64,000 bases of DNA, from contig JAUMVO010000001.1 in the NCBI GenBank assembly GCA_030530095.1, forward strand, positions 124,001-188,000. The letters are read 5' to 3'. The position numbers and the translations under genes are program-made. Position 1 is the first letter of the stretch. Each line of letters begins with the position of its first letter. Positions 1 through 64,000 of this stretch are shown in pieces. Under the pieces are notes generated by a model. It saw only the letters and a list, made by a program, of their open reading frames with translations. It was not told where the DNA came from and searched no databases. The stretch comes from Clostridiaceae bacterium. Lineage in GTDB: Bacteria > Bacillota > Clostridia > Oscillospirales > Acutalibacteraceae.

Positions 1-178
1 GAGCGCCGTCATACTGAAAACCTACTATTTTGGCGGTGTTGTAGCTAACGTCGATAATCCACGTCTTTTTACCGTCAACTACGGTTTTAGTTGCGGCAGA
101 CGAGGGTACAATAAATGCCGAGAATACCGATGCCGTCAGCATAACACACATTAATAACGCTATTATTTTCTTTTTCAT
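1..178 (-). CDS. Secreted protein, N-terminal fragment
   Basis: Cut by the left edge; only the first 59 codons are visible. The ATG at 176-178 follows a GGAGGCGG ribosome site. The product opens with MKKKIIALLM, a hydrophobic stretch and an SSAA cleavage region near residue 28, so it is a Sec signal peptide. The mature part begins TKTVVDGKKTW, too short to place in a family. Export is well supported; function is unknown. Confidence 0.7.
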   Translation of the reverse strand, partial: MKKKIIALLMCVMLTASVFSAFIVPSSAATKTVVDGKKTWIIDVSYNTAKIVGFQYDGA

Positions 179-321
179 AAAACCGCCTCCTGATGCCTGT
201 GTTTCTTCTTACAGTACTGCAGAGTCAAGTGCTTTTCAATATTATACAACAGTTTATGGACGTTTTCAATAGAACTTGTGCATAATGTGCGAAAAGCAAA
301 AATAACGCACCTGACGTAATA

Positions 322-360
322 TACCATTTTGGGATATTTTTATTATACCATTATGGGATA
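322..360 (+). promoter_or_regulatory. Candidate XRE operator, 15-bp direct repeat
   Basis: TACCATTTTGGGATA (322-336) is repeated as TACCATTATGGGATA (346-360), with one difference and a 24-bp period. Both lie just upstream of the small XRE gene at 380, within its likely promoter. Small XRE regulators commonly repress themselves through such paired sites. The repeat is seen directly; autoregulation is inferred. Confidence 0.55.
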
Positions 361-379
361 ATAGTGTCAAGGTGATTGT

Positions 380-586
380 ATGAGGCTAAGACAACTGCGA
401 AAAGAAAAGGGGATTTCCCAGTTAAAGCTTGCGATGGATTTGGGAATGAACCAGAACAGCATAAGCCGCTATGAAACGGGTGAACGTCAGGCGGATTATG
501 AAACGCTGATTAAATTCAGCGATTATTTCGGAGTATCTATTGATTACCTGCTTGAGCGTACCGACAATCCTGAAATGAATAAATAA
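380..586 (+). CDS. Small XRE-family DNA-binding regulator
   Basis: This 68-residue protein is essentially one helix-turn-helix domain of the Cro/C1 (HTH_3) type. It opens with MRLRQLRKEKGISQ, has the recognition segment NQNSISRYETGER, and ends FGVSIDYLLERTDNP. There is no second domain, so it probably acts as a dimeric repressor. AAGGTG lies 6-7 bases before the ATG. A 15-bp direct repeat sits immediately upstream and is the likely operator. A related regulator with nearly the same C-terminal end (LLxRTDNPxMNK) lies at 27083. It stands alone and is followed by a terminator; its target is not evident. Confidence 0.85.
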   Translation: MRLRQLRKEKGISQLKLAMDLGMNQNSISRYETGERQADYETLIKFSDYFGVSIDYLLERTDNPEMNK

Positions 587-617
587 TCAGTGTTACCAGC
601 GCTATAGTTGCAGAATA

Positions 618-652
618 AAAAACGGGCGATTTCAAAATCGTCCGTTTAATTA
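618..652. terminator. Bidirectional intrinsic terminator
   Basis: Stem AAACGGGCGAT (620-630) pairs with ATCGTCCGTTT (637-647), with one G-T wobble and a 6-base loop. On the minus strand it is followed by a T-rich tract, so it ends the DtxR-type gene; it also serves the XRE gene from the other side. Confidence 0.75.
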
Positions 653-658
653 TTTCAT

Positions 659-1024
659 TTAATTATTTTTTACAAACTTCTTTATCGCCTTAAACGATTC
701 GTCGCTGATGTCGTGCTCGATTTTGCACGCGTCGTCAACGGCGGTCTTTTCCTTAACGCCAAGCTTTCTGAAAAACTCGGTCAGCACGTTGTGGCGCTCG
801 TAAATCTTCTCGGCGACCGCCTTGCCGTCCTTCGTCAGGGTGATATATCCGTTCGGGTCAACCTCGATAAAACCGCCGCTTTTCAGCAGCCCGACGGCGC
901 GGCTTACGCTCGGCTTTGAAAAGCCCATTTCCTCGGCTATGTCGAGAGAACGGACAGACTCTTTTTTATGAGAGAGGACGAGTATCGTCTCGAGATACAT
1001 TTCGCCCGATTCCTGCAAATGCAT
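659..1024 (-). CDS. DtxR/MntR-family metal-dependent repressor
   Basis: A 121-residue iron-dependent regulator. Residues 5-65 form the winged helix (LDIAEEMGFSKPSVSRAV), followed by the dimerisation helices with H78 and the cluster C100-K-I-E103-H104. That Cys-x-x-Glu-His set matches the metal ligands of iron-type DtxR/IdeR rather than the Glu found in MntR, so Fe(II) is the likelier corepressor (inference). There is no C-terminal SH3-like domain. The start at 1022-1024 is chosen over the upstream ATG because GGAGG lies 5-6 bases before it. The gene is divergent from feoA-feoA-feoB, whose control region carries several inverted repeats fitting this family. Confidence 0.88.
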   Translation of the reverse strand: MHLQESGEMYLETILVLSHKKESVRSLDIAEEMGFSKPSVSRAVGLLKSGGFIEVDPNGYITLTKDGKAVAEKIYERHNVLTEFFRKLGVKEKTAVDDACKIEHDISDESFKAIKKFVKNN

Positions 1025-1111
1025 GTCAATACCTCCGTAACGGATTTTACTTCTTAATTTTACCACAGATACGGCTGTTTTGCAAGTGATGAAAAATAAT
1101 CGGAAAAATGC

Positions 1112-1140
1112 TTGACATATTGAATTAGCGGGTGTAATAT
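1112..1140 (+). promoter_or_regulatory. feo operon promoter
   Basis: TTGACA (1112-1117), a 17-base spacer and TAATAT (1135-1140) form a near-consensus sigma-A promoter. The first iron operator begins 8 bases downstream, which fits repression by the divergent DtxR-type protein. Confidence 0.8.
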
Positions 1141-1147
1141 ATTATCG

Positions 1148-1163
1148 GTTAGCGAGGGCTAAC
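1148..1163. promoter_or_regulatory. DtxR-type operator 1
   Basis: GTTAGC-GAGG-GCTAAC is a perfect 6-bp inverted repeat with a 4-base centre just after the feo promoter -10. It shares its arms with operators at 1181 and 1727. Confidence 0.75.
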
Positions 1164-1180
1164 TTGATTTTAAGGTTTAA

Positions 1181-1198
1181 GGTTAGCGTTTGCTAACC
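1181..1198. promoter_or_regulatory. DtxR-type operator 2
   Basis: GGTTAGC-GTTT-GCTAACC is a perfect 7-bp inverted repeat centred 34 bp (about three helix turns) from operator 1. Confidence 0.75.
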
Positions 1199-1215
1199 GT
1201 TTATAAAGGGCGGCG

Positions 1216-1231
1216 GTTAGTTACCGCTAAC
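1216..1231. promoter_or_regulatory. DtxR-type operator 3 (degenerate)
   Basis: GTTAGT-TACC-GCTAAC has one arm mismatch. It lies immediately before the feoA ribosome site and is centred 34 bp from operator 2, keeping the same phase. Confidence 0.6.
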
Positions 1232-1246
1232 TAAGGAGGATGTTAA

Positions 1247-1459
1247 ATGATGCCTTTATGCTTTGCGGATATGGGTTCGGCCAACACGATTAAGAGAATC
1301 GGCGGTTCGCCCGAGGTAAAGAAGCATCTTGAAAATCTCGGCTTCGTTGTCGGCGGAGACGTTATGATTGTCAACCGTCTGGGCGGCAATGTTATCGTCA
1401 ACGTCAAAGAGGCGAGGGTTGCCATCAGTGAAGAAATGGCGCAGAAAATCATGGTTTGA
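1247..1459 (+). CDS. feoA: FeoA-domain iron transport protein (first copy)
   Basis: A 70-residue SH3-like FeoA domain protein, a cytosolic partner of the Fe(II) permease FeoB. The pattern IGGSPEVKKHLENLGFVVG then GGNVIVNVKEARVAISEEMAQKI is typical of FeoA. AAGGAGG precedes tandem ATG codons at 1247 and 1250; either could start. It is first in feoA-feoA-feoB, 29 bases before the second feoA. Its N-terminus (MMPLCFADMGSAN) differs from that of the second copy, so the two are divergent paralogues rather than a fresh duplication. Repression by iron is expected from the three operators just upstream. Confidence 0.9.
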   Translation: MMPLCFADMGSANTIKRIGGSPEVKKHLENLGFVVGGDVMIVNRLGGNVIVNVKEARVAISEEMAQKIMV

Positions 1460-1488
1460 TTTATATTCACATATAAGGAGGATTTGCT

Positions 1489-1710
1489 ATGAACACTTTG
1501 AGAGATACGGCTATCGGCTCAACCGTCAGGGTTGTCAAGCTTCACGGCGAGGGCGCGGTAAAAAGACGTATTATGGACATGGGTATTACCAAGGGTGTTG
1601 AAATTACCGTGCGTAAGGTTGCCCCGTTGGGAGACCCTGTTGAAATTACCGTACGGGGCTATGAGCTTTCGCTTCGTAAAGCCGATGCGGAAATGATTGA
1701 GGTTGAATAA
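1489..1710 (+). CDS. feoA: FeoA-domain iron transport protein (second copy)
   Basis: A 73-residue FeoA domain protein with the standard signature RRIMDMGITKGVEITVRKVAPLGDP followed by the strand EITVRGYELSLRKADAEMIEV. It closely resembles stand-alone FeoA proteins that bind the cytosolic side of FeoB and modulate it. AAGGAGG lies 8 bases before the ATG. The downstream gap to feoB carries a fourth iron operator. Double feoA genes before feoB are common in Clostridia. Confidence 0.93.
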   Translation: MNTLRDTAIGSTVRVVKLHGEGAVKRRIMDMGITKGVEITVRKVAPLGDPVEITVRGYELSLRKADAEMIEVE

Positions 1711-1724
1711 TTATTTTTTACTTT

Positions 1725-1746
1725 TTGGTTAGCGGTTGCTAACCAA
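1725..1746. promoter_or_regulatory. DtxR-type operator 4, inside the feo operon
   Basis: TTGGTTAGC-GGTT-GCTAACCAA is a perfect 9-bp inverted repeat with a 4-base centre between feoA2 and feoB, ending 26 bases before the feoB ATG. It shares its core with the promoter-proximal operators. No clear promoter lies next to it, so it may act as a roadblock or, as RNA, as a hairpin. Confidence 0.7.
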
Positions 1747-1771
1747 ACTGAGAAGGAAAGGAATTATTGTT

Positions 1772-4273
1772 ATGTCAATAAGAATTGCCCTTGCGGGCAA
1801 CCCCAATTCGGGAAAAACAACGCTTTTCAACGCGCTGACTGGCTCCAATCAGTTCGTAGGAAACTGGCCGGGCGTTACGGTTGAAAAGAAGGAAGGTAAA
1901 TTAAAAAAGCACGACGGAGTTACAATTACCGACCTGCCCGGTATTTATTCGCTTTCACCCTACACTCTTGAAGAGGTCGTTGCGAGAAACTATCTTATCG
2001 AGGAGCGTCCCGACGCTATTCTGAATATCGTTGACGGTACTAACCTTGAGAGAAACCTCTACCTTACAACTCAGCTGACCGAGCTGGGTATTCCCGTTGT
2101 AATCGCTATAAATATGATGGACGTCGTCAAAAAGAACGGCGACACGATAAACATCAAGGAGCTGTCACGTCAGCTCGGCTGTGAAATCGTTGAGATTTCC
2201 GCGCTCAAGGGCACGGGCATTTCCGAGGCTGCCGAGGCGGCTATCAAGGCTGCCGAGTCGGGAAAAACCGTTCCGATGCACACCTTCTCGGGCCCCGTTG
2301 AGCATGCGCTGGCGCATATCGAAGAGGCTGCGGTACATTCGCTTCCCGAGGAGCAGCAGCGCTGGTACGCAATCAAGATTTTCGAGCGTGACGACAAGGT
2401 GCTTGAAAAGCTTAGCATAGAAAAGAGCAAGCTTGACCACATTGAGGAGGACATCGCGGCTGCCGAAAAGGAGCTTGACGACGACGCCGAATCAATTATC
2501 ACGAACGAGAGATATATTTACATAGGTCAGATACTTAAGTCCTGCTACAAGAAAAAAGGCGCAGGTCAGCTTTCGACCTCTGATAAAATTGATAAAATTG
2601 TTACTAACCGTTGGCTCGGACTTCCGATTTTTGCCGTTATTATGTTTCTCGTTTACTATATCGCAATGGTAGGCGTGGGCGCTGCCTCGACAGACTGGGC
2701 AAACGACGGGCTGTTCGGCGACGGCTGGCATCTGTTCGGCATCGGCTCAAAGGCTTACAATGAGCTTGCCGACGGCTATACGGATTCGATGAACGCTGTC
2801 AACGCTTACTATGAGCTTGACGTTGAGGCTGAGGATTTTGACGCCGAAAAAGCACTTTCCGAAATGGAAGCCGTTCAGGGCGGCAAGACTTCAACCGTTG
2901 AGGTTGAGGATGAGGAAACCCTCGCCGTTGACGAAATGACGGTTTACTTCGACGAGCTTCCCGAAATGTCGGACAAGGAAATGGAAAAAGAGGGCGTTAT
3001 CGGCACAACTTATAAAGAGGGCGTTGAATTCTTTAAGGAAAACGGCTTTGACGAGCCCGACCCCGCCGATTACGGCGTATGGGTACCCGGCGTTCCCGTG
3101 CTTGTTGAGGGACTTCTCGACAAGGTCGGCGCTGCTGACTGGCTTAAGGGACTTATACTTGACGGTATTGTAGCCGGTGTCGGCGCGGTACTCGGCTTCG
3201 TTCCCCAGATGCTTGTTCTCTTCCTGCTTCTCGCAATTCTCGAGGCCTGCGGCTACATGGCGAGAATCGCCTTCGTGCTTGACAGAATTTTCCGTAAATT
3301 CGGTCTTTCGGGTAAGTCCTTTATCCCGATGCTTATCGGCACGGGCTGCGGTATTCCCGGAATTATGGCATCGCGTACAATCGAAAACGAGCGCGACCGC
3401 CGAATGACAATTATGACGACAACCTTTATACCCTGCGGCGCTAAGGTTCCCTTTATAGCAATGATAGCCGGCGCTATCTTCGGCGGCTCGGCATGGGTTG
3501 CGACAAGCGCATATTTCGTAGGTATGATTTCAATTATTGTTTCGGGCATTATCCTTAAGAAGACGAAGCCCTTCGCCGGTGAACCGGCTCCCTTCGTTAT
3601 GGAGCTTCCCGCTTACCATATTCCGACCGTTTCAAACGTTCTTCGTTCAATGTGGGAGCGCGGCTGGTCGTTTATTAAGAAAGCGGGCACCATAATCCTC
3701 CTTTCTACAATATTTGTTTGGTTCACCTCCAGATTCGGTTTCACCGCAGAGGGCTTCGGCATGCTCGAAGAGGATGAGCTGAGTATGTCAATTCTCGCCA
3801 GAATAGGCAGTGCAATCGCTTGGATTTTCGCTCCTCTCGGCTGGGGCACATGGCAGGCGGCTGTCGCTTCCTTCACAGGTCTTGTTGCCAAGGAGAATAT
3901 CGTCGGTACTATGGGCATCCTCTACAACGGCGAGGCAGGCGCATATGCGACTATCGCGGCGGCATTTACAAAGGCAAGCGGTTATTCGTTCCTTGTATTC
4001 AACCTGCTTTGCGCTCCGTGCTTTGCGGCTATCGGTGCAATCAAGCGTGAGATGAACAACCCGAAATGGACTGCATTTGCAGTTGCTTATCAGTGCGGCT
4101 TTGCTTATATGATTGCGCTTATGGTCAATCAGTTCGGCGGCATCTTTACGGGCAACGCAAACGTAATCGGAATTATCGCTGCAGTACTCGTTCTCGCGTT
4201 CCTTGTATTTATGCTTGTACGTCCTTATAAAGAGGCGACGAAGCTGACCAAGGAAGTAAAGATTAAGAAATAA
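1772..4273 (+). CDS. feoB: Ferrous iron transport protein B
   Basis: An 833-residue Fe(II) permease of the inner membrane. The N-terminal G domain has G1 GNPNSGKT (residues 9-16), G3 DLPG (54-57) and an NMMD G4 (114-117), followed by the helical GDI region to about 270. The membrane part has two Gate-type halves, with GCGIPGIMASRTIENERDRR and FIPCGAKVPF in the first and CAPCFAAIGAIKREM near the end. It is longer than most FeoB (about 700-770) because an acidic insertion of some 110 residues follows the first membrane segment (about residues 325-435). The ATG at 1772 follows AAGGAAAGG; the upstream in-frame ATG lies inside an operator and is unlikely. Third gene of the iron-regulated operon. 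Confidence 0.96.
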   Translation: MSIRIALAGNPNSGKTTLFNALTGSNQFVGNWPGVTVEKKEGKLKKHDGVTITDLPGIYSLSPYTLEEVVARNYLIEERPDAILNIVDGTNLERNLYLTTQLTELGIPVVIAINMMDVVKKNGDTINIKELSRQLGCEIVEISALKGTGISEAAEAAIKAAESGKTVPMHTFSGPVEHALAHIEEAAVHSLPEEQQRWYAIKIFERDDKVLEKLSIEKSKLDHIEEDIAAAEKELDDDAESIITNERYIYIGQILKSCYKKKGAGQLSTSDKIDKIVTNRWLGLPIFAVIMFLVYYIAMVGVGAASTDWANDGLFGDGWHLFGIGSKAYNELADGYTDSMNAVNAYYELDVEAEDFDAEKALSEMEAVQGGKTSTVEVEDEETLAVDEMTVYFDELPEMSDKEMEKEGVIGTTYKEGVEFFKENGFDEPDPADYGVWVPGVPVLVEGLLDKVGAADWLKGLILDGIVAGVGAVLGFVPQMLVLFLLLAILEACGYMARIAFVLDRIFRKFGLSGKSFIPMLIGTGCGIPGIMASRTIENERDRRMTIMTTTFIPCGAKVPFIAMIAGAIFGGSAWVATSAYFVGMISIIVSGIILKKTKPFAGEPAPFVMELPAYHIPTVSNVLRSMWERGWSFIKKAGTIILLSTIFVWFTSRFGFTAEGFGMLEEDELSMSILARIGSAIAWIFAPLGWGTWQAAVASFTGLVAKENIVGTMGILYNGEAGAYATIAAAFTKASGYSFLVFNLLCAPCFAAIGAIKREMNNPKWTAFAVAYQCGFAYMIALMVNQFGGIFTGNANVIGIIAAVLVLAFLVFMLVRPYKEATKLTKEVKIKK

Positions 4274-4294
4274 CTGTGAAAGGGGAGACCTGTT

Positions 4295-4468
4295 ATGAGC
4301 TTTATCATTGAAAACCTCGCTACAATTCTGATAAGCCTTGTGCTTATCTGCATAGTTGCGGCGATAATCGCAAGCCTTGTAAAGAATAAGAAAAAAGGCA
4401 AGTCGAGCTGCGGCTGTAACTGTGCGCACTGCGCCATGGCAGGCTCCTGCCACGCAGCGAAAAAATAG
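4295..4468 (+). CDS. FeoB-associated Cys-rich membrane protein
   Basis: A 57-residue protein with one membrane helix (about residues 8-28), a basic stop-transfer segment KNKKKGK, and a Cys-rich tail CGCNCAHCAMAGSCH. This matches the FeoB_associated family (Pfam PF12669), found just after feoB in Firmicutes. AGGGGAG precedes the ATG, 21 bases after the feoB stop. A role in handling Fe(II) at the membrane is inferred from gene order and cysteines; it is not established. Confidence 0.85.
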   Translation: MSFIIENLATILISLVLICIVAAIIASLVKNKKKGKSSCGCNCAHCAMAGSCHAAKK

Positions 4469-4471
4469 AAA

Positions 4472-4508
4472 AAACGGGGAGATTGATTTCTCCCCGTATT
4501 TTTTTGCT
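4472..4508 (+). terminator. feo operon terminator
   Basis: ACGGGGAGA (4474-4482) pairs with TCTCCCCGT (4489-4497) around a 6-base loop, followed by ATTTTTTT. Confidence 0.9.
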
Positions 4509-4551
4509 GTTTTTGTAAATAATAACCGTACAAATCTTTTGGAGGGTTATT

Positions 4552-5091
4552 ATGGAATTAAAGGGTTCACGAACCGAGGCAAATCTACTGTCCGCATACA
4601 CGAGCGAGGCTATGAATCACGACCGCTACTCTATCTATCACTACAAAGCGCAGGAGGAAGGCATGGCGCAGATTGCCGAGCTTTTCAAGTACACCGCCGA
4701 CAACGAGCGCGAGCACGCCGAAATGTGGTATAAACAGCTTCACGGCGGCTCGGTACCGAGTACGCTTGACAATCTCAAGGACGCGATAAATCTCGAGCGA
4801 TACGAGTACTCTGAGCTTTACAGTAAATACGCCGAGGAGGCGAGAAACGAAGGCTTCGATGAAATAGCCGCGCTTTTTGACAGGGTTGCGGCTGTCGAGG
4901 AGGAGCACGAAAAACGCTTCTGCAAGCTGCGCGACAACGTTGAAAACGACGAGGTCTTCGCGCGAGGCAGCGAAGTGCTGTGGGAGTGCAGAAAATGCGG
5001 TACGGTGCTCAATCAGAAGGACGCGCCGATGACCTGCCCGACCTGCTCTCATCCGCAGTCGGAATTTCAGCTCAAAGCGCACAATTATTGA
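4552..5091 (+). CDS. Rubrerythrin
   Basis: A 179-residue non-haem di-iron peroxide reductase used by anaerobes against H2O2. The four-helix erythrin domain carries ExxH pairs at E52/H55 and E116/H119. The C-terminal rubredoxin-like domain has C146-x2-C149 and C162-x2-C165, which pass electrons to the di-iron site. TGGAGGG precedes the ATG. It sits alone between two strong terminators, so it has its own transcript; no clear PerR box was recognised. Its position beside the iron uptake operon fits iron and peroxide homeostasis. Confidence 0.94.
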   Translation: MELKGSRTEANLLSAYTSEAMNHDRYSIYHYKAQEEGMAQIAELFKYTADNEREHAEMWYKQLHGGSVPSTLDNLKDAINLERYEYSELYSKYAEEARNEGFDEIAALFDRVAAVEEEHEKRFCKLRDNVENDEVFARGSEVLWECRKCGTVLNQKDAPMTCPTCSHPQSEFQLKAHNY

Positions 5092-5100
5092 TTCAACGCA

Positions 5101-5139
5101 ACAAAAAAACGGGCGAGTTTTAACTCGCCCGTTTTTTTG
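5101..5139. terminator. Bidirectional terminator
   Basis: AACGGGCGAGTT (5108-5119) pairs with AACTCGCCCGTT (5122-5133), flanked by A7 and T7 tracts. It serves rubrerythrin on the plus strand and DUF4364 on the minus strand. Confidence 0.92.
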
Positions 5140-5694
5140 TCAGACCGTAAGTCCCGCGATTATCGAGGAATAGAGCTTGACGGGATCTTTCAGAAAGTTC
5201 TTTTTAAGAAGCTGCGCCTGCGACAGGTCAACCGTATAAAGCTCTAACTTCATAAGCTCGGCGCCCATACTCTTAAGCCTGAGCGTAACGACATAGCCGC
5301 CGTCGGCAGTCGGCTGAATATCAACCTCGTTTTCGCGCTCGGAGGCCTTGAGAGTCATGCTCTCGATAAGCGAATTGACCGCGTTTTCCCTGACGGTTCT
5401 CGGCAGGTCGGAGGAAAGACTGTCGGCGATTTCGCGTCCGCGACCGAGCGCGGTATAGCAGTCCTCGCCGTCAACGGTTTGCACGGCAATACTGCCGTTT
5501 GAGATAAGCTCCTCAACCGCCTGATTAATCTCAAAATAATTGGCAATTCCGTTGGCCAGAAGGGAGTCGTTGAGCTGAGACTTTTCCACGGGCTTATCGA
5601 CCGTCTTAAGCAGATAGCAGATAAGCAGTCTTATATCGTCGCGGTTACGCAGTCCGCCCAATTCAATTCCCTGGTCAAAAGCGTCAAAATCCAT
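5140..5694 (-). CDS. DUF4364 family protein
   Basis: A 184-residue protein of the DUF4364 family (Pfam PF14277), widespread in Clostridia. The N-terminal half (about 20-90) reads as a winged helix: DDIRLLICYLLKTVDKPVEKSQLND and FEINQAVEELISNGSI. The C-terminal half is strand-rich. The family is usually described as putative transcriptional regulators without known targets. The ATG follows GAGGAAAAG. Its promoter is divergent from that of the flavoprotein operon, and the two -35 elements lie only about 11 bp apart, so the pair could be co-regulated. Confidence 0.85.
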   Translation of the reverse strand: MDFDAFDQGIELGGLRNRDDIRLLICYLLKTVDKPVEKSQLNDSLLANGIANYFEINQAVEELISNGSIAVQTVDGEDCYTALGRGREIADSLSSDLPRTVRENAVNSLIESMTLKASERENEVDIQPTADGGYVVTLRLKSMGAELMKLELYTVDLSQAQLLKKNFLKDPVKLYSSIIAGLTV

Positions 5695-5725
5695 ATACTT
5701 TTCCTCGCTTGTTTTTTACAGAACA

Positions 5726-5754
5726 ATTTTACAATAAACCCTATTCTTTGTCAA
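5726..5754 (-). promoter_or_regulatory. Promoter of the DUF4364 gene
   Basis: On the minus strand, TTGACA (5754-5749), a 17-base spacer and TAAAAT (5731-5726). Confidence 0.8.
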
Positions 5755-5765
5755 ACAAAATAAGT

Positions 5766-5794
5766 TTGCCTTTAATTGTATTTTATGTTACAAT
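5766..5794 (+). promoter_or_regulatory. Promoter of the six-gene flavoprotein/glycosidase operon
   Basis: TTGCCT (5766-5771), 17 bases, TACAAT (5789-5794), 29 bases before the first ATG. It is back-to-back with the DUF4364 promoter. Confidence 0.7.
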
Positions 5795-5823
5795 AAAATG
5801 AATAATTATTTTCAGGTGAAAAA

Positions 5824-7029
5824 ATGAAGGTCGCAATTATCGGCGGCGGCGCGTCGGGTATGGCGTGCGCGATTTCGCTGAGAAGAAAAAGTAAAGATAT
5901 CGAGGTAACGGTGTACGAAAAGCTCCCCAGAGTTTTGAAAAAGATACTCGTGACGGGTAACGGCCGCTGCAACCTCACCAATGAAAGCTCCGCGCCTGAG
6001 TGCTATCGCGGGGATGCTGAATTATTGCGCCCCGCGCTTGAAAAGTATCCCTATAAGAGCACGGTTGAGTTTTTCAATTCACTCGGTCTTGCCGTTCGCA
6101 CAGAGGCAGAGGGCAGGGTTTATCCCGCTTCGTCTCAGGCTGCAAGCGTGGTCAGCGTGCTTATGAATGAGGCCGAGACTCTCGGCGTGAGAATAATTAC
6201 CGACAGTCCGATTAAGAGTATTGAAGCAAAAAACGGTTCTTTTATTCTTAACGGAAAATATACCGCCGATAAACTCGTTATCGCTGCAGGCGGCTGCGCC
6301 GCAAAGGCGCAGGGCACCGACGGCGATTCGTTCAAGCTCCTCGCAGCACTGGGCGTGAAATATAAAACACCGCGTCCCGCGCTTACGGGCGTTATTATTG
6401 AAGGCTTTACAAAATCACTTAAGGGCATTCGCAACCGCTGCGAGATTGCTCTTTTTGAGAATTCAAACGAGCTTTGGCGCGAAACGGGCGAGATTCAGTT
6501 TAACGACTACGGCATTTCGGGTATACCCGTAATGCAGCTTTCGGGCTTAATCGGTGAAAACAAAAACGCCGTTTACAGCGTTGAGCTTGATTTTCTGCCC
6601 GACTTTGATATGCAATACATAGAAGGCTTTATCACCCGTCAGTTATCCGACAGTCCCTCAAAGAGCGCTGAAGTTATGATGACGGGACTTGTGCCTAAGG
6701 CGTTGGGCAATTATCTGCTCCTCGAAGCGGGTATCAGGAAGGATACCGCCTTAAAGGATACTCCGTCGGCGAATATTGAACACCTTGAAAAGATAATTAA
6801 GAATAAAAAATATGTCGGCCTTACGCCCAGAGACTTTGAGTTTGCTCAGGTCACTGCGGGCGGCGTAGGCACAGATGAAATAAATCCCGAAACGCTTGAA
6901 CTCAGAAAGCATAAGGGCATTTACGTAACAGGCGAGGCGCTTGACGTTGACGGACTTTGCGGCGGACATAATCTGCAGTTTGCATGGGCGACGGGCAGGC
7001 TTGCCGCAGACAGTATAGCGGGAGAATAA
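5824..7029 (+). CDS. HI0933/BaiN-like flavoprotein
   Basis: A 401-residue FAD-dependent oxidoreductase. The Rossmann motif GGGASGMACA lies at residues 7-16, a second dinucleotide-site region reads VIAAGGCAAKAQGTDGDSF, and the C-terminal flavin contact is GLCGGHNLQFAWATGRLAADSI. This layout is that of the HI0933/YhiN family, which includes BaiN of bile-acid dehydroxylating clostridia. A steroid substrate cannot be inferred: most members have unknown substrates. AGGTG precedes the ATG. It is first in a six-gene operon, one base from the next flavoprotein. Confidence 0.88.
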   Translation: MKVAIIGGGASGMACAISLRRKSKDIEVTVYEKLPRVLKKILVTGNGRCNLTNESSAPECYRGDAELLRPALEKYPYKSTVEFFNSLGLAVRTEAEGRVYPASSQAASVVSVLMNEAETLGVRIITDSPIKSIEAKNGSFILNGKYTADKLVIAAGGCAAKAQGTDGDSFKLLAALGVKYKTPRPALTGVIIEGFTKSLKGIRNRCEIALFENSNELWRETGEIQFNDYGISGIPVMQLSGLIGENKNAVYSVELDFLPDFDMQYIEGFITRQLSDSPSKSAEVMMTGLVPKALGNYLLLEAGIRKDTALKDTPSANIEHLEKIIKNKKYVGLTPRDFEFAQVTAGGVGTDEINPETLELRKHKGIYVTGEALDVDGLCGGHNLQFAWATGRLAADSIAGE

Positions 7030-7030
7030 T

Positions 7031-8635
7031 ATGCTAAGAATAAATGAACTTAAGCTTACGCTTGACTACGAAAACGAGATTACCGAGTTAACGGCTCTGG
7101 CGGCAAAGCAACTTAAAATTGAACAGAGCAATATAAAAACGCTTGAGATTTATAAAAAGAGCGTTGACTGCCGTAAGAGAAACGACGTGCATTTTATATA
7201 CAGCGTCAACGTGCTTATCGACGGCGACGAGGATGCTTTACTCGAAAGGCTTGCAAATACGAAGGTGCAGAAAACGGGCGTGTACAGCTATGAGCTTCCC
7301 GAAAACAAACGGACAAGTCAGCTTCGTCCGATAGTTGTCGGCTTCGGGCCTGCGGGTATGTTCTGCTCTTTAATGCTCGCGAAGGCGGGACTTAAGCCTT
7401 TGGTTATCGAGCGCGGGCAGACAGTCTATGAACGCACTAAAAGCGTTGAGAGCTTCTGGCAGAACAGAACGCTTAACACAAACTCAAACGTTCAGTTCGG
7501 CGAAGGCGGTGCCGGAACATTTTCCGACGGCAAGCTCACGACGGGAATCAAGGACCCGAGAATAAGAGAGGTCTTTCTCGAATTCTGCCGTGACGGCGCA
7601 CCCGGGGAAATCTTAATTTCAGCAAAACCGCATATAGGAACCGACAGGCTTAAAGAAGTAGTAAAGAATTTAAGAGAAAAGGTCATTTCCCTCGGCGGTG
7701 AATTCCGCTTCGAAACTAGGCTTAGCGATATTATCGTATATAACGGCTCTGTTCAGGGCGTTACCGTTGAAACCGCGGACGGAAAAACCGAGGACATTGA
7801 AACCGATACGGTTATACTTGCCATAGGACATTCGGCGAGAGATACGGTTGAAATGCTTTTCAAAAGAGGAATACCGATGCTTCAGAAGCCGTTTTCCGTC
7901 GGCGCACGGATAGAGCACCGTCAGGAAATGATTGACCGTTCGCAGTACGGTAAGTTTCAAAACCATCCGCGTCTGAAAGCGGCGGACTATAAGCTTGCCT
8001 GCCATCCCTACGGCGGCAGAGGCGCATACACCTTCTGTATGTGTCCGGGCGGTACGGTTGTATGCGCACCCAGCGAGGAAAACACCGTTGTCACCAACGG
8101 AATGAGCGAGTATGCCCGCGATAAGGAAAACGCGAATTCCGCAGTGCTTGTCGGCATTGAACCTTCTGACTTTCCGTCGGAGCATCCTCTGGCGGGTATG
8201 TACTGGCAAAGGGAAATCGAGCAGAAGGCGTTTTCAATGGGCGGAGGCGACTATACCGCACCTGCACAGCTTGTAAAGGACTTTCTCAACAATACCGCCT
8301 CGACGGCGCTCGGCGACGTTAAGCCGTCCTGCCCGACTGGCGTAAAGCTTACGAATATATGCGAGCTTCTGCCGAAGAAGGCGGTTGACACCATGCAGTC
8401 AGCGCTCGTTAAAATGAACGGTATGCTCGACGGCTTTGCCTGTGACAGCGCGGTACTTACCGCACCCGAAACGAGAAGCTCGGCACCCGTGAGAATTATA
8501 CGCGACGAGTTTTATCAGACTAAGGTGAGGGGACTTTATCCCTGCGGCGAAGGCGCAGGCTACGCGGGCGGAATCGTTTCCGCAGCGGTTGACGGTATTA
8601 AGGTGGCCGAGGCGATACTCGGCGATGAAAGATAA
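7031..8635 (+). CDS. FAD-dependent dehydrogenase (COG2509 type)
   Basis: A 534-residue flavoprotein. A distinctive N-terminal region of about 90 residues precedes the FAD site VVGFGPAGMFCSLML (about 103-117). Further signatures are FGEGGAGTFSDGKLTTG, AIGHSARDT and the C-terminal GEGAGYAGGIVSAAVDGIKVAEAI. This arrangement is that of the COG2509 uncharacterised FAD-dependent dehydrogenases, common in anaerobic Firmicutes. Electron donor and substrate are unknown. It starts one base after the previous stop, so the two flavoproteins are probably translationally coupled. Confidence 0.9.
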   Translation: MLRINELKLTLDYENEITELTALAAKQLKIEQSNIKTLEIYKKSVDCRKRNDVHFIYSVNVLIDGDEDALLERLANTKVQKTGVYSYELPENKRTSQLRPIVVGFGPAGMFCSLMLAKAGLKPLVIERGQTVYERTKSVESFWQNRTLNTNSNVQFGEGGAGTFSDGKLTTGIKDPRIREVFLEFCRDGAPGEILISAKPHIGTDRLKEVVKNLREKVISLGGEFRFETRLSDIIVYNGSVQGVTVETADGKTEDIETDTVILAIGHSARDTVEMLFKRGIPMLQKPFSVGARIEHRQEMIDRSQYGKFQNHPRLKAADYKLACHPYGGRGAYTFCMCPGGTVVCAPSEENTVVTNGMSEYARDKENANSAVLVGIEPSDFPSEHPLAGMYWQREIEQKAFSMGGGDYTAPAQLVKDFLNNTASTALGDVKPSCPTGVKLTNICELLPKKAVDTMQSALVKMNGMLDGFACDSAVLTAPETRSSAPVRIIRDEFYQTKVRGLYPCGEGAGYAGGIVSAAVDGIKVAEAILGDER

Positions 8636-8644
8636 GGAAAGAGT

Positions 8645-11332
8645 ATGAAAAACGTAATGCCCCTCTGGGGACCGTATTCAAAAAAATATTTCGGTATTTC
8701 GAAGATATGTCCGCACGAAAACGAAGCGGGCGTGCGCTTCGACTTTACGGTATTGCCCGCCGTTTCCAACACCGACGCGAAGGTGCCCAACGTCACGCTG
8801 CCTGTCGGCGTTCATCCCTGGGAATGTGCGAGCGATTATTCCTACTACTCATACCGTCAGGAGCTTGAGTGGAAGGACGTAATTTACGCTGACGTGTCTT
8901 TTACACGGCTTGATGACGAGAGCACGCTTGTAAGAACTGAGATTTTTAACAATTCCGCGCTTATGCAGAACTGTCTGGTCAACTATTTTTCGTCGCTTCA
9001 GTTCCCGACCGAAAACCGCGTTGAGTTAACTCTGCCCGAAAAGTGCGATTTCAGAAAGGCGAACAGCTATACCGTTTACGAGTACGCTACACCGCGCCCG
9101 TGGGACAGAGAAACCATGGACGCAATGCACAGGGGCGAATTCTTTGACGACCGCTTTTATGAACACAGGGGACTCGGAGACCGCGACAACAACAGATACA
9201 TTCTGCCCAAATACCCCAAATTGGGTGAAGAAGCGGGCGACAGAATTGAGTATAGGTTTGAACTTGAGAATGATTACAATGACGCCGTTATGGCGGTAAG
9301 ATACAGGACAACCTCGGATAAAAGCTCCGGGTTTGAAATCAACGGAAAAACCGTCAGCTTCGCGCCGTGCGACAGCCCGATGACTGCCTTTGTTGAACTC
9401 GGCAGACTTGAAAAGGGCACGTTTGACTTAACCCTCGTTTCAAAGGGAACGGGCGGTATTGAGTTCGACTTCTTCGCCGTCTGCGAGAAATCCGACGCAG
9501 ACAGAATTAAAACCGAGACCGTTAAGAATAATTTCCTTCCCGATATAAAAACCGAAAACGACAGCGAAGGCGCGACAGTCAAGCTGAAATACGAAGGCAT
9601 TGAAAAAGAGTTCGTCCTTCGCACATTCAATAAGGACACGCGCTTCCGCGAGATTCCGACGGGATGCCTTGAGGACGTACCGACGGCGAGAATATCTCAG
9701 CCCGACCCGAGCTTTGACAATATGCTCGAGACCTTCTCGGGAGAGTTCAGGGAAAAGCATTCCGACGAGGGCTTTTATCAGAATACCCTTGCGCATACCC
9801 TTTTCATAAAGCCGAACGAAAGCCACGTTGAATACGCGGTAATTTCGTCGGGCGTAACCGAATACAAAACAACCGACGAGTACGAAGAAATCTACATTAA
9901 CGCGAAAGATAAGGCAGAGAAGTTCATCCTTAACTCAGCGGGTAAGAAGTACGAGTTTTCCAATCAGCTTCTTAAAACCGCGCTGTTTATGAATACGGTT
10001 TATCCGCTTTACCATCACGGCGAATATGTTGTGCACCATACGCCGGGCAAGCGCTGGGATTCGTTCTACACATGGGATTCGGGATTTATCGGACTTGCGA
10101 TGAATGAGTATTCAAGGGAACTTGCCGAGTATATACTTGACTTATATCTCAGCGATAAGGACAACCCCGATTACGCGTTTTTGCTTCACGGCTCACCTGT
10201 GCCGGTGCATATTTATCAGTATTACGATCTGCTCTGCCGCACAAACGATAAGGAAAAGCTCTATAAATACTATGACCGCGTAAAGATGTTCTACGATTTT
10301 CTCGCGGGTAAGATAAACGGCTCGACTACCGATAAATTTGAAACCCGACTTACGACTACCTTTGACTATTTCTACAACTGCTCGGGAATGGACGATCTGC
10401 CGCCTCAGGCTGAGATTTACCGACGCGGCGATCAGCTGAAAACCGCGCCGTGTATTTCATCCTCGCAGGTTATCCGCTGTGCGAAGATTCTCTCAACGGT
10501 TGCAAAAAAGCTCGGAAAGACCGACGATACAGCTGAGTATAAGTCTGACATTGAAAGGCTGTCCGAAGCGCTCAATAAATATGCCTGGGACGAAAACGCA
10601 GGTTATTATTCATACGTCGTTCACGGTGACTGCGGCGAGTTCAAAGAACAGCTGAAAACCGGAAACGGCGAAAACCTCAACAAGACCATGGACGGCATTT
10701 ATCCGCTTATTGCGGGCGCCGCGGACTCAGATAAGCGTCAGAGACTTATAAATCATATCAAGAACGATATGATGAGCGGTGTCGGCATTTCGGCGGTGGA
10801 TATGTCCGCTTCTTATTTTGCAACCAACGGATACTGGAACGGCAACGTCTGGTTTTCGCATCAGTGGTTCGTGTGGAAGACTATGCTCGACTTAGGTGAA
10901 AGCGATTTTGCTTTTAAGATAGCCGAAACTGCGCTCGAAGCGTGGAAACGCGAGGTTGAGTACTCGTATTACACATTTGAGATGATGTCGGTTACTACGG
11001 GCAGGGGAGGCTGGTTCCATAACTTCGGCGGCCTTTCGTCACCCGTAAATCTCTGGGCTATGGCCTATTATAAACCGGGTACGCTGACTGCGGGCTTTGA
11101 CTGCTTTACGGACAGACAGAAATGGTCCGAAGGCTTTGACAAGCTCGAAGCGGTCATTGAACACAACAGTGACAGCCGAAGCGTTATTCTTGCGTGTATG
11201 AACGAGAATTACGACTACGCGGTTGAGGTTAACTCACAGCCTGCAGAATCCGCCGTAAGGGAAAAGGGCACAATAGAAATTATGCTGCCCGCCGAAAAGG
11301 GAGAATTCATTCTCAGAATCACAAGGAGATAA
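8645..11332 (+). CDS. GH63-like (alpha/alpha)6-barrel glycosidase, uncharacterised
   Basis: An 895-residue protein without a signal peptide, so cytosolic. Residues 1 to about 400 look beta-rich (sandwich-like). From about 440 to 830 it has the sugar-hydrolase barrel pattern of the GH63/mannosylglycerate-hydrolase clan: GKRWDSFYTWDSGF, DLPPQAEIYRRGDQ, MDGIYPLIAG, NGYWNGNVWFSHQW and GGWFHNFGGLSSPVNLW. The WD-S-F and W-N-G-N-V-W segments fit catalytic loops of this clan. The exact substrate cannot be read from sequence; alpha-glucoside or alpha-mannoside hydrolysis is plausible. AAGGAAAG precedes the ATG, 9 bases after the previous gene. Confidence 0.7.
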   Translation: MKNVMPLWGPYSKKYFGISKICPHENEAGVRFDFTVLPAVSNTDAKVPNVTLPVGVHPWECASDYSYYSYRQELEWKDVIYADVSFTRLDDESTLVRTEIFNNSALMQNCLVNYFSSLQFPTENRVELTLPEKCDFRKANSYTVYEYATPRPWDRETMDAMHRGEFFDDRFYEHRGLGDRDNNRYILPKYPKLGEEAGDRIEYRFELENDYNDAVMAVRYRTTSDKSSGFEINGKTVSFAPCDSPMTAFVELGRLEKGTFDLTLVSKGTGGIEFDFFAVCEKSDADRIKTETVKNNFLPDIKTENDSEGATVKLKYEGIEKEFVLRTFNKDTRFREIPTGCLEDVPTARISQPDPSFDNMLETFSGEFREKHSDEGFYQNTLAHTLFIKPNESHVEYAVISSGVTEYKTTDEYEEIYINAKDKAEKFILNSAGKKYEFSNQLLKTALFMNTVYPLYHHGEYVVHHTPGKRWDSFYTWDSGFIGLAMNEYSRELAEYILDLYLSDKDNPDYAFLLHGSPVPVHIYQYYDLLCRTNDKEKLYKYYDRVKMFYDFLAGKINGSTTDKFETRLTTTFDYFYNCSGMDDLPPQAEIYRRGDQLKTAPCISSSQVIRCAKILSTVAKKLGKTDDTAEYKSDIERLSEALNKYAWDENAGYYSYVVHGDCGEFKEQLKTGNGENLNKTMDGIYPLIAGAADSDKRQRLINHIKNDMMSGVGISAVDMSASYFATNGYWNGNVWFSHQWFVWKTMLDLGESDFAFKIAETALEAWKREVEYSYYTFEMMSVTTGRGGWFHNFGGLSSPVNLWAMAYYKPGTLTAGFDCFTDRQKWSEGFDKLEAVIEHNSDSRSVILACMNENYDYAVEVNSQPAESAVREKGTIEIMLPAEKGEFILRITRR

Positions 11333-11338
11333 TTACAA

Positions 11339-12196
11339 ATGACTCTTGCGTTATTTATTGACATAGTTAAAGATACGCTGTTTGACTGCGCCAAGCTCAT
11401 ACCGTTTCTGTTTTTTGCGTTTCTGCTTTTGGAAGCGCTTGAACATCACGCGAGCGAGAAAATCAACAACGCGCTTGCCTCGTCGGGTAAGGCGGGACCG
11501 CTCGTAGGCTCGCTTCTCGGCTGTATTCCGCAGTGCGGCTTTTCCGTTTTTTCGGCAAACCTGTTTTCAAACGGCGTTATCGGCATCGGCACTCTGCTGG
11601 CGGTCTATCTATCAACGAGTGACGAAGCGGTTATAATTATGCTCTCCCACCCCGACAGAAAGCTTGATATACTCAAGCTTCTCGCGGTCAAGGTGATAAT
11701 CGGTATCGTATTCGGCTATCTGATTAATCTTATTTTCAGAAAGCATCCCGGTCCTGAGAAGCATATCGAGGACCACTGCAAGGACTGCGGCTGCCACGAC
11801 GAGCACGGCGGCATCTTCAAGCCCGCCCTGCACCACACGGCCAAGACGCTTGTATTCCTTGTTATTATCGTGTTTATTCTCAACTTCGCGGTTGAACTTC
11901 TGGGCATTGAAAGACTTGAAAAGCTGATGCTGACCAATTCCGTGCTTCAGCCCTTTGTCGCGGCGCTTATAGGTCTTATTCCGAACTGCGCGGCGTCGAT
12001 ATTCATTACCGAGCTCTATCTCGACGGCGTAATCAGCTTTGCGTCGGTCGTTGCGGGACTGTGTACGGGCGCGGGGGCGGGACTTATAGTTATGTTCCGC
12101 GAGAATCATCATATAAAAGAAAACTTTAAGGTAGTAGGTCTGCTTTACGCGTGTGCCGTTATCAGCGGACTTGCGCTTTCATTCTTACCGATATAA
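11339..12196 (+). CDS. Putative manganese/arsenic-exporter-type membrane protein
   Basis: A 285-residue polytopic membrane protein with two related halves. Each has a conserved turn: GCIPQCGFSVFSANLF near residues 60-75 and GLIPNCAASIFITELY near 217-232. A hydrophilic loop between them (about 135-160) is rich in His, Cys and Asp (HIEDHCKDCGCHDEHGG). These are hallmarks of the family annotated as putative manganese transporter or arsenic efflux protein. Metal export is inferred; the metal is uncertain. AAGGAG precedes the ATG, 6 bases after the glycosidase stop, which leaves no room for a yybP-ykoY riboswitch. Confidence 0.78.
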   Translation: MTLALFIDIVKDTLFDCAKLIPFLFFAFLLLEALEHHASEKINNALASSGKAGPLVGSLLGCIPQCGFSVFSANLFSNGVIGIGTLLAVYLSTSDEAVIIMLSHPDRKLDILKLLAVKVIIGIVFGYLINLIFRKHPGPEKHIEDHCKDCGCHDEHGGIFKPALHHTAKTLVFLVIIVFILNFAVELLGIERLEKLMLTNSVLQPFVAALIGLIPNCAASIFITELYLDGVISFASVVAGLCTGAGAGLIVMFRENHHIKENFKVVGLLYACAVISGLALSFLPI

Positions 12197-12212
12197 ACAG
12201 GGGGGATTAACG

Positions 12213-13571
12213 TTGAAAACTAAAAATGCCGAAAAGCCGGTAAACCGCGTCAAACTGATATTAATTACAGCAGTTGCGCTTGTTCTGGCAGTGCTTGCAG
12301 GGCTTTGTATTTATTCTCAGACGGGATTCAGCGGAGGTGATTATACGATTAAGGAACTTGATTTAAGCGCGACTCCTATCAACCTTCCCTCACAGTACGA
12401 ATACCTTTTCGATTATACGACAGTCGACGATTCTGCGGACTATCTCGCGCATCCCGACAGCGTGCTTCTGAACAACGGCAATATACTGACCGTTTATCCG
12501 CAGGGACACGGCAAGGGCGCTATACTCAATAAAATCAGCGAAGACGGCGGCAAAAGCTGGACATCATCGGTCGAAAACACACCGAAGAGCTGGGAAAGCT
12601 CGCTTGAGACGCCGACAATATACCGCCTTAAATTCACCGACGGCAGCGAGAAACTGATACTGATTTCAGCCAATCCGAAGTGGCCCGGTATGACCACCGA
12701 CGGCGGCTTCAACTGCTCACTGTCAACAGACGAAGGCTCAACGTGGACGGAATTTGAGCGCTTCTACGACAAGGATTCCGAATATCCCGTAATTCCGATT
12801 GTCGCCATGGCAAGCCTTACTCAGCTTAAGGAAAACGGCGAATTCGTCGACAAGTGGATGGGACTTTTCCACGACGCCGATTTTTATAATTACAAGACTA
12901 TACTCACCTTCGACGAAGCGGGCAATCCTCAGTGGAGTGTTCCCGAAAAGTATATGAGCGCTTACCGCGATATTGAAGAGAAGGCTCAGATGTGCGAGGT
13001 TGAGTGCATCAGAAGCGAAGGCGGCGAGGGAGACGAGCTGCTGATAATCGCCCGCTCAAACTCGAAAAAGATGAACTCGCTTGTTTCCTTCTCGGCTGAT
13101 GAGGGCAAGACCTGGGCAGAGCCGTTTGAGGCAACTGCTTCGCTCAACGGTGAACGTCATAAGGCGGAATGGACGAAGGACGGCAGACTTTTCATCACCT
13201 TCCGTTCAATTGAAAGAGGAGAGAAGGCGAGAAAGGCAATCGGCTTCAATCCCTTCAACACAAAGAAATGGACGAGCGAGGGCTGGGTTGCCTGGGTAGG
13301 CGACTACGAGGACATCAAGCAGGGGTTTGAGGGTATGTATCGCATCAAACTCGCTCATATATATCAGGACGGACAGAAAAAGCCGGAGTATCGGGCAAAT
13401 GCAGACACGGGTTACTGCGGAAACGTAGTGCTTGATGACGGCACGATAGTTACCTCGACATACGGAAAATTCAGTCCGACCAAAAAAACGCAGAGCGGAG
13501 AATACAAAACATATATCTGCTCAAAACGAATCAGACTTGAAGATATTGACATTTTAATCTCGCTTATATAA
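12213..13571 (+). CDS. Sialidase-fold (BNR repeat) membrane-anchored protein
   Basis: A 452-residue protein with an N-terminal membrane anchor (about residues 14-34) and a six-bladed propeller marked by three Asp-boxes: SEDGGKSW, STDEGSTW and SADEGKTW. That makes it an exo-alpha-sialidase-like extracellular protein. True sialidase activity needs an arginine triad that cannot be assigned by eye, so other glycan roles remain possible. The TTG at 12213 is chosen because GGGGGGATT lies just before it; the upstream ATG is embedded in the previous gene. Fifth gene of the operon. It is the only product of the set expected outside the cell. Confidence 0.75.
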   Translation: MKTKNAEKPVNRVKLILITAVALVLAVLAGLCIYSQTGFSGGDYTIKELDLSATPINLPSQYEYLFDYTTVDDSADYLAHPDSVLLNNGNILTVYPQGHGKGAILNKISEDGGKSWTSSVENTPKSWESSLETPTIYRLKFTDGSEKLILISANPKWPGMTTDGGFNCSLSTDEGSTWTEFERFYDKDSEYPVIPIVAMASLTQLKENGEFVDKWMGLFHDADFYNYKTILTFDEAGNPQWSVPEKYMSAYRDIEEKAQMCEVECIRSEGGEGDELLIIARSNSKKMNSLVSFSADEGKTWAEPFEATASLNGERHKAEWTKDGRLFITFRSIERGEKARKAIGFNPFNTKKWTSEGWVAWVGDYEDIKQGFEGMYRIKLAHIYQDGQKKPEYRANADTGYCGNVVLDDGTIVTSTYGKFSPTKKTQSGEYKTYICSKRIRLEDIDILISLI

Positions 13572-13589
13572 AAAGGAAGGAGCTTCCCA

Positions 13590-14906
13590 ATGAACCCCTT
13601 TAAGTTTTACCTTGTTACGGACACCCATTATTTTGAGCCTTCGCTCGGCTGTGAGGGTAAGGCGCTCGACGACTATATGAAAAACGAGATGTACTGTCTC
13701 GCGGAGTCGAGCAGGATAGTTCACGCGACCTTTGACGAGATTATAAAGGACACGGAAATTGATACCGTTATCATTCCCGGTGATCTTTCAAAGGACGGCG
13801 AAAAGCAGAGCCACATAGGCTTTGTAAAAGAACTTAACCGCCTTAAAGACGCGGGCAAAAAGGTTTACGTGATTACCGCGGGCCACGATTACAACGACAA
13901 TCCGCGCGGCTATGTCGGCGAGAATTACGTTCCCGTTGAGCCGACTACCTTTGAGGAGCTTTACGGACTTTACTACGAATTCGGTCTGTCCGAGGCTCTG
14001 GCAGTCGATAAGCAAACCCATTCCTACGTAGCGCAGGTGGCGAAGGATGTCAGGATGATAGCCTTCAACTGCGACTCAAACCGCGAAACCAAGGGCAGTA
14101 TTGACGACCGCCTTCTTGAATGGGCGAAGGTCCAGATCGACAGGGCAAAGGCTGACGGCTGCTTCGTTTTCTGCATAAACCATTATCCGATTATTCCGTC
14201 GGTTCCCGTATTTGATCTTATCGGCGACGCACATATAAAGGACTGGCGCAAGGTCGCTTCGTTCCTTGCCGACAACGGCGTAAATCTCGCACTGACGGGT
14301 CATATGCACATTCAGTCGATAAATGAATTCTACTCAGAGTCGGGTAACAAGTTCGTCGATATCTGCACGAGCGTGCTTGTCGGCAGTCCCGGTAAATACA
14401 GAAAAATCACAATTGAAGACGAAGCTACCGTTACCGCCGAGAGCATCGACGTTCCCGAATTTGACTGGGACAAGGGCGGCAGAACGACGGAGGAATATTT
14501 CGATGACCGCGCTGTCTGGGCGGCGCCCAACCGCATACGCCGCGCTCTTTCGGGCGACAGCTTCTTCAAGAGATTTGCGACAAAGATTTTTAACACCAAC
14601 ACCTTCGCACAGCTCGGCAGAAAGCTTTTAATCCGTGTTCCCAAGGAAATCAAAGACAAGAAATTCTGCGACTTTACGGGCGAGCTTGCGCGTGACATTT
14701 TCAAGGGCGATCAGCCCTATGTGGAAGGCACGCCCGAATACACCGTTATTGCAAGATTCTTAAAGCGCTTCAGGCCTGTTCTTAATATTGCTTCAAAGAA
14801 GCTTGCAAAGGACGGCATAAAGCCCAACCTTACCGATATGCTGCTGAATACCATCGGCAACAATAAGGGCTGGTCGGATAACAACGCGACAATTAAATTG
14901 AAATAA
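13590..14906 (+). CDS. Calcineurin-like metallophosphoesterase
   Basis: A 438-residue metallophosphoesterase. The five-part metal site reads DTHYF (residues 11-15), IPGDLSKDGE, TAGHDYNDN, NHYP and TGHMHIQS, all expected ligands being present. No signal peptide is visible, so it is likely cytosolic. The C-terminal 150 residues have no recognised motif. Nucleotide, sugar-phosphate or lipid-phosphate substrates are all possible. AAGGAAGGAG precedes the ATG, 18 bases after the sialidase-like gene. Last gene of the operon, followed by a terminator. Confidence 0.88.
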   Translation: MNPFKFYLVTDTHYFEPSLGCEGKALDDYMKNEMYCLAESSRIVHATFDEIIKDTEIDTVIIPGDLSKDGEKQSHIGFVKELNRLKDAGKKVYVITAGHDYNDNPRGYVGENYVPVEPTTFEELYGLYYEFGLSEALAVDKQTHSYVAQVAKDVRMIAFNCDSNRETKGSIDDRLLEWAKVQIDRAKADGCFVFCINHYPIIPSVPVFDLIGDAHIKDWRKVASFLADNGVNLALTGHMHIQSINEFYSESGNKFVDICTSVLVGSPGKYRKITIEDEATVTAESIDVPEFDWDKGGRTTEEYFDDRAVWAAPNRIRRALSGDSFFKRFATKIFNTNTFAQLGRKLLIRVPKEIKDKKFCDFTGELARDIFKGDQPYVEGTPEYTVIARFLKRFRPVLNIASKKLAKDGIKPNLTDMLLNTIGNNKGWSDNNATIKLK

Positions 14907-14909
14907 AAA

Positions 14910-14946
14910 ATAACGGACGGTTCAACGAACCGTCCGTTGTTAATTT
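14910..14946 (+). terminator. Terminator of the six-gene operon
   Basis: AACGGACGGTTC (14912-14923) pairs perfectly with GAACCGTCCGTT (14927-14938) around AAC, followed by GTTAATTTC. The stem is strong; the T tract is modest. Confidence 0.8.
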
Positions 14947-14995
14947 CCTCGCCAAATCGGAGTTTTTCGATGCGATTGACGGCGAGCATTCAGCG

Positions 14996-15042
14996 CCCCT
15001 TGTTAAAGGGGAGAGGGCCAGCGAACGCTGGCGAGGGGATTC
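14996..15042 (+). repeat. Interspersed palindromic repeat, unit A
   Basis: Two hairpins in series: CCCCTT-gtta-AAGGGG (14996-15011) and GCCAGCG-aa-CGCTGGC (15017-15032), ending GAGGGGATTC. The same double-hairpin plan recurs, inverted, at 15069-15119 and, direct, at 19479-19527. Units A and B face each other 26 bases apart. No gene is visible in 14942-15206 apart from these units and the galT terminator. Confidence 0.8.
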
Positions 15043-15068
15043 AAGAAAGCTTGATATAACAATAAAAA

Positions 15069-15119
15069 GGAATCCCACCACCGCCGTACGGCGGTCCCCC
15101 TCCCTTTGACAAGGGAGGC
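15069..15119 (-). repeat. Interspersed palindromic repeat, unit B (inverted)
   Basis: Read on the minus strand: CCTCCCTTGTCAAAGGGAGG, then ACCGCCG-TA-CGGCGGT, ending GGGATTCC. It is nearly identical to unit C at 19479, differing mainly in the second loop and the tail. It carries no coding capacity. Confidence 0.85.
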
Positions 15120-15164
15120 TGGTGTCCTATCCTACTTCTCCCCGACAAACTCAAATTTGTCATG

Positions 15165-15196
15165 CAAAAAGCTCCCTACAAGAGGGAGCTTTAATG
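15165..15196 (-). terminator. galT terminator
   Basis: On the minus strand, AAAGCTCCCT pairs with AGGGAGCTTT around a 5-base loop, followed by TTTGC. It lies just after the galT stop. Confidence 0.85.
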
Positions 15197-15206
15197 ATTT
15201 TATCAA

Positions 15207-16697
15207 CTATATTGTTTCAATAAACCTGTCAAACGCCTCTCTGCCCTCGGGCGTGCACTTGTAAACGCCCGCGTCCTCGAGAACTCCGACGAACACCTTG
15301 CCGACCTCGGCTTTGAGTATTTCGTCAACGTTGTCGCGGTTGATATCGGGATAATTCGGTCTGAATCCGTCAACCCAATCGGCGTGCTTTTCAAGCGTTT
15401 CGTTTGAGCGTATGTCCTTGCCCTCGACTATGTAATCGGCGAGAAGCGCAAGCTCATCCTTAAGTCTTGACGGCAGAACTGCAAGTCCCATAACCTCGAT
15501 AAGACCGATGTTTTCCTTCTTGATATGGTGATATTCCTGATGCGGGTGATAAACGCCAAGCGGGAATTCCTCGGTCGCTATATTGTTGCGAAGCGTCAGG
15601 TCAAGCTCGTAAGTATCGCCGACCTTACGAGCAATCGGCGTGATAGTATTGTGCTTTTCACCGTCAGTCTCGGCGAAGATAAACGCCGCCTCATCGGTAT
15701 AGGAGCGCCATTTGCCGAGTATGATATCGGCAAGCTCGATTATTCTCTCGGTGTCCTTGCCGCGAAGTCTGATAACCGACAAAGGCCATTTAACTATACC
15801 CGCTTCGATGTCCTCGAAGCCGCTTACGGTAAAGCGCTTTTCGATTGGCGCCTTAGCCATCGCAAAGGTGTAGTGACCGCCCTGATAGTGGTCGTGCGAA
15901 AGAATTGAACCGCCGACTATCGGCAGGTCGGCATTTGAGCCGAGGAAATAGTGGGGGAAAAGCTTAACAAAATCGAAAAGCTTTGAGAAGGTCGCTCTCT
16001 CGATTTTCATCGGCACATGCTCGCCGTTAAAGACGATACAGTGCTCGTTATAGTAAACGTAAGGGGAGTACTGGAAGCCCCACGCGGAATTGTTTATTGT
16101 AATGGGAATAACCCTGTGATTCTGACGTGCGGGGAAGTTCGCCCTGCCTGCGTAGCCTTCGCATTCCTTACAAAGCAGGCATTTCGGATAGCCGCTCTGT
16201 TTTGCGTTCTTGGCAGCCGCTATTGCCTTCGGGTCCTTTTCGGGCTTGGAAAGGTTTATCGAAAGGTCGATATCGCCGTACTGCGACGGTACAACCCAGC
16301 GTATGTCCTTAACTATTCTGTAACGGCGTATGTAGTCCGAATCGCAGCTGAGCTTATAAAAATACTCCGTTGCCTTTTCGGGGCTCTCTTTATACAGCGC
16401 GTTGAATTTTTCAATCACCTCGTGAGGCATCGGCATAAGGCACGCCATAAGCTTTGTATCAAACAAATCGCGGTAAACGATACTGTTCTCAATAATTCCC
16501 TTTTCAACCGCAAAGTCGAGAAGCTCTTTGAGCGTCTGCTCAAGATTGACGTTCTCATAGCTTTCCTGAGGCTCGTCGTACTCGTCGAGACCGAGCGTCT
16601 CAAGTATTCTGTTGGTAACGTAAACTTTGTCGCAGTCCTTAATAAGTCCGGTTTCAAGTCCGTAGCAGACAAGCTTCTTAACGCTTTCGTTTATCAT
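15207..16697 (-). CDS. galT: UDP-glucose--hexose-1-phosphate uridylyltransferase, class II
   Basis: A 496-residue GalT of the Firmicutes class II (family 2), the Leloir-pathway enzyme that exchanges UMP between UDP-glucose and galactose-1-phosphate in the cytosol. It shows the class II features: about 500 residues, CLLCKECEGYAGRANFPARQNHR, NEHCIVFNGEHVPM, and the catalytic-histidine segment SHDHYQGGHY, then GVYHPHQEYHHIKKENIGLIEVMG. AAGGGGAATAAAAC precedes the ATG. It lies 36 bases after the TVP38-type gene on the same strand and is probably cotranscribed. lacZ at 27 kb would supply galactose; galK is not in the window. Confidence 0.95.
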   Translation of the reverse strand: MINESVKKLVCYGLETGLIKDCDKVYVTNRILETLGLDEYDEPQESYENVNLEQTLKELLDFAVEKGIIENSIVYRDLFDTKLMACLMPMPHEVIEKFNALYKESPEKATEYFYKLSCDSDYIRRYRIVKDIRWVVPSQYGDIDLSINLSKPEKDPKAIAAAKNAKQSGYPKCLLCKECEGYAGRANFPARQNHRVIPITINNSAWGFQYSPYVYYNEHCIVFNGEHVPMKIERATFSKLFDFVKLFPHYFLGSNADLPIVGGSILSHDHYQGGHYTFAMAKAPIEKRFTVSGFEDIEAGIVKWPLSVIRLRGKDTERIIELADIILGKWRSYTDEAAFIFAETDGEKHNTITPIARKVGDTYELDLTLRNNIATEEFPLGVYHPHQEYHHIKKENIGLIEVMGLAVLPSRLKDELALLADYIVEGKDIRSNETLEKHADWVDGFRPNYPDINRDNVDEILKAEVGKVFVGVLEDAGVYKCTPEGREAFDRFIETI

Positions 16698-16733
16698 GTT
16701 TTATTCCCCTTTGAAATTAATAAAATCATTTTA

Positions 16734-17444
16734 TCATATTTGGTCCTGTTTTTCAACAAGCCCGCCGTTTTCGTCGCGGCTTTTCTTTTTTGATATAATC
16801 CATTTAACGAGAATTGCAACCGCCGCAACGGGCAGCAGGGCGAGAATCACGGTTATAATCAGCTTCATCGGAATAAGGTCGTAAACCTTGTCACCCAGCA
16901 GAGTAAACAGTATTACGCGCGGCGCTATACCGAGAACGGAGAGAATAAAATACTTAGGAAACGAGAACTTTACCGAGCCGAAGAACAGACTTGCAAAGTC
17001 AATGGGAAATACGGGCAGAAGTCTGACGATAAATACCGACGACTGCTTATTCTGCTGCTTTAATTCAAGCAGCTTCCTGCCGCCCTTGTTCTTTTTAAGC
17101 AGATTCTCAACATATTCTCCGCCGAGCATAATGCCGAAGAGATACGACACAATAACTTCAAGTGAAATACCGAGCATATTTACGGCAACCGCCTTAAGCG
17201 GCGAAAAAGCCATACCGACCGAAATGTATATCAGCGACGCAGGTATGACGAAAACGATGCCCTTGAGCCCGTATATTCCGACTATAGTCGCAGCCGCAGT
17301 AAGCTCGTTTTTGGACGACGCGACGAGCTGACGGATGTCGATATTCGTCAGCGTGTTGTAGTTTATCGCAACAAGCGCCGCGATAACCAAAATCACGGCG
17401 AGTTTGATTATAAGCTTTATTATTTCCTTCTTCTTTTCGTTCAA
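16734..17444 (-). CDS. TVP38/TMEM64-family membrane protein
   Basis: A 236-residue membrane protein of the TVP38/TMEM64 (SNARE-assoc, DedA-like) family. Five to six hydrophobic segments are visible. The central block GIVFVIPASLIYISVGMAFSPLKAVAVN and the re-entrant-loop region VRLLPVFPIDFASLFFGSVKFSFPKY are diagnostic. The family is linked to lipid scrambling or transport; the substrate is not known here. The TTG at 17444 is preferred because AGGAGA lies 6 bases upstream; an in-frame ATG at 17462 has no such site. It precedes galT on the same strand. Confidence 0.87.
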   Translation of the reverse strand: MNEKKKEIIKLIIKLAVILVIAALVAINYNTLTNIDIRQLVASSKNELTAAATIVGIYGLKGIVFVIPASLIYISVGMAFSPLKAVAVNMLGISLEVIVSYLFGIMLGGEYVENLLKKNKGGRKLLELKQQNKQSSVFIVRLLPVFPIDFASLFFGSVKFSFPKYFILSVLGIAPRVILFTLLGDKVYDLIPMKLIITVILALLPVAAVAILVKWIISKKKSRDENGGLVEKQDQI

Positions 17445-17502
17445 AACAATTCTCCTGTGCATACGGTAAATAACGATTTTCAGTATTCTATCACAAAAAT
17501 AA

Positions 17503-17545
17503 AAACAAAACAAGCCGAAGCATACGCCCCGGCCTGTTTTGTTGT
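17503..17545 (-). terminator. Probable terminator of the small membrane protein gene
   Basis: AAAACAAGCCG (17507-17517) faces CGGCCTGTTTT (17530-17540) with one mismatch. On the minus strand it runs into TTTTGTTTTTATTTTTG. Confidence 0.6.
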
Positions 17546-17586
17546 GTGAAAAAAGAAAGAGTGGGAAAACAAATTATGGAAAAATC

Positions 17587-17826
17587 TTATGCAACGTAAA
17601 GAGAATCGGCGTTTGCCTTTGCCGCCTGCTTTCCGCCGTTTACGAGTTTGAACTCACGGTTTTTACGCATTTCGGCAAGTCTCTTATTCTTTTTGTAAAG
17701 GCGATACCTGATAACGATAGCCTTCTTAAGCAGCTGCTCAAATTCGATCATCTGCTTTTCGTGAGCAAAACCGTATATCAGTAATACTACAAGTGCGAAC
17801 TCAACTAAAGTCTTTAACATAATCAT
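17587..17826 (-). CDS. 79-residue single-pass membrane protein, SOS-type promoter
   Basis: I do not recognise the family. Residues 4-21 (LKTLVEFALVVLLIYGFA) form one membrane helix near the N-terminus, followed by a strongly basic amphipathic stretch (KKAIVIRYRLYKKNKRLAEMRKNR) and a tail ending NADSLYVA. ATG at 17826 follows GGAGGAAAATAAA; a second ATG lies at 17820. The longer upstream start at 17868 falls inside a LexA-type box and is rejected. Its promoter is flanked by LexA-like boxes, and a second promoter further up overlaps paired NrdR-like boxes. Size, topology and control resemble SOS-induced division inhibitors such as YneA, SidA or SosA, but no sequence similarity is claimed. The C-terminal LYVA could act as a Clp degron (speculative). 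Confidence 0.7.
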   Translation of the reverse strand: MIMLKTLVEFALVVLLIYGFAHEKQMIEFEQLLKKAIVIRYRLYKKNKRLAEMRKNREFKLVNGGKQAAKANADSLYVA

Positions 17827-17862
17827 TTTATTTTCCTCCAATCGGTAACGTTCGGTGTTTGT

Positions 17863-17874
17863 GAACATTTGTTC
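17863..17874. promoter_or_regulatory. LexA-type box (GAAC-N4-GTTC)
   Basis: GAACATTTGTTC matches the Gram-positive LexA/DinR consensus exactly. On the minus strand it lies about 20 bases downstream of the -10 at 17897-17892, in the leader of the small membrane protein gene. Confidence 0.7.
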
Positions 17875-17891
17875 TTGTTGATTACAGCCTC

Positions 17892-17919
17892 ATTATAGCA
17901 GGTATTTCAGATTTGTCAA
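17892..17919 (-). promoter_or_regulatory. Promoter P1 of the small membrane protein gene
   Basis: On the minus strand, TTGACA (17919-17914), 16 bases, TATAAT (17897-17892): two perfect hexamers. A second LexA-like site, GAACATTTGTAT on the minus strand (17930-17919, one mismatch in the half-site), abuts the -35. Confidence 0.85.
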
Positions 17920-18029
17920 TACAAATGTTCGAAAAAATTCCGAGATAAGTCCAAGTATGTGGACTTTACTCACAAAAATACAAAACAAATGTTTTTCTGC
18001 AAATTATTCTGATTTTCCTGTTCATCTGC

Positions 18030-18058
18030 ATATTAACACAATATATTGTGGTTGTCAA
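18030..18058 (-). promoter_or_regulatory. Promoter P2 toward the small membrane protein gene
   Basis: On the minus strand, TTGACA (18058-18053), 17 bases, TAATAT (18035-18030). NrdR box 1 occupies the spacer and box 2 lies just upstream. A weaker plus-strand promoter toward obg (TTGTCA 18052-18057, 17 bases, TTATAG) overlaps the same bases. Confidence 0.7.
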
Positions 18059-18083
18059 TATATTTACACACAATTTATAGTGA
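18036..18083. promoter_or_regulatory. Tandem NrdR-type boxes
   Basis: ACACAATATATTGTGG (18036-18051) and ACACAATTTATAGTGA (18068-18083) match the NrdR consensus acaCwAtATaTwGtgt at 15 and 14 of 16 positions. They are 32 bp apart start to start, the spacing known for NrdR box pairs. Box 1 exactly fills the spacer of a minus-strand promoter. No ribonucleotide reductase gene is nearby. The 376 bases between the small membrane protein gene and obg hold these boxes, the LexA boxes, the promoters and nothing coding that I can see. Confidence 0.7.
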
Positions 18084-18119
18084 CGAACAAAAAAGTAGCA
18101 AAAAAATCGTCTTTTTCTA

Positions 18120-18148
18120 TTTATATATAATTAAATTTATGATAAAAT
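18120..18148 (+). promoter_or_regulatory. Candidate obg promoter
   Basis: TTTATA (18120-18125), 17 bases, TAAAAT (18143-18148). The expected start site overlaps CAACTTTTGTTC (18156-18167), a LexA-like site with one mismatch. Confidence 0.45.
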
Positions 18149-18202
18149 ATTTTGACAACTTTTGTTCGGTTTATAAAACATTTTGTTCGAAAAGGAAATA
18201 TT

Positions 18203-19474
18203 ATGTTTGTTGATAAGGCGAAAATTTTAATAAAAGCAGGTAACGGCGGCGACGGTGCAGTTGCGTTTCACCGTGAGAAATACGTTGCGGCGGGCGGTCC
18301 CGACGGCGGCGACGGCGGACGCGGCGGAAACATTGTCTTTCAGGTTGACGACAATATCTCAACCCTTGCCGATTTCCGCTATAAGCGCAAGTACAAGGCG
18401 CAAAACGGTGAGAACGGCAGAGGCTCTCACTGTAACGGCAAGAAGGCGCCCGACCTTGTTATCAGGGTTCCGAGAGGTACTGTAATACGCGAGGTTGAGA
18501 GCGGCGTCGTTATGGCCGATATGTCTTCGGACGAGCCGTTTATTGCTGCCAAGGGCGGCAAGGGCGGCTGGGGCAACTGCCACTTTGCGACGAGCACGCG
18601 TCAGACTCCGCGCTTTGCGAAATCAGGCGCACCCGGCGAGGAGTGGGAGGTCACTCTTGAATTGAAGCTTATAGCCGATGTCGGACTTTTGGGCTTCCCA
18701 AATGTCGGTAAGTCTTCGCTTCTCTCCGTTGTCAGCGAGGCGAAGCCTATAATAGGCGACTACCACTTTACTACCATAATTCCCGTTCTCGGCGTTGTTT
18801 CAATGGGCCCCGAAAACAGCTTTGTAATGGCTGACATTCCCGGTCTTATCGAGGGCGCGGCAGAGGGTATAGGTCTGGGCCACGAATTCCTGCGTCACGT
18901 CGAGCGTTGCCGTATGCTCGTTCATATAGTTGACGTTGCGGGCAGCGAGGGCAGGGATCCCATAGATGACTTTGAAAAGATTAATTCCGAGCTTGAACGA
19001 TTCAATCCCGACCTGGCAAAATGTCCTCAGATTGTCGCGGGCAACAAAATTGACCTCGCGACCGATGAACAGCTGAAAACCTTCCGCGATTACATAACCG
19101 GTAAGGGCTATGAGTATTACGAAATATGCGCTCCGATAAAGCACAACACTAAGGAGCTTATAAACGCGGTGGCGGCAAAGCTTGCCGAGCTTCCGCCCGT
19201 AAAGCGTTACGAAGCCGAGGAAATACCGCAGGAAATCCTGCTGCAGAAAAAGAATAACGGCTTCAGGGTTACGGTTGAGGACGGCGTATATATTGTCGAG
19301 GCTGAATGGCTTAACAAGATTCTTATGAAGACCGATCCCGACGACTACGAGTCGCTTCAGTATTTCCAGAACGTCCTGCAGTCCACGGGCATCATTGACG
19401 AGCTTATAAAGCAGGGCATTCACGAGGGCGATACAGTGTCAATTTATGACCTTGAATTCGACTATATTCCGTAA
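18203..19474 (+). CDS. obg: Obg/CgtA GTPase
   Basis: A 423-residue ribosome-assembly and stress GTPase. The glycine-rich Obg fold spans residues 1-158 (KAGNGGDGAVAFHREKYV, GGPDGGDGGRGGN). The G domain follows with G1 GFPNVGKSS, G3 DIPGLIEGA and G4 NKID. A C-terminal OCT domain (about 345-423) is present, as in Firmicutes Obg. The ATG at 18203 opens the conserved MFVDKAKI and follows AAAGGAA; the upstream ATG would add an unsupported leader. The upstream region has LexA-like and NrdR-like sites. A palindromic repeat begins 5 bases after its stop codon. Confidence 0.95.
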   Translation: MFVDKAKILIKAGNGGDGAVAFHREKYVAAGGPDGGDGGRGGNIVFQVDDNISTLADFRYKRKYKAQNGENGRGSHCNGKKAPDLVIRVPRGTVIREVESGVVMADMSSDEPFIAAKGGKGGWGNCHFATSTRQTPRFAKSGAPGEEWEVTLELKLIADVGLLGFPNVGKSSLLSVVSEAKPIIGDYHFTTIIPVLGVVSMGPENSFVMADIPGLIEGAAEGIGLGHEFLRHVERCRMLVHIVDVAGSEGRDPIDDFEKINSELERFNPDLAKCPQIVAGNKIDLATDEQLKTFRDYITGKGYEYYEICAPIKHNTKELINAVAAKLAELPPVKRYEAEEIPQEILLQKKNNGFRVTVEDGVYIVEAEWLNKILMKTDPDDYESLQYFQNVLQSTGIIDELIKQGIHEGDTVSIYDLEFDYIP

Positions 19475-19478
19475 ACAG

Positions 19479-19527
19479 CCTCCCTTGTCAAAGGGAGGGG
19501 GACCGCCGAAAGGCGGTGGAGGGATTC
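19479..19527 (+). repeat. Interspersed palindromic repeat, unit C, carrying the mrnC ribosome site
   Basis: CCTCCCTTGTCAAAGGGAGG forms one hairpin and ACCGCCG-aa-AGGCGGT a second, ending GGAGGGATTC. It is almost identical to unit B. It fills nearly all of the obg-mrnC gap. Its tail GGAGGG (19518-19523) sits 8 bases before the mrnC ATG and is the only plausible ribosome site for that gene. Confidence 0.85.
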
Positions 19528-19531
19528 AATA

Positions 19532-19903
19532 ATGAACAATCCTAATTCATACAACTCTCTGACTCTTGCGTTTCTGGGTGATGCGGTGTATTCGCTTATG
19601 GTGCGTGAAAGGCTTGTAAAAAGCTCATCGCTTCCCGCGGGCAAGCTTCACAAACTTTCTGCCGACAGCGTAAATGCGCTGGCTCAGAGCGAGGCAGTCA
19701 AGAAAATTCTTCCGCTTCTCACAGAAGAGGAAAACGACGTTTTCCGCCGCGGCAGGAATGCTCATCCCCACCACACGCCGAAGAATCAGTCCAGCGGCGA
19801 TTACCACTACGCGACGGGACTTGAAGCGCTTTTCGGCTGGCTTTATCTGGAAGGCAAAACCGACAGACTTAACGAACTGTTTGAAATAATTAACGAGGAA
19901 TAA
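19532..19903 (+). CDS. mrnC: Mini-ribonuclease 3
   Basis: A 123-residue Mini-III RNase, a single RNase III catalytic domain without the dsRNA-binding domain, which matures 23S rRNA in Firmicutes. The signature [17 protein letters not shown] sits at residues 11-27, [15 protein letters not shown] at about 71-85, and [16 protein letters not shown] near the C-terminus supplies the second acidic cluster. It lies between obg and lepA. Its ribosome site is provided by the tail of a dispersed repeat, so translation could depend on folding of that repeat. Confidence 0.93.
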
Positions 19904-19908
19904 ACACT

Positions 19909-21717
19909 ATGTCCGACAAGAAAGAAAACATACGCAATTTCTCAATAATCGCCCATATCGACCACGGCAAGTCCACACTTGCCGACCGTCTTCTTGAGCT
20001 GACCGACTCTGTCGCAATCCGCGATATGGAGGAGCAGCTCTTAGACAATATGGATCTTGAACGCGAGAGGGGAATTACGATTAAGGCGCATGCCGTAAAG
20101 CTCGACTACAAGGCTAATGACGGCAAGACCTATGAACTTAATCTTATAGACACTCCCGGCCACGTCGACTTCAACTACGAGGTTTCGAGAAGCCTTGCCG
20201 CATGCGAGGGCGCGGTGCTTATAGTTGACGCGTCGCAGGGCATTGAGGCTCAGACGCTTGCAAACACCTATCTTGCGCTTGACCACAATCTTGAAATCGT
20301 ACCCGTTATCAATAAAATCGACCTTCCTGCCGCCGATCCAGAGCGTGTTGCGCAGGAGGTAGAGGACGTTATCGGCATTCCCTGCCTCGAAGCGCCGAGA
20401 GTATCGGCCAAGACGGGCGAGAATGTCGGCGCGGTGCTCGAGGAAATCGTAAAGCTGGTTCCCCCGCCCGAAAATCACGACGACAAGCCGCTGAGGGCGC
20501 TGATATTCGACTCGATTTACGACAGCTACCGCGGAGTTATAGTTTACGTGCGCGTAATGGACGGCTCAATCAAACCCGGCGACACTATGAGAATGATGGC
20601 GACGGGCGCAGAGTTCAACGTAGTCGAAACGGGATATATGCGTGCGACTTCGCTCGAGCCGTGCAAATGCCTCTCGTCGGGCGAGGTAGGCTATATCACC
20701 GCTTCAATCAAGACCGTTTCCGACGCGAGAGTCGGCGACACGGTTACGACGGCCGAGAATCCCGCAAGCGAGCCTCTGCCGGGATACCGAAAGGTTAATC
20801 CGATGGTATTCTGCGGTATTTATCCCGCCGACGGCGCTGACTACGAAAATCTCCGCGACGCGCTTGAAAAGCTTCAGCTTAACGATGCCGCGCTGTCCTA
20901 CGAGCCCGAAACCTCGGGCGCGCTGGGCTTCGGTTTCCGCTGCGGATTTCTGGGACTTTTACATCTTGAAATAATTCAGGAACGTCTTGAAAGAGAATAT
21001 AATCTCGACCTCGTTACTACAATTCCGAGCGTTATTTATAAAATACATCTGACCGACAAATCGGTCGTTGAAATCGACAATCCCTGCAATTATCCCGACC
21101 CCGCGACGGTCGATTTTGCCGAGGAGCCCGTAGTTGAATCGCATATCTATTCGCCGCCCGAATACGTCGGCGCAATAATGGATTTGTGTCAGGACCGACG
21201 CGGTAACTATGAGGGTATGACATACCTTGACGCGGACCGCGTTGACCTTAAATACACGCTTCCGCTCAACGAGATTATCTACGACTTTTTTGACGTGCTT
21301 AAGTCGAGAACGCGCGGTTACGCTTCGTTTGACTATGAAATGAAGGGCTATCAGAAGGCTACGCTCGTCAAGCTTGACGTGCTTCTCAACGGCGATATGA
21401 TTGATGCGCTTTCGTTCATTATTCACTCCGAGAAGGCTTATCCGAGAGCCAGACGTATAGCCGAAAGACTTAAGGAAAATATTCCGCGTCAGATGTTCGA
21501 AATCCCGATTCAGATTGCAATCGGCGGCAAGGTAATTGCCCGTGAGACCGTCAAGGCTATGCGTAAGGACGTTCTTGCAAAGTGCTACGGCGGCGACATC
21601 ACGCGTAAGAAGAAGCTGCTTGAAAAGCAGAAGGAAGGCAAGAAGAGAATGCGCCAGTTCGGTACCGTCGAGGTGCCGCAGGAGGCGTTTATGGCGGTGC
21701 TTAAATTAGATGACTGA
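19909..21717 (+). CDS. lepA: Elongation factor 4 (LepA)
   Basis: A 602-residue translational GTPase. It has G1 [16 protein letters not shown], switch [16 protein letters not shown] and G4 NKID, then domain II, an EF-G-like domain III and V, and the LepA-specific C-terminal domain ([35 protein letters not shown]). It is the usual length for the family. It lies 5 bases after mrnC and overlaps the next gene by 8 bases, so it belongs to the obg-hemW transcription unit. Confidence 0.97.
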
Positions 21718-22198
21718 CAGAGAAAAGATACTCTCACGGCTTGACGAACTGAATATTAAATACGAGCTGACCGAACATAAGGCTTTATTTTCAATGGATG
21801 AATATGATGAAGCAGGCATAAATGACAATGACGAAATCTGCAAGAATCTTTTTCTTCGCGATTACAAGGGCAACCGTCATATGCTCGTCGTGCTCAGAGG
21901 CTCAAAGAACGCCGATTTAGTGCTTATACGCGGTGAAATCAATTCCTCACGTCTTTCCTTTGCGTCCGACGAGAGAATGAAAAAGCACCTCAACGTCACC
22001 GCTGGTTCGGTTTCGCCGCTCGGCATAATCAACGACGTAAACGACGCCGTCGAGGTATATTTTGACCGCGACCTGAAGGACGACGTAAGGCTCGGCTTTC
22101 ATCCCAACGACAATACGGCTACGGTGTTTATGAGCTTTGCCGATATTAACCGCTATATTGAAAGCACGGGCCACAGAGTCAGCTTTATAAATGTCTGA
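21710..22198 (+). CDS. YbaK/ProX-type aminoacyl-tRNA deacylase
   Basis: A 162-residue protein of the YbaK/aminoacyl-tRNA editing fold, similar in length and pattern to PrdX/ProXp-ala proteins that clear mischarged Ala-tRNA(Pro) (the N-terminal region [16 protein letters not shown], then [18 protein letters not shown] and [19 protein letters not shown]). The substrate is inferred from family only. The ATG lies inside the end of lepA (8-base overlap), implying translational coupling, and its stop overlaps the start of hemW. Confidence 0.85.
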
Positions 22199-23363
22199 TA
22201 TGAACAACATAGGAATTTATATTCACATTCCGTTCTGCGCTTCAAAATGTCCGTACTGTGATTTTTATTCGTTTCGTTCGGATGAAGCAACGAGGGCAAA
22301 ATACGCCGCGGCGGTAATCAGAGAACTGCATTCAGCCGCCGAAAAATACGGGAGAACTGCCGACACGCTGTATCTGGGCGGCGGCACTCCGTCGCTGCTC
22401 GGCGGGGATATACTTGCCGATATTATCGAAGCTGCGAAGCGGGATTTCCGTATTGACAGCGGAGCCGAAATTACCGTGGAGTGCAATCCGCACTCGCTTG
22501 AGAACGGTATATTCGAAAAGCTGAAAGCTGCAGGTGTCAACCGCATTTCCTTAGGTTTGCAGTCGGCAAATGACTCGGAACGCAAACGCTTAGGCAGACG
22601 CGCCGACAGAAGCGAAATTGAAAGCGTTATTAAAAGCATAAAATCAGCGGGAATTGACAATATATCGCTTGACGTTATGCTCGGCATTCCCGACAGCACT
22701 CGGGAAAGCCTTAAATCCACGCTTGACTTCTGCATTTCGCAGGACGTAAGCCACATAAGCGGATATATACTCAAAATCGAGGAAGGAACGCCCTTTGAAA
22801 GAATGCAGGAAACGCTCAGTCTTCCCGATGACGACGCTGTCAGCGATATGTATCTGTTTATGTGCGATTATCTTGACAGTCACGGCTACAAGCAGTATGA
22901 GATTTCAAACTTTGCAAAACTCGGTTTTGAAAGCCGTCACAATCTTAAATATTGGAACTGTGAGGAATATCTCGGCATAGGCGCGGCGGCTCATTCGTTT
23001 ATTGACGGTAAACGCTTTTACTACCCGAGAAGCGCCGAGGGCTTCATTAACGGAATTTCACCCGAAGCCGACGGCGAAGGCGGGGATTTGGGCGAGTACG
23101 CGATGCTCCGTTTACGCCTTACCGACGGTCTTGACGAAGGAGAGCTTAAGAAAAAATTTGGCATTTCAATCCCCGATAATATGCGTAAAAAAGCCGAAAA
23201 ATACGCCACCGACGGTTATCTCGTCAGCGACGGGCAGGGAATACGCCTGACCCGAAAGGGTTTCCTCGTTTCCAATACAATAATTTCCGAGTTGATATAT
23301 TTATGTTTTTGTGTTAAAATACTAAAAATCCAAACGAAAGAAGGTGGACAGTGTGCCCATTAA
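22191..23363 (+). CDS. hemW: HemW-type radical SAM protein
   Basis: A 390-residue radical SAM enzyme of the HemW (formerly oxygen-independent coproporphyrinogen oxidase-like) family, thought to bind and insert haem. The cluster motif is C16-x3-C20-x2-C23 within [11 protein letters not shown], followed by GGGTPSLL and [19 protein letters not shown], the last being HemW-typical. The final 20 or so residues overrun the usual end ([17 protein letters not shown]) and contain the metA promoter. Start at 22191 or the ATG at 22200; the gene overlaps the YbaK gene by 8 bases. Confidence 0.92.
23292..23320 (+). promoter_or_regulatory. metA promoter inside the 3' end of hemW
   Basis: TTGATA (23292-23297), 17 bases, TAAAAT (23315-23320), 32 bases before the metA start. 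No T-box or SAM riboswitch fits in the short leader. Confidence 0.75.
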
Positions 23364-24267
23364 AATTGACGACCGACTTCCCGCGCATCACTCGCTCGAG
23401 CTGGAAAATATCTTTGTTATGACCGAAACGCGCGCGACTACTCAGGACATACGTCCGCTTAAGATTATTATTCTTAATTTAATGCCGACCAAGATTGAAA
23501 CGGAGACTCAGATTTTAAGACTTCTGAGTAATTCGCCGCTTCAGGTTGACATAGAGCTTTTGCAGGTTACCTCGCATACCTCGAAGCACACCTCGCAGGA
23601 GCACATGCTCAAATTTTACAAGACCTTTGACGACGTTAAGGAAAAGAAATTTGACGGCATGATAGTCACGGGCGCGCCCGTCGAGCTTATGGATTTCGAA
23701 GAGGTTGACTACTGGGACGAGCTTTGTGAAATATTCGACTGGGCGGCTAAAAGCGTCTACTCGACCTACAATATCTGCTGGGGCGCTCAGGCGGCGCTTT
23801 ACCACAGATACGGCGTACCGAAGCACCTGCTTGATGAGAAGAAATTCGGAATTTTCGAGCACTATCCGCTCGACCTCTACCACCCGCTTCTGCGCGGTTT
23901 TTCCGACCGCTATTTCGTTCCTCACTCACGTCACACCGAAACGAGAAAAGAGGACGTTATCAAGGTTAAGGACTTACAGATACTTTCGTATTCCGATATG
24001 GCGGGAGTGCATCTTATCAGCGATATGGCATGCCGCAATTTCTACTGTACGGGACATTCCGAGTACGACAGCGACACGCTTGCAAAGGAATATTTCAGGG
24101 ATCTGGGTAAGGGACTTGATATCAAGATGCCATACAATTATTTTCCTAACGACGACACGAGACAGGTGCCCAGAAACACCTGGCGCGGCACGGGCTGTCT
24201 GCTGTTCCAGAACTGGCTGAACTATTTCGTTTATCAGAAAACGCCTTACGATCTGAATTCCATCTGA
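23353..24267 (+). CDS. metA: Homoserine O-acetyltransferase (MetA type)
   Basis: A 304-residue MetA that activates homoserine in methionine synthesis. The GTG at 23353 gives the conserved opening [11 protein letters not shown], with AAGGTGG 5 bases upstream; an earlier GTG at 23344 is less likely. The catalytic set is at canonical positions: C142 (NICWGAQ), H235 and E237 (TGHSEYD). Residue 111 is Glu (TGAPVE), the form known to favour acetyl-CoA over succinyl-CoA, so acetyltransferase rather than succinyltransferase activity is expected. It overlaps the hemW tail and is followed by a DUF6935-type gene. Confidence 0.94.
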
Positions 24268-24285
24268 GGTTTTAAGGAGGGTATT

Positions 24286-24780
24286 ATGAACAAGGTTGAA
24301 GTTATTACGTTTGACAAGTTGCCGACGAACGTTTATGAGCTTAAGTCAATGGCGGATATGTCCACGCCGTTCAAGACGGCGGCGTTAAGCGTACTTGCGT
24401 TTCTGCAGTACGAAAACGATCCCGAAGCGACGTTTGAGATGATTGATTATCTCAAGGGACCTCAGCCACTCTCAAATCTTGACAAGCAGTTCATCCGCGA
24501 CAGACTTGAGGAAAAGGACTACGTCATCCGCTCGTATTTCGAGGGCACAAGCCCCGAGAACGACTATACGCTTCCCGACGCTCCGTACAGCATTGAGGTA
24601 AGCGACAATCCGTATTCGTATTCAAACGAGCATTACGCCACGCTTTATCTCAAATCCTCGGGCGCCGATTCGCTGCGTCAGGTTACCCTGCGCGAAAAGG
24701 GCGACGGTACCTGGTGTCTGTGGGGACACACCTTCCTGTCGGACATCCGCGTTCCCAGGTCGAAGGACCCCTGGGCGTAA
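24286..24780 (+). CDS. DUF6935-type protein
   Basis: A 164-residue acidic cytosolic protein. Its length and its ending (RQVTLREKGDGTWCLWGHTFLSDIRVPRSKDPWA pattern, conserved DIRVP..DPWA) fit the uncharacterised DUF6935 group seen in clostridia. No catalytic motif is evident. AAGGAGG lies 6 bases before the ATG, 18 bases after metA, so it is probably cotranscribed with it. A terminator follows. Confidence 0.7.
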   Translation: MNKVEVITFDKLPTNVYELKSMADMSTPFKTAALSVLAFLQYENDPEATFEMIDYLKGPQPLSNLDKQFIRDRLEEKDYVIRSYFEGTSPENDYTLPDAPYSIEVSDNPYSYSNEHYATLYLKSSGADSLRQVTLREKGDGTWCLWGHTFLSDIRVPRSKDPWA

Positions 24781-24800
24781 GCTGAATAAAAAGTAAAATT

Positions 24801-24836
24801 AAAAAGGACGGCGAATTTCGCCGTCCTTTTCGTTTT
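24801..24836. terminator. Bidirectional terminator
   Basis: AAAAGGACGGCGA (24802-24814) pairs perfectly with TCGCCGTCCTTTT (24818-24830). It serves the DUF6935-type gene and the convergent LRR/SLH gene. Confidence 0.9.
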
Positions 24837-24849
24837 GTGTATTATTGTT

Positions 24850-26913
24850 TTAATCAAACATACCTGCCTTGTCCATACGCATTATAATCGTAGCGATTTC
24901 AGCTCTCGAGGCGGTGGCGGTCGGTGCAAGCGTCGTTGCGTTCTTGCCGCTGATTATATTGTTCTGAATTGCCCAGACCATAGCGTCCTTTGCAAAGCCG
25001 CTTATGCTGCCGGCGTCTGCAAACGTGGCGAGCGTTTTCTCCGCTCCCGTAACCTCGGGTGAGCAGAAATATCTGTAAAGAATGGTTACAACCTGCTCTC
25101 TGGTTATGGCGTCGCCAACACCGAATTTGCCGTTGTTATAACCTGTCATAATGCCGTTGTATGCCGCCCAATTAACAGCGGCTGCATAATATGAGCTCTG
25201 CGCAACATCGGTCATTTTTGTTGCCATAAACGGGCTTGAAAAGACTTCCTCATCAAAACCGCTGATGCGTGAAAGCACAACTATAAAGTCCTGCCTTTGC
25301 AGTTTATCGGCGCCGCCGAAATTCCCGTTTTTATAGCCCGTAATAAAGCCTCTGTCCGAGTTGTACATTGCGGCTTCGTAATACCAAGCGTCCTCGGGCA
25401 TATCGGGGAACGATTCAACACGGTGTTCACCGTTGAAGTTGACTTTAACACTGAAGCTGTCGCTTTCCGGCAGACCGTCTGTTCTGAAGAATAATAAATA
25501 ATTCACATTCTCTTCAAACATCAGCGGTACTTCAAAATGCTCGGTAGTGGCATATCCGTACCAATATCCTTCTTGCGATTCGCTACCGATACAAATATCA
25601 ACGGCGCTGCATTCTGCCCCTTCAAACTCAAAGGTGTAAAAGCCGGTTTGTGCAACGTTAAAGTAACAATCGTAACTTGTACCGGTATCTACTGCGGGAA
25701 CGAGAAAATCGACCTGCTCGGAATCTGTCAGTGTGGGAAGCTCATCAGAGAAGCCTTCACCGCAAATCATACATTCACAGGTAACGCCTTCATCGTCATA
25801 AACGACATAATTACAATGAGTTCCGTTTTCGCAGTCATAATCGTCAATCGGAATAAACGTTAATTCATTCATATATTGAGATGTGTAAACATCAGGATAT
25901 TCTTCGGCATATGTTCCGCTATATCCTAAAACATAGTAAAGTGCGGATCTGTCAAATGCCGAGGCGGCAATTTGAGTTACGCTTTCGGGAATCAGAATCC
26001 GGTTAAGAGAACTGCACGAGAAAAACGCCCATACATCGATATTCTCAAGAGAATCCGGCAAGATTACAGATTTCAAATTGTTACAGTCTGCAAACGTTTC
26101 TTCTTTTATTGTTGTTACTCCGTTTGGAATTTCAATGTCTTTTAATCCGGAGCAGCGGTAAAAAGCGCGTTCTCCTATCTGTGTAATGCCGTCATGTAAA
26201 ACGACCTGTGAAAGCGATTCACAATATGAAAACACTTCGTTTTCCAGAGTTACAACATTGTCGGGAACCGTTATGCTTTCCAGAGATGTGCATCCATCAA
26301 AAAGGCCTGCGGAAAAAGTTGTTATTCCGCTTGGAAAGCCAACACCCGTCAAAGCAGTGCAACCCGAAAAGCAACCCGCTCCTATTTCGGTAACACTTTC
26401 GGGTATTTCAATGTATTCAAGAGAAGTGCAGCCGCTAAAAGCACCCTCGCCGATTTTTTCAATTCCGTAAGGCAAGTCAATATCGCTTAACGCTTTGCAA
26501 TTACGAAAAGCTCCGGTTGGTATATCCGTAATGCTATTCGGGACGTTTATATCAACCAACGATTTACAACCATTGAACGCATATATTCCTAAACGCTCTA
26601 TGGTTGACGGTATGGTAATTTTTGTAATTCTGCTGCAAGAATCAAAAGCAGACACTCCAATTTCAGTTACAGTATGTCCGTCAATTTCCGAAGGCACCTC
26701 AACTTCTGTCTCCGAGCCTAAATACGCACAGGCAAGAGGATCGCCCGAATAAATGCATACGGTATTGTCTTCAAGTACCTGATACTTCCACCTTCCGTCT
26801 GCACTTGTATAAACCGTAGAGTCGGCAAACGAATTAACCGCCGAAAGCGGCATAATTCCAATTACTAATACAAGCGCTAACATGATTGCTAACAGTTTCC
26901 TTGTGTTTTTCAT
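24850..26913 (-). CDS. BspA-like LRR_5 surface protein with SLH domains
   Basis: A 687-residue secreted protein. MKNTRKLLAIMLALVLVIGIM is a signal peptide. Residues about 60-320 hold some ten LRR_5 (BspA-like) repeats of 23 residues with the pattern AFxxCxxLxxIxIPxxVxxI. A Cys-containing middle region (CENGTHCNYVVYDDEGVTCECMICG) and a beta-rich domain follow. Three SLH modules end the protein (FPDMPEDAWYYEAAMYN, TDVAQSSYYAAAVNWA, FADAGSISGFAKDAMVWA), which should anchor it to secondary cell-wall polymer. AAGGAGG precedes the ATG at 26913. Adhesion or host-glycan contact is a plausible role by family. Confidence 0.88.
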   Translation of the reverse strand: MKNTRKLLAIMLALVLVIGIMPLSAVNSFADSTVYTSADGRWKYQVLEDNTVCIYSGDPLACAYLGSETEVEVPSEIDGHTVTEIGVSAFDSCSRITKITIPSTIERLGIYAFNGCKSLVDINVPNSITDIPTGAFRNCKALSDIDLPYGIEKIGEGAFSGCTSLEYIEIPESVTEIGAGCFSGCTALTGVGFPSGITTFSAGLFDGCTSLESITVPDNVVTLENEVFSYCESLSQVVLHDGITQIGERAFYRCSGLKDIEIPNGVTTIKEETFADCNNLKSVILPDSLENIDVWAFFSCSSLNRILIPESVTQIAASAFDRSALYYVLGYSGTYAEEYPDVYTSQYMNELTFIPIDDYDCENGTHCNYVVYDDEGVTCECMICGEGFSDELPTLTDSEQVDFLVPAVDTGTSYDCYFNVAQTGFYTFEFEGAECSAVDICIGSESQEGYWYGYATTEHFEVPLMFEENVNYLLFFRTDGLPESDSFSVKVNFNGEHRVESFPDMPEDAWYYEAAMYNSDRGFITGYKNGNFGGADKLQRQDFIVVLSRISGFDEEVFSSPFMATKMTDVAQSSYYAAAVNWAAYNGIMTGYNNGKFGVGDAITREQVVTILYRYFCSPEVTGAEKTLATFADAGSISGFAKDAMVWAIQNNIISGKNATTLAPTATASRAEIATIIMRMDKAGMFD

Positions 26914-27014
26914 AATAAACCTCCTTAGAAGGATAATAAACATAATACTATAAAATGCTTACAAAACAATAATACCATCAATACAGCACACTGTCAATCA
27001 GTTTTAGTGAATTT

Positions 27015-27046
27015 TTCGCTAAAACGTTAGCGAACAGTTCGCTGAA
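27015..27046. promoter_or_regulatory. Triple TTCGCT operator of the second XRE regulator
   Basis: TTCGCTAA-AACG-TTAGCGAA (27015-27034) is a perfect 8-bp inverted repeat, and TTCGCT recurs at 27038. The array overlaps the -35 region; TATAAT is at 27049-27054. This suits autorepression by the gene just downstream. It is unlike the direct-repeat site of the first XRE gene. Confidence 0.65.
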
Positions 27047-27082
27047 AGTATAATCATTACATAGGTGAAAGGCAGTGATTGT

Positions 27083-27295
27083 ATGTACAGGCGAATTCGT
27101 GATTTGCGTGAGGATAAGGATATGACGCAGACGCAGATGAGTGAGATACTTATGTGCTCGCAGAGAGTTTACTCGAATTATGAGCGCGGTGACGTTGATA
27201 TTCCTACTCATATACTTATCAAGCTTGCAGATTATCATAAGGTTTCGGTTGACTATCTGCTGGGCAGAACAGATAATCCGAAAATGAATAAGTGA
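27083..27295 (+). CDS. Small XRE-family regulator (second)
   Basis: A 70-residue single-domain helix-turn-helix protein (MYRRIRDLREDKDMTQTQMSEIL, then CSQRVYSNYERGDVDIP), ending KVSVDYLLGRTDNPKMNK. It is a paralogue of the regulator at 380, most alike in the last 15 residues, but its recognition helix differs. The ATG at 27083 gives the usual family start; a GTG at 27065 would add six residues. It has its own promoter with an overlapping operator, and a terminator after it. Target genes are not evident. Confidence 0.82.
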   Translation: MYRRIRDLREDKDMTQTQMSEILMCSQRVYSNYERGDVDIPTHILIKLADYHKVSVDYLLGRTDNPKMNK

Positions 27296-27306
27296 AGGTA
27301 AAATAT

Positions 27307-27339
27307 TGAAAATCCCCCTCGTCTGAGGGGGATTTTTGT
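27307..27339. terminator. Bidirectional terminator
   Basis: AAATCCCCCTC (27310-27320) pairs with GAGGGGGATTT (27325-27335) around GTCT, flanked by A and T tracts. It separates the XRE gene from convergent lacZ. Confidence 0.92.
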
Positions 27340-27343
27340 TTGC

Positions 27344-30499
<3,156 letters not shown>

Positions 30500-30569
30500 T
30501 CACCCTCCGTGAATTTGTATTATATACATATAAATTGCAAAATTTTTCCAAAAAAATGCGCAAAATCCC

Positions 30570-30598
30570 TTGACATTGACAAAAGTCGGATGTATAAT
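30570..30598 (+). promoter_or_regulatory. rpoB promoter
   Basis: TTGACA (30570-30575), 17 bases, TATAAT (30593-30598): a perfect consensus promoter. It implies a leader of about 160 bases. Confidence 0.92.
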
Positions 30599-30604
30599 TA
30601 ACTG

Positions 30605-30765
30605 CTATTATAATGGCGTAGAATCACCTATTGAATTTTTGCGCATTTGTAGTTTAACACAAACGCCCAATAAAATCAAGTGATTTTGCACCGTTTGAGA
30701 GCACTAATCTCCAGGCTCGTGTGAGCCTTTAAGATAAAAAATTTTTACGGAGAGTGATAAGCCTT
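30605..30765 (+). promoter_or_regulatory. rpoB leader with hairpins
   Basis: Three inverted repeats are visible: GCG(CA)TTTGT with ACAAACGC (30641-30666), AAAATCA with TGATTTT (about 30673-30688), and GGCTC-GTGT-GAGCC (30714-30727) followed by TTTAAG. rplJ-rplL, the usual upstream genes, are absent; lacZ is divergent. An attenuation or r-protein-binding role is possible but not shown. Confidence 0.45.
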
Positions 30766-33700
30766 ATGGTAAACGTTAAACCGGAAAAATTCGGTACTAC
30801 AACCCGTATGACATTCTCGAAGATCAATGAGGTTATGCAGATGCCCAACCTTATTGAGGTTCAGAAGAATTCGTACCAGTGGTTCCTTGATGTAGGTCTG
30901 CGTGAGGTGTTCCGTGATGTTGCCGATATTACGGACTTCTCGGGTAACCTTGCATTGAGCTTCATCGACTACAGGATGGACGACGCTCCCAAGTACACCG
31001 TCAAGGAGTGCAAGGAGAGAGATGCCACCTACGCCGCTCCGCTGAGAGTCACTGCAAGACTGCTCAACAAGGAGACGGGCGAAATTAAGGAAAACGAGGT
31101 CTATATGGGAGACTTCCCGATTATGACCGATTCCGGCACCTTCGTCATCAACGGCGCAGAGCGCGTAATTATTTCTCAGCTCGTACGTTCACCCAGCGTG
31201 TACTACGGTATGACGCACGACAAGACGGGTAAGGAGCTCTATTCGACGACGGTTATTCCCAACCGCGGCGCATGGCTCGAGTACGAAACCGACCAGAACG
31301 ATATCTTCTATGTCCGTATCGACAAGAACAGAAAGCTTCTCATAACAACCTTTATCAGAGCTCTCGGTCTTAACTCGAATACCGACATCCTTGAGTTCTT
31401 CGGTTACGACGACAGAATTAAGGCTACACTCGAAAGAGATACAACAATCAACACCGAGCAGGCTCTTATCGAAGTATATAAGAGACTTCGTCCCGGCGAA
31501 CCGCCCACACTTGAAACGGCACAGGCTCACCTTGACGGCTTGTTCTTTGACGCACGCCGCTATGACCTGTCAAGAGTAGGCAGATATAAGTACAACAAGA
31601 AGCTCTGCATTTCCGCGAGAATTCAGAATCATATTGCGGCAGAGCCCATAATCAGCGCGCTCACCGGTGAGGTTCTCGCCGACAAGGGCACCAAGATTAC
31701 CAAGGAGCTTGCATACAGAATCGAGCAGGAGGGTGTCAACACCGTTACTCTCGACGTTGACGGCAAAGAGGTTAAGGTTTACTCGAACTCGATGGTTGAC
31801 ATCGGCGAGTACGTTTCCTTCAAGACGGACGAGCTCGAGGCTATCGGCATCAACGAGAAGGTTCGCTTCTCCGTACTTCAGGAAATCCTTGAAAAGTGCG
31901 GCAAGGACAAGGCTGCTCTCAAGGCTGAGCTCGAGGCACGCGCCGACGACCTCATTCCTAAACATATTATAATAGACGACATCTTCGCGTCTATAAACTA
32001 TCTTAACTGCATCGCAAACGGCGTCGGCAACACCGATGATATCGACCATCTCGGCAACAGACGTATCCGTTCCGTAGGCGAACTGCTTCAGAACCAGTTC
32101 AGAATCGGTTTCTCCAGAATGGAGAGAGTTGTTAAGGAGAGAATGACTCTTCAGGCCCAGGAGCCCGATAAGCTCACACCCTCAAGCCTTATCAACATCA
32201 GACCCGTTATGGCGGCTATCAAGGAGTTCTTCGGCTCCTCGCCGCTGTCGCAGTTCATGGATCAGACCAACCCCCTTGCGGAGCTTACTCACAAGAGAAG
32301 ACTTTCCGCACTCGGCCCCGGCGGTCTTTCACGTGACCGTGCCGGATTCGAGGTTCGTGACGTTCACTACTCTCACTACGGCAGAATGTGCCCGATTGAG
32401 ACTCCCGAAGGTCCGAACATCGGCCTGATTTCATATCTTGCAACATTCGCAAAAATTAATAAGTACGGCTTTATTGAAGCTCCGTTCAGAAAGATTGACA
32501 AGAAGACCGGTAAGGTTCTCGACGAGGTTGACTATATGACCGCTGACGTTGAGGATAACTACAAGGTAGCTCAGGCTAACGAGCCTCTTGACGCGAAGGG
32601 ACACTTCGTTCACAAGAAGGTCGTTGCACGTTACCGTGAGGACTTCATGGAAATCGAAGCCGGCGAGGCTGACTATATGGACGTTTCGCCCAAGATGGTA
32701 GTTTCCGTCGCTACGGCGATGATTCCCTTCCTTGAGAACGACGACGCGAACCGTGCGCTGATGGGCTCGAACATGCAGAGACAGGCTGTTCCGCTTCTGA
32801 AGACCGATTCGCCCATCGTAGGTACCGGTATGGAATACAAGGCTGCGGTTGACTCGGGTACGGTTGTACTCGCAAAGCGCGCAGGTACCGTTACCAAGGT
32901 TGACTCTCAGAGAATCGAAATCACATCAAGAGGCAAGGTTGACACCTATGAGCTTATCAAGTTCATGCGCTCCAACCAGGACACCTGTATTAACCAGCGC
33001 CCGATCGTTTCCGAAGGCGACAAGGTTACCGAGGGCCAGGTTATCGCTGACGGTCCCGCAACCTGCAACGGTGAGATTTCACTCGGTAAGAACGCTCTTA
33101 TCGGTTTCATGACCTGGGAAGGTTATAACTACGAGGACGCTGTTCTTATTAATGAAAAGCTTGTACGTGACGACGTTTACACGTCTGTTCATATTGAGGA
33201 ATTCGAACTCGAGGCGAGAGATACCAAGCTCGGACCGGAGGAAATTACGAGAGATATTCCCAACGTCGGTGAAGACGCTCTTGCAAACCTCGACGAAAAC
33301 GGTATCATCCGCATCGGCGCCGAGGTACACTCGGGCGACATCCTTGTAGGTAAGGTTACACCCAAGGGCGAAACCGAGCTTACCGCCGAGGAAAGACTGC
33401 TTCGTGCAATCTTCGGCGAGAAGGCAAGAGAAGTCAGAGACACCTCGCTTAAGGTTCCTCACGGCGAATACGGCATCGTAGTTGACGTTGAAGTATTCAC
33501 CAGAGAAAATTCCGACGAACTCAACCCCGGCGTTAATAAGGTAGTCCGCTGCTACATCGCTCAGAAGAGAAAGCTCTCCGTCGGCGATAAGATGGCCGGC
33601 CGCCACGGTAACAAGGGCGTTGTTTCGAGAATACTTCCGCAGGAGGATATGCCCTTCCTTGACGACGGTACTCCGCTGGATATCGTGCTCAACCCGTTGG

Positions 33701-34485
33701 GCGTTCCCTCACGTATGAACATCGGTCAGGTGCTCGAGGTTCATCTCGGCTTTGCTTACAGAAAGCTCGGCCAGAAGATTGCAACTCCCGTCTTTGACGG
33801 CGCGCACGAGGCCGATATCAGAGAAGCTCTTAAGGAAGCAGGCTATAACGAGGACGGCAAGTCCTGGCTTACAGACGGCAGAACGGGACTTCGTTTTGAC
33901 AACCCCGTAACCGTAGGTGTTATGTACTTCCTTAAGCTGCACCACCTGGTTGACGATAAGATTCACGCGCGTTCAACCGGCCCGTACTCACTCGTTACCC
34001 AGCAGCCTCTGGGCGGTAAAGCTCAGTTCGGCGGTCAGCGTTTCGGTGAGATGGAAGTCTGGGCGCTCGAAGCTTACGGCGCAACCTACACACTTCAGGA
34101 AATTCTTACAGTCAAGTCCGACGACGTTGTCGGCAGAGTCAAGACCTACGAGGCTATTGTAAAGGGACAGAATGTTCCCAAGCCCGGTATCCCCGAGTCA
34201 TTCAAGGTTCTTATCAAGGAACTTCAGGCTCTCGCTCTTGACGTCAAGGTACTTGATAAGGATAATAACGAGATTGATCTTAAGCAGAACTTCGACGATG
34301 ACGACAATATGCCTATCGTTGCAAGCGACGATATGAGCTATGTCAACGACACCTCGCTTGACAACGGCTTCGTCGCCGACGAGGACGCTGAAAAAGCACT
34401 CGGTGAGGATGCTTTCAATGAATACGTAGGCGGTGAGGAAGACGACGGCTATGCCGACGGCGACTTCAACGATGACGAGTTTTAA
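30766..34485 (+). CDS. rpoB: RNA polymerase beta subunit
   Basis: A 1239-residue core RNA polymerase subunit. The rifampicin region reads [19 protein letters not shown] then [13 protein letters not shown], with the wild-type Asp, His and Ser at the usual resistance positions, so a rifampicin-sensitive form. The C-terminus carries an extra acidic tail of about 70 residues ([31 protein letters not shown]) after the conserved [14 protein letters not shown] end. The ATG at 30766 follows GGAGAG by 11 bases. It is cotranscribed with rpoC 48 bases downstream. Confidence 0.97.
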
Positions 34486-34533
34486 CAGGAAGCACTCACA
34501 ACAAGATTTTAAGGAAGAAGGTTAATTGTTATA

Positions 34534-37500
34534 ATGGAAAATATCACCTTTGAATCAATTAAAATCGGCCTTGCCTCACCCGAGCAGATCAGAGAATGGT
34601 CATACGGCGAGGTTAAGAAGCCCGAAACCATAAACTACCGCACACTCAAGCCTGAAAAGGAAGGCCTTTTCTGCGAAAGAATTTTCGGACCCACAAAGGA
34701 CTGGGAATGCTACTGCGGTAAGTATAAGAGAATCCGTTATAAGGGCAAGATATGCGAGCGCTGCGGCGTTGAAATCACCAAGGCTAAGGTTCGCCGTGAG
34801 AGAATGGGCCACATTGAACTCGTTTCTCCCGTATCGCACATCTGGTACTTCAAGGGTATCCCGTCGAGAATGGGACTTATCCTTGATGTTTCCCCTAGAG
34901 ATCTTGAAAAGGTTCTCTATTTCTCAAGATATATCGTAACCGATCCCGGTGACACAGAGCTTGAAAAGCTCCAGATACTCACCGAGAAAGAATACCTCGA
35001 TATGAAGGAAAAGTACGAGGACGACTTCAAGGCAGGCATGGGCGCAGAGGCTATCAAGGACCTTCTCAGTCAGATAGACGTTGAAGCGCTTGCCGACTCG
35101 CTTCGCGAGGAACTCGAAGAGGCTACCGGTCAGAGAAAGACCAGAATTCTCAAGAGACTTGAGGTTGCCGAGGCATTCCGTCAGTCGGGCAACAGACCCG
35201 AATGGATGATACTCGACGTTATCCCCGTAATTCCGCCCGATATCCGTCCTATGGTTCAGCTCGACGGCGGCCGTTTTGCCACCTCGGACCTGAACGATCT
35301 TTACAGACGTGTTATCAACAGAAACAACCGTCTCAAGAAGCTGCTTGAACTTAACGCTCCCGACATCATCGTCAGAAACGAAAAGAGAATGCTTCAGGAA
35401 GCGGTTGACGCACTTATCGACAACGGCAGACGCGGCAGACCCGTTACCGGTCCCAACAACCGCGCTCTCAAATCGCTGTCCGATATGCTTAAGGGTAAGC
35501 AGGGACGTTTCCGTCAGAACCTTCTGGGTAAGCGTGTTGACTACTCAGGCCGTTCGGTTATCGTTGTAGGTCCCGAGCTTAAGATGTATCAGTGCGGCCT
35601 TCCCAAGGAAATGGCTCTCGAGCTGTTCAAGCCCTTCGTAATGAAGAGACTTGTCGAGACCGGCGCTACCGGCAATATCAAGTCAGCCAGAAAGATGGTT
35701 GAGCGTGCAAAGCCCGAGGTTTGGGACGCACTTGACGTTGTAATCAAGGGCCACCCCGTAATGCTTAACCGTGCTCCCACACTTCACAGACTCGGTATTC
35801 AGGCATACGAGCCCGTACTCGTTGAGGGCAGAGCTATCAAGCTTCACCCGCTTTCATGTACGGCGTTCAACGCGGACTTCGACGGCGACCAGATGGCAGT
35901 TCACGTTCCGCTTTCGGCTGAGGCACAGGCAGAGGCAAGACTTCTTATGCTTGCCGCCAACAACCTTCTCAAGCCGTCGGACGGACAGCCCGTTGCGGTT
36001 CCGACTCAGGATATGATACTCGGTTCGTACTACCTTACCATGGAAAAAGAGGGCGAACCCGGCGAGGGCAAGGTGTTCTCGACAGTTGACGAGGCTACCA
36101 TGGCTTACGACGAGGGCTACATCGGTCTCCATTCCAAGATTAAGGTCAGAATGACCAAGGAAATAAACGGCGAACAGGTTTCAAAGCTTGTTGAAACCAC
36201 ACTCGGTAAGATTATCTTCAACAATCCCATTCCTCAGGATCTCGGCTTTGTTGACAGAAGCGATCCCGAAAACGCCTTCAAGCTTGAGGTTGATTTCCTC
36301 GTTACAAAGAAGACTCTCGGTAAGATTATCGACAGATGCATCAAGATTCACGGCGTAAACAAGTCATCCGAGGTTCTTGACGCTATCAAGGCTCAGGGCT
36401 ACAAGTACTCGACCAAGAGCGGTATCACCGTTGCGGTTTGCGACGCTATCATCCCGCCTCACAAGAGCGACTTGCTTGCCGACGCCGAGGTTAAGGTTGA
36501 CGAAATCACCGAGCTTTACAATCAGGGCCTTCTCAGCAACTCTGAGAGAAGAAAGTACGTCATCGACGTATGGACCGATATTACAGATAAGGTTTCCAAG
36601 GGTATTAAGGAAAATCTCGGCACGACCAACCCGATTTATATGATGGTTGACTCGGGCGCCAGAGGTTCGGAATCCCAGCTTCGTCAGCTGTGCGGCATGA
36701 GAGGACTTATTGCCAACACAGCAGGTCAGGTTATCGAGGTTCCCATCAGAGCTAACTACCGTGAAGGTCTGAACGTACTTGAGTACTTCATCTCCTCGCG
36801 TGGTGCGCGTAAGGGACTTGCAGATACGGCTCTTCGTACCGCTGACTCGGGTTATCTTACCAGACGTCTCGTTGACGTTTCGCAGGATGTTATCATCCGC
36901 GAGGAAGACTGCCACTGCCACGACGGTATCGATGTTTACGATATCAAGGAGGGCAACGAGCTTATCGAAAGCCTTAAGGAAAGACTTACCGGCAGATATC
37001 TGCTCGAGGACTTCGTTGACGAAAAGACCGGCGAGGTACTCGTTTCCAAGGACGTTATGATGGGCGACGAGGAAGCTACTCTTGTTGCCGATAAGGTTAA
37101 CGCAAGAAAGAATCCCGACGACCGCAAGATCAAGATTCGCTCGCTTCTTACCTGCGAATCCGAGCACGGCGTATGCATCAAGTGCTACGGCTCGAACCTT
37201 GCGACAGGCGGCCCCGTTACAGTCGGTGAGGCTGTCGGTATCATCGCCGCTCAGTCAATCGGTGAGCCCGGTACTCAGCTTACGATGCGTACCTTCCATA
37301 CCGGCGGTGCTGCATCAAGCCAGGATATCACTCAGGGTCTTCCCAGAGTTGAGGAGCTCTTCGAGGCCAGAAAGCCCAAGACTCTCGCTATCCTTTCCGA
37401 AATCGACGGTCGTATCTCGTTCAGAGATATCAAGAAGAATGAGCATATCGTTGTTACCAACGACGAGACCGCGGAAGAAAAGTCCTACCTCATTCCTTAC

Positions 37501-38121
37501 GGCTATCATAAGAGATTCAATGCGGAAACCGACGAAAACGGCAACCCGATTTACGTAAAGAAGGGCACGGCTCTGACCGAGGGCTCGCCCAATCCGCACG
37601 ATATACTTGCCATCAACGGCATCCACGCGGTTCACGACTACCTTATCAAGGAAGTTCAGAGAACCTACCGTATGCAGGGTGTTGACATCAACGACAAGCA
37701 CATTGAGGTTATCGTCCGTCAGATGATGAGAAAGCTCAAGATTGTCGATCCCGGTTCAACACACTTCCTGCCCGGCGAAACCGTTGAGAAGGTTGACTTC
37801 AATATCGCCAACCGCAAGGCACAGGCAGAGTGCGAGCAGAAGGGCACTGAATTCGTTCCCGCAACATGCGAGCCGGTACTTCTCGGTATCACCAAGGCTT
37901 CGCTTGCTACGGATTCGTTCCTGTCGGCCGCATCCTTCCAGGAGACCACGAGAGTTCTTACCGACGCCGCTATCAAGGGCAAGGTTGATCCGCTCATGGG
38001 TCTTAAGGAGAACGTTATCATCGGTAAACTGCTTCCTTCGGGAACAGGTATGCAGTGCTACAGCGACGTAGAGCTTGAAAGCGTCTATACTGCTACAACC
38101 GAATCAGTAAACGCCGAATAA
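34534..38121 (+). CDS. rpoC: RNA polymerase beta' subunit
   Basis: A 1195-residue subunit. The N-terminal zinc site is [20 protein letters not shown], the catalytic magnesium loop NADFDGDQM, the second zinc site [19 protein letters not shown], and the bridge/trigger-loop region [28 protein letters not shown]. Standard length for Firmicutes without the large lineage insertion. AAGGAAGAAGG precedes the ATG. No terminator is evident after the stop; the str operon promoter follows within 25 bases. Confidence 0.97.
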
Positions 38122-38141
38122 TTCGCAAAATCAAATAATGC

Positions 38142-38171
38142 TTGACAATCAAAGGTTTTCAATGGTAAAAT
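38142..38171 (+). promoter_or_regulatory. str operon (rpsL) promoter
   Basis: TTGACA (38142-38147), 18 bases, TAAAAT (38166-38171). A 9-bp inverted repeat, CAATCAAAG (38146-38154) and CTTTGATTG (38172-38180), straddles the -10 and could be an operator. Confidence 0.75.
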
Positions 38172-38184
38172 CTTTGATTGTGCG

Positions 38185-38236
38185 AGCAAAGGGAATACCC
38201 TTATATACTATTTATATAAAAGGTGTTCTCTTTGCT
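38185..38236 (+). promoter_or_regulatory. rpsL leader hairpin, candidate r-protein site
   Basis: AGCAAAGGGAATACC (38185-38199) pairs with GGTGTTCTCTTTGCT (38222-38236) over 15 bp with two G-U wobbles. The stem continues as TTATATA/TATATAA (38201-38207 and 38213-38219) around CTATT. A smaller TGACA/TGTCA hairpin follows just before the ribosome site. Position suggests translational or transcriptional autoregulation of the str operon. Confidence 0.6.
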
Positions 38237-38278
38237 GACACAAGTTGTCAAAAAATTTATTAACGGAGGTGAAAAAAC

Positions 38279-38701
38279 TTGCCGACATTTAACCAGCTCG
38301 TAAGAAACGGAAGAGAGACATCTGTAAAGAAGTCAAAGGCTCCCGCACTCGGAAAGGGTCTCAACTCGAAGAAGAACGTTATGACAGATAACGCTTCCCC
38401 GCAGAAGAGAGGTGTTTGCACGGTTGTCAAGACCGATACACCTAAGAAGCCTAACTCAGCTCTTCGTAAGCTTGCCAGAGTTCGCCTGACAAACGGAATC
38501 GAGGTTTCTGCCTATATTCCCGGCGTCGGACACAATCTTCAGGAGCACTCTGTTGTCCTGATCAGAGGCGGACGTGTTAAGGATCTTCCCGGTGTGCGTT
38601 ACCACATCATCAGAGGAACACTTGATACTCAGGGCGTTACCGGCAGAATGCAGGCGCGTTCCAAGTACGGTGCCAAGAGACCCAAGGCCGCCAAGAAATA
38701 A
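38279..38701 (+). CDS. rpsL: 30S ribosomal protein S12
   Basis: A 140-residue S12 of the decoding centre, starting with TTG at 38279 (ACGGAGGTG lies about 10 bases upstream). Core motifs [32 protein letters not shown] and [15 protein letters not shown] are intact, with Lys at the positions where streptomycin resistance usually arises. The insert before SPQKRG ([15 protein letters not shown]) matches the longer Firmicutes form. First gene of rpsL-rpsG-fusA-tuf. The TTG start together with the leader hairpin may limit translation. Confidence 0.97.
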
Positions 38702-38740
38702 GGTTAGTCAGACCTTATAACCAATTAAAGACAGAATCAT

Positions 38741-38786
38741 GCCGATAAGGTGTGTGTATTATATATAGTATGCGCCTTTTTGTCGG
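38741..38786 (+). promoter_or_regulatory. rpsL-rpsG intercistronic hairpin, candidate S7 site
   Basis: GCCGA/TCGGC closes a long stem in which AAGGTGTGTGTATT pairs with AGTATGCGCCTT through several wobbles, with an AT-rich tip. In E. coli S7 represses translation by binding the rpsL-rpsG gap, so the location is suggestive. Its AT-rich tip resembles that of the rpsL leader hairpin. Confidence 0.5.
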
Positions 38787-38843
38787 CACCACGGGTTTTG
38801 TCCGAGTACCTATGATATCATTAATATGAAGGAGGGAAGCGAA

Positions 38844-39314
38844 GTGCCAAGAAGAGGCCAGATCGCAAAACGTGACGTTTTGCCGGATCCGCTTTACAAT
38901 TCAAAGCTTGTAACAAGGCTTATCAACAGCGTTATGCTCGACGGTAAGAAGGGCGTTGCACAGAAAATCGTCTATGATGCTTTCGACATTATCGCTGAGA
39001 AGACAGGCAAGGAGCCGTTGGAGGTATTTGATGCCGCAATGGAGAACGTTATGCCTGTTCTCGAGGTTAAGGCTCGCCGTGTAGGCGGTGCTACCTATCA
39101 GGTTCCCATGGAGGTTCGTCCCGAAAGAAGACAGACTCTGGGCCTGCGCTGGATCACTCTTTACGCTCGTGGCCGTTCGGAAAGAACGATGAAGGAAAGA
39201 CTTGCCAACGAGATTATGGACGCTGTCAACGAGACAGGCGCTGCATTCAAGAAGCGTGAAGAGACCCACAGAATGGCAGAAGCAAACAAGGCTTTTGCAC
39301 ATTTCAGATGGTAA
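38844..39314 (+). CDS. rpsG: 30S ribosomal protein S7
   Basis: A 156-residue S7, the normal bacterial length, which nucleates 30S head assembly. The GTG at 38844 gives the canonical opening [16 protein letters not shown], with GGAGGG 7 bases upstream; the ATG at 38826 is rejected. [21 protein letters not shown] and [15 protein letters not shown] are diagnostic. It follows an unusually long structured gap after rpsL and precedes fusA by 33 bases. Confidence 0.97.
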
Positions 39315-39347
39315 TTTTACCGATTCATTTAATCTTTGGAGGAAAAT

Positions 39348-41429
39348 ATGCCAAGAAAGGTATCTCTTGAAAAAACAAGAAATATTGGTATTATGGCTCA
39401 CATCGACGCCGGTAAAACTACCACTACGGAAAGAATTTTGTTTTACACGGGTGTTAACCACAAGTTAGGTGAAACACACGACGGCGACGCTACCATGGAC
39501 TGGATGGAGCAGGAGCAGGAGAGAGGTATTACCATCACTTCTGCCGCTACCACCTGTTTCTGGAAAGAGCACCGTATCAATATAATCGACACTCCCGGCC
39601 ACGTTGACTTCACCGTTGAGGTACAGCGTTCATTACGCGTGCTTGACGGTTCGGTTACCGTACTTTGCGCCAAGGGCGGTGTTGAGCCCCAGTCAGAGAC
39701 CGTTTGGCGTCAGGCTGATGAGTACAAAGTACCCAGAATGATCTATGTTAACAAGATGGATATTATGGGCGCGGATTTCTACAGAGTTCTCAACATGGTT
39801 GATGAGCGCTTTAAGTGCAATCCTGTACCTATCCAGCTTCCCATCGGCTCTGAAGACACCTTCAGAGGAATAGTTGACCTTGTAGAGATGGACGCTGAGA
39901 TTTATTACGACGATCTCGGCAAGGATGTCCGCCGCGAGCCTATTCCCGATGACATGAAGGAGTTGGCGCAGGAATACCGCACCAAGCTCATTGAGCAGGT
40001 CGTTGAGAACGACGAGGACCTTATGATGGCTTATCTTGAAGAGGGAACGGAGCCTTCCGTTGCCGATATCAAGAGAATCATCCGTAAGGCTACCATTGCC
40101 AACGAAATGGTGCCGATCACCTGCGGTACTTCTTACAGAAACAAGGGCGTTCAGCCCCTTCTCGACGCTATAGTTGACTATATGCCCGCTCCGACGGACG
40201 TTGAGTCAATCAAGGGCGTCAATCCCGATACCGACGAAGAGGAAGTAAGACATTCTTCCGACAGCGAACCGTTCGCGGCTCTTGCGTTCAAGATTGCTAC
40301 GGACCCGTTTGTCGGCAAGCTCTGCTTCTTCAGAGTTTACTCGGGTACATTAAATGCAGGTTCGACCGTTTATAACTCCGTCAAGGACGGCAGAGAGAGA
40401 ATGGGACGAATCCTTCAGATGCACGCTAACCACAGAGAGGACCTTGAAACCGTTTATTCCGGCGACATTGCCGCAGCGGTAGGTCTTAAGAACACCACTA
40501 CCGGTGATACTCTCTGCGACGAGAAGCATCCCATCATCCTTGAGTCGATGAACTTCCCGGATCCTGTTATCCGCGTTGCCATCGAGCCTAAGACTAAGGC
40601 AGGTCAGGAAAAAATGGGTATTGCGCTTCAGAAGCTTGCTGAAGAGGATCCCACCTTCAAGTGCTACACTGACGAGGAAACCGGTCAGACTATTATTGCC
40701 GGTATGGGTGAGCTTCACCTTGAAATTATCGTTGACAGAATGCTTCGTGAATTCAAGGTTGAGGCAAACGTCGGTAAGCCTCAGGTTGCCTACAAGGAAA
40801 CCATCAGAGCTGCCGCCACATCCGATACCAAGTACGCCCGTCAGTCAGGCGGTAAGGGTCAGTACGGTCACGTTAAGATCAACATTGAACCCAATCCCCA
40901 CGGCGGTTACGAGTTCGTCAACAATATTGTCGGCGGTGCAGTTCCCAAGGAATACATTGAGCCCACCAATCAGGGTATTCAGGGCGCAATGCAGACCGGT
41001 GTTCTCGCAGGCTATCCCGTAGTTGACGTTAAGGTAACTCTTTTCGACGGTTCGTACCACGAGGTTGACTCTTCCGAAATGGCGTTCAAGATTGCCGGTT
41101 CTATGGCATTCAAGGATGCTTCCAAGAAGGCAAACCCTGTTATCCTTGAGCCTATTATGAAGGTTGTAGTTATCGTTCCCGAGGAATATATGGGCGACGT
41201 TATCGGCGACCTCAACTCGAGGAGAGGCGATATTCAGGGCTTCGAGGATCGCTCGGGCGTTAAGCAGATTAATGCTCACGTTCCGCTGTCCGAGATGTTC
41301 GGCTACGCCACCGACCTTCGTTCCAAGACACAGGGCAGAGGTCAGTACGTTATGGAGCCCGACGGCTATAAAGAGGTTCCGAAGTCAATTTCTGAGAAAA
41401 TTATCAGCGAAAGATCCAAGAAAGAATGA
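39348..41429 (+). CDS. fusA: Elongation factor G
   Basis: A 693-residue translocase GTPase. G1 [19 protein letters not shown], switch [17 protein letters not shown] and G4 NKMD lie in the G domain; domains II-V follow with [11 protein letters not shown] and GDLNSRRG in the usual places. The ATG at 39348 follows TGGAGGAAAAT; an ATG four codons upstream overlaps that site. Part of the str operon; tuf follows after a gap holding its own promoter. Confidence 0.98.
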
Positions 41430-41446
41430 TAATTTTATAAAAACGC

Positions 41447-41475
41447 TTGATATTTTACTAAGTTTTTGATAGAAT
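41447..41475 (+). promoter_or_regulatory. tuf promoter
   Basis: TTGATA (41447-41452), 17 bases, TAGAAT (41470-41475), in the fusA-tuf gap. It would allow extra EF-Tu expression independent of the str promoter. Confidence 0.75.
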
Positions 41476-41532
41476 ATTTTGCGGCAGATTAATTAAACAA
41501 TTTTTATCCACTGTTTAAGGAGGAAAATTCTA

Positions 41533-42726
41533 ATGGCAAAAGAACATTTTAACCGAACCAAACCCCATGTTAATATCGGTACTATCGGTCACGTTGACCA
41601 CGGTAAGACCACATTAACAGCTGCTATCACCAAGACACTCGCTTCTAAGGGTCAGGCTGACTTCGTTGACTATGCTAACATCGATAAGGCTCCCGAGGAG
41701 AGAGAGCGCGGCATTACAATCAATACTGCTCACGTTGAGTATGAGACTGAAAAGCGTCACTATGCTCACGTTGACTGCCCCGGCCACGCTGACTACATTA
41801 AGAACATGATCACCGGTGCTGCTCAGATGGACGGCGCGATCCTCGTTATCGCTGCTACCGACGGCCCGATGGCACAGACCAAGGAGCACCTTCTTCTTGC
41901 CCGTCAGGTTGGCGTTCCGGCAATCATCGTTTTCCTTAACAAGGTTGACCAGGTTGACGATCCCGAACTCCTTGAGCTCGTTGAGATGGAAGTTCGTGAG
42001 ACTCTTGCTGAGTATGAGTTCGATGAGAACTGCCCGATCATCAAGGGTTCAGCTCTTAAGGCTCTTGAGTCAAACGATCCTAACTCTGATGACGTTAAGT
42101 GCATTTGGGAACTCATGGACGCTGTTGACAGCTATATCCCCACTCCCGACCGTAAGGCTGACCTTCCGTTCCTTATGCCTGTTGAGGACGTTATGACCAT
42201 CACAGGCCGTGGTACGGTTGCTACCGGCAGAGTTGAGCGTGGACAGCTTAAGCTCGGCGAAGAAGTTGAAATCGTTGGTCTTAAGGACGAGAAGTCAAAG
42301 ACAGTTGTTACCGGTATCGAGATGTTCAGAAAGATCCTCGATTACGCTGAGGCAGGCGACAACATCGGCGCACTCCTTCGTGGTGTTGACAGAAAAGGCA
42401 TTGAGCGCGGTCAGGTTCTTTCCAAGCCCGGTTCAATTCATCCTCACACCAAGTTCAGAGGTCAGGTTTACGTTCTTACTAAGGACGAGGGCGGCAGACA
42501 TACTCCGTTCTTCAACAACTATCGTCCCCAGTTCTATTTCAGAACTACAGACGTAACCGGTATCATCACTCTTCCCGCAGGCACTGAGATGTGCATGCCC
42601 GGCGATAACGTAGAGATGGACGTTGAGCTTATCACTCCTATCGCTATCGAGGAAGGCCTTCGTTTCGCTATCCGTGAGGGCGGCAGAACGGTTGGTTCAG
42701 GTGTTGTTATCGCTATCAACGAATAA
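41533..42726 (+). CDS. tuf: Elongation factor Tu
   Basis: A 397-residue EF-Tu. G1 [15 protein letters not shown], switch [26 protein letters not shown]4 NKVD; domains II and III are complete to the usual ending [11 protein letters not shown]. Codon choice is the most biased in the window, as expected for a highly expressed gene. AAGGAGG precedes the ATG. A strong terminator ends the unit. Confidence 0.98.
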
Positions 42727-42747
42727 TTAATTCGCTAATAACACTAA

Positions 42748-42780
42748 TAAAAGGACAAGCGCAAGCTTGTCCTTTTTGTT
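42748..42780 (+). terminator. tuf terminator
   Basis: AAAGGACAAGC (42750-42760) pairs with GCTTGTCCTTT (42765-42775) around GCAA, followed by TTTG. Confidence 0.92.
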
Positions 42781-42813
42781 TTACAGGTTTCACCTTCAAC
42801 CGTTATATGCATA

Positions 42814-42843
42814 TAAAAAAGCTCCCGTATGGGAGCTTTTTGG
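42814..42843 (-). terminator. Antiporter gene terminator
   Basis: AAAAAGCTCCC pairs with GGGAGCTTTTT around GTAT (42816-42841), just past the minus-strand antiporter stop. Confidence 0.9.
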
Positions 42844-42857
42844 TTTATTAATGAAAA

Positions 42858-44039
42858 CTACGCCTGCTTCTTTTTCTCCTTTGCATAGAGCGTTTTGAGT
42901 ATTATAGGCGTGAGAATCGACGAGGTTAGAATCAGCAGAATGACGGGCGTGAAATATGACGACGGGATTATTCCGCTCGAAAGACCCTTCTGCGCCACGA
43001 TAAGCGCAACCTCGCCGCGCGTCATCATACCGATACCGATTTTAAGCGAGTCGTTGTTGCTGAATTTGCAGAGCTTCGACATTGTGCCGCAGCCGATGAT
43101 TTTACATACCATAGCGACTATAACGAAGCCGACCGCGAACAAAATAAGCTCAGGCGAAATTTTCTCAAGGTCGGTCTTAAGTCCGATACTCGCGAAGAAA
43201 ATCGGGCCGAAGAGCATATACGAGCTGATGTCCATCTTCTCCGCTATGTAATCCGAATCGTGTATGCTGCAGAGAATAATTCCCGCCACATACGCTCCCG
43301 TTATGTCTGCGATACCGAAAAAGCGCTCCGCGACAAACGCGAGACCGAAGCAGATAGCAAGTCCCATTATCGGAATACGTCTTGTGTGCGGCCACATCTT
43401 GTCCGTAAAGCGGAAAACCTTATAAATGACATAGCCCAATACGAGCGCGAATACGAAGAACAGCACGGTCTTCAATACAACCGTCAGCGGCTTCACCTCG
43501 CCGCCGTTGATACCGATTACAAATGTCAGCACGATAATACCGATAACGTCGTCGATTATAGCGGCACTCATAACGGTAGTGCCGACAACCGTGCCGATTT
43601 TCCCAAGCTCCTTGAGCGTCTGCACCGTGATACTGACGCTCGTCGCGGTCATTATAACGCCGATAAATACCGCCTTGTAAAATTCGGGACTGCCCCACGG
43701 CGAAACGCCGTAGAAAGCGAAGTACAGAAGCGTACCTCCGACGAGCGGAACGAATACGCCTGCGCAGGCAATCAGAAATGCCTTGGCTCCCGTTCTGATG
43801 AGATCCTGCAGATTGGTCTGCAGACCTGCCGAGAACATAAGCAGTACGACTCCTATTTCAGCCATCTGCGTCAGAAAATCGGTTTGCGCCACCCAACCGA
43901 GAAGGCTCGGCCCGAGCACAACGCCCGCGAGAATTTCGCCGACGACCTGAGGCGCTTTGAGTTTACGCGCTATAATGCCGAACAGCTTGGCTGTGATTAC
44001 TATTATACAAAGACTTTTGAATATGGAGTAAGTTTCCAT
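42858..44039 (-). CDS. Monovalent cation:proton antiporter (CPA2/KefB type)
   Basis: A 393-residue integral membrane antiporter with about 12 hydrophobic segments and a basic end (KEKKKQA). The CPA2 core is visible: LKAPQVVGEILAGVVLGPSLLG near residues 27-48, TATSVSITVQTL, a conserved AIIDDVIGI acidic pair in the transport core, and MMTRGEVALIVAQKGL. There is no RCK/TrkA_N domain, so it is a short form. Na+/H+ or K+/H+ exchange across the cytoplasmic membrane is expected; the ion cannot be read from sequence. AGAAAGGAAGG precedes the ATG. Confidence 0.9.
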   Translation of the reverse strand: METYSIFKSLCIIVITAKLFGIIARKLKAPQVVGEILAGVVLGPSLLGWVAQTDFLTQMAEIGVVLLMFSAGLQTNLQDLIRTGAKAFLIACAGVFVPLVGGTLLYFAFYGVSPWGSPEFYKAVFIGVIMTATSVSITVQTLKELGKIGTVVGTTVMSAAIIDDVIGIIVLTFVIGINGGEVKPLTVVLKTVLFFVFALVLGYVIYKVFRFTDKMWPHTRRIPIMGLAICFGLAFVAERFFGIADITGAYVAGIILCSIHDSDYIAEKMDISSYMLFGPIFFASIGLKTDLEKISPELILFAVGFVIVAMVCKIIGCGTMSKLCKFSNNDSLKIGIGMMTRGEVALIVAQKGLSSGIIPSSYFTPVILLILTSSILTPIILKTLYAKEKKKQA

Positions 44040-44150
44040 GAATACATTTCCTTCTTTCCTGAAGCCTTATGTATTGTATCACAATATATATTTTTTTCAA
44101 GTAAAATTTGTTATATAAAAATAACTCTTTTATTAACGGAATTTGTGCTG

Positions 44151-44156
44151 TATAAT
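44151..44156 (+). promoter_or_regulatory. Candidate -10 of the dehydrogenase operon
   Basis: TATAAT lies 30 bases before the first start codon of the four-gene operon; the -35 is weak (TTTTAT). Confidence 0.5.
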
Positions 44157-44185
44157 GAAAGCATAAATGTTAAGGAGCGTTGAAC

Positions 44186-45391
44186 GTGAAAACGAATGCA
44201 ACCTACTTCGTAAACGACGAAAAAGAGCCGTTGAGATACGGAGAAATCAATCTGATAAATCCTCCGCGTCAGCGGCTTCGCGGCGAGCAGGCGAAAGAGG
44301 GCGTTGAGGCAATACCCGTGTTTTGCGGCTTCTGCGGAACGGACTTTGAGCTTATGAAAATGGGCTCACGCTCAGAGCTTGACGCCAAGTTCCCCGAAGG
44401 TGAAAAGAGACTTATCAACGGTCACGAGGGCGTGGTTTACGTACCCTCGGAAAAGCGTTTTGCCATTGTGCTTATCCGCGGCGGCGACAGTGTCGATCCG
44501 ACACGTTTTACCGAGGATGAAAGCTATTTTGAATACGGCTGCGACGGCGCAGACGGACTTTTCAGTGATAAGAATTACTTCCATCCCGATATGCTTCTGC
44601 ATATTCCCGCCGAATACGAAAAGCTTGATAAGCTGCCGCTTTCGGTGGCGAAAAGGCTTGTGTTCAGCGACCCGTATGCCTGCGCTATTTTCCAGCATGA
44701 GAGAATGTGCGACATAGGTTCGGCACAGAATTTTCGCGTAATTATGGCGCGCGATAAGTGCGACGAGCAGACCGCGAGAAAGACAGCCGAAAACGAAACG
44801 TTTAAGAATACCGTTATTTACGGCTTAGGCACGACGGGACTGTTTATCGGCGACCGGATACGCCGTAATCATCCCGACGCGAGGATTCTTTTTGTCGCGC
44901 GAAGCGATGAAAACTCGGAAAAAGCGGTTTTTGCAAAAGATACAGTCAGCGCGGACTATATTAGTGTTGCAGGACTTGATGAAAAGGAAATTGCCGGGAA
45001 GATTAAGAATTTCTTCGGCTCAACTGCAAGCGTATTTGTCGGCACGAGCGGCAACGAGGTCGAATCAAGAATTGCGTTTGAATACGGCGTGCTCGGCTGC
45101 AACGGAATTTACGACAGCTTTTCCTTAGGTCCGAAGGTCAACTTTGATACGATGCCTTTCGGCTTCAGAAACCACGTGATTCTCTCGTCGATAAACTTCA
45201 CTCAGAAGCATATGCAGACCGCTATTGAGATACTTTGTCAGAGCAGATTTGACGAGCTCGTGCGTCTTATCGATAAGGACGAGTTTATCACAAATCCGAT
45301 TGACGCTTACGTAAACAAAATCTATTCCAAGGCCGCACCGCTGAAAACGGCAGTTATCTGGAACGAAAAATACATTGATAAGGACAGATAA
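44186..45391 (+). CDS. MDR-family dehydrogenase, glucose-dehydrogenase-like
   Basis: A 401-residue medium-chain dehydrogenase. The catalytic zinc site begins FCGFCGTDFELMK and NGHEGVV; the NAD(P) site is VIYGLGTTGLFIGDRI. The layout and C-terminal half fit the archaeal/bacterial glucose dehydrogenase branch, which accepts various sugars; the four-Cys structural zinc loop is not seen. The GTG at 44186 has AAGGAG 8 bases upstream and is preferred to the TTG at 44180. First of four genes with a second MDR enzyme, an amidohydrolase and a Gfo/Idh oxidoreductase, suggesting a sugar or cyclitol oxidation route. Confidence 0.75.
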   Translation: MKTNATYFVNDEKEPLRYGEINLINPPRQRLRGEQAKEGVEAIPVFCGFCGTDFELMKMGSRSELDAKFPEGEKRLINGHEGVVYVPSEKRFAIVLIRGGDSVDPTRFTEDESYFEYGCDGADGLFSDKNYFHPDMLLHIPAEYEKLDKLPLSVAKRLVFSDPYACAIFQHERMCDIGSAQNFRVIMARDKCDEQTARKTAENETFKNTVIYGLGTTGLFIGDRIRRNHPDARILFVARSDENSEKAVFAKDTVSADYISVAGLDEKEIAGKIKNFFGSTASVFVGTSGNEVESRIAFEYGVLGCNGIYDSFSLGPKVNFDTMPFGFRNHVILSSINFTQKHMQTAIEILCQSRFDELVRLIDKDEFITNPIDAYVNKIYSKAAPLKTAVIWNEKYIDKDR

Positions 45392-45393
45392 AT

Positions 45394-46419
45394 ATGAAGG
45401 CAATTCAGATTACAAAACCTTATGAAATAGGAATAATTGAAAAGGAAATGCCCGTCGCAAAGGAAGGCGAAGCACTTTTAAGAGTGCTTTACTGCGGTAT
45501 CTGCGGCGCGGACGTGGCTTCGTTTACGGGTAATCAGCCCTTCACGACATACCCGCGCATTCCCGGTCACGAATTCTCGGCGCAGATAGTCAGCGTACCC
45601 GAAAATGATAAGGGCTTCAAGGCGGGAGACATAATCACCTGCAACCCGTATTTCAACTGCGGTGAGTGCTATGCCTGCAAGCGCGGTATAGTCAACGCCT
45701 GCAACGATAATCAGACCATGGGCGTTCAGCGTGACGGCAGCTTTCAGGAATATATCGCCATGCCCGTCGAAAGGCTGATTGACGGCAGGGGACTTGACGG
45801 AAAACAGCTGGCTCTCATTGAGCCGTTCTCGATAAGCGCTCACGCTCTTTCGAGAGCTGAGATAAAAAAAGGCGACAACCTGCTGATTATGGGCGCGGGA
45901 CCTATCGGTCTGTTTGCACTTTTAAGGGCCAAATCAATGGGCGCAAGAGTTGCGATTGCCGACCTGCTTGAAAGCAGACTTAACCTCGCAAAAGAGTACG
46001 GCGCAGATATGATAATAAACAGTAAAACCGACGATTTCTCTGTAAAGTGTAAAGACTTTACAGATGGTCAGGGCTTTGATGTATGCGTTGAAGCCTGCGG
46101 TGCGCCCGAAACCTTCCTTGCCTGCATAGACGAGGCTGCGCACGGCGCCAATATCATACTTATCGGCAACGGAAAGAGAGAGACAACCTTCGTTCATTCG
46201 ATAATACTCAAGAAGGAATTAAACATTTTCGGAAGCCGTAACGCCTTCACCCGCGACTTTGAAACTCTTATTGACCTTGTAGCTTCGGGCGCGGTTGACG
46301 TGACAAAAATGATAACCGACGTGTATGATTTTGAAAACGCCGCTGCGGCGTTTGACTCGCTTGTTAATAACGACGGTTCGATTAACAAATTACTTATTAA
46401 GTTTTCGGATGCCGGATAA
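45394..46419 (+). CDS. Zinc-dependent MDR alcohol/polyol dehydrogenase
   Basis: A 341-residue zinc dehydrogenase of the sorbitol/threonine-dehydrogenase type. Catalytic zinc: CGICGADV and PGHEFSA; structural zinc loop CGECYACKRGIVNAC complete with four Cys; Rossmann motif GAGPIGLFALL near residue 168. It begins 2 bases after the previous stop, so the two MDR enzymes are coupled. A polyol or sugar-acid substrate fits the operon; the exact one is unknown. Confidence 0.87.
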   Translation: MKAIQITKPYEIGIIEKEMPVAKEGEALLRVLYCGICGADVASFTGNQPFTTYPRIPGHEFSAQIVSVPENDKGFKAGDIITCNPYFNCGECYACKRGIVNACNDNQTMGVQRDGSFQEYIAMPVERLIDGRGLDGKQLALIEPFSISAHALSRAEIKKGDNLLIMGAGPIGLFALLRAKSMGARVAIADLLESRLNLAKEYGADMIINSKTDDFSVKCKDFTDGQGFDVCVEACGAPETFLACIDEAAHGANIILIGNGKRETTFVHSIILKKELNIFGSRNAFTRDFETLIDLVASGAVDVTKMITDVYDFENAAAAFDSLVNNDGSINKLLIKFSDAG

Positions 46420-46440
46420 AATCAAGGACGGTGTTACGTT

Positions 46441-47313
46441 GTGATTATAATTGACGCTCACACTCATCTGTGGAAAAAGCAGGACGGCCGCTGTCAGAGC
46501 GGCCCCGTGAAATCTCTTGAAAACGGAAGAAGCAACTTCGGCGGCGAGGTCCGTCAGATGATGCCGCCGTATATGCTGGACGGCGAAAACAACGTCGAAA
46601 TGCTGATTTCGAATATGGATTATGCCTGTGTCAGCGGCGCCGTAATGACTCAGGAGGTGCTTGACGGCAATCAGGACGAATACCTGCTTGAAGCAAAGGC
46701 AAAGTTCCCCGAACGCATTAAAATCTGCTCTCTTTACGACGAGGGTATGCCCTATACTCTCGACGGCTTCGACGGGATAAAGCTTTGTGCCTGCAAGCTC
46801 TGTCAGCAGGATCTGACTAAGCATTTTGAAGTCTTTAAGGCGGCAAATGACGCGGGCAAATTCGTTTCAATCGACCTTGCCGACGGCGATAAGCAGACCG
46901 CTTCCTTGCGCGAAATAATCGGACAGCTGCCCGATCTGAGAATAGCTATCGGTCACTTCGGCATGGTGACTACTGACGGATGGACCGAGCAGATAAAGCT
47001 CGCGCGCAGCAAGAATGTTTTCGTCGAATCGGGCGGTATAACCTGGCTGTTCAATTCGGAGTTTTATCCCTATCCCTCGGCAGTCAGGGCCATAAACGAA
47101 GCGGCTGATATCTGCGGCTTCGATAAGCTTATGTGGGGCAGCGACTACCCGAGAACAATGGTCGAAATAACCTATAAAATGAGCTTTGATTTTGTGCTGA
47201 AAACAAACGAAATCAGCGAAGCGGACAAGCTGAAATTTCTCGGCGCAAACGCCGTTAAATTCTACGGCTTTGACAATGTAAAAGAAATAAAACCGATTAA
47301 GAATATGCTGTAA
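46441..47313 (+). CDS. Amidohydrolase-2 family TIM-barrel metalloenzyme
   Basis: A 290-residue protein of the amidohydrolase 2 family (PF04909). Metal ligands read DAHTHLW at the N-terminus, IGHFG in the middle and GSDYPR near residue 237. Members hydrolyse lactones or decarboxylate; a sugar-lactonase step would fit with two dehydrogenases upstream (inference). It starts with GTG 21 bases after the second MDR gene; the ribosome site (AAGGACGG) is weakly spaced. Confidence 0.82.
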   Translation: MIIIDAHTHLWKKQDGRCQSGPVKSLENGRSNFGGEVRQMMPPYMLDGENNVEMLISNMDYACVSGAVMTQEVLDGNQDEYLLEAKAKFPERIKICSLYDEGMPYTLDGFDGIKLCACKLCQQDLTKHFEVFKAANDAGKFVSIDLADGDKQTASLREIIGQLPDLRIAIGHFGMVTTDGWTEQIKLARSKNVFVESGGITWLFNSEFYPYPSAVRAINEAADICGFDKLMWGSDYPRTMVEITYKMSFDFVLKTNEISEADKLKFLGANAVKFYGFDNVKEIKPIKNML

Positions 47314-47359
47314 AAAGGAATAAGAAAAAACAAAACGGAAGCATTTCAGGAGGAGCGCT

Positions 47360-48316
47360 ATGGGCGATTTCAGATGGGCTTACGTCGGCAGCGGCAATAT
47401 TGCAAAGGCTACCGCACGAAGCATTACCAAAGGCAGCCACCGCATCACCGCAGTTTATTCCAGAAACTATGAAAAGGCAAAGGCTTTCGCTTCGAAGTAC
47501 AAGGCGGACGTTTTTGAAAGCTTCGACAGTATGCTTGAAAACGGAAACTTTGACGGTGTGTATATCGCAACGCCTCACACCTCGCATCTTGATTATTCGG
47601 TTAAGGCTATGAAGGCGGGCTTCCCTGTACTCTGCGAAAAGCCCGTTGGAGTCAGTGTTGCCGAGGTTGACACCTTGATTAAAACTGCCAAAGAGAACAA
47701 CGTCTATTTCTGCGAGGCTATGTGGACCTGGTTTTCCGACGTGGCGCTGACGGTGAAGAAATGGGTTTCTCAGAACAGTCTGGGCGAGATTAAGAGCGTT
47801 CATATCGACTATTCATTCCCCGGACTTATGATGAGCAAGAACTCGCGTGTTCTCACGCCCGAGACTGCGGGCGGCGCGCTTCTGGACGTCGGTATTTACC
47901 CGATTACATATTGCTACAATCTGTTCGGTTATCCAGAAACGGTAAGCTGCAAGGGCACTATTCAGAACGGTATCGACGTTGCTGAAACCGTTGTGCTCGG
48001 CTATGGCAGTTTTGACTGTACGCTTGAAATGTCACTCTCGAAGCTTAAAGAGGGCTTGACTGTAACCGGCAGTGACGGTGAGATAAATATGCCGTTTTTC
48101 CACGTTGCAGGAAAGGCAAAAATGAAATCCAAACGCGGTAATAAAACCTTCAGGGGCAAAACGGACTACCTGACCGAATTTACCCGTGTCGCCGAGGAGA
48201 TAAGAAGCGGCAAAACCGAGTCGGATTTCATTCCGTATAACGCGACGCGCGACTGTATGCGTATTATGGACGAGTGCCGAAAGCAAATGAACCTCGTCTA
48301 TCCGTTTGAAAAGTAG
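47360..48316 (+). CDS. Gfo/Idh/MocA-family oxidoreductase
   Basis: A 318-residue NAD(P)-dependent oxidoreductase of sugars or cyclitols. The Rossmann opening is WAYVGSGNIAKATARSI, the signature lysine is in LCEKPVGVS near residue 95, and the substrate region has GGALLDVGIYPITY with the typical D-x3-Y. AGGAGGAGCGCT precedes the ATG. Fourth and last gene of the operon; a hairpin follows. Confidence 0.9.
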   Translation: MGDFRWAYVGSGNIAKATARSITKGSHRITAVYSRNYEKAKAFASKYKADVFESFDSMLENGNFDGVYIATPHTSHLDYSVKAMKAGFPVLCEKPVGVSVAEVDTLIKTAKENNVYFCEAMWTWFSDVALTVKKWVSQNSLGEIKSVHIDYSFPGLMMSKNSRVLTPETAGGALLDVGIYPITYCYNLFGYPETVSCKGTIQNGIDVAETVVLGYGSFDCTLEMSLSKLKEGLTVTGSDGEINMPFFHVAGKAKMKSKRGNKTFRGKTDYLTEFTRVAEEIRSGKTESDFIPYNATRDCMRIMDECRKQMNLVYPFEK

Positions 48317-48326
48317 GAGTATAAAA

Positions 48327-48358
48327 ACAGCGGGACACAAGTCGTGCCCCGCTTAAAT
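48327..48358. terminator. Probable bidirectional terminator
   Basis: AGCGGGACAC (48329-48338) pairs with GTGCCCCGCT (48344-48353) with one mismatch, between convergent genes. Confidence 0.65.
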
Positions 48359-48359
48359 A

Positions 48360-49184
48360 TTATATTCTGATTTTCCGCGTTGTCATAGTCTCGGTGTCAA
48401 GCAGCTTTACCGTCGGTCTTTGCGGATATTCGTAGCAGTTCACGCCCGACGCCTGACACTGTATTATCTTCACGCCCTCAAGATAACACTCGAAATCGTT
48501 CGTGTGGTCGTGTCCGAAAACAATTCCCTTAAGATTCGGCGCGAGTATCTGCAGCTCGCCCGTATTTATATCGGGAGGGCAGGGGCTCTCGTAAAGATGT
48601 CCGCTGTGCTCAAAGCCGTCCCTGAAACGGTAATCGCAGCGCCCGTGCGGAAGCTTCCTTTCGCCCTTTTCCTTTTCGAGTACGCCGTAAATATCGGGAA
48701 TGATAATATGCTGAAACGCGATTGCCTTTTCTCCGTTTATCTGTTGCTTAATCCAATCTGAGACCTCGGGCTTTACGACGTCGTAACAGCTTTCATCACT
48801 CGGGTAATACGAACCGCTGTCTATAAAAGCGAGCGCTTCGCCGTTCATGTGCAGCACGTAGTTTTCACCATCGGTAACGGAGTTCGGGTAACTGCCGATA
48901 ATGTCGAGTATTTCACTTTTTGTCATAGCGCACTCGTCGTCGTGATTGCCGAAAACGAAGGCAAACGGCTTATTTGCGGTTGTGTCAAGCGCTTCTCTGA
49001 GGTCCCTTTCGAAACGCGCTTTGTCGTCCCGGTAATCGGGACCGTGTATAAGGTCGCCCAGAAAAACAGCCAGATCAAAATCAATGTCAGAGAATGCTTT
49101 TTTGAGGCCTCTGATTGTCCTTCTGCGGCGCATTGAATTAACCAGCATACGCTGATGGACATCGGCAAGTATCATTATTTTCAT
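48360..49184 (-). CDS. Metallophosphoesterase
   Basis: A 274-residue calcineurin-like phosphoesterase with all metal motifs: LADVH (residues 6-10), FLGDLIHG, FGNHDDE, a central FQHIIIPD and FGHDHTND. No signal peptide, so probably cytosolic despite the secreted neighbour. Related by fold but not closely to the enzyme at 13590. It starts 12 bases after the lipoprotein hydrolase gene and is likely cotranscribed with it. The substrate is unknown. Confidence 0.88.
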   Translation of the reverse strand: MKIMILADVHQRMLVNSMRRRRTIRGLKKAFSDIDFDLAVFLGDLIHGPDYRDDKARFERDLREALDTTANKPFAFVFGNHDDECAMTKSEILDIIGSYPNSVTDGENYVLHMNGEALAFIDSGSYYPSDESCYDVVKPEVSDWIKQQINGEKAIAFQHIIIPDIYGVLEKEKGERKLPHGRCDYRFRDGFEHSGHLYESPCPPDINTGELQILAPNLKGIVFGHDHTNDFECYLEGVKIIQCQASGVNCYEYPQRPTVKLLDTETMTTRKIRI

Positions 49185-49196
49185 ATTGTCGCCCCG

Positions 49197-50144
49197 TTAG
49201 TTTTTGTTCTGAAAATCGGTCCAGGCACCGTCCGTTGACAGCTTTCCGCCGTTATAAAAGACCTGCTTTGCGTTATCGTCACCCTTAAGATAAGCGTCGA
49301 ACCAGCTGACAGTATATTCCGCCATCGTAGCGGTATGAGTTGAAAACGAAAGGTGAGTGCCGCCGACAATAGAAGCATAAGCGGCCCTGCCTGTAACCGC
49401 GTCGTAGGACGGTTTACACCATTTCGAAGAATCGACTATATTATCCGAGGTGCCCGTGATAAAGAAGCAGGGGACAGAAAGTCCGCGTGCTTCGTCGGCG
49501 GTTGAAGCTCCCGCGATTGAAACGACGCAACGAATTCTCGAATCCTTCTGTGCGGCGTTTATACAGCTTCTGCCGCCCTGCGACTGACCGCAAACGCCTA
49601 TGGCGTAGGTGTCAACCTTGTTATAAAACACGCTTGACGAATCTGAGTTTTTGTTGAGAATATAGTTAACAGAGTCTATCTGCGCCGTGCCGTCACCCGA
49701 CATTACGCTTGAGTCCGCGACGACTATATAACCGCCGTTTGCGATAGCTTCAAGCAGTTTCGTATATAACTGAGTCGGACAGCCCGTGCCATTGGCCCAG
49801 GAGATAACGGGATAGGTTCTCTGCGTGCTTTCAAGCGCCAGAGGGTAAACGACGGTTTTGTTGCCGTCCGTAATTGTCTTTACGCCTGTTATTTCAGGCG
49901 CCTCGGTAACAACCTCCTGCTGAGTCTGAGGCACCGTTGCCGGCGCGGCAGTAGTCTGCACCGCAGCGGTCGTTGTCTCTGTTACGGTTTCGCTGATGGT
50001 TTCCTCTTCAACGGCAGCGGCAGTCGTCGTAACTGTCGTTTCAGTTGTTTTTTCATCATCTTTTTTTAGTTGACATGAGCAAAGACCGCCCGCAAGAATA
50101 AGAGCCGCAAGCAGTATTGAAATTATTTGTTTCATCCTTTTCAC
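49197..50144 (-). CDS. Lipoprotein alpha/beta hydrolase with Thr-rich linker
   Basis: A 315-residue exported lipoprotein. The signal sequence ends LCSC, a lipobox. A linker of about 60 residues rich in Thr, Ala and Val/Glu follows (residues about 30-85), then an alpha/beta hydrolase domain with nucleophile GQSQGG, acid GTSDNIVD and base GGTHLSF. The domain resembles dienelactone hydrolase and PET-hydrolase-like/cutinase-fold esterases. Cell-surface esterase action on plant or host esters is plausible. The GTG at 50144 has GGGGG 8 bases upstream and is preferred to the GTG three codons earlier. Confidence 0.8.
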   Translation of the reverse strand: MKRMKQIISILLAALILAGGLCSCQLKKDDEKTTETTVTTTAAAVEEETISETVTETTTAAVQTTAAPATVPQTQQEVVTEAPEITGVKTITDGNKTVVYPLALESTQRTYPVISWANGTGCPTQLYTKLLEAIANGGYIVVADSSVMSGDGTAQIDSVNYILNKNSDSSSVFYNKVDTYAIGVCGQSQGGRSCINAAQKDSRIRCVVSIAGASTADEARGLSVPCFFITGTSDNIVDSSKWCKPSYDAVTGRAAYASIVGGTHLSFSTHTATMAEYTVSWFDAYLKGDDNAKQVFYNGGKLSTDGAWTDFQNKN

Positions 50145-50292
50145 AAAGCACACCCCCGTATTGTCATTATAATAACACGTTCTCCCGATTTGGGCAAGGT
50201 CAAACGGGAAGATATCAGTTTTCCCGTCATTTTATATTTGTCACATTGTAAGCAGTATTATTGAACTGTACTTTTTATAAGGAGAGAAAAAC

Positions 50293-50361
50293 ATGAAACG
50301 CATAAACAATCACTTTAACAGTAAAACGGGGAAGCGGTTGCTTCCCCGTTATTTCTTTTAG
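50293..50361 (+). CDS. Possible 22-codon ORF overlapping a terminator
   Basis: ATG at 50293 follows AAGGAGAG and opens MKRINNHFNSKTGKRLLPRYFF. The 3' half is the terminator stem of the opposite operon, so the basic C-terminus may simply reflect that hairpin. No plus-strand gene follows. It could be a stray reading frame or an orphan micropeptide; the good ribosome site is the only support. Confidence 0.25.
   Translation: MKRINNHFNSKTGKRLLPRYFF
50323..50356. terminator. AOR operon terminator
   Basis: AACGGGGAAGC (50325-50335) pairs perfectly with GCTTCCCCGTT (50340-50350) around GGTT. On the minus strand it ends in TTTTACTG, 20 bases past the polyferredoxin stop; on the plus strand in ATTTCTTTT. 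Confidence 0.88.
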
Positions 50362-50370
50362 TCATTATTA

Positions 50371-50748
50371 TCAGTACTCAACTTTAATTGCGCCGAACTT
50401 GCACTTCGTTGCGCACACGCCGCATCTGAAGCATTTGTCCTGATTAATTTCAAACGGCTCCTTGATTTTACCTGTCGGAGCACCCGCTTTACAGGCTCTT
50501 GAACACAGTGAACAACCCTTGCATTCGTCGGGAATAATCGTTACCCTCTTAATCGGCTTATAGCCTTCGGGAGCGATAATCGCGTCGTTCGGGCACACAT
50601 GCGAGCACTGCGAACACTCAACGCATTTTTCGGCGTCAATCGCATAGAGCTTAGCTTCCGATGTCACGGCGCTTATAGCACCGAAAAGACAGGTGAAGGC
50701 GCAGCCTCCGCAGCCGACGCATCTGCTTTCGTCAATTCTGAATGCCAT
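50371..50748 (-). CDS. Polyferredoxin with four 4Fe-4S motifs
   Basis: A 125-residue ferredoxin with four CxxCxxCxxxC sets: CVGCGGCAFTC, CVECSQCSHVC, CKGCSLCSRAC and CFRCGVCATKC, enough for four [4Fe-4S] clusters. It lies 3 bases after moaD in the AOR operon. Tungsten oxidoreductases of the WOR5/gut WOR type are known to work with a four-cluster small subunit, so this is probably the electron-transfer subunit of the neighbouring AOR. Cytosolic, no signal peptide. Confidence 0.93.
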   Translation of the reverse strand: MAFRIDESRCVGCGGCAFTCLFGAISAVTSEAKLYAIDAEKCVECSQCSHVCPNDAIIAPEGYKPIKRVTIIPDECKGCSLCSRACKAGAPTGKIKEPFEINQDKCFRCGVCATKCKFGAIKVEY

Positions 50749-50751
50749 ATC

Positions 50752-51003
50752 TTAACCTCCCGATGCGGGCGAGAGAAGCCAAACCTCGTCACCGTCCGAT
50801 AATTTCTGTCTTTTCTTTTTGCAATGCTCACCGTTAATAAAAACGGTTGCGTCGCTGAAGGAAATACTGCTTTTATTCTCACCGACCGCCAGCTTATTAA
50901 GCTCGTCGAGAAGGTCGGAGAGCTTGTCGGCAGTTATTTCGGTTGTCGCGATATGAGTATCAATTCTGTAAACTCCGAAGAGCTTGACCGTTACCTTTGC
51001 CAT
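50752..51003 (-). CDS. moaD: MoaD/ThiS-family sulfur carrier
   Basis: An 83-residue ubiquitin-like protein ending ASGG, the double glycine that is adenylated and thiocarboxylated. VTVKLFGVYRI at the N-terminus and GDEVWLLSPASGG at the end are MoaD-like. It follows the AOR gene by 12 bases, next to a ThiF-like activating enzyme. Its role is sulfur donation for the pterin dithiolene. The usual partner, MoaE, is not encoded in the window. Confidence 0.87.
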   Translation of the reverse strand: MAKVTVKLFGVYRIDTHIATTEITADKLSDLLDELNKLAVGENKSSISFSDATVFINGEHCKKKRQKLSDGDEVWLLSPASGG

Positions 51004-51015
51004 ATTCTCTCCTCC

Positions 51016-52953
51016 TTAATCCTTTCTTCTTGCGGCCTCAACAGCCTTGTCGTAAACCGATCTTTCTATTTCAATACCGAGCGTTTTAAGTCTGTGCCAG
51101 GTCGGAATACCGTCCTTCCAGCCGCGCGCTCTGTAAAATACCTTTTTCATCTTTTCAAGCGGAACCTTTGTCTTGGGATTGTTCGGGTCCTGAAGCTCGT
51201 CGGTCAGTCGCTTGGGCAGTTTATCGGCGCCCGCCTTCTGACCTAAGATTACGTTCGCCATACGCTCCGCGTTCCAACCGTATGCACCCCAGGTGAGGAA
51301 TTTAGCCATATTCGACTTCATTCCCGTTGCGTACTTGACCGCAATAGCGTGAGGCAGAAGCGGAATGTTAATCTGAGGCACCTTTGTAAAGTGGCTGAGA
51401 AGATTGACTACGGGACCGACATAGGGGAATGCCGTAAGCACTATTCTTGTCAGAACCATATTCGGCTTTGCGATAAGGAAACCGGGCAAAACAGCATAGC
51501 TCGTAAACATACAGCTTCCCGCTGCAGAAATGGATTCCATAAGATTCTGGAACATGATTGCGATTGCCGCCTTGCCGTGAGGTGTCAGCGAGTCAACGTC
51601 AAGACCGAGTCCCTCAACAACGACCATATATCCCGCGTTAAGATGGCAGCCGCCTCTGTTGGCGGTCGCATAGCCGAGGCCCTGGCCGACCGCGTGGCGC
51701 GGTTCGTACGCCGCGAGCTCCATGCCCTTGGCATGAATTGCGAATTCCTTGCCTCCGAACTTTTCGCTCATACGCTTTGAGCCGTCCGCTATGTAATTAC
51801 CTTCTCCGCGGCGGTATGCGATATCCTCAAACATCTGTGAAATGTTGTCGGTCTCGCCGAAGCGTACGCCGAAATCGTGAATACCCTTTTCGCCGAGCTC
51901 CATCGCGAACGCTATTGAACCCGCGCAGGAAATTGCGTCCATACCGAGTTCGTCAAGCTCGTAATTCCATTTAAGTATCTTTTCGATATCGTCGTTTAAT
52001 ATATTCGGACCGAACAGACCGAGAGTTTCAAGCTCGGGACCCTTGACAACCTTGTCGTTAACGACAACCTTTCTTGCACAACGGATAACGCAGCCGGTGC
52101 AGGCTCCGTTTGAAACAAGATGATTTTCGGCAAGTTCCTCGCCCGATACCTTCTCAAAGCCGTCAAAACGGCCTGCCGAGAAGTTCTTGGTCGCGAGAAT
52201 TGAATGCGCCTGCATCGGAGCGACAAGTCCCGCGCTGCCGAGCTTGGGCAGCTGTCTGCCCGTCAGGGGATGCGTCTGAAGCATCTTAGTCCATTTTACA
52301 TTGAAAGCTTTGAGCTTTTCTTCGTTGTATATTTCGGGGAGCTTTGTTCCCTTTGCGGTAACCGCCTTAAGCTTCTTGTCACCGAATACGGCGCCTACGC
52401 CGCCTCTGCCCGCGGTTCTCTCGTTGCTGAAAACGCAGGCGTAAAGCACCTTGTTCTCACCCGCAGGACCTATTACAAGTCTTCCGGGATAGTCGGCAAG
52501 CTTCTCCTGCGCCTCGCCCGTGGTAAGTCCCCACAGCTCTTCGGCGCTTTCAAATGTGACGCCGTCGCAGGTGATGTGAACGGTTACGGGCTCTTCGCTT
52601 CTGCCGCTGAAAATAACGGCGTCAAAGCCCGCTCTCTTTAACGACAGACCGAAGTCGCCGCCGCAGTTTGACGAGGTAACGATATTCGTCAGCGGAGAAA
52701 CGGTAGAAATATTGAAACGCGAGGTGTTCGGACAGCCGCAGCCCGTCAGAGGACCGGTCGTAACTACAATCCAGTTGTCCTCGTCAAAAGCCTTCATTGT
52801 CGGCGTGATATGGTGCAGAAGGATATCAGCCGCCATAATCTTACCGCCGAGGGTGCGTTCTCTGTCTTTATCTGTCCAGGGAAATTCCTTCCACGTCTTT
52901 TCGGTCAGGTCGACAAAGAGTACCCTACCCATATAGCCTTTATAGTTTGTCAC
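51016..52953 (-). CDS. Aldehyde:ferredoxin oxidoreductase (tungsten type)
   Basis: A 645-residue AOR-family catalytic subunit that oxidises aldehydes to acids with a W- (or Mo-) bispterin. The N-terminal domain opens GYMGRVLFVDLTEKTW. The single [4Fe-4S] site is C285-x2-C288-x3-C292 (CTGCVIRC) plus a Cys near residue 482 (AAGSCMF), very close to the positions in the Pyrococcus enzyme. The pterin-contact motif DELGMDAIS is present. The GTG at 52953 has AAGGAG 8 bases upstream and overlaps the end of the ThiF-like gene. Lying next to a polyferredoxin, it may be a two-subunit WOR-like enzyme detoxifying or fermenting aldehydes. Confidence 0.94.
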   Translation of the reverse strand: MTNYKGYMGRVLFVDLTEKTWKEFPWTDKDRERTLGGKIMAADILLHHITPTMKAFDEDNWIVVTTGPLTGCGCPNTSRFNISTVSPLTNIVTSSNCGGDFGLSLKRAGFDAVIFSGRSEEPVTVHITCDGVTFESAEELWGLTTGEAQEKLADYPGRLVIGPAGENKVLYACVFSNERTAGRGGVGAVFGDKKLKAVTAKGTKLPEIYNEEKLKAFNVKWTKMLQTHPLTGRQLPKLGSAGLVAPMQAHSILATKNFSAGRFDGFEKVSGEELAENHLVSNGACTGCVIRCARKVVVNDKVVKGPELETLGLFGPNILNDDIEKILKWNYELDELGMDAISCAGSIAFAMELGEKGIHDFGVRFGETDNISQMFEDIAYRRGEGNYIADGSKRMSEKFGGKEFAIHAKGMELAAYEPRHAVGQGLGYATANRGGCHLNAGYMVVVEGLGLDVDSLTPHGKAAIAIMFQNLMESISAAGSCMFTSYAVLPGFLIAKPNMVLTRIVLTAFPYVGPVVNLLSHFTKVPQINIPLLPHAIAVKYATGMKSNMAKFLTWGAYGWNAERMANVILGQKAGADKLPKRLTDELQDPNNPKTKVPLEKMKKVFYRARGWKDGIPTWHRLKTLGIEIERSVYDKAVEAARRKD

Positions 52954-53596
52954 GCTCATCACTCCTTATCAGAAGAGAATGGATTTCGTTGTTATCGTAT
53001 ATATACAGCCTGCCTGCGCTGTCGTTTTTGCCGAGAAAATAATCAATGGCAAGCTTAGCTTCAAGCGTTCCTATAATTCCGGCCGTAACGCTCGGCGACT
53101 GATTTTTAACGTTCGCTTCGTTAAGACAGCCCGCCTTTTCAAGGTCGGGGGTTTTGTCCGGAATATACATATATGCGGTTCCGAAGAAGCCGTTGATGCT
53201 GCCGTTGATACAGGGTATTTTATTTTCTGCACAGTAGCAGCTGACACTCTTCCTCGTTTCAATATTGTCAACCGCGATTATTACAATATCGTAACCGTCG
53301 GCAAAGGAAACATCGTCGATTTTTCTGTAAAGGCAATCAACTTTACAGTCGGGAGCATAAGCGCTCAGACGTTCTGCGAGCAACTCACATTTCGGCTTGC
53401 CGATATCGGCCTCGGTATAGAAAAACTGACGGTTTAGATTTCTCTTCTCAACGCAGTCAAAATCAACGAGCAACAGCTTGCCGATACCCGCGCCCGCAAG
53501 ATGCGTTGCGACGTTTGTACCTAAGCCGCCGCAACCGATTATTACCGCGCTGTTTTCAGAAATATCAAAGCCCTGAACTTCGGATTTTATGCTCAT
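52940..53596 (-). CDS. ThiF/MoeB-family E1-like adenylyltransferase
   Basis: A 218-residue E1-like enzyme that activates the C-terminal glycine of a sulfur carrier. The ATP site is IIGCGGLGTNVATHLAGAGIG (about residues 18-38), then DFDCVEKRNLNRQ and IIAVDNIETRK. It is the short ThiF form without an obvious CxxC zinc pair or a rhodanese domain. Its start overlaps the mog stop by 4 bases (ATGA) and its end overlaps the AOR start. By context its partner is the MoaD two genes downstream, making it functionally MoeB-like. Confidence 0.88.
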   Translation of the reverse strand: MSIKSEVQGFDISENSAVIIGCGGLGTNVATHLAGAGIGKLLLVDFDCVEKRNLNRQFFYTEADIGKPKCELLAERLSAYAPDCKVDCLYRKIDDVSFADGYDIVIIAVDNIETRKSVSCYCAENKIPCINGSINGFFGTAYMYIPDKTPDLEKAGCLNEANVKNQSPSVTAGIIGTLEAKLAIDYFLGKNDSAGRLYIYDNNEIHSLLIRSDERDKL

Positions 53597-54087
53597 TTTC
53601 CGTAATTACCTCCGCAGGACTGAGTGTTGCCCGAAAGTGTTTCCACGGCGTGAGGAAGCACGTCGATTATTACCTCTATACTCTCCCTGACAGCCTTCGG
53701 ACTGCCGGGAAGATTGACGATAAGCGTTTTACCGCGGATACCGCTTACGGCGCGTGAAAGCATAGCACGGTTTGTGATTTCAAGACTCTTTGCCCTGATA
53801 GCCTCGCTGATACCCGGCACCTGCTTTTCAATAACGTCCGCCGTTGCTTCGGGCGTGACATCTCTGGGCGCGAAGCCCGTTCCGCCCGTAGTGAAGACGA
53901 CGTCAACCTTGAACTCGTCGGCAAACTCGACAATCGCTTTACCGATAAGCTCCTTTTCGTCGGGTACGAGTCTGTAAACGTTTTCGTCGGACAGCTCTTT
54001 TACGCATTCGGCAATAGCGGGACCGCTTAAGTCCTCGCACTCACCGTTATAGCATCTGTCGCTGACGCAGATTATACCGAATCTCAT
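53593..54087 (-). CDS. mog: MogA/MoaB-type molybdopterin adenylyltransferase
   Basis: A 164-residue MoCF-biosynth domain protein that adenylates molybdopterin before metal insertion. It opens MRFGIICVSDRCYNGE and carries TTGGTGFAPRDVTPEAT and NLPGSPKAVRE, both diagnostic. The ATG at 54087 follows AGGTGATATT; the upstream in-frame start is not supported. First gene of the minus-strand AOR operon, divergent from tupA. Confidence 0.93.
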   Translation of the reverse strand: MRFGIICVSDRCYNGECEDLSGPAIAECVKELSDENVYRLVPDEKELIGKAIVEFADEFKVDVVFTTGGTGFAPRDVTPEATADVIEKQVPGISEAIRAKSLEITNRAMLSRAVSGIRGKTLIVNLPGSPKAVRESIEVIIDVLPHAVETLSGNTQSCGGNYGK

Positions 54088-54103
54088 AATATCACCTGTA
54101 CAA

Positions 54104-54132
54104 ATTTTATCATATATGTATTTTATTTTCAA
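54104..54132 (-). promoter_or_regulatory. Promoter of the mog-AOR operon
   Basis: On the minus strand, TTGAAA (54132-54127), 17 bases, TAAAAT (54109-54104), 17 bases before the mog ATG. Confidence 0.7.
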
Positions 54133-54149
54133 TAAATATCAAGAAATAC

Positions 54150-54178
54150 TTTAATTATTGGTCGTTCTGTGCTAAAAT
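54150..54178 (+). promoter_or_regulatory. Promoter of the tup-moe-moa operon
   Basis: TTTAAT (54150-54155), 17 bases, TAAAAT (54173-54178), back-to-back with the mog promoter and just upstream of the candidate riboswitch. Confidence 0.6.
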
Positions 54179-54185
54179 GACTATG

Positions 54186-54300
54186 ATGTTGCACCGACTC
54201 CCCGAGGCTAAGTGCTCTGCATACGCCTCTCGGAGCGTAGCCGAAATAAACTTCACATCGGCTAAAGGGTGTTGCGGGAAACGGCAACGCCTTCCGTGTT
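54186..54300 (+). ncRNA. Candidate Moco/Tuco riboswitch upstream of tupA
   Basis: A GC-rich structured leader of about 115 bases precedes tupA. Stems visible: CCGAGGC with GCCTCTCGG (54202-54233 region), AGCCGA with TCGGCT (54239-54264), and GTGTTGC with GCAACGC (54269-54289) closing GGGAAACG. The 3' part (GGGAAAC, GCAACGCCTTCC) resembles my memory of the conserved Moco RNA end (Rfam RF01055), and the genes downstream make and use the W/Mo cofactor. No terminator follows; the tupA ribosome site AAAGGAG starts 4 bases later, so translational control is likely. Family assignment is not proven here. Confidence 0.65.
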
Positions 54301-54318
54301 TGAAAAGGAGCAATAATC

Positions 54319-55188
54319 ATGAAGAAAGTATTGGCATTACTGCTGGCGCTTGTAATGGTATTTGCACTCGCTGCCTGCGGCGCAAACACCGCTGATAACG
54401 GCGAGACTACCACCGCCGCTGCGCCCGCAAACACACCCGAAAACGCGGTTATCCGTCTTTCGACAACGACCTCCGTCAACGACTCGGGACTTCTTCCTTA
54501 CCTTCTTCCGACCTTTGAGGCAAAGACGGGCTATAAGGTTGAGGTTCAGTCAGCAGGTACCGGCGCCGCTATCCAGAAGGCTAAGGACGGCAACGCCGAC
54601 GTAATTCTCGTTCACGCAAAGGCTTCCGAGGAAACCTTTATCGAAGAGGGCTACGGCGTTGAGAGACTTCCGTTCATGTACAATTACTTTGTAATTGTCG
54701 GACCGAAGGACGATCCCGCAGGCATTAAGGACAGCGAAAACGCAGCCGCAGCATTCGCAAAAATCAGAGATTCAAAGAGCAAGTTTGTTTCACGCGGCGA
54801 CGAGAGCGGCACTCATAAGGCCGAGCTCAAGATCTGGGGCGACAACGCACCCGATGCCGAAAAGGACAGCTGGTACATCAGCGCCGGTCAGGGCATGGGC
54901 GCCTGCCTTACAATGGCGAGCGAGCAGCAGGCATATTGCCTGACGGACAAGGCAACCTTCCTTTCAATGAAGGATCAGCTCAACCTTGATATAGTCCTTG
55001 CAGAAGGCGACGATATGAAGAACACCTATTCGCTTATCGCGGTCAATCCCGAAAAGATTGACGGCCTTAACACCGAAGGCGCAAAGGCGTTCATCGACTG
55101 GATGCTTTCCGACGAGGCAAGCGCGCTTATCGCCAAGTATGGTGAAGAAGAATACGGCGTTGCGCTTTTCTATCTTCTTGAAAAATAA
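54319..55188 (+). CDS. tupA: Tungstate ABC transporter substrate-binding lipoprotein
   Basis: A 289-residue lipoprotein: signal peptide ending FALAAC, a short Thr/Ala linker, then the TupA fold. Ligand-site motifs are RLSTTTSVNDSGLL (about 46-59), SAGTGAAIQKAKDGNADVILVHA and FVSRGDESGTHKAEL, which are those of tungstate-specific TupA rather than ModA. It captures WO4(2-) outside the membrane and passes it to TupB. AAAAGGAG precedes the ATG, directly after the candidate riboswitch. Confidence 0.94.
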   Translation: MKKVLALLLALVMVFALAACGANTADNGETTTAAAPANTPENAVIRLSTTTSVNDSGLLPYLLPTFEAKTGYKVEVQSAGTGAAIQKAKDGNADVILVHAKASEETFIEEGYGVERLPFMYNYFVIVGPKDDPAGIKDSENAAAAFAKIRDSKSKFVSRGDESGTHKAELKIWGDNAPDAEKDSWYISAGQGMGACLTMASEQQAYCLTDKATFLSMKDQLNLDIVLAEGDDMKNTYSLIAVNPEKIDGLNTEGAKAFIDWMLSDEASALIAKYGEEEYGVALFYLLEK

Positions 55189-55874
55189 TGGACAGCTTCC
55201 GACAGGCATTTGACCTCCTGTTTTCACTTGACAGGGAGCTTTTGCAGATATTAGGCGTTACGATGAGAATGTCCTTTTTCAGCACGGCGATATCGTGTCT
55301 GATAGGGCTTCCGCTCGGCGCGCTTATCGGAACAAAAAGCTTTAAGGGAAAGTCTTTTCTTAAAAAGCTTATTCATACACTTATGGGCTTGCCGCCGGTG
55401 GTGGCAGGCCTGTTTGTGTACACTCTGTTTACTCATTACGGACCGTTCGGCGAGCTGAATCTGCTGTTCACGGTCAAGATAATGGTAATCGCTCAGGTAA
55501 TACTTATCACGCCCATAGTAATGGGCCTTTCATCTTCATTTATCGAAAGCACCTCAAAGCCGATAATCGAAACGGCAAGGGGCTTAGGTCTGAATAACCT
55601 TAGAATCGTGGGACTGTGTCTGTCCGAGGGACGCACATCGCTTGTTTCCATAGTTCTCACCGCCTTCGGCCGTTCAATAGCCGAAGTCGGCGCAGTCAGC
55701 ATAGTCGGCGGCAATATTCAGTGGAAAACCCGCGTAATGACTACCGCCATTATGCTTGAAACCAACAAGGGCAAATTCTCGTTTGCGCTTGCACTGGGAA
55801 TAGTTTTACTGTTAATCGCATTTGTTGTAAATGCGCTCGCCTCGTTTATAGTAAAGGAGGCAAAAAATGATTGA
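55188..55874 (+). CDS. tupB: Tungstate ABC transporter permease
   Basis: A 228-residue membrane permease with about five to six helices. The EAA-type loop that contacts the ATPase reads ETARGLGLNNLRIVGLCLSEGRTSL; GRSIAEVGAVSIVGGNIQ is typical of TupB. The ATG overlaps the tupA stop (TAATG), and the 3' end overlaps tupC by 8 bases, so the three subunits are coupled. Confidence 0.93.
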   Translation: MDSFRQAFDLLFSLDRELLQILGVTMRMSFFSTAISCLIGLPLGALIGTKSFKGKSFLKKLIHTLMGLPPVVAGLFVYTLFTHYGPFGELNLLFTVKIMVIAQVILITPIVMGLSSSFIESTSKPIIETARGLGLNNLRIVGLCLSEGRTSLVSIVLTAFGRSIAEVGAVSIVGGNIQWKTRVMTTAIMLETNKGKFSFALALGIVLLLIAFVVNALASFIVKEAKND

Positions 55875-56526
55875 GATAAAAAACTTAAAAAAGACTTACA
55901 GAGAACGCACTGTTCTTGATATAGATAAGCTCGTCATAGACGACGGCACAATACTTGCCGTTGCGGGAGCTAACGGCAGCGGAAAATCAACACTGCTGAG
56001 AATACTTGCCTGTCAGCTGAAGGCAACAGAGGGCGAAATCGCTTCACCCGAAACTTCACTGTATATGCCGCAACAGGCCTATGCCTTCAGGGGCAATCTT
56101 ATAGACAATATCACTCTTTCGGGAGCCGACAGAGAAACGGCAAAACAGCTTCTTGAAAAGCTTGAGCTCTCGCATCTCGCCGAAAAGAAGGCAACGTCGC
56201 TTTCGGGCGGCGAGCTTCAGAGGCTTTCGCTTTGCAGAGTGCTTTCAAAACAAGCGGAGCTTCTGCTTCTCGACGAGCCGACGAGCGCATGCGATGTCAG
56301 AGGTGCCGAATTGGTTGTCAGGGCGATTAAAGATTACCAAGAAGAAAACGGCTGTACCGTTATTATGAGTACTCACGCGCCCGCACTTGCCTTGAAGGCG
56401 GCGGACAGAATGATAATACTGGGCAACGGAAAAATCGAAGCCGACGGCACGCCTGCAGATATATTCAACAAGCCCGAAACCGATTGGGCAAAAAGCTTTA
56501 CTTCAGGATGGAAAACCGATGCTTAA
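55867..56526 (+). CDS. tupC: Tungstate ABC transporter ATPase
   Basis: A 219-residue ABC ATPase. Walker A GANGSGKST (residues 38-46), Q-loop near MPQQ, signature LSGGELQRLSLCRVLS, Walker B LLLLDEPTSACD and an H-loop MSTHAPALA are all present. It lacks the extra C-terminal MOP domain of ModC. It overlaps moeA by 8 bases, linking metal import directly to cofactor assembly. Confidence 0.93.
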   Translation: MIEIKNLKKTYRERTVLDIDKLVIDDGTILAVAGANGSGKSTLLRILACQLKATEGEIASPETSLYMPQQAYAFRGNLIDNITLSGADRETAKQLLEKLELSHLAEKKATSLSGGELQRLSLCRVLSKQAELLLLDEPTSACDVRGAELVVRAIKDYQEENGCTVIMSTHAPALALKAADRMIILGNGKIEADGTPADIFNKPETDWAKSFTSGWKTDA

Positions 56527-57715
56527 CGTAGTTTCAAAGGACGAAGCGGCAGAGATTGTAAAAAGCAAAACTAACCGCGCCGTACCCGAAAGCGAAAAAG
56601 TGAATATCGAAAACGCTTTGGGCAGAACACTCTGTGAGGATATCGTTTCGCCCGAAAACGTGCCTGCCTTCGACAGGACAACCGTTGACGGCTATGCCGT
56701 TCGGGCAGAAGATACCTTCGGCTCGTCCGCCTCAATTCCCGCTCAGCTTGAAATTGCGGGCGAGATACTGATGGGCGAAAACGCCGGTTTTTCACTTGAA
56801 AGCGGCAAATGTGTGAAGATTTCAACGGGCGGTATGTTGCCCGTTGGTGCAAACGCCGCCGTTATGGTTGAACACACGGACAACGCCGACGGACTTTGTC
56901 TTATTTACAAGTCGGTTGCGCCGTATGAAAACGTTACAAAAGCAGGCGACGATATAGCCGTGGGCGAAACCGTCCTGAAAAAAGGCACGGTAATAACGCC
57001 CGCCGAAATCGGAATTCTCGCTTCACTCGGCATTTATGAAATACCCGTATATAAAAAGCCGGTTATCGCAATTATCTCTACGGGCGACGAAATCGTAAAG
57101 GGCGATATTAAGGCGGGGCAGATAAGGGATGTTAACACTTATCTTCTCTCATCCGCCGTACAGAGCTTTGGATGTACGCCTTATGTTTACGGAGCGGTCA
57201 GGGACGATTACGAAGAAATCAGAAGTGCCGTTTCAGTATGCCTTGAAAAAGCCGACGCAGTTATAGTTTCGGGCGGCTCGTCAGCGGGTGCGCGCGACAT
57301 GACTGTCAAAATTATTGACGAGCTCGGCGAAGTATTATTTCACGGAATCGCGATGAAACCCGGCAAGCCTACAATTTTCGGCACGGTAAACGGCAAACCC
57401 GTTTTCGGGCTTCCGGGTCATCCGCTTGCGGCTTATTTTGTGTTCCGCCTTATCGTATGCGAATATATAAAACAGATTATGAATCTGCCCGAAGAAAAGA
57501 GTATTAAAAACGCTGTTCTTTCGGTCAATATTCCGTCAAATCACGGCAGAGAGGAATATCTCTGCGTTAAGCTTAATGAAAACGGCGAAGCTGTTCCGCT
57601 TCATACTAAATCAGGCATTATATCCGTTCTCAGACAAGCCGAAGGCTTTATCAGAATTCCGCGCGACAGCGAGGGAATTGACAGGGGAACGACAGTGGGG
57701 ATTTACAGACTATGA
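56519..57715 (+). CDS. moeA: Molybdopterin molybdotransferase
   Basis: A 398-residue MoeA, which inserts molybdate or tungstate into adenylated molybdopterin. N-terminal domains carry NIENALGRTLCEDI and FDRTTVDGYAVRAED; the MoCF domain has IISTGDEI, VSGGSSAGARDMT and FGLPGHPLAAYF; domain IV completes the protein. The start overlaps tupC; its stop overlaps the next moeA-like gene (ATGA). Two MoeA copies in W-using organisms have been suggested to divide Mo and W work. Confidence 0.94.
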   Translation: MLNVVSKDEAAEIVKSKTNRAVPESEKVNIENALGRTLCEDIVSPENVPAFDRTTVDGYAVRAEDTFGSSASIPAQLEIAGEILMGENAGFSLESGKCVKISTGGMLPVGANAAVMVEHTDNADGLCLIYKSVAPYENVTKAGDDIAVGETVLKKGTVITPAEIGILASLGIYEIPVYKKPVIAIISTGDEIVKGDIKAGQIRDVNTYLLSSAVQSFGCTPYVYGAVRDDYEEIRSAVSVCLEKADAVIVSGGSSAGARDMTVKIIDELGEVLFHGIAMKPGKPTIFGTVNGKPVFGLPGHPLAAYFVFRLIVCEYIKQIMNLPEEKSIKNAVLSVNIPSNHGREEYLCVKLNENGEAVPLHTKSGIISVLRQAEGFIRIPRDSEGIDRGTTVGIYRL

Positions 57716-59583
57716 AACACAATTATCTTAACAATCTGCCGCTTGATGAGGCAAAAAAAGTATATTTCGACCATCTTGAAGAGGTCGGTTTCAAGGCTGA
57801 AACCGAAACCGTCAGGGTTACCGACGCCTGCGGCAGAATTATAAAAAACGCCGCTTACGCACATATCTGCTCGCCGCACTATAATGCGAGCGCCATGGAC
57901 GGAGTTGCCGTCAAGGCGAGCGATACATTTGAAGCAAGCGAGCGCACTCCCGTTACGCTCACACCCGACAAATACACCGTAGTCGATACGGGCGATCCGA
58001 TACCCGACGGCTGCGATGCGGTCATAATGGTCGAGGATCTGATTGACAAAGAAAACGACTGTTATGAGATTATAGCCTCGGTTTATCCCTGGCAGAATGT
58101 CCGTCAGGTCGGCGAGGATATCTGTATGGGCGATATGATTGCGCCGTCGGGAACCGTACTGACGCCATCGCTTTGCGGAGCCTTGCTTGCGGGCGGCATT
58201 ACCGAAATTGAAGTTATAAAAACACCCGTTGTCGGAATAATTCCCACAGGTGACGAAATAGTTGAGCCGACCGACAGTCCCGAAAAGGGCGATATAATCG
58301 AATTCAACTCCACAATGTTCAAAGGGATGCTGAAAAACCTCAATTCAAGTGTAAAGGTTTACCCCATTACACCTGATAAGAAGGACTTAATTAAAGCCGC
58401 AGTTGAAAAGGCTTTGTCGGAATGTGATATCGTGCTTGTTTCCGCCGGTTCGTCCGCGGGCAGGGACGACTACACAAGCGAGATTATAGCTTCTCTCGGC
58501 ACTGTGCTCGTTCACGGAATAGCTGTCAAGCCCGGCAAACCTGCCGTGCTCGGCGAAGCTCTCGGCAAGCCCGTAATCGGACTGCCGGGTTATCCCGTTT
58601 CGGCAATAGTAATTATGGATGAAATAGTCAGCGAAGCTGTCAACCGATATTACGGAAAAGCCATAGTTTCAAAACCGACCGTTAAGGCGGTGCTTGCCAA
58701 AAAGATTGTGTCCTCGCTTAAATACAGCGAATATGTACGCGTTACACTCGGCAGAATAAACGGCAAACTGATCGCTTCTCCGCTCGCAAGAGGCGCAGGC
58801 GTCATAACGAGTTTTACGAAGGCTGACGGCGTGCTTATCGTACCGCAAAACTGCGAGGGCATTGAGACGGGCGAGGAGGTTGAAATCCGTCTGCTTCGTC
58901 CGATAAATGAAATTGAAAACACGCTTGTTGTCACGGGCAGCCACGATCCGCTTATTGACGAGGTAGCGGACTTCCTTGCGAAGAGGAAAGCTGAGTTCCG
59001 CGTCTGCTCGACTCACGTCGGCAGTATGGGCGCGATTTACGCAGTGCGCGACGGTCTTGCGCACATGGGCGGAATTCATCTGCTCGACACCGAAACGGGC
59101 GTTTATAACAAATCCTACGTTGAGAAATACATTCCCGACGGCAGCGCCGTTGCGGTAAATGGTGTCGGCAGAGTTCAGGGACTTATGGTTAAAAAGGGTA
59201 ATCCCCTGGGTATAAAAGAGTTCAGGGATATTCAGAACGTACGTTACGTCAACCGTCAGAAGGGCGCGGGAACGCGAATACTCTGCGATTATCTGATTGA
59301 AAAGAACGGTATGAATGCCGACGAAATCAACGGTTACCGAAACGAAGAATTTACTCATACCGCCGTCGCCGCGCTTATCGCGGCGGGTAATGCCGACGCG
59401 GGGCTCGGCATTTACTCGGCGGCAAAGATGTACGATCTTGACTTTATCCCGATTTGCAACGAAACGTATGAATTCTTAATAGATAAAAATTATCTGAACA
59501 ATCCTATGGTTAAGCAATTCCTTGACGTGCTGTACTCCGAGGAATTCAAGGCAAGACTTTCTGAAATGGGAGGTTACGTGTAA
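57712..59583 (+). CDS. MoeA-like protein fused to a PBP-like domain
   Basis: A 623-residue fusion. Residues 1 to about 400 are a second MoeA with [38 protein letters not shown] and [16 protein letters not shown]. Residues about 405-623 form a periplasmic-binding-protein-like domain (PBP_like, PF12727): [56 protein letters not shown]. There is no signal peptide, so this domain acts in the cytosol, perhaps sensing an oxyanion or cofactor intermediate. The fusion is a known bacterial architecture of unknown mechanism. Overlaps both neighbours. Confidence 0.93.
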
Positions 59584-60050
59584 TGCTTACTCATCTTAAC
59601 GAAAACGGCGAAGCGACGATGGTTGACGTCGGGGAAAAGGCGGTCACCGTGCGTACTGCGAAGGCGTATGCGAGAATCAAAATGAAGCCCGAAACCCTCG
59701 CGGCTTTACAAAATGCCGACCTTAAAAAAGGCGACGGACTCGGAGCCGCCAGAATTGCGGGTATCATGGGCGCTAAAAAGACGGGCGAGCTTATTCCGCT
59801 TTGCCACAACATTCCCATTGAAAAAATAACGGTTGATTTTGAAAAGGAAGACGACTCGCACCTTGCTGTTTATACTTTTGCAAAATGCACATACAAAACG
59901 GGTATTGAAATGGAGGCGCTGACTGCCGCCTCGGTTGCCGCGCTTACCGTTTACGATATGTGCAAGGCAATTGACAGAGGAATGGTTATCGAGGAAATCA
60001 GACTGCTTGAAAAGACGGGCGGAAAGAGTGACTGGAAATATGAAAGATAG
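59583..60050 (+). CDS. moaC: Cyclic pyranopterin monophosphate synthase
   Basis: A 155-residue MoaC, which with MoaA makes cPMP from GTP. It opens [18 protein letters not shown], and has [28 protein letters not shown] and [25 protein letters not shown], the last carrying the catalytic acidic and Lys-linked segments of MoaC. The ATG overlaps the previous stop (TAATG), and the end overlaps moaA by 11 bases. Confidence 0.96.
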
Positions 60051-60975
60051 CTTCTCACGCGAAATTTCATATCTGCGCGTTTCCGTAACGGAGCGCTGTA
60101 ACCTTAACTGTGTCTATTGCGGTAAGACCGACTGTGCCAAAAAAGGTGCCGAACTGTCGCCCGAGGTTATCGGAAAACTCGTCAGAGCCTTCGCAAAATG
60201 CGGTATCAACAAGGTGCGCGTAACGGGCGGCGAGCCGCTTGTACGAAGCGATATCTGTGAAATAATAAGGCTTATACGCGCAGTTGACGGTATCGAAACA
60301 GTATCGCTGACGACCAACGGCGTGTATCTTAAAAAGTACGCCGCAGATCTGAAACAAGCAGGTCTTGACAGCGTTAATATTTCACTTGACAGCACCGACG
60401 GCAGCACCTACCGTCATCTCACGGGAGCCGACGTGCTTGGAAAGGTGCTTGAGGGTATAGACGAAGCCGAGAAGGCGGGACTTTCACCGATTAAAATCAA
60501 CGCCGTGCTTATGAAGGGCGTTAATTCCGACGGCGCAGCAGAGCTTGTCAATCTCGCAAAAACGCGGAATATCGACGTGCGCTTTATTGAGCTTATGCCG
60601 TTTTCCGACAGCGGAATTGACAGGAGCCTTATCGTCACGGGTAACGATATCTTAACTCAGTTCCCGTTTCTCAGACCGCTCGGTTATTATGAGGGTACTG
60701 CCGAATACTACTCGGCTGACGGCTTTGCTGGCAGAGTCGGACTTATCAATCCGATTACAAAGAAGTTCTGCTCTGACTGTAACCGCATACGTCTGCTTGC
60801 CGACGGCAGGATTAAGCCCTGTCTCGGTTATGAAGAAGCGTACGACGTTATGCCCTTTATTGACGACGAAGATAAACTCGAAAACGAGATAAGGAATATA
60901 ATACTCAAAAAGCCTGCAGGCCACAGCTTTGAGGACGGCAAAAAGCACGAAGGCCTGAACAGAACGGGAGGTTAA
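60040..60975 (+). CDS. moaA: GTP 3',8-cyclase
   Basis: A 311-residue radical SAM enzyme. The SAM cluster motif is CNLNCVYC, with [10 protein letters not shown] next, and the C-terminal cluster is [18 protein letters not shown]. It ends RTGG, the conserved GG tail that reaches the active site. After the first cluster the usual MPxxG is replaced by GKTDC, a branch variant. The ATG at 60040 (inside the end of moaC) opens the family; the much longer upstream frame is a moaC shadow. Confidence 0.95.
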
Positions 60976-60976
60976 T

Positions 60977-61411
60977 ATGGCAAAGGTAGTTGCGATTAAC
61001 ATAAGTGAAAAAAAGAAAACGCCGAAGAAATCAATCCCCGAGGGAAAGCTTATAGAGAACTATGGTTTTGAGGGCGACGCGCACGCGGGCAACTGGCACC
61101 GTCAGGTCAGCCTGCTGGCTAAGGAGAGCATTGAACGCGCTCAGGGTATGCGTACCGACGGACTTTGCCACGGAATGTTCGCCGAGAATATCACAACCGA
61201 GGGCATAGTACTTCACACTCTTCCCGTCGGCACGAAGCTTAAAATAGGCGGCGAAGCGGTACTTGAAATCACCCAGATAGGCAAGGAATGTCACGACGGC
61301 TGCGCCATACGGGAGCTCGTCGGTCAGTGCATTATGCCTAAGGAAGGCATATTCTGCAAGGTCCTTACCGGCGGCACCGTAAAAGCCGAAGATGAGATAA
61401 CGGTTTTATAA
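60977..61411 (+). CDS. MOSC domain protein
   Basis: A 144-residue stand-alone MOSC domain (Moco sulfurase C-terminal type), with GFEGDAHAGNWHRQVSLL, GMFAENITTEGI and the conserved cysteine in IGKECHDGCAI. MOSC proteins bind Moco or carry sulfur; small clostridial ones are often next to moa genes, sometimes fused to MogA. It starts 1 base after moaA. Confidence 0.92.
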   Translation: MAKVVAINISEKKKTPKKSIPEGKLIENYGFEGDAHAGNWHRQVSLLAKESIERAQGMRTDGLCHGMFAENITTEGIVLHTLPVGTKLKIGGEAVLEITQIGKECHDGCAIRELVGQCIMPKEGIFCKVLTGGTVKAEDEITVL

Positions 61412-61437
61412 TAAGTGCATACAAGAGGAGAATAAAG

Positions 61438-62316
61438 TTGAAATCAAAGGTGTATTTTACCAAAGATATATCCCCCGAAAAGGTACTTGAGATGTACCGT
61501 TTAATCGGCAAAGAGCTTAAAGGAAGGGTAGCGGTCAAGCTGCACTCCGGCGAAGAAGGCAATCAGAATTTCTTAAAGCCTGAATTCTGGAAACCCGTTA
61601 TCGACGGCGTGAAGGGTACCGTTGTCGAGTGCAACACCGCATACGACGGAGCGAGAAACACCACCGAAAAGCACAGGGAGCTTATAAAAAAACACGGCTG
61701 GTCGGATTATTTTGACGTTGACCTGATGGACGCAGAGGGCCCCGACCTTGTATTGCCCATTCCCAACGGCAAGGTTATTAAAAAAGATCTGGTCGGCAAG
61801 AATATGGCAAACTATGATTCAATGCTTGTCCTTTCCCACTTCAAGGGACACCCGATGGGAGGCTTCGGCGGCGCTCTCAAACAGCTTTCAATCGGCTGCG
61901 CGTCCTCGGACGGAAAGGCGTATATTCATTCCGGCGGCAAGCAGGCAACGCAGGACGGACTGTGGGAAAATATCTGCTCTCAGGATGAATTCCTTGAAGC
62001 TATGGCGGATGCCGCGTCGGCGGTGGTTGATTATTTTAAGGGCAATATTGTTTTCGTAAACGTAATGAAAAATATGTCCGTTGACTGCGACTGCTGCGAG
62101 GTTGCGGAAGACCCGTGCCTTGCGGATATGGGAATACTTGTATCGCTTGACCCCGTAGCTATCGATCAGGCGTGTATAGATAAGGTGTATGCCTGCGACG
62201 ATCCCGGCAAAGCGCACTTTATTGAGAGGGTTGAAAGCAGGCACGGCATTCATACTGTCGAAGCCGCCGCTGAGCTCGGCTTCGGCTCAAGAGAATATGA
62301 ACTTGTTGAGGTTTGA
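61438..62316 (+). CDS. DUF362 domain protein
   Basis: A 292-residue DUF362 (PF04015) protein: AVKLHSGEEGNQNFLKPEFW, LVLSHFKGHPMGGFGGALKQLSIG and DPVAIDQACIDKVY are family-typical. A Cys-rich segment (DCDCCEVAEDPCLADMG) could bind metal, but there is no ferredoxin CxxCxxCxxxC. The function is unknown. It starts with TTG at 61438 behind GAGGAG, 26 bases after the MOSC gene, so it seems to belong to the cofactor operon. Its stop is close to the next start. Confidence 0.85.
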   Translation: MKSKVYFTKDISPEKVLEMYRLIGKELKGRVAVKLHSGEEGNQNFLKPEFWKPVIDGVKGTVVECNTAYDGARNTTEKHRELIKKHGWSDYFDVDLMDAEGPDLVLPIPNGKVIKKDLVGKNMANYDSMLVLSHFKGHPMGGFGGALKQLSIGCASSDGKAYIHSGGKQATQDGLWENICSQDEFLEAMADAASAVVDYFKGNIVFVNVMKNMSVDCDCCEVAEDPCLADMGILVSLDPVAIDQACIDKVYACDDPGKAHFIERVESRHGIHTVEAAAELGFGSREYELVEV

Positions 62317-62318
62317 GT

Positions 62319-62795
62319 ATGTTCAGAAAAATGAGAAGATTCAAGCAGCAGATTTCAAACGAAGAATGTATTGAACTGCTCAAAAACGAAAAACGGGGCG
62401 TGCTGTCCGTAATGGGCGAAAACGGTTATCCGTACGGCATACCGCTCAATCATTATTACAATGAAGACGACGGCAGGCTTTATTTTCACTCGGCGAAGGA
62501 AGGCCATAAGCTTGACGCGATAAGAAGCTGTGATAAGGTGTGTTATACAGTTTTTGATAAGGGATACCGCGAGGACGGCGAGTGGGCGTTTAACGTTAAA
62601 AGCGTTGTCGTGTTCGGCAGAATAGCTCTGGTTACGGATGAAAACAAGACAAGGGAAATCTGCTCCGCGCTCTGCCGCAAGTTTACCGATGACGAGGAAT
62701 ATCTTGAGTATGAACTGAAGCATGCGCTGTCGAGAGTGCAGTGCCTTGAACTGACAACCGAGCATATCAGCGGAAAGCTTGTAAAAGAGTCCTGA
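62319..62795 (+). CDS. Pyridoxamine-phosphate-oxidase-fold flavoprotein
   Basis: A 158-residue split-barrel FMN protein of the PNPOx/NimA type: RGVLSVMGENGYPYGIPLNHYY then LYFHSAKEGHKLDAI, with KVCYTVFDKG following. Members are small flavin reductases often of unknown substrate; nitroimidazole reduction is one known activity. ATG at 62319 follows GAGG by 9 bases. Last gene of the tup-moe-moa operon; a terminator follows. Confidence 0.88.
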   Translation: MFRKMRRFKQQISNEECIELLKNEKRGVLSVMGENGYPYGIPLNHYYNEDDGRLYFHSAKEGHKLDAIRSCDKVCYTVFDKGYREDGEWAFNVKSVVVFGRIALVTDENKTREICSALCRKFTDDEEYLEYELKHALSRVQCLELTTEHISGKLVKES

Positions 62796-62799
62796 TAAA

Positions 62800-62840
62800 G
62801 CCTGCAGGGCGGGAAAACTCCCTGCCTGCAGTTTTTTGAC
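62800..62840 (+). terminator. Terminator of the tup-moe-moa operon
   Basis: CTGCAGG at 62802 pairs with CCTGCAG at 62825-62831, with an inner GGG/CCC region around AAAA, followed by TTTTTTG. Confidence 0.85.
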
Positions 62841-62865
62841 CGCAGCATTTTTCCGCCGCTTTTTC

Positions 62866-62894
62866 TTTACTCGGACGCACTGTTGTATTATAAT
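62866..62894 (+). promoter_or_regulatory. Promoter of the GH31 gene
   Basis: TTTACT (62866-62871), 17 bases, TATAAT (62889-62894), 63 bases before the ATG at 62958. Confidence 0.7.
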
Positions 62895-62957
62895 AGAATT
62901 AATAAAAGAAAGACTCGAAAGTGACGGTCCGCAAAAAGATTACTTTGGGGTGAATTT

Positions 62958-64000
62958 ATGAATAACACAACTGTAAGCAAAAACAAAATTCTGTTTTCAA
63001 GAAACGGGGAACTTGTCAGAATAACTCCCTGTCACGAAAACGCAATTCGATTTGAGGCGTTTCCCGACTGTAAGGAATTTGACGAAGACTTTACACTGAT
63101 GCCGCAAAGCGCAGATGCCGTAATTGAAGAGAAGGATCACTGCGTCTTTATGACCGTCGGCAGTCTGAAAGTTCAGCTTGAAAGAAACGGCAAGCTTACG
63201 TTCTATAAAGACGGCAGCGTTATACTTGAGGAAAAACCCGAGCTTGCCTTTTTTGACGGTTACCGTCATTATGAGCGCAATAACGGCTCGTGGTCCGCAA
63301 GAATCACCTTCAAGAGTAAAGAAAACGAGCATTTCTACGGCCTCGGTCATGAGGCGAGCAACAAATTTGACCTGAAGGGCTGCTCGTTTGATATGCGCCA
63401 TGTTAATGCGAAGTGCACAATACCCTTCGTTTATTCTTCGCTCGGCTACGGTTTTATCTGGAATAATCCCGCCGTGGGAAACGTTGAGCTTTCCGACAAC
63501 CGCACACGCTGGAGCGTCGGAGCAACCAAAAAAATTGATTTCGTCGTAATTGCAGGCAATCCGAAGCAGGTCAGCGAAACTCTTGCCGACCTTACGGGAC
63601 ACGCTCCCGTAATGCCGCACTGGGCGACGGGTTTCTGGCAGAGCAGACTGCGCTATGAAACTCAGGAGGATTTGCTCGAGGTTGCGAGACGTTATAAGGA
63701 CGAGGGCGTACCGCTGTCGGTTATAATCGCCGACTATTTCCACTGGACCGAGCAGGGTGACTATAAGTTTGACCCGAAGTACTGGCCCGACGTTAAGGCT
63801 ATGACTGACGAGCTTCACTCAATGGGCACAAAGCTCGTTGTATCGGTATGGCCGACGATAAACGAAAACTCTGAAAACTATTGGTATATGCGCGACAACA
63901 ATATGCTTATACGTACGACAAAGGGCTCGAACAAGGTCTTTGATTTTTACGGACCGCAGGCAGAGATTGACGCGACAAATCCCGCAACGAGGAAATTCGT
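62958..64000 (+). CDS. GH31 alpha-glycosidase (xylosidase-like), 3' truncated by window
   Basis: The first 347 codons of a GH31 enzyme; the gene runs off the right edge. It has the N-terminal beta-sandwich (EHFYGLGHEASNKFDLKG, then NPAVGNVELSDN) and the start of the TIM barrel (HWATGFWQSRLRYETQEDLL, IIADYFHWTEQGDYKFD, KLVVSVWPTINENSENY), most like the YicI alpha-xylosidase branch. The catalytic Asp residues lie beyond the edge. GGGGTG precedes the ATG. No signal peptide, so cytosolic. It acts on alpha-xylosides or alpha-glucosides by family. Confidence 0.9.
   Translation, partial: MNNTTVSKNKILFSRNGELVRITPCHENAIRFEAFPDCKEFDEDFTLMPQSADAVIEEKDHCVFMTVGSLKVQLERNGKLTFYKDGSVILEEKPELAFFDGYRHYERNNGSWSARITFKSKENEHFYGLGHEASNKFDLKGCSFDMRHVNAKCTIPFVYSSLGYGFIWNNPAVGNVELSDNRTRWSVGATKKIDFVVIAGNPKQVSETLADLTGHAPVMPHWATGFWQSRLRYETQEDLLEVARRYKDEGVPLSVIIADYFHWTEQGDYKFDPKYWPDVKAMTDELHSMGTKLVVSVWPTINENSENYWYMRDNNMLIRTTKGSNKVFDFYGPQAEIDATNPATRKF

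Follow-up and report, generated by a model that had tools for sequence, protein, structure and literature searches.

A 79-residue, single-helix membrane protein encoded in the 64-kb window (that is, the whole stretch of DNA analysed here) is preceded by two promoters, one carrying LexA-like operators (P1) and the other NrdR boxes (P2). We propose that it is an unstable (short-lived), SOS-induced membrane checkpoint protein that probably arrests division, a reading to which we assign a probability of about 0.5. The first-pass annotation had described the gene as wired to both LexA and NrdR and as a candidate SOS division inhibitor. Comparison of 30 orthologous loci bears out the dual wiring (LexA in 30/30, NrdR in 24/30), whereas the role as a division inhibitor is a reasoned guess, suggested by the small size of the protein, its membrane anchor, its SOS-type control and an end that resembles a degron. 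Beyond that annotation, the comparison adds a third conserved palindrome, a variable tail with a conserved Val-Ala end, a charge pattern indicative of a cytoplasmic C-terminus, shorter homologues in phages, and a genome in which the only ribonucleotide reductase (RNR) found is of class III.

The gene and its conservation

The gene lies on the minus strand, divergent from obgE:

17587..17826, minus strand: coding sequence of the 79-aa one-helix membrane protein, C-terminus ...SLYVA
17835..17839, minus strand: Shine-Dalgarno sequence GGAGG for the 79-aa start (17826)
18203..19474, plus strand: obgE, divergent neighbour of the small gene

A re-scan of the window placed the 79-residue reading frame, the promoters and the boxes where the first-pass annotation had put them, bar the mismatch count of one box (below). 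A longer product of 93 aa, starting at 17868, was discarded because that start falls inside a LexA box and has a poorer ribosome site than the 79-aa start. The source genome, that of an anaerobic member of the Clostridia, is 1.82 Mb in 48 contigs and 95.76% complete, and the nearest named-record relative is the MAG Clostridiaceae bacterium isolate Tb.RUG.426 (L120), with 97% protein identity. A protein search of 59 genomes recovered the small gene in all 36 genomes of the genus (its own plus 35) and gave weak matches in 2/23 genomes outside it (E 0.013 and 0.085). All counts out of 30 given here refer to an orthologue set of 30 loci fetched from genus genomes; six genus genomes (G004, G005, G011, G021, G026 and G033) have no locus in this set, and the G033 locus (L155), examined separately, has the boxes. 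A second set comprised 34 named-record loci and partly overlaps the first. The divergent neighbour is obg in 29/30 loci, the thirtieth lying near a contig end, and it is more than 1.1 kb from the small gene in two (L032 and L033). Ka was smaller than Ks in 12/12 orthologue pairs compared, with Ks saturated in one pair and only three changes in another.

The protein had initially been assigned to no known family, and this stands: searches of Pfam, NCBIfam, PHROGs and PDB sequences gave no match above cut-off, only weak and inconsistent ones. The PHROGs family phrog_12471 was considered and rejected, as it matched only 2/30 members (best E 0.0057) and none of seven further phage or relative proteins scanned.

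LexA boxes at promoter P1

The promoter nearer to the gene, P1, is accompanied by two operators:

17892..17919, minus strand: promoter P1, TTGACA-16-TATAAT (-35 at 17914-17919; -10 at 17892-17897)
17863..17874, unstranded: LexA box GAACAAATGTTC, exact GAACN4GTTC, 17 nt downstream of the P1 -10
17919..17930, unstranded: second LexA-like operator GAACATTTGTAT, two mismatches to GAACN4GTTC, touching the P1 -35

The exact box that had been reported beside P1 is indeed present and is the only exact GAACN4GTTC in the window; the genome has 15, mainly within genes. The second box is also real and conserved, but it carries two mismatches and not one, as had been annotated. GAACN4GTTC is the LexA box of B. 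subtilis, and the patterns used to look for boxes in C. difficile were GAACN4GTTT, its GTTC counterpart and variants (PMC4234289).

Both P1, in the form TTGAC[AT]-16-TATAAT, and the core of the -35 operator, CGAACATTTGT, were found in 30/30 orthologous loci. The downstream box, always 12-18 nt past the P1 -10, is exact in 26/30 loci and within one mismatch in all 30 (L007, L012, L019 and L020 being the one-mismatch cases). When the 300 nt preceding the gene were dinucleotide-shuffled 40 times for every one of the 30 loci, 0.03 loci with an exact box were expected (vs. 26 observed) and 2.2 with at most one mismatch (vs. 30); the loci are related and the counts hence not independent, so that conservation of position is the stronger evidence. 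The named-record set agrees, with the -35 operator in 33 of 34 loci (pattern slightly relaxed) and an exact LexA box in 28; allowing one mismatch, 33 loci have a box and only the prophage-like L141 does not.

A search of the genome for lexA and nrdR, which the first-pass annotation had proposed as a check, found both genes. The box at the small gene, GAACAAATGTTC, also precedes a Y-family polymerase gene of this genome (L037; Pfam IMS), and exact GAACAWWTGTTC boxes precede Y-family polymerase genes of relatives L103, L113 and L107 (in an operon in L107; Pfam IMS) as well as uvrB of relative L102 (Pfam identity). The lexA promoter of this genome has two one-mismatch boxes, one of them overlapping a TTGACA much like P1. 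Across 39 genus genomes, GAACAWWTGTTC occurs 166 times (2-7 per genome) vs. 58 times for the reversed control pattern. The small gene thus has, at its promoter, an operator common to core SOS genes of the clade, and on these comparisons we regard its control by LexA as very probable.

LexA boxes were also seen before other small genes of the clade, namely in L115 (1540), where the product matches sigma-70 region 4, in L111 (1536), which looks like the L115 case, and before a second small SOS-type gene of about 70 codons (MTL.EL...) in L100, L171 and L177 and, by eye, in L110 and L118.

A third conserved palindrome

One further element is conserved before P1:

17947..17966, unstranded: palindrome AAGTCC-N8-GGACTT, third conserved element

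It stands 26-28 bp before the P1 -35 in 30/30 loci, with 0-3 mismatches of 12. Against shuffles, 22 loci have it with at most one mismatch (0.0 expected) and 30 with at most three (1.45 expected). Allowing three mismatches, it also lies within 110 nt of 17/47 other GAACAWWTGTTC sites, a count that leaves out the small-gene relatives L166, L157 and L158 (20/50 with them) and in which two boxes (L103) have one palindrome in common and the sites include orthologues and are thus not independent. Control windows contained it in 0/97 cases for the other GAACAWWTGTTC sites (L166, L157 and L158 still counted in) and in 6/56 cases beside the small gene. Exact copies number 33, in 18/39 genus genomes (control pattern, 17); among the exact-palindrome loci fetched (14 of 18), a LexA-like box with at most one mismatch lies within about 170 nt in eight and is absent in six. 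These counts indicate that the palindrome is linked to SOS promoters, though not confined to them, and it may represent a further SOS-linked operator.

Exact or near copies accompany LexA boxes at several SOS promoters of the clade (L100, L103, L107, L171, L177 and L119). The copies in L100, L171 and L177 belong to the MTL.EL... gene of about 70 codons, one member of which was tested and had no Pfam match; in L119 (L034; G000:C4:19560 of this genome), a LexA box and a one-mismatch palindrome occur together, and a 56-codon ORF follows the box at a distance of about 150 nt.

Protein layout and the Val-Ala end

The protein consists of one hydrophobic N-terminal helix with a conserved acidic residue, followed by E..I.FE and a long basic helix; its conserved core reads E..LLIYGF..E..I.FE. 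The structure model contains two helices only (mean pLDDT 73.8, pTM 0.38), the one that follows the membrane segment spanning 34 residues in the model. Orthologues have 0-1 positive residues before the membrane helix and 11-21 after it, a charge pattern from which the C-terminus is predicted to be cytoplasmic.

The last two residues are Val-Ala in 29/30 orthologues and Ala-Ala in one, that is, the final Ala is found in 30/30, and Val-Ala also ends 32/34 proteins of the named-record set. The tail before this end differs in length and sequence among orthologues, as if selection acted on the last residues themselves. Since the turnover of SosA is controlled through its C-terminus, degradation is most likely the reason for this conservation, making the end a candidate degron. 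The possibility that it copies the tmRNA tag found no support, as the tag of this genome ends in RAA and not VA. The N-terminal fragment of this genome's LexA, with cleavage at Ala-Gly, would end in TVTA, a resemblance to Val-Ala that is no proof. Given the RAA tag and the ends of homologues outside the genus (HVA in L156, YIA in L157 and ENI in L158), the degron idea depends on conservation within the genus.

Several of these features would also suit a TisB- or DinQ-like membrane toxin induced by the SOS response, which would depolarise the membrane and induce dormancy and would not act on the divisome: the protein is small, basic, single-helix and SOS controlled, and SOS-controlled single-helix peptides do exist (DinQ, PMC3567139; TisB, PMC11575346). 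We consider a toxin unlikely in view of the length of about 80 residues, the 34-residue helix modelled past the membrane segment, the conserved end, and the presence of the protein in 35/35 same-genus relatives searched. TisB and DinQ are much shorter and have no long soluble helix.

Homologues outside the genus and in phages

A profile search across the order (295 genomes) matched eight genomes. Three belong to the genus, three to other genera of the family (L156, L157 and L158), and the matches in the remaining two were weak (L159 and L160). Two additional short loci, L161 and L162, come from one of the L156-L158 genomes. The LexA box is exact in L157 and L158 and has one mismatch in L156, and the -35 operator is also found in L156 and L157. 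The 1.5 kb upstream of these three loci contained no obg motif, so that, in the closer relatives, LexA control appears to travel with the small gene and not with obg. No exact LexA box was found within 700 nt in L159-L162.

Virus contigs carry five distinct homologue loci (L181-L185; L186 and L188 repeat the L181 contig and L187 that of L183), which encode about 44-70 residues and keep the core. Neither a Val-Ala end nor a nearby exact LexA box was found in these five, and a tblastn search of one phage copy against named phages gave no match. The prophage-like L141 and the short loci L161 and L162 are likewise shorter homologues without a Val-Ala end or an exact LexA box nearby. The phage-borne short version points to the functional core of the protein.

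The small protein could be related to an accessory protein of temperate phages and be kept by the host, its main role being phage related (exclusion or lysogeny control) and its host SOS control a later acquisition, as the shorter homologues on five virus contigs and in L141 would allow, and as would the position of the homologue after Cro/CI-type and HTH_17 genes in L184, L182 and L141, the three of these loci whose surroundings were compared with Pfam. This reading seems quite unlikely to us: the gene is chromosomal, sits beside obg in 29/30 loci and occurs in every same-genus genome searched, and the phage copies have neither an exact LexA box nearby nor the Val-Ala end. A host checkpoint protein remains the reading that we prefer.

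NrdR boxes at promoter P2

The promoter farther from the gene carries two NrdR boxes:

18030..18058, minus strand: promoter P2, TTGACA-17-TAATAT (-35 at 18053-18058; -10 at 18030-18035)
18036..18051, unstranded: NrdR box 1 CCACAATATATTGTGT, filling the P2 spacer
18068..18083, unstranded: NrdR box 2 TCACTATAAATTGTGT, with a 16-bp gap to box 1

An NrdR-like box in the P2 spacer and another 32 bp upstream (start to start) had been noticed at first sight, and a scan of the window confirms both; they are its only sites within one mismatch of CACWATATATWGTG. The genome has 16 such sites, three perfect and 13 with one mismatch (box 2 among the latter), and 40 places match the 14-mer with at most two mismatches (control pattern, 19). 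The perfect 14-mers lie upstream of nrdD, at the small gene, and on contig C21; the C21 site (L049, G000:C21:11366) is close to a contig end and precedes a small unassigned gene.

A box with at most one mismatch occupies the same place in the P2 spacer in 24/30 loci (0.0 expected from shuffles), and in 23 of these 24 the P2 -35 is TTGAC[AT] at a fixed distance, L012 having TTGCCA. Conservation of the boxes in related genomes, the comparison suggested at the outset, thus holds for LexA in all 30 loci and for NrdR in part: the NrdR box is missing in six loci (L011, L015, L027, L028, L032 and L033), all from genomes that keep nrdR, in 13/34 named-record loci and in L156-L158. The NrdR arm therefore appears dispensable. 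The nrdR gene itself is present in 38/39 genus genomes, the exception being a genome that is 68% complete.

The nrdD promoter of this genome, TTGACA-ACACAATATATAGGTGT-TATTAT, has the same layout as P2, although its spacer box differs from the 14-mer at two positions. Some 160 bp upstream of that box there is a perfect one, and the stretch between the two contains a pair of two-mismatch boxes 32 bp apart. When offsets of box 2 were scanned over the 24 box-bearing loci, the lowest mean mismatch was at 32 bp (7.71 of 16), followed by 8.17 at 34 bp, with a mean over offsets of 10.27 (s.d. 0.77); the signal at 32 bp comes mainly from a conserved right half-site. Box 2 is within five mismatches of 16 at 30-33 bp in 10/24 loci, vs. 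0-5 loci for other groups of offsets. NrdR proteins bind boxes 14-17 or 24-27 bp apart (PMC12051234), and the Streptomyces NrdR needs dATP plus ATP or ADP (PMC9110341). The window thus has two boxes over a promoter with a gap (16 bp) inside the shorter of these ranges, in a genome that encodes NrdR, and judging from this arrangement and the conservation of box 1, NrdR control at P2 is likely in the species that have the box.

The boxes lie between two divergent genes and nearer to obgE, which they might control as well, and it could be argued that they serve obgE alone, leaving the small gene under LexA only. We find this distinctly improbable, as box 1 fills the spacer of a consensus promoter directed towards the small gene, in the layout of the nrdD promoter, and the -35 of that promoter is kept as TTGAC[AT] in all box-bearing loci but L012. 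Even less credible is that the protein tunes dNTP supply or replication directly (e.g., as a membrane anchor for ribonucleotide reductase or a replication protein), for which NrdR boxes common to the small gene and nrdD and the SOS control would speak, since the NrdR arm is missing in 6/30 loci and the three non-genus relatives, all of which keep the LexA arm.

NrdD is encoded in this genome, and no class I or II RNR large subunit was matched in it (95.76% complete), while 11/14 control genomes gave a match. Hydroxyurea acts on class I RNR, and air exposure destroys the class III radical. With only a class III enzyme found, hydroxyurea would be unsuitable as a trigger of the NrdR arm and air exposure fitting.

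A model for the small protein

SOS checkpoints sense DNA damage. According to the checkpoint reading that we favor, LexA would repress P1 via the operator that touches the -35 and a second operator shortly after the transcription start, and NrdR would repress P2 via two boxes about three helix turns apart. Because P2 is upstream of P1, its transcript has to cross both LexA boxes, and LexA may thus restrict P2 as well, with the downstream operator possibly blocking read-through. DNA damage (by LexA cleavage) or falling dATP (by NrdR release) would then increase synthesis of the small protein. Judged by the sequence, the two signals could combine as OR or as AND. The protein would insert by its one N-terminal helix, with the basic helix on the cytoplasmic side, and its conserved core may contact a membrane partner, most likely the division machinery, and hold division back. 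The Val-Ala end would mark it for rapid, ClpXP-like degradation, so that division could resume after repair.

A broader version of this model, in which a new candidate checkpoint family facing the cytoplasm responds both to DNA breakage, sensed by LexA, and to a lack of DNA precursors, sensed by NrdR, would add three elements. Air exposure might empty the dNTP pools and trip the same brake, the only reductase found in the genome being the oxygen-sensitive class III enzyme; a further regulator might bind the AAGTCC-N8-GGACTT palindrome that marks several SOS promoters of the clade; and the shorter version carried by temperate phages, lacking the Val-Ala end, might persist longer and keep the host cell undivided. 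All of these together we regard as doubtful.

If true, a gene under both LexA and NrdR would mean that control of division or growth is tied to precursor supply as well as damage, and the small protein would be a candidate SOS brake for little-studied Clostridia.

Comparison with known systems

None of the libraries searched yielded a match above cut-off to the sequence family, and the literature matches listed, outside of which most subscription papers lie, include no small membrane protein controlled by LexA together with NrdR. In kind, the protein appears to belong with the known SOS-controlled small membrane proteins.

The likeness to SOS division inhibitors noted by the first-pass annotation holds for size, the single membrane helix and the SOS operator, as in the SosA/YneA/SidA kind, but not for topology, predicted here from charge to be opposite to that of SosA. 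SosA of Staphylococcus is similar in having 77 residues, one N-terminal helix, SOS control and a C-terminus needed for turnover (PMC6851548). Likened here by its description, it differs in its extracellular C-terminus, which CtpA is proposed to cleave, whereas our protein would have its C-terminus inside and so lack the extracellular C-terminal part of the SosA/YneA kind; NrdR control, for which boxes are present at the small gene, does not appear for SosA in the portions of PMC6851548 used here. YneA of Bacillus is also SOS induced, single-helix and cleared by proteases, as we propose for the small protein, and binds FtsW through its helix (PMC13396833, PMC6051672). Its topology (PMC13396833) is unlike that of the small protein with its predicted cytoplasmic C-terminus. 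YneA also has an extracellular LysM domain; across the 30 members, Pfam matches at E<=0.1 covered five families, and LysM, as in the YneA/ChiZ kind, was not one of them. DinQ (PMC3567139) and TisB (PMC11575346) are SOS-controlled small membrane peptides, as the small protein would be.

NrdR is known for its control of ribonucleotide reductase genes and of topA in Pseudomonas (PMC4409342), the latter a single-box case questioned in PMC12051234. The closest parallel to P2 is found in the NrdR-controlled promoters of nrd operons, where two boxes about 32 bp apart lie over the promoter (PMC12051234, PMC9110341). Unlike these operons, the small gene does not encode a ribonucleotide reductase and its upstream box is often a half-site in orthologues, while the paired arrangement over the promoter is the same.
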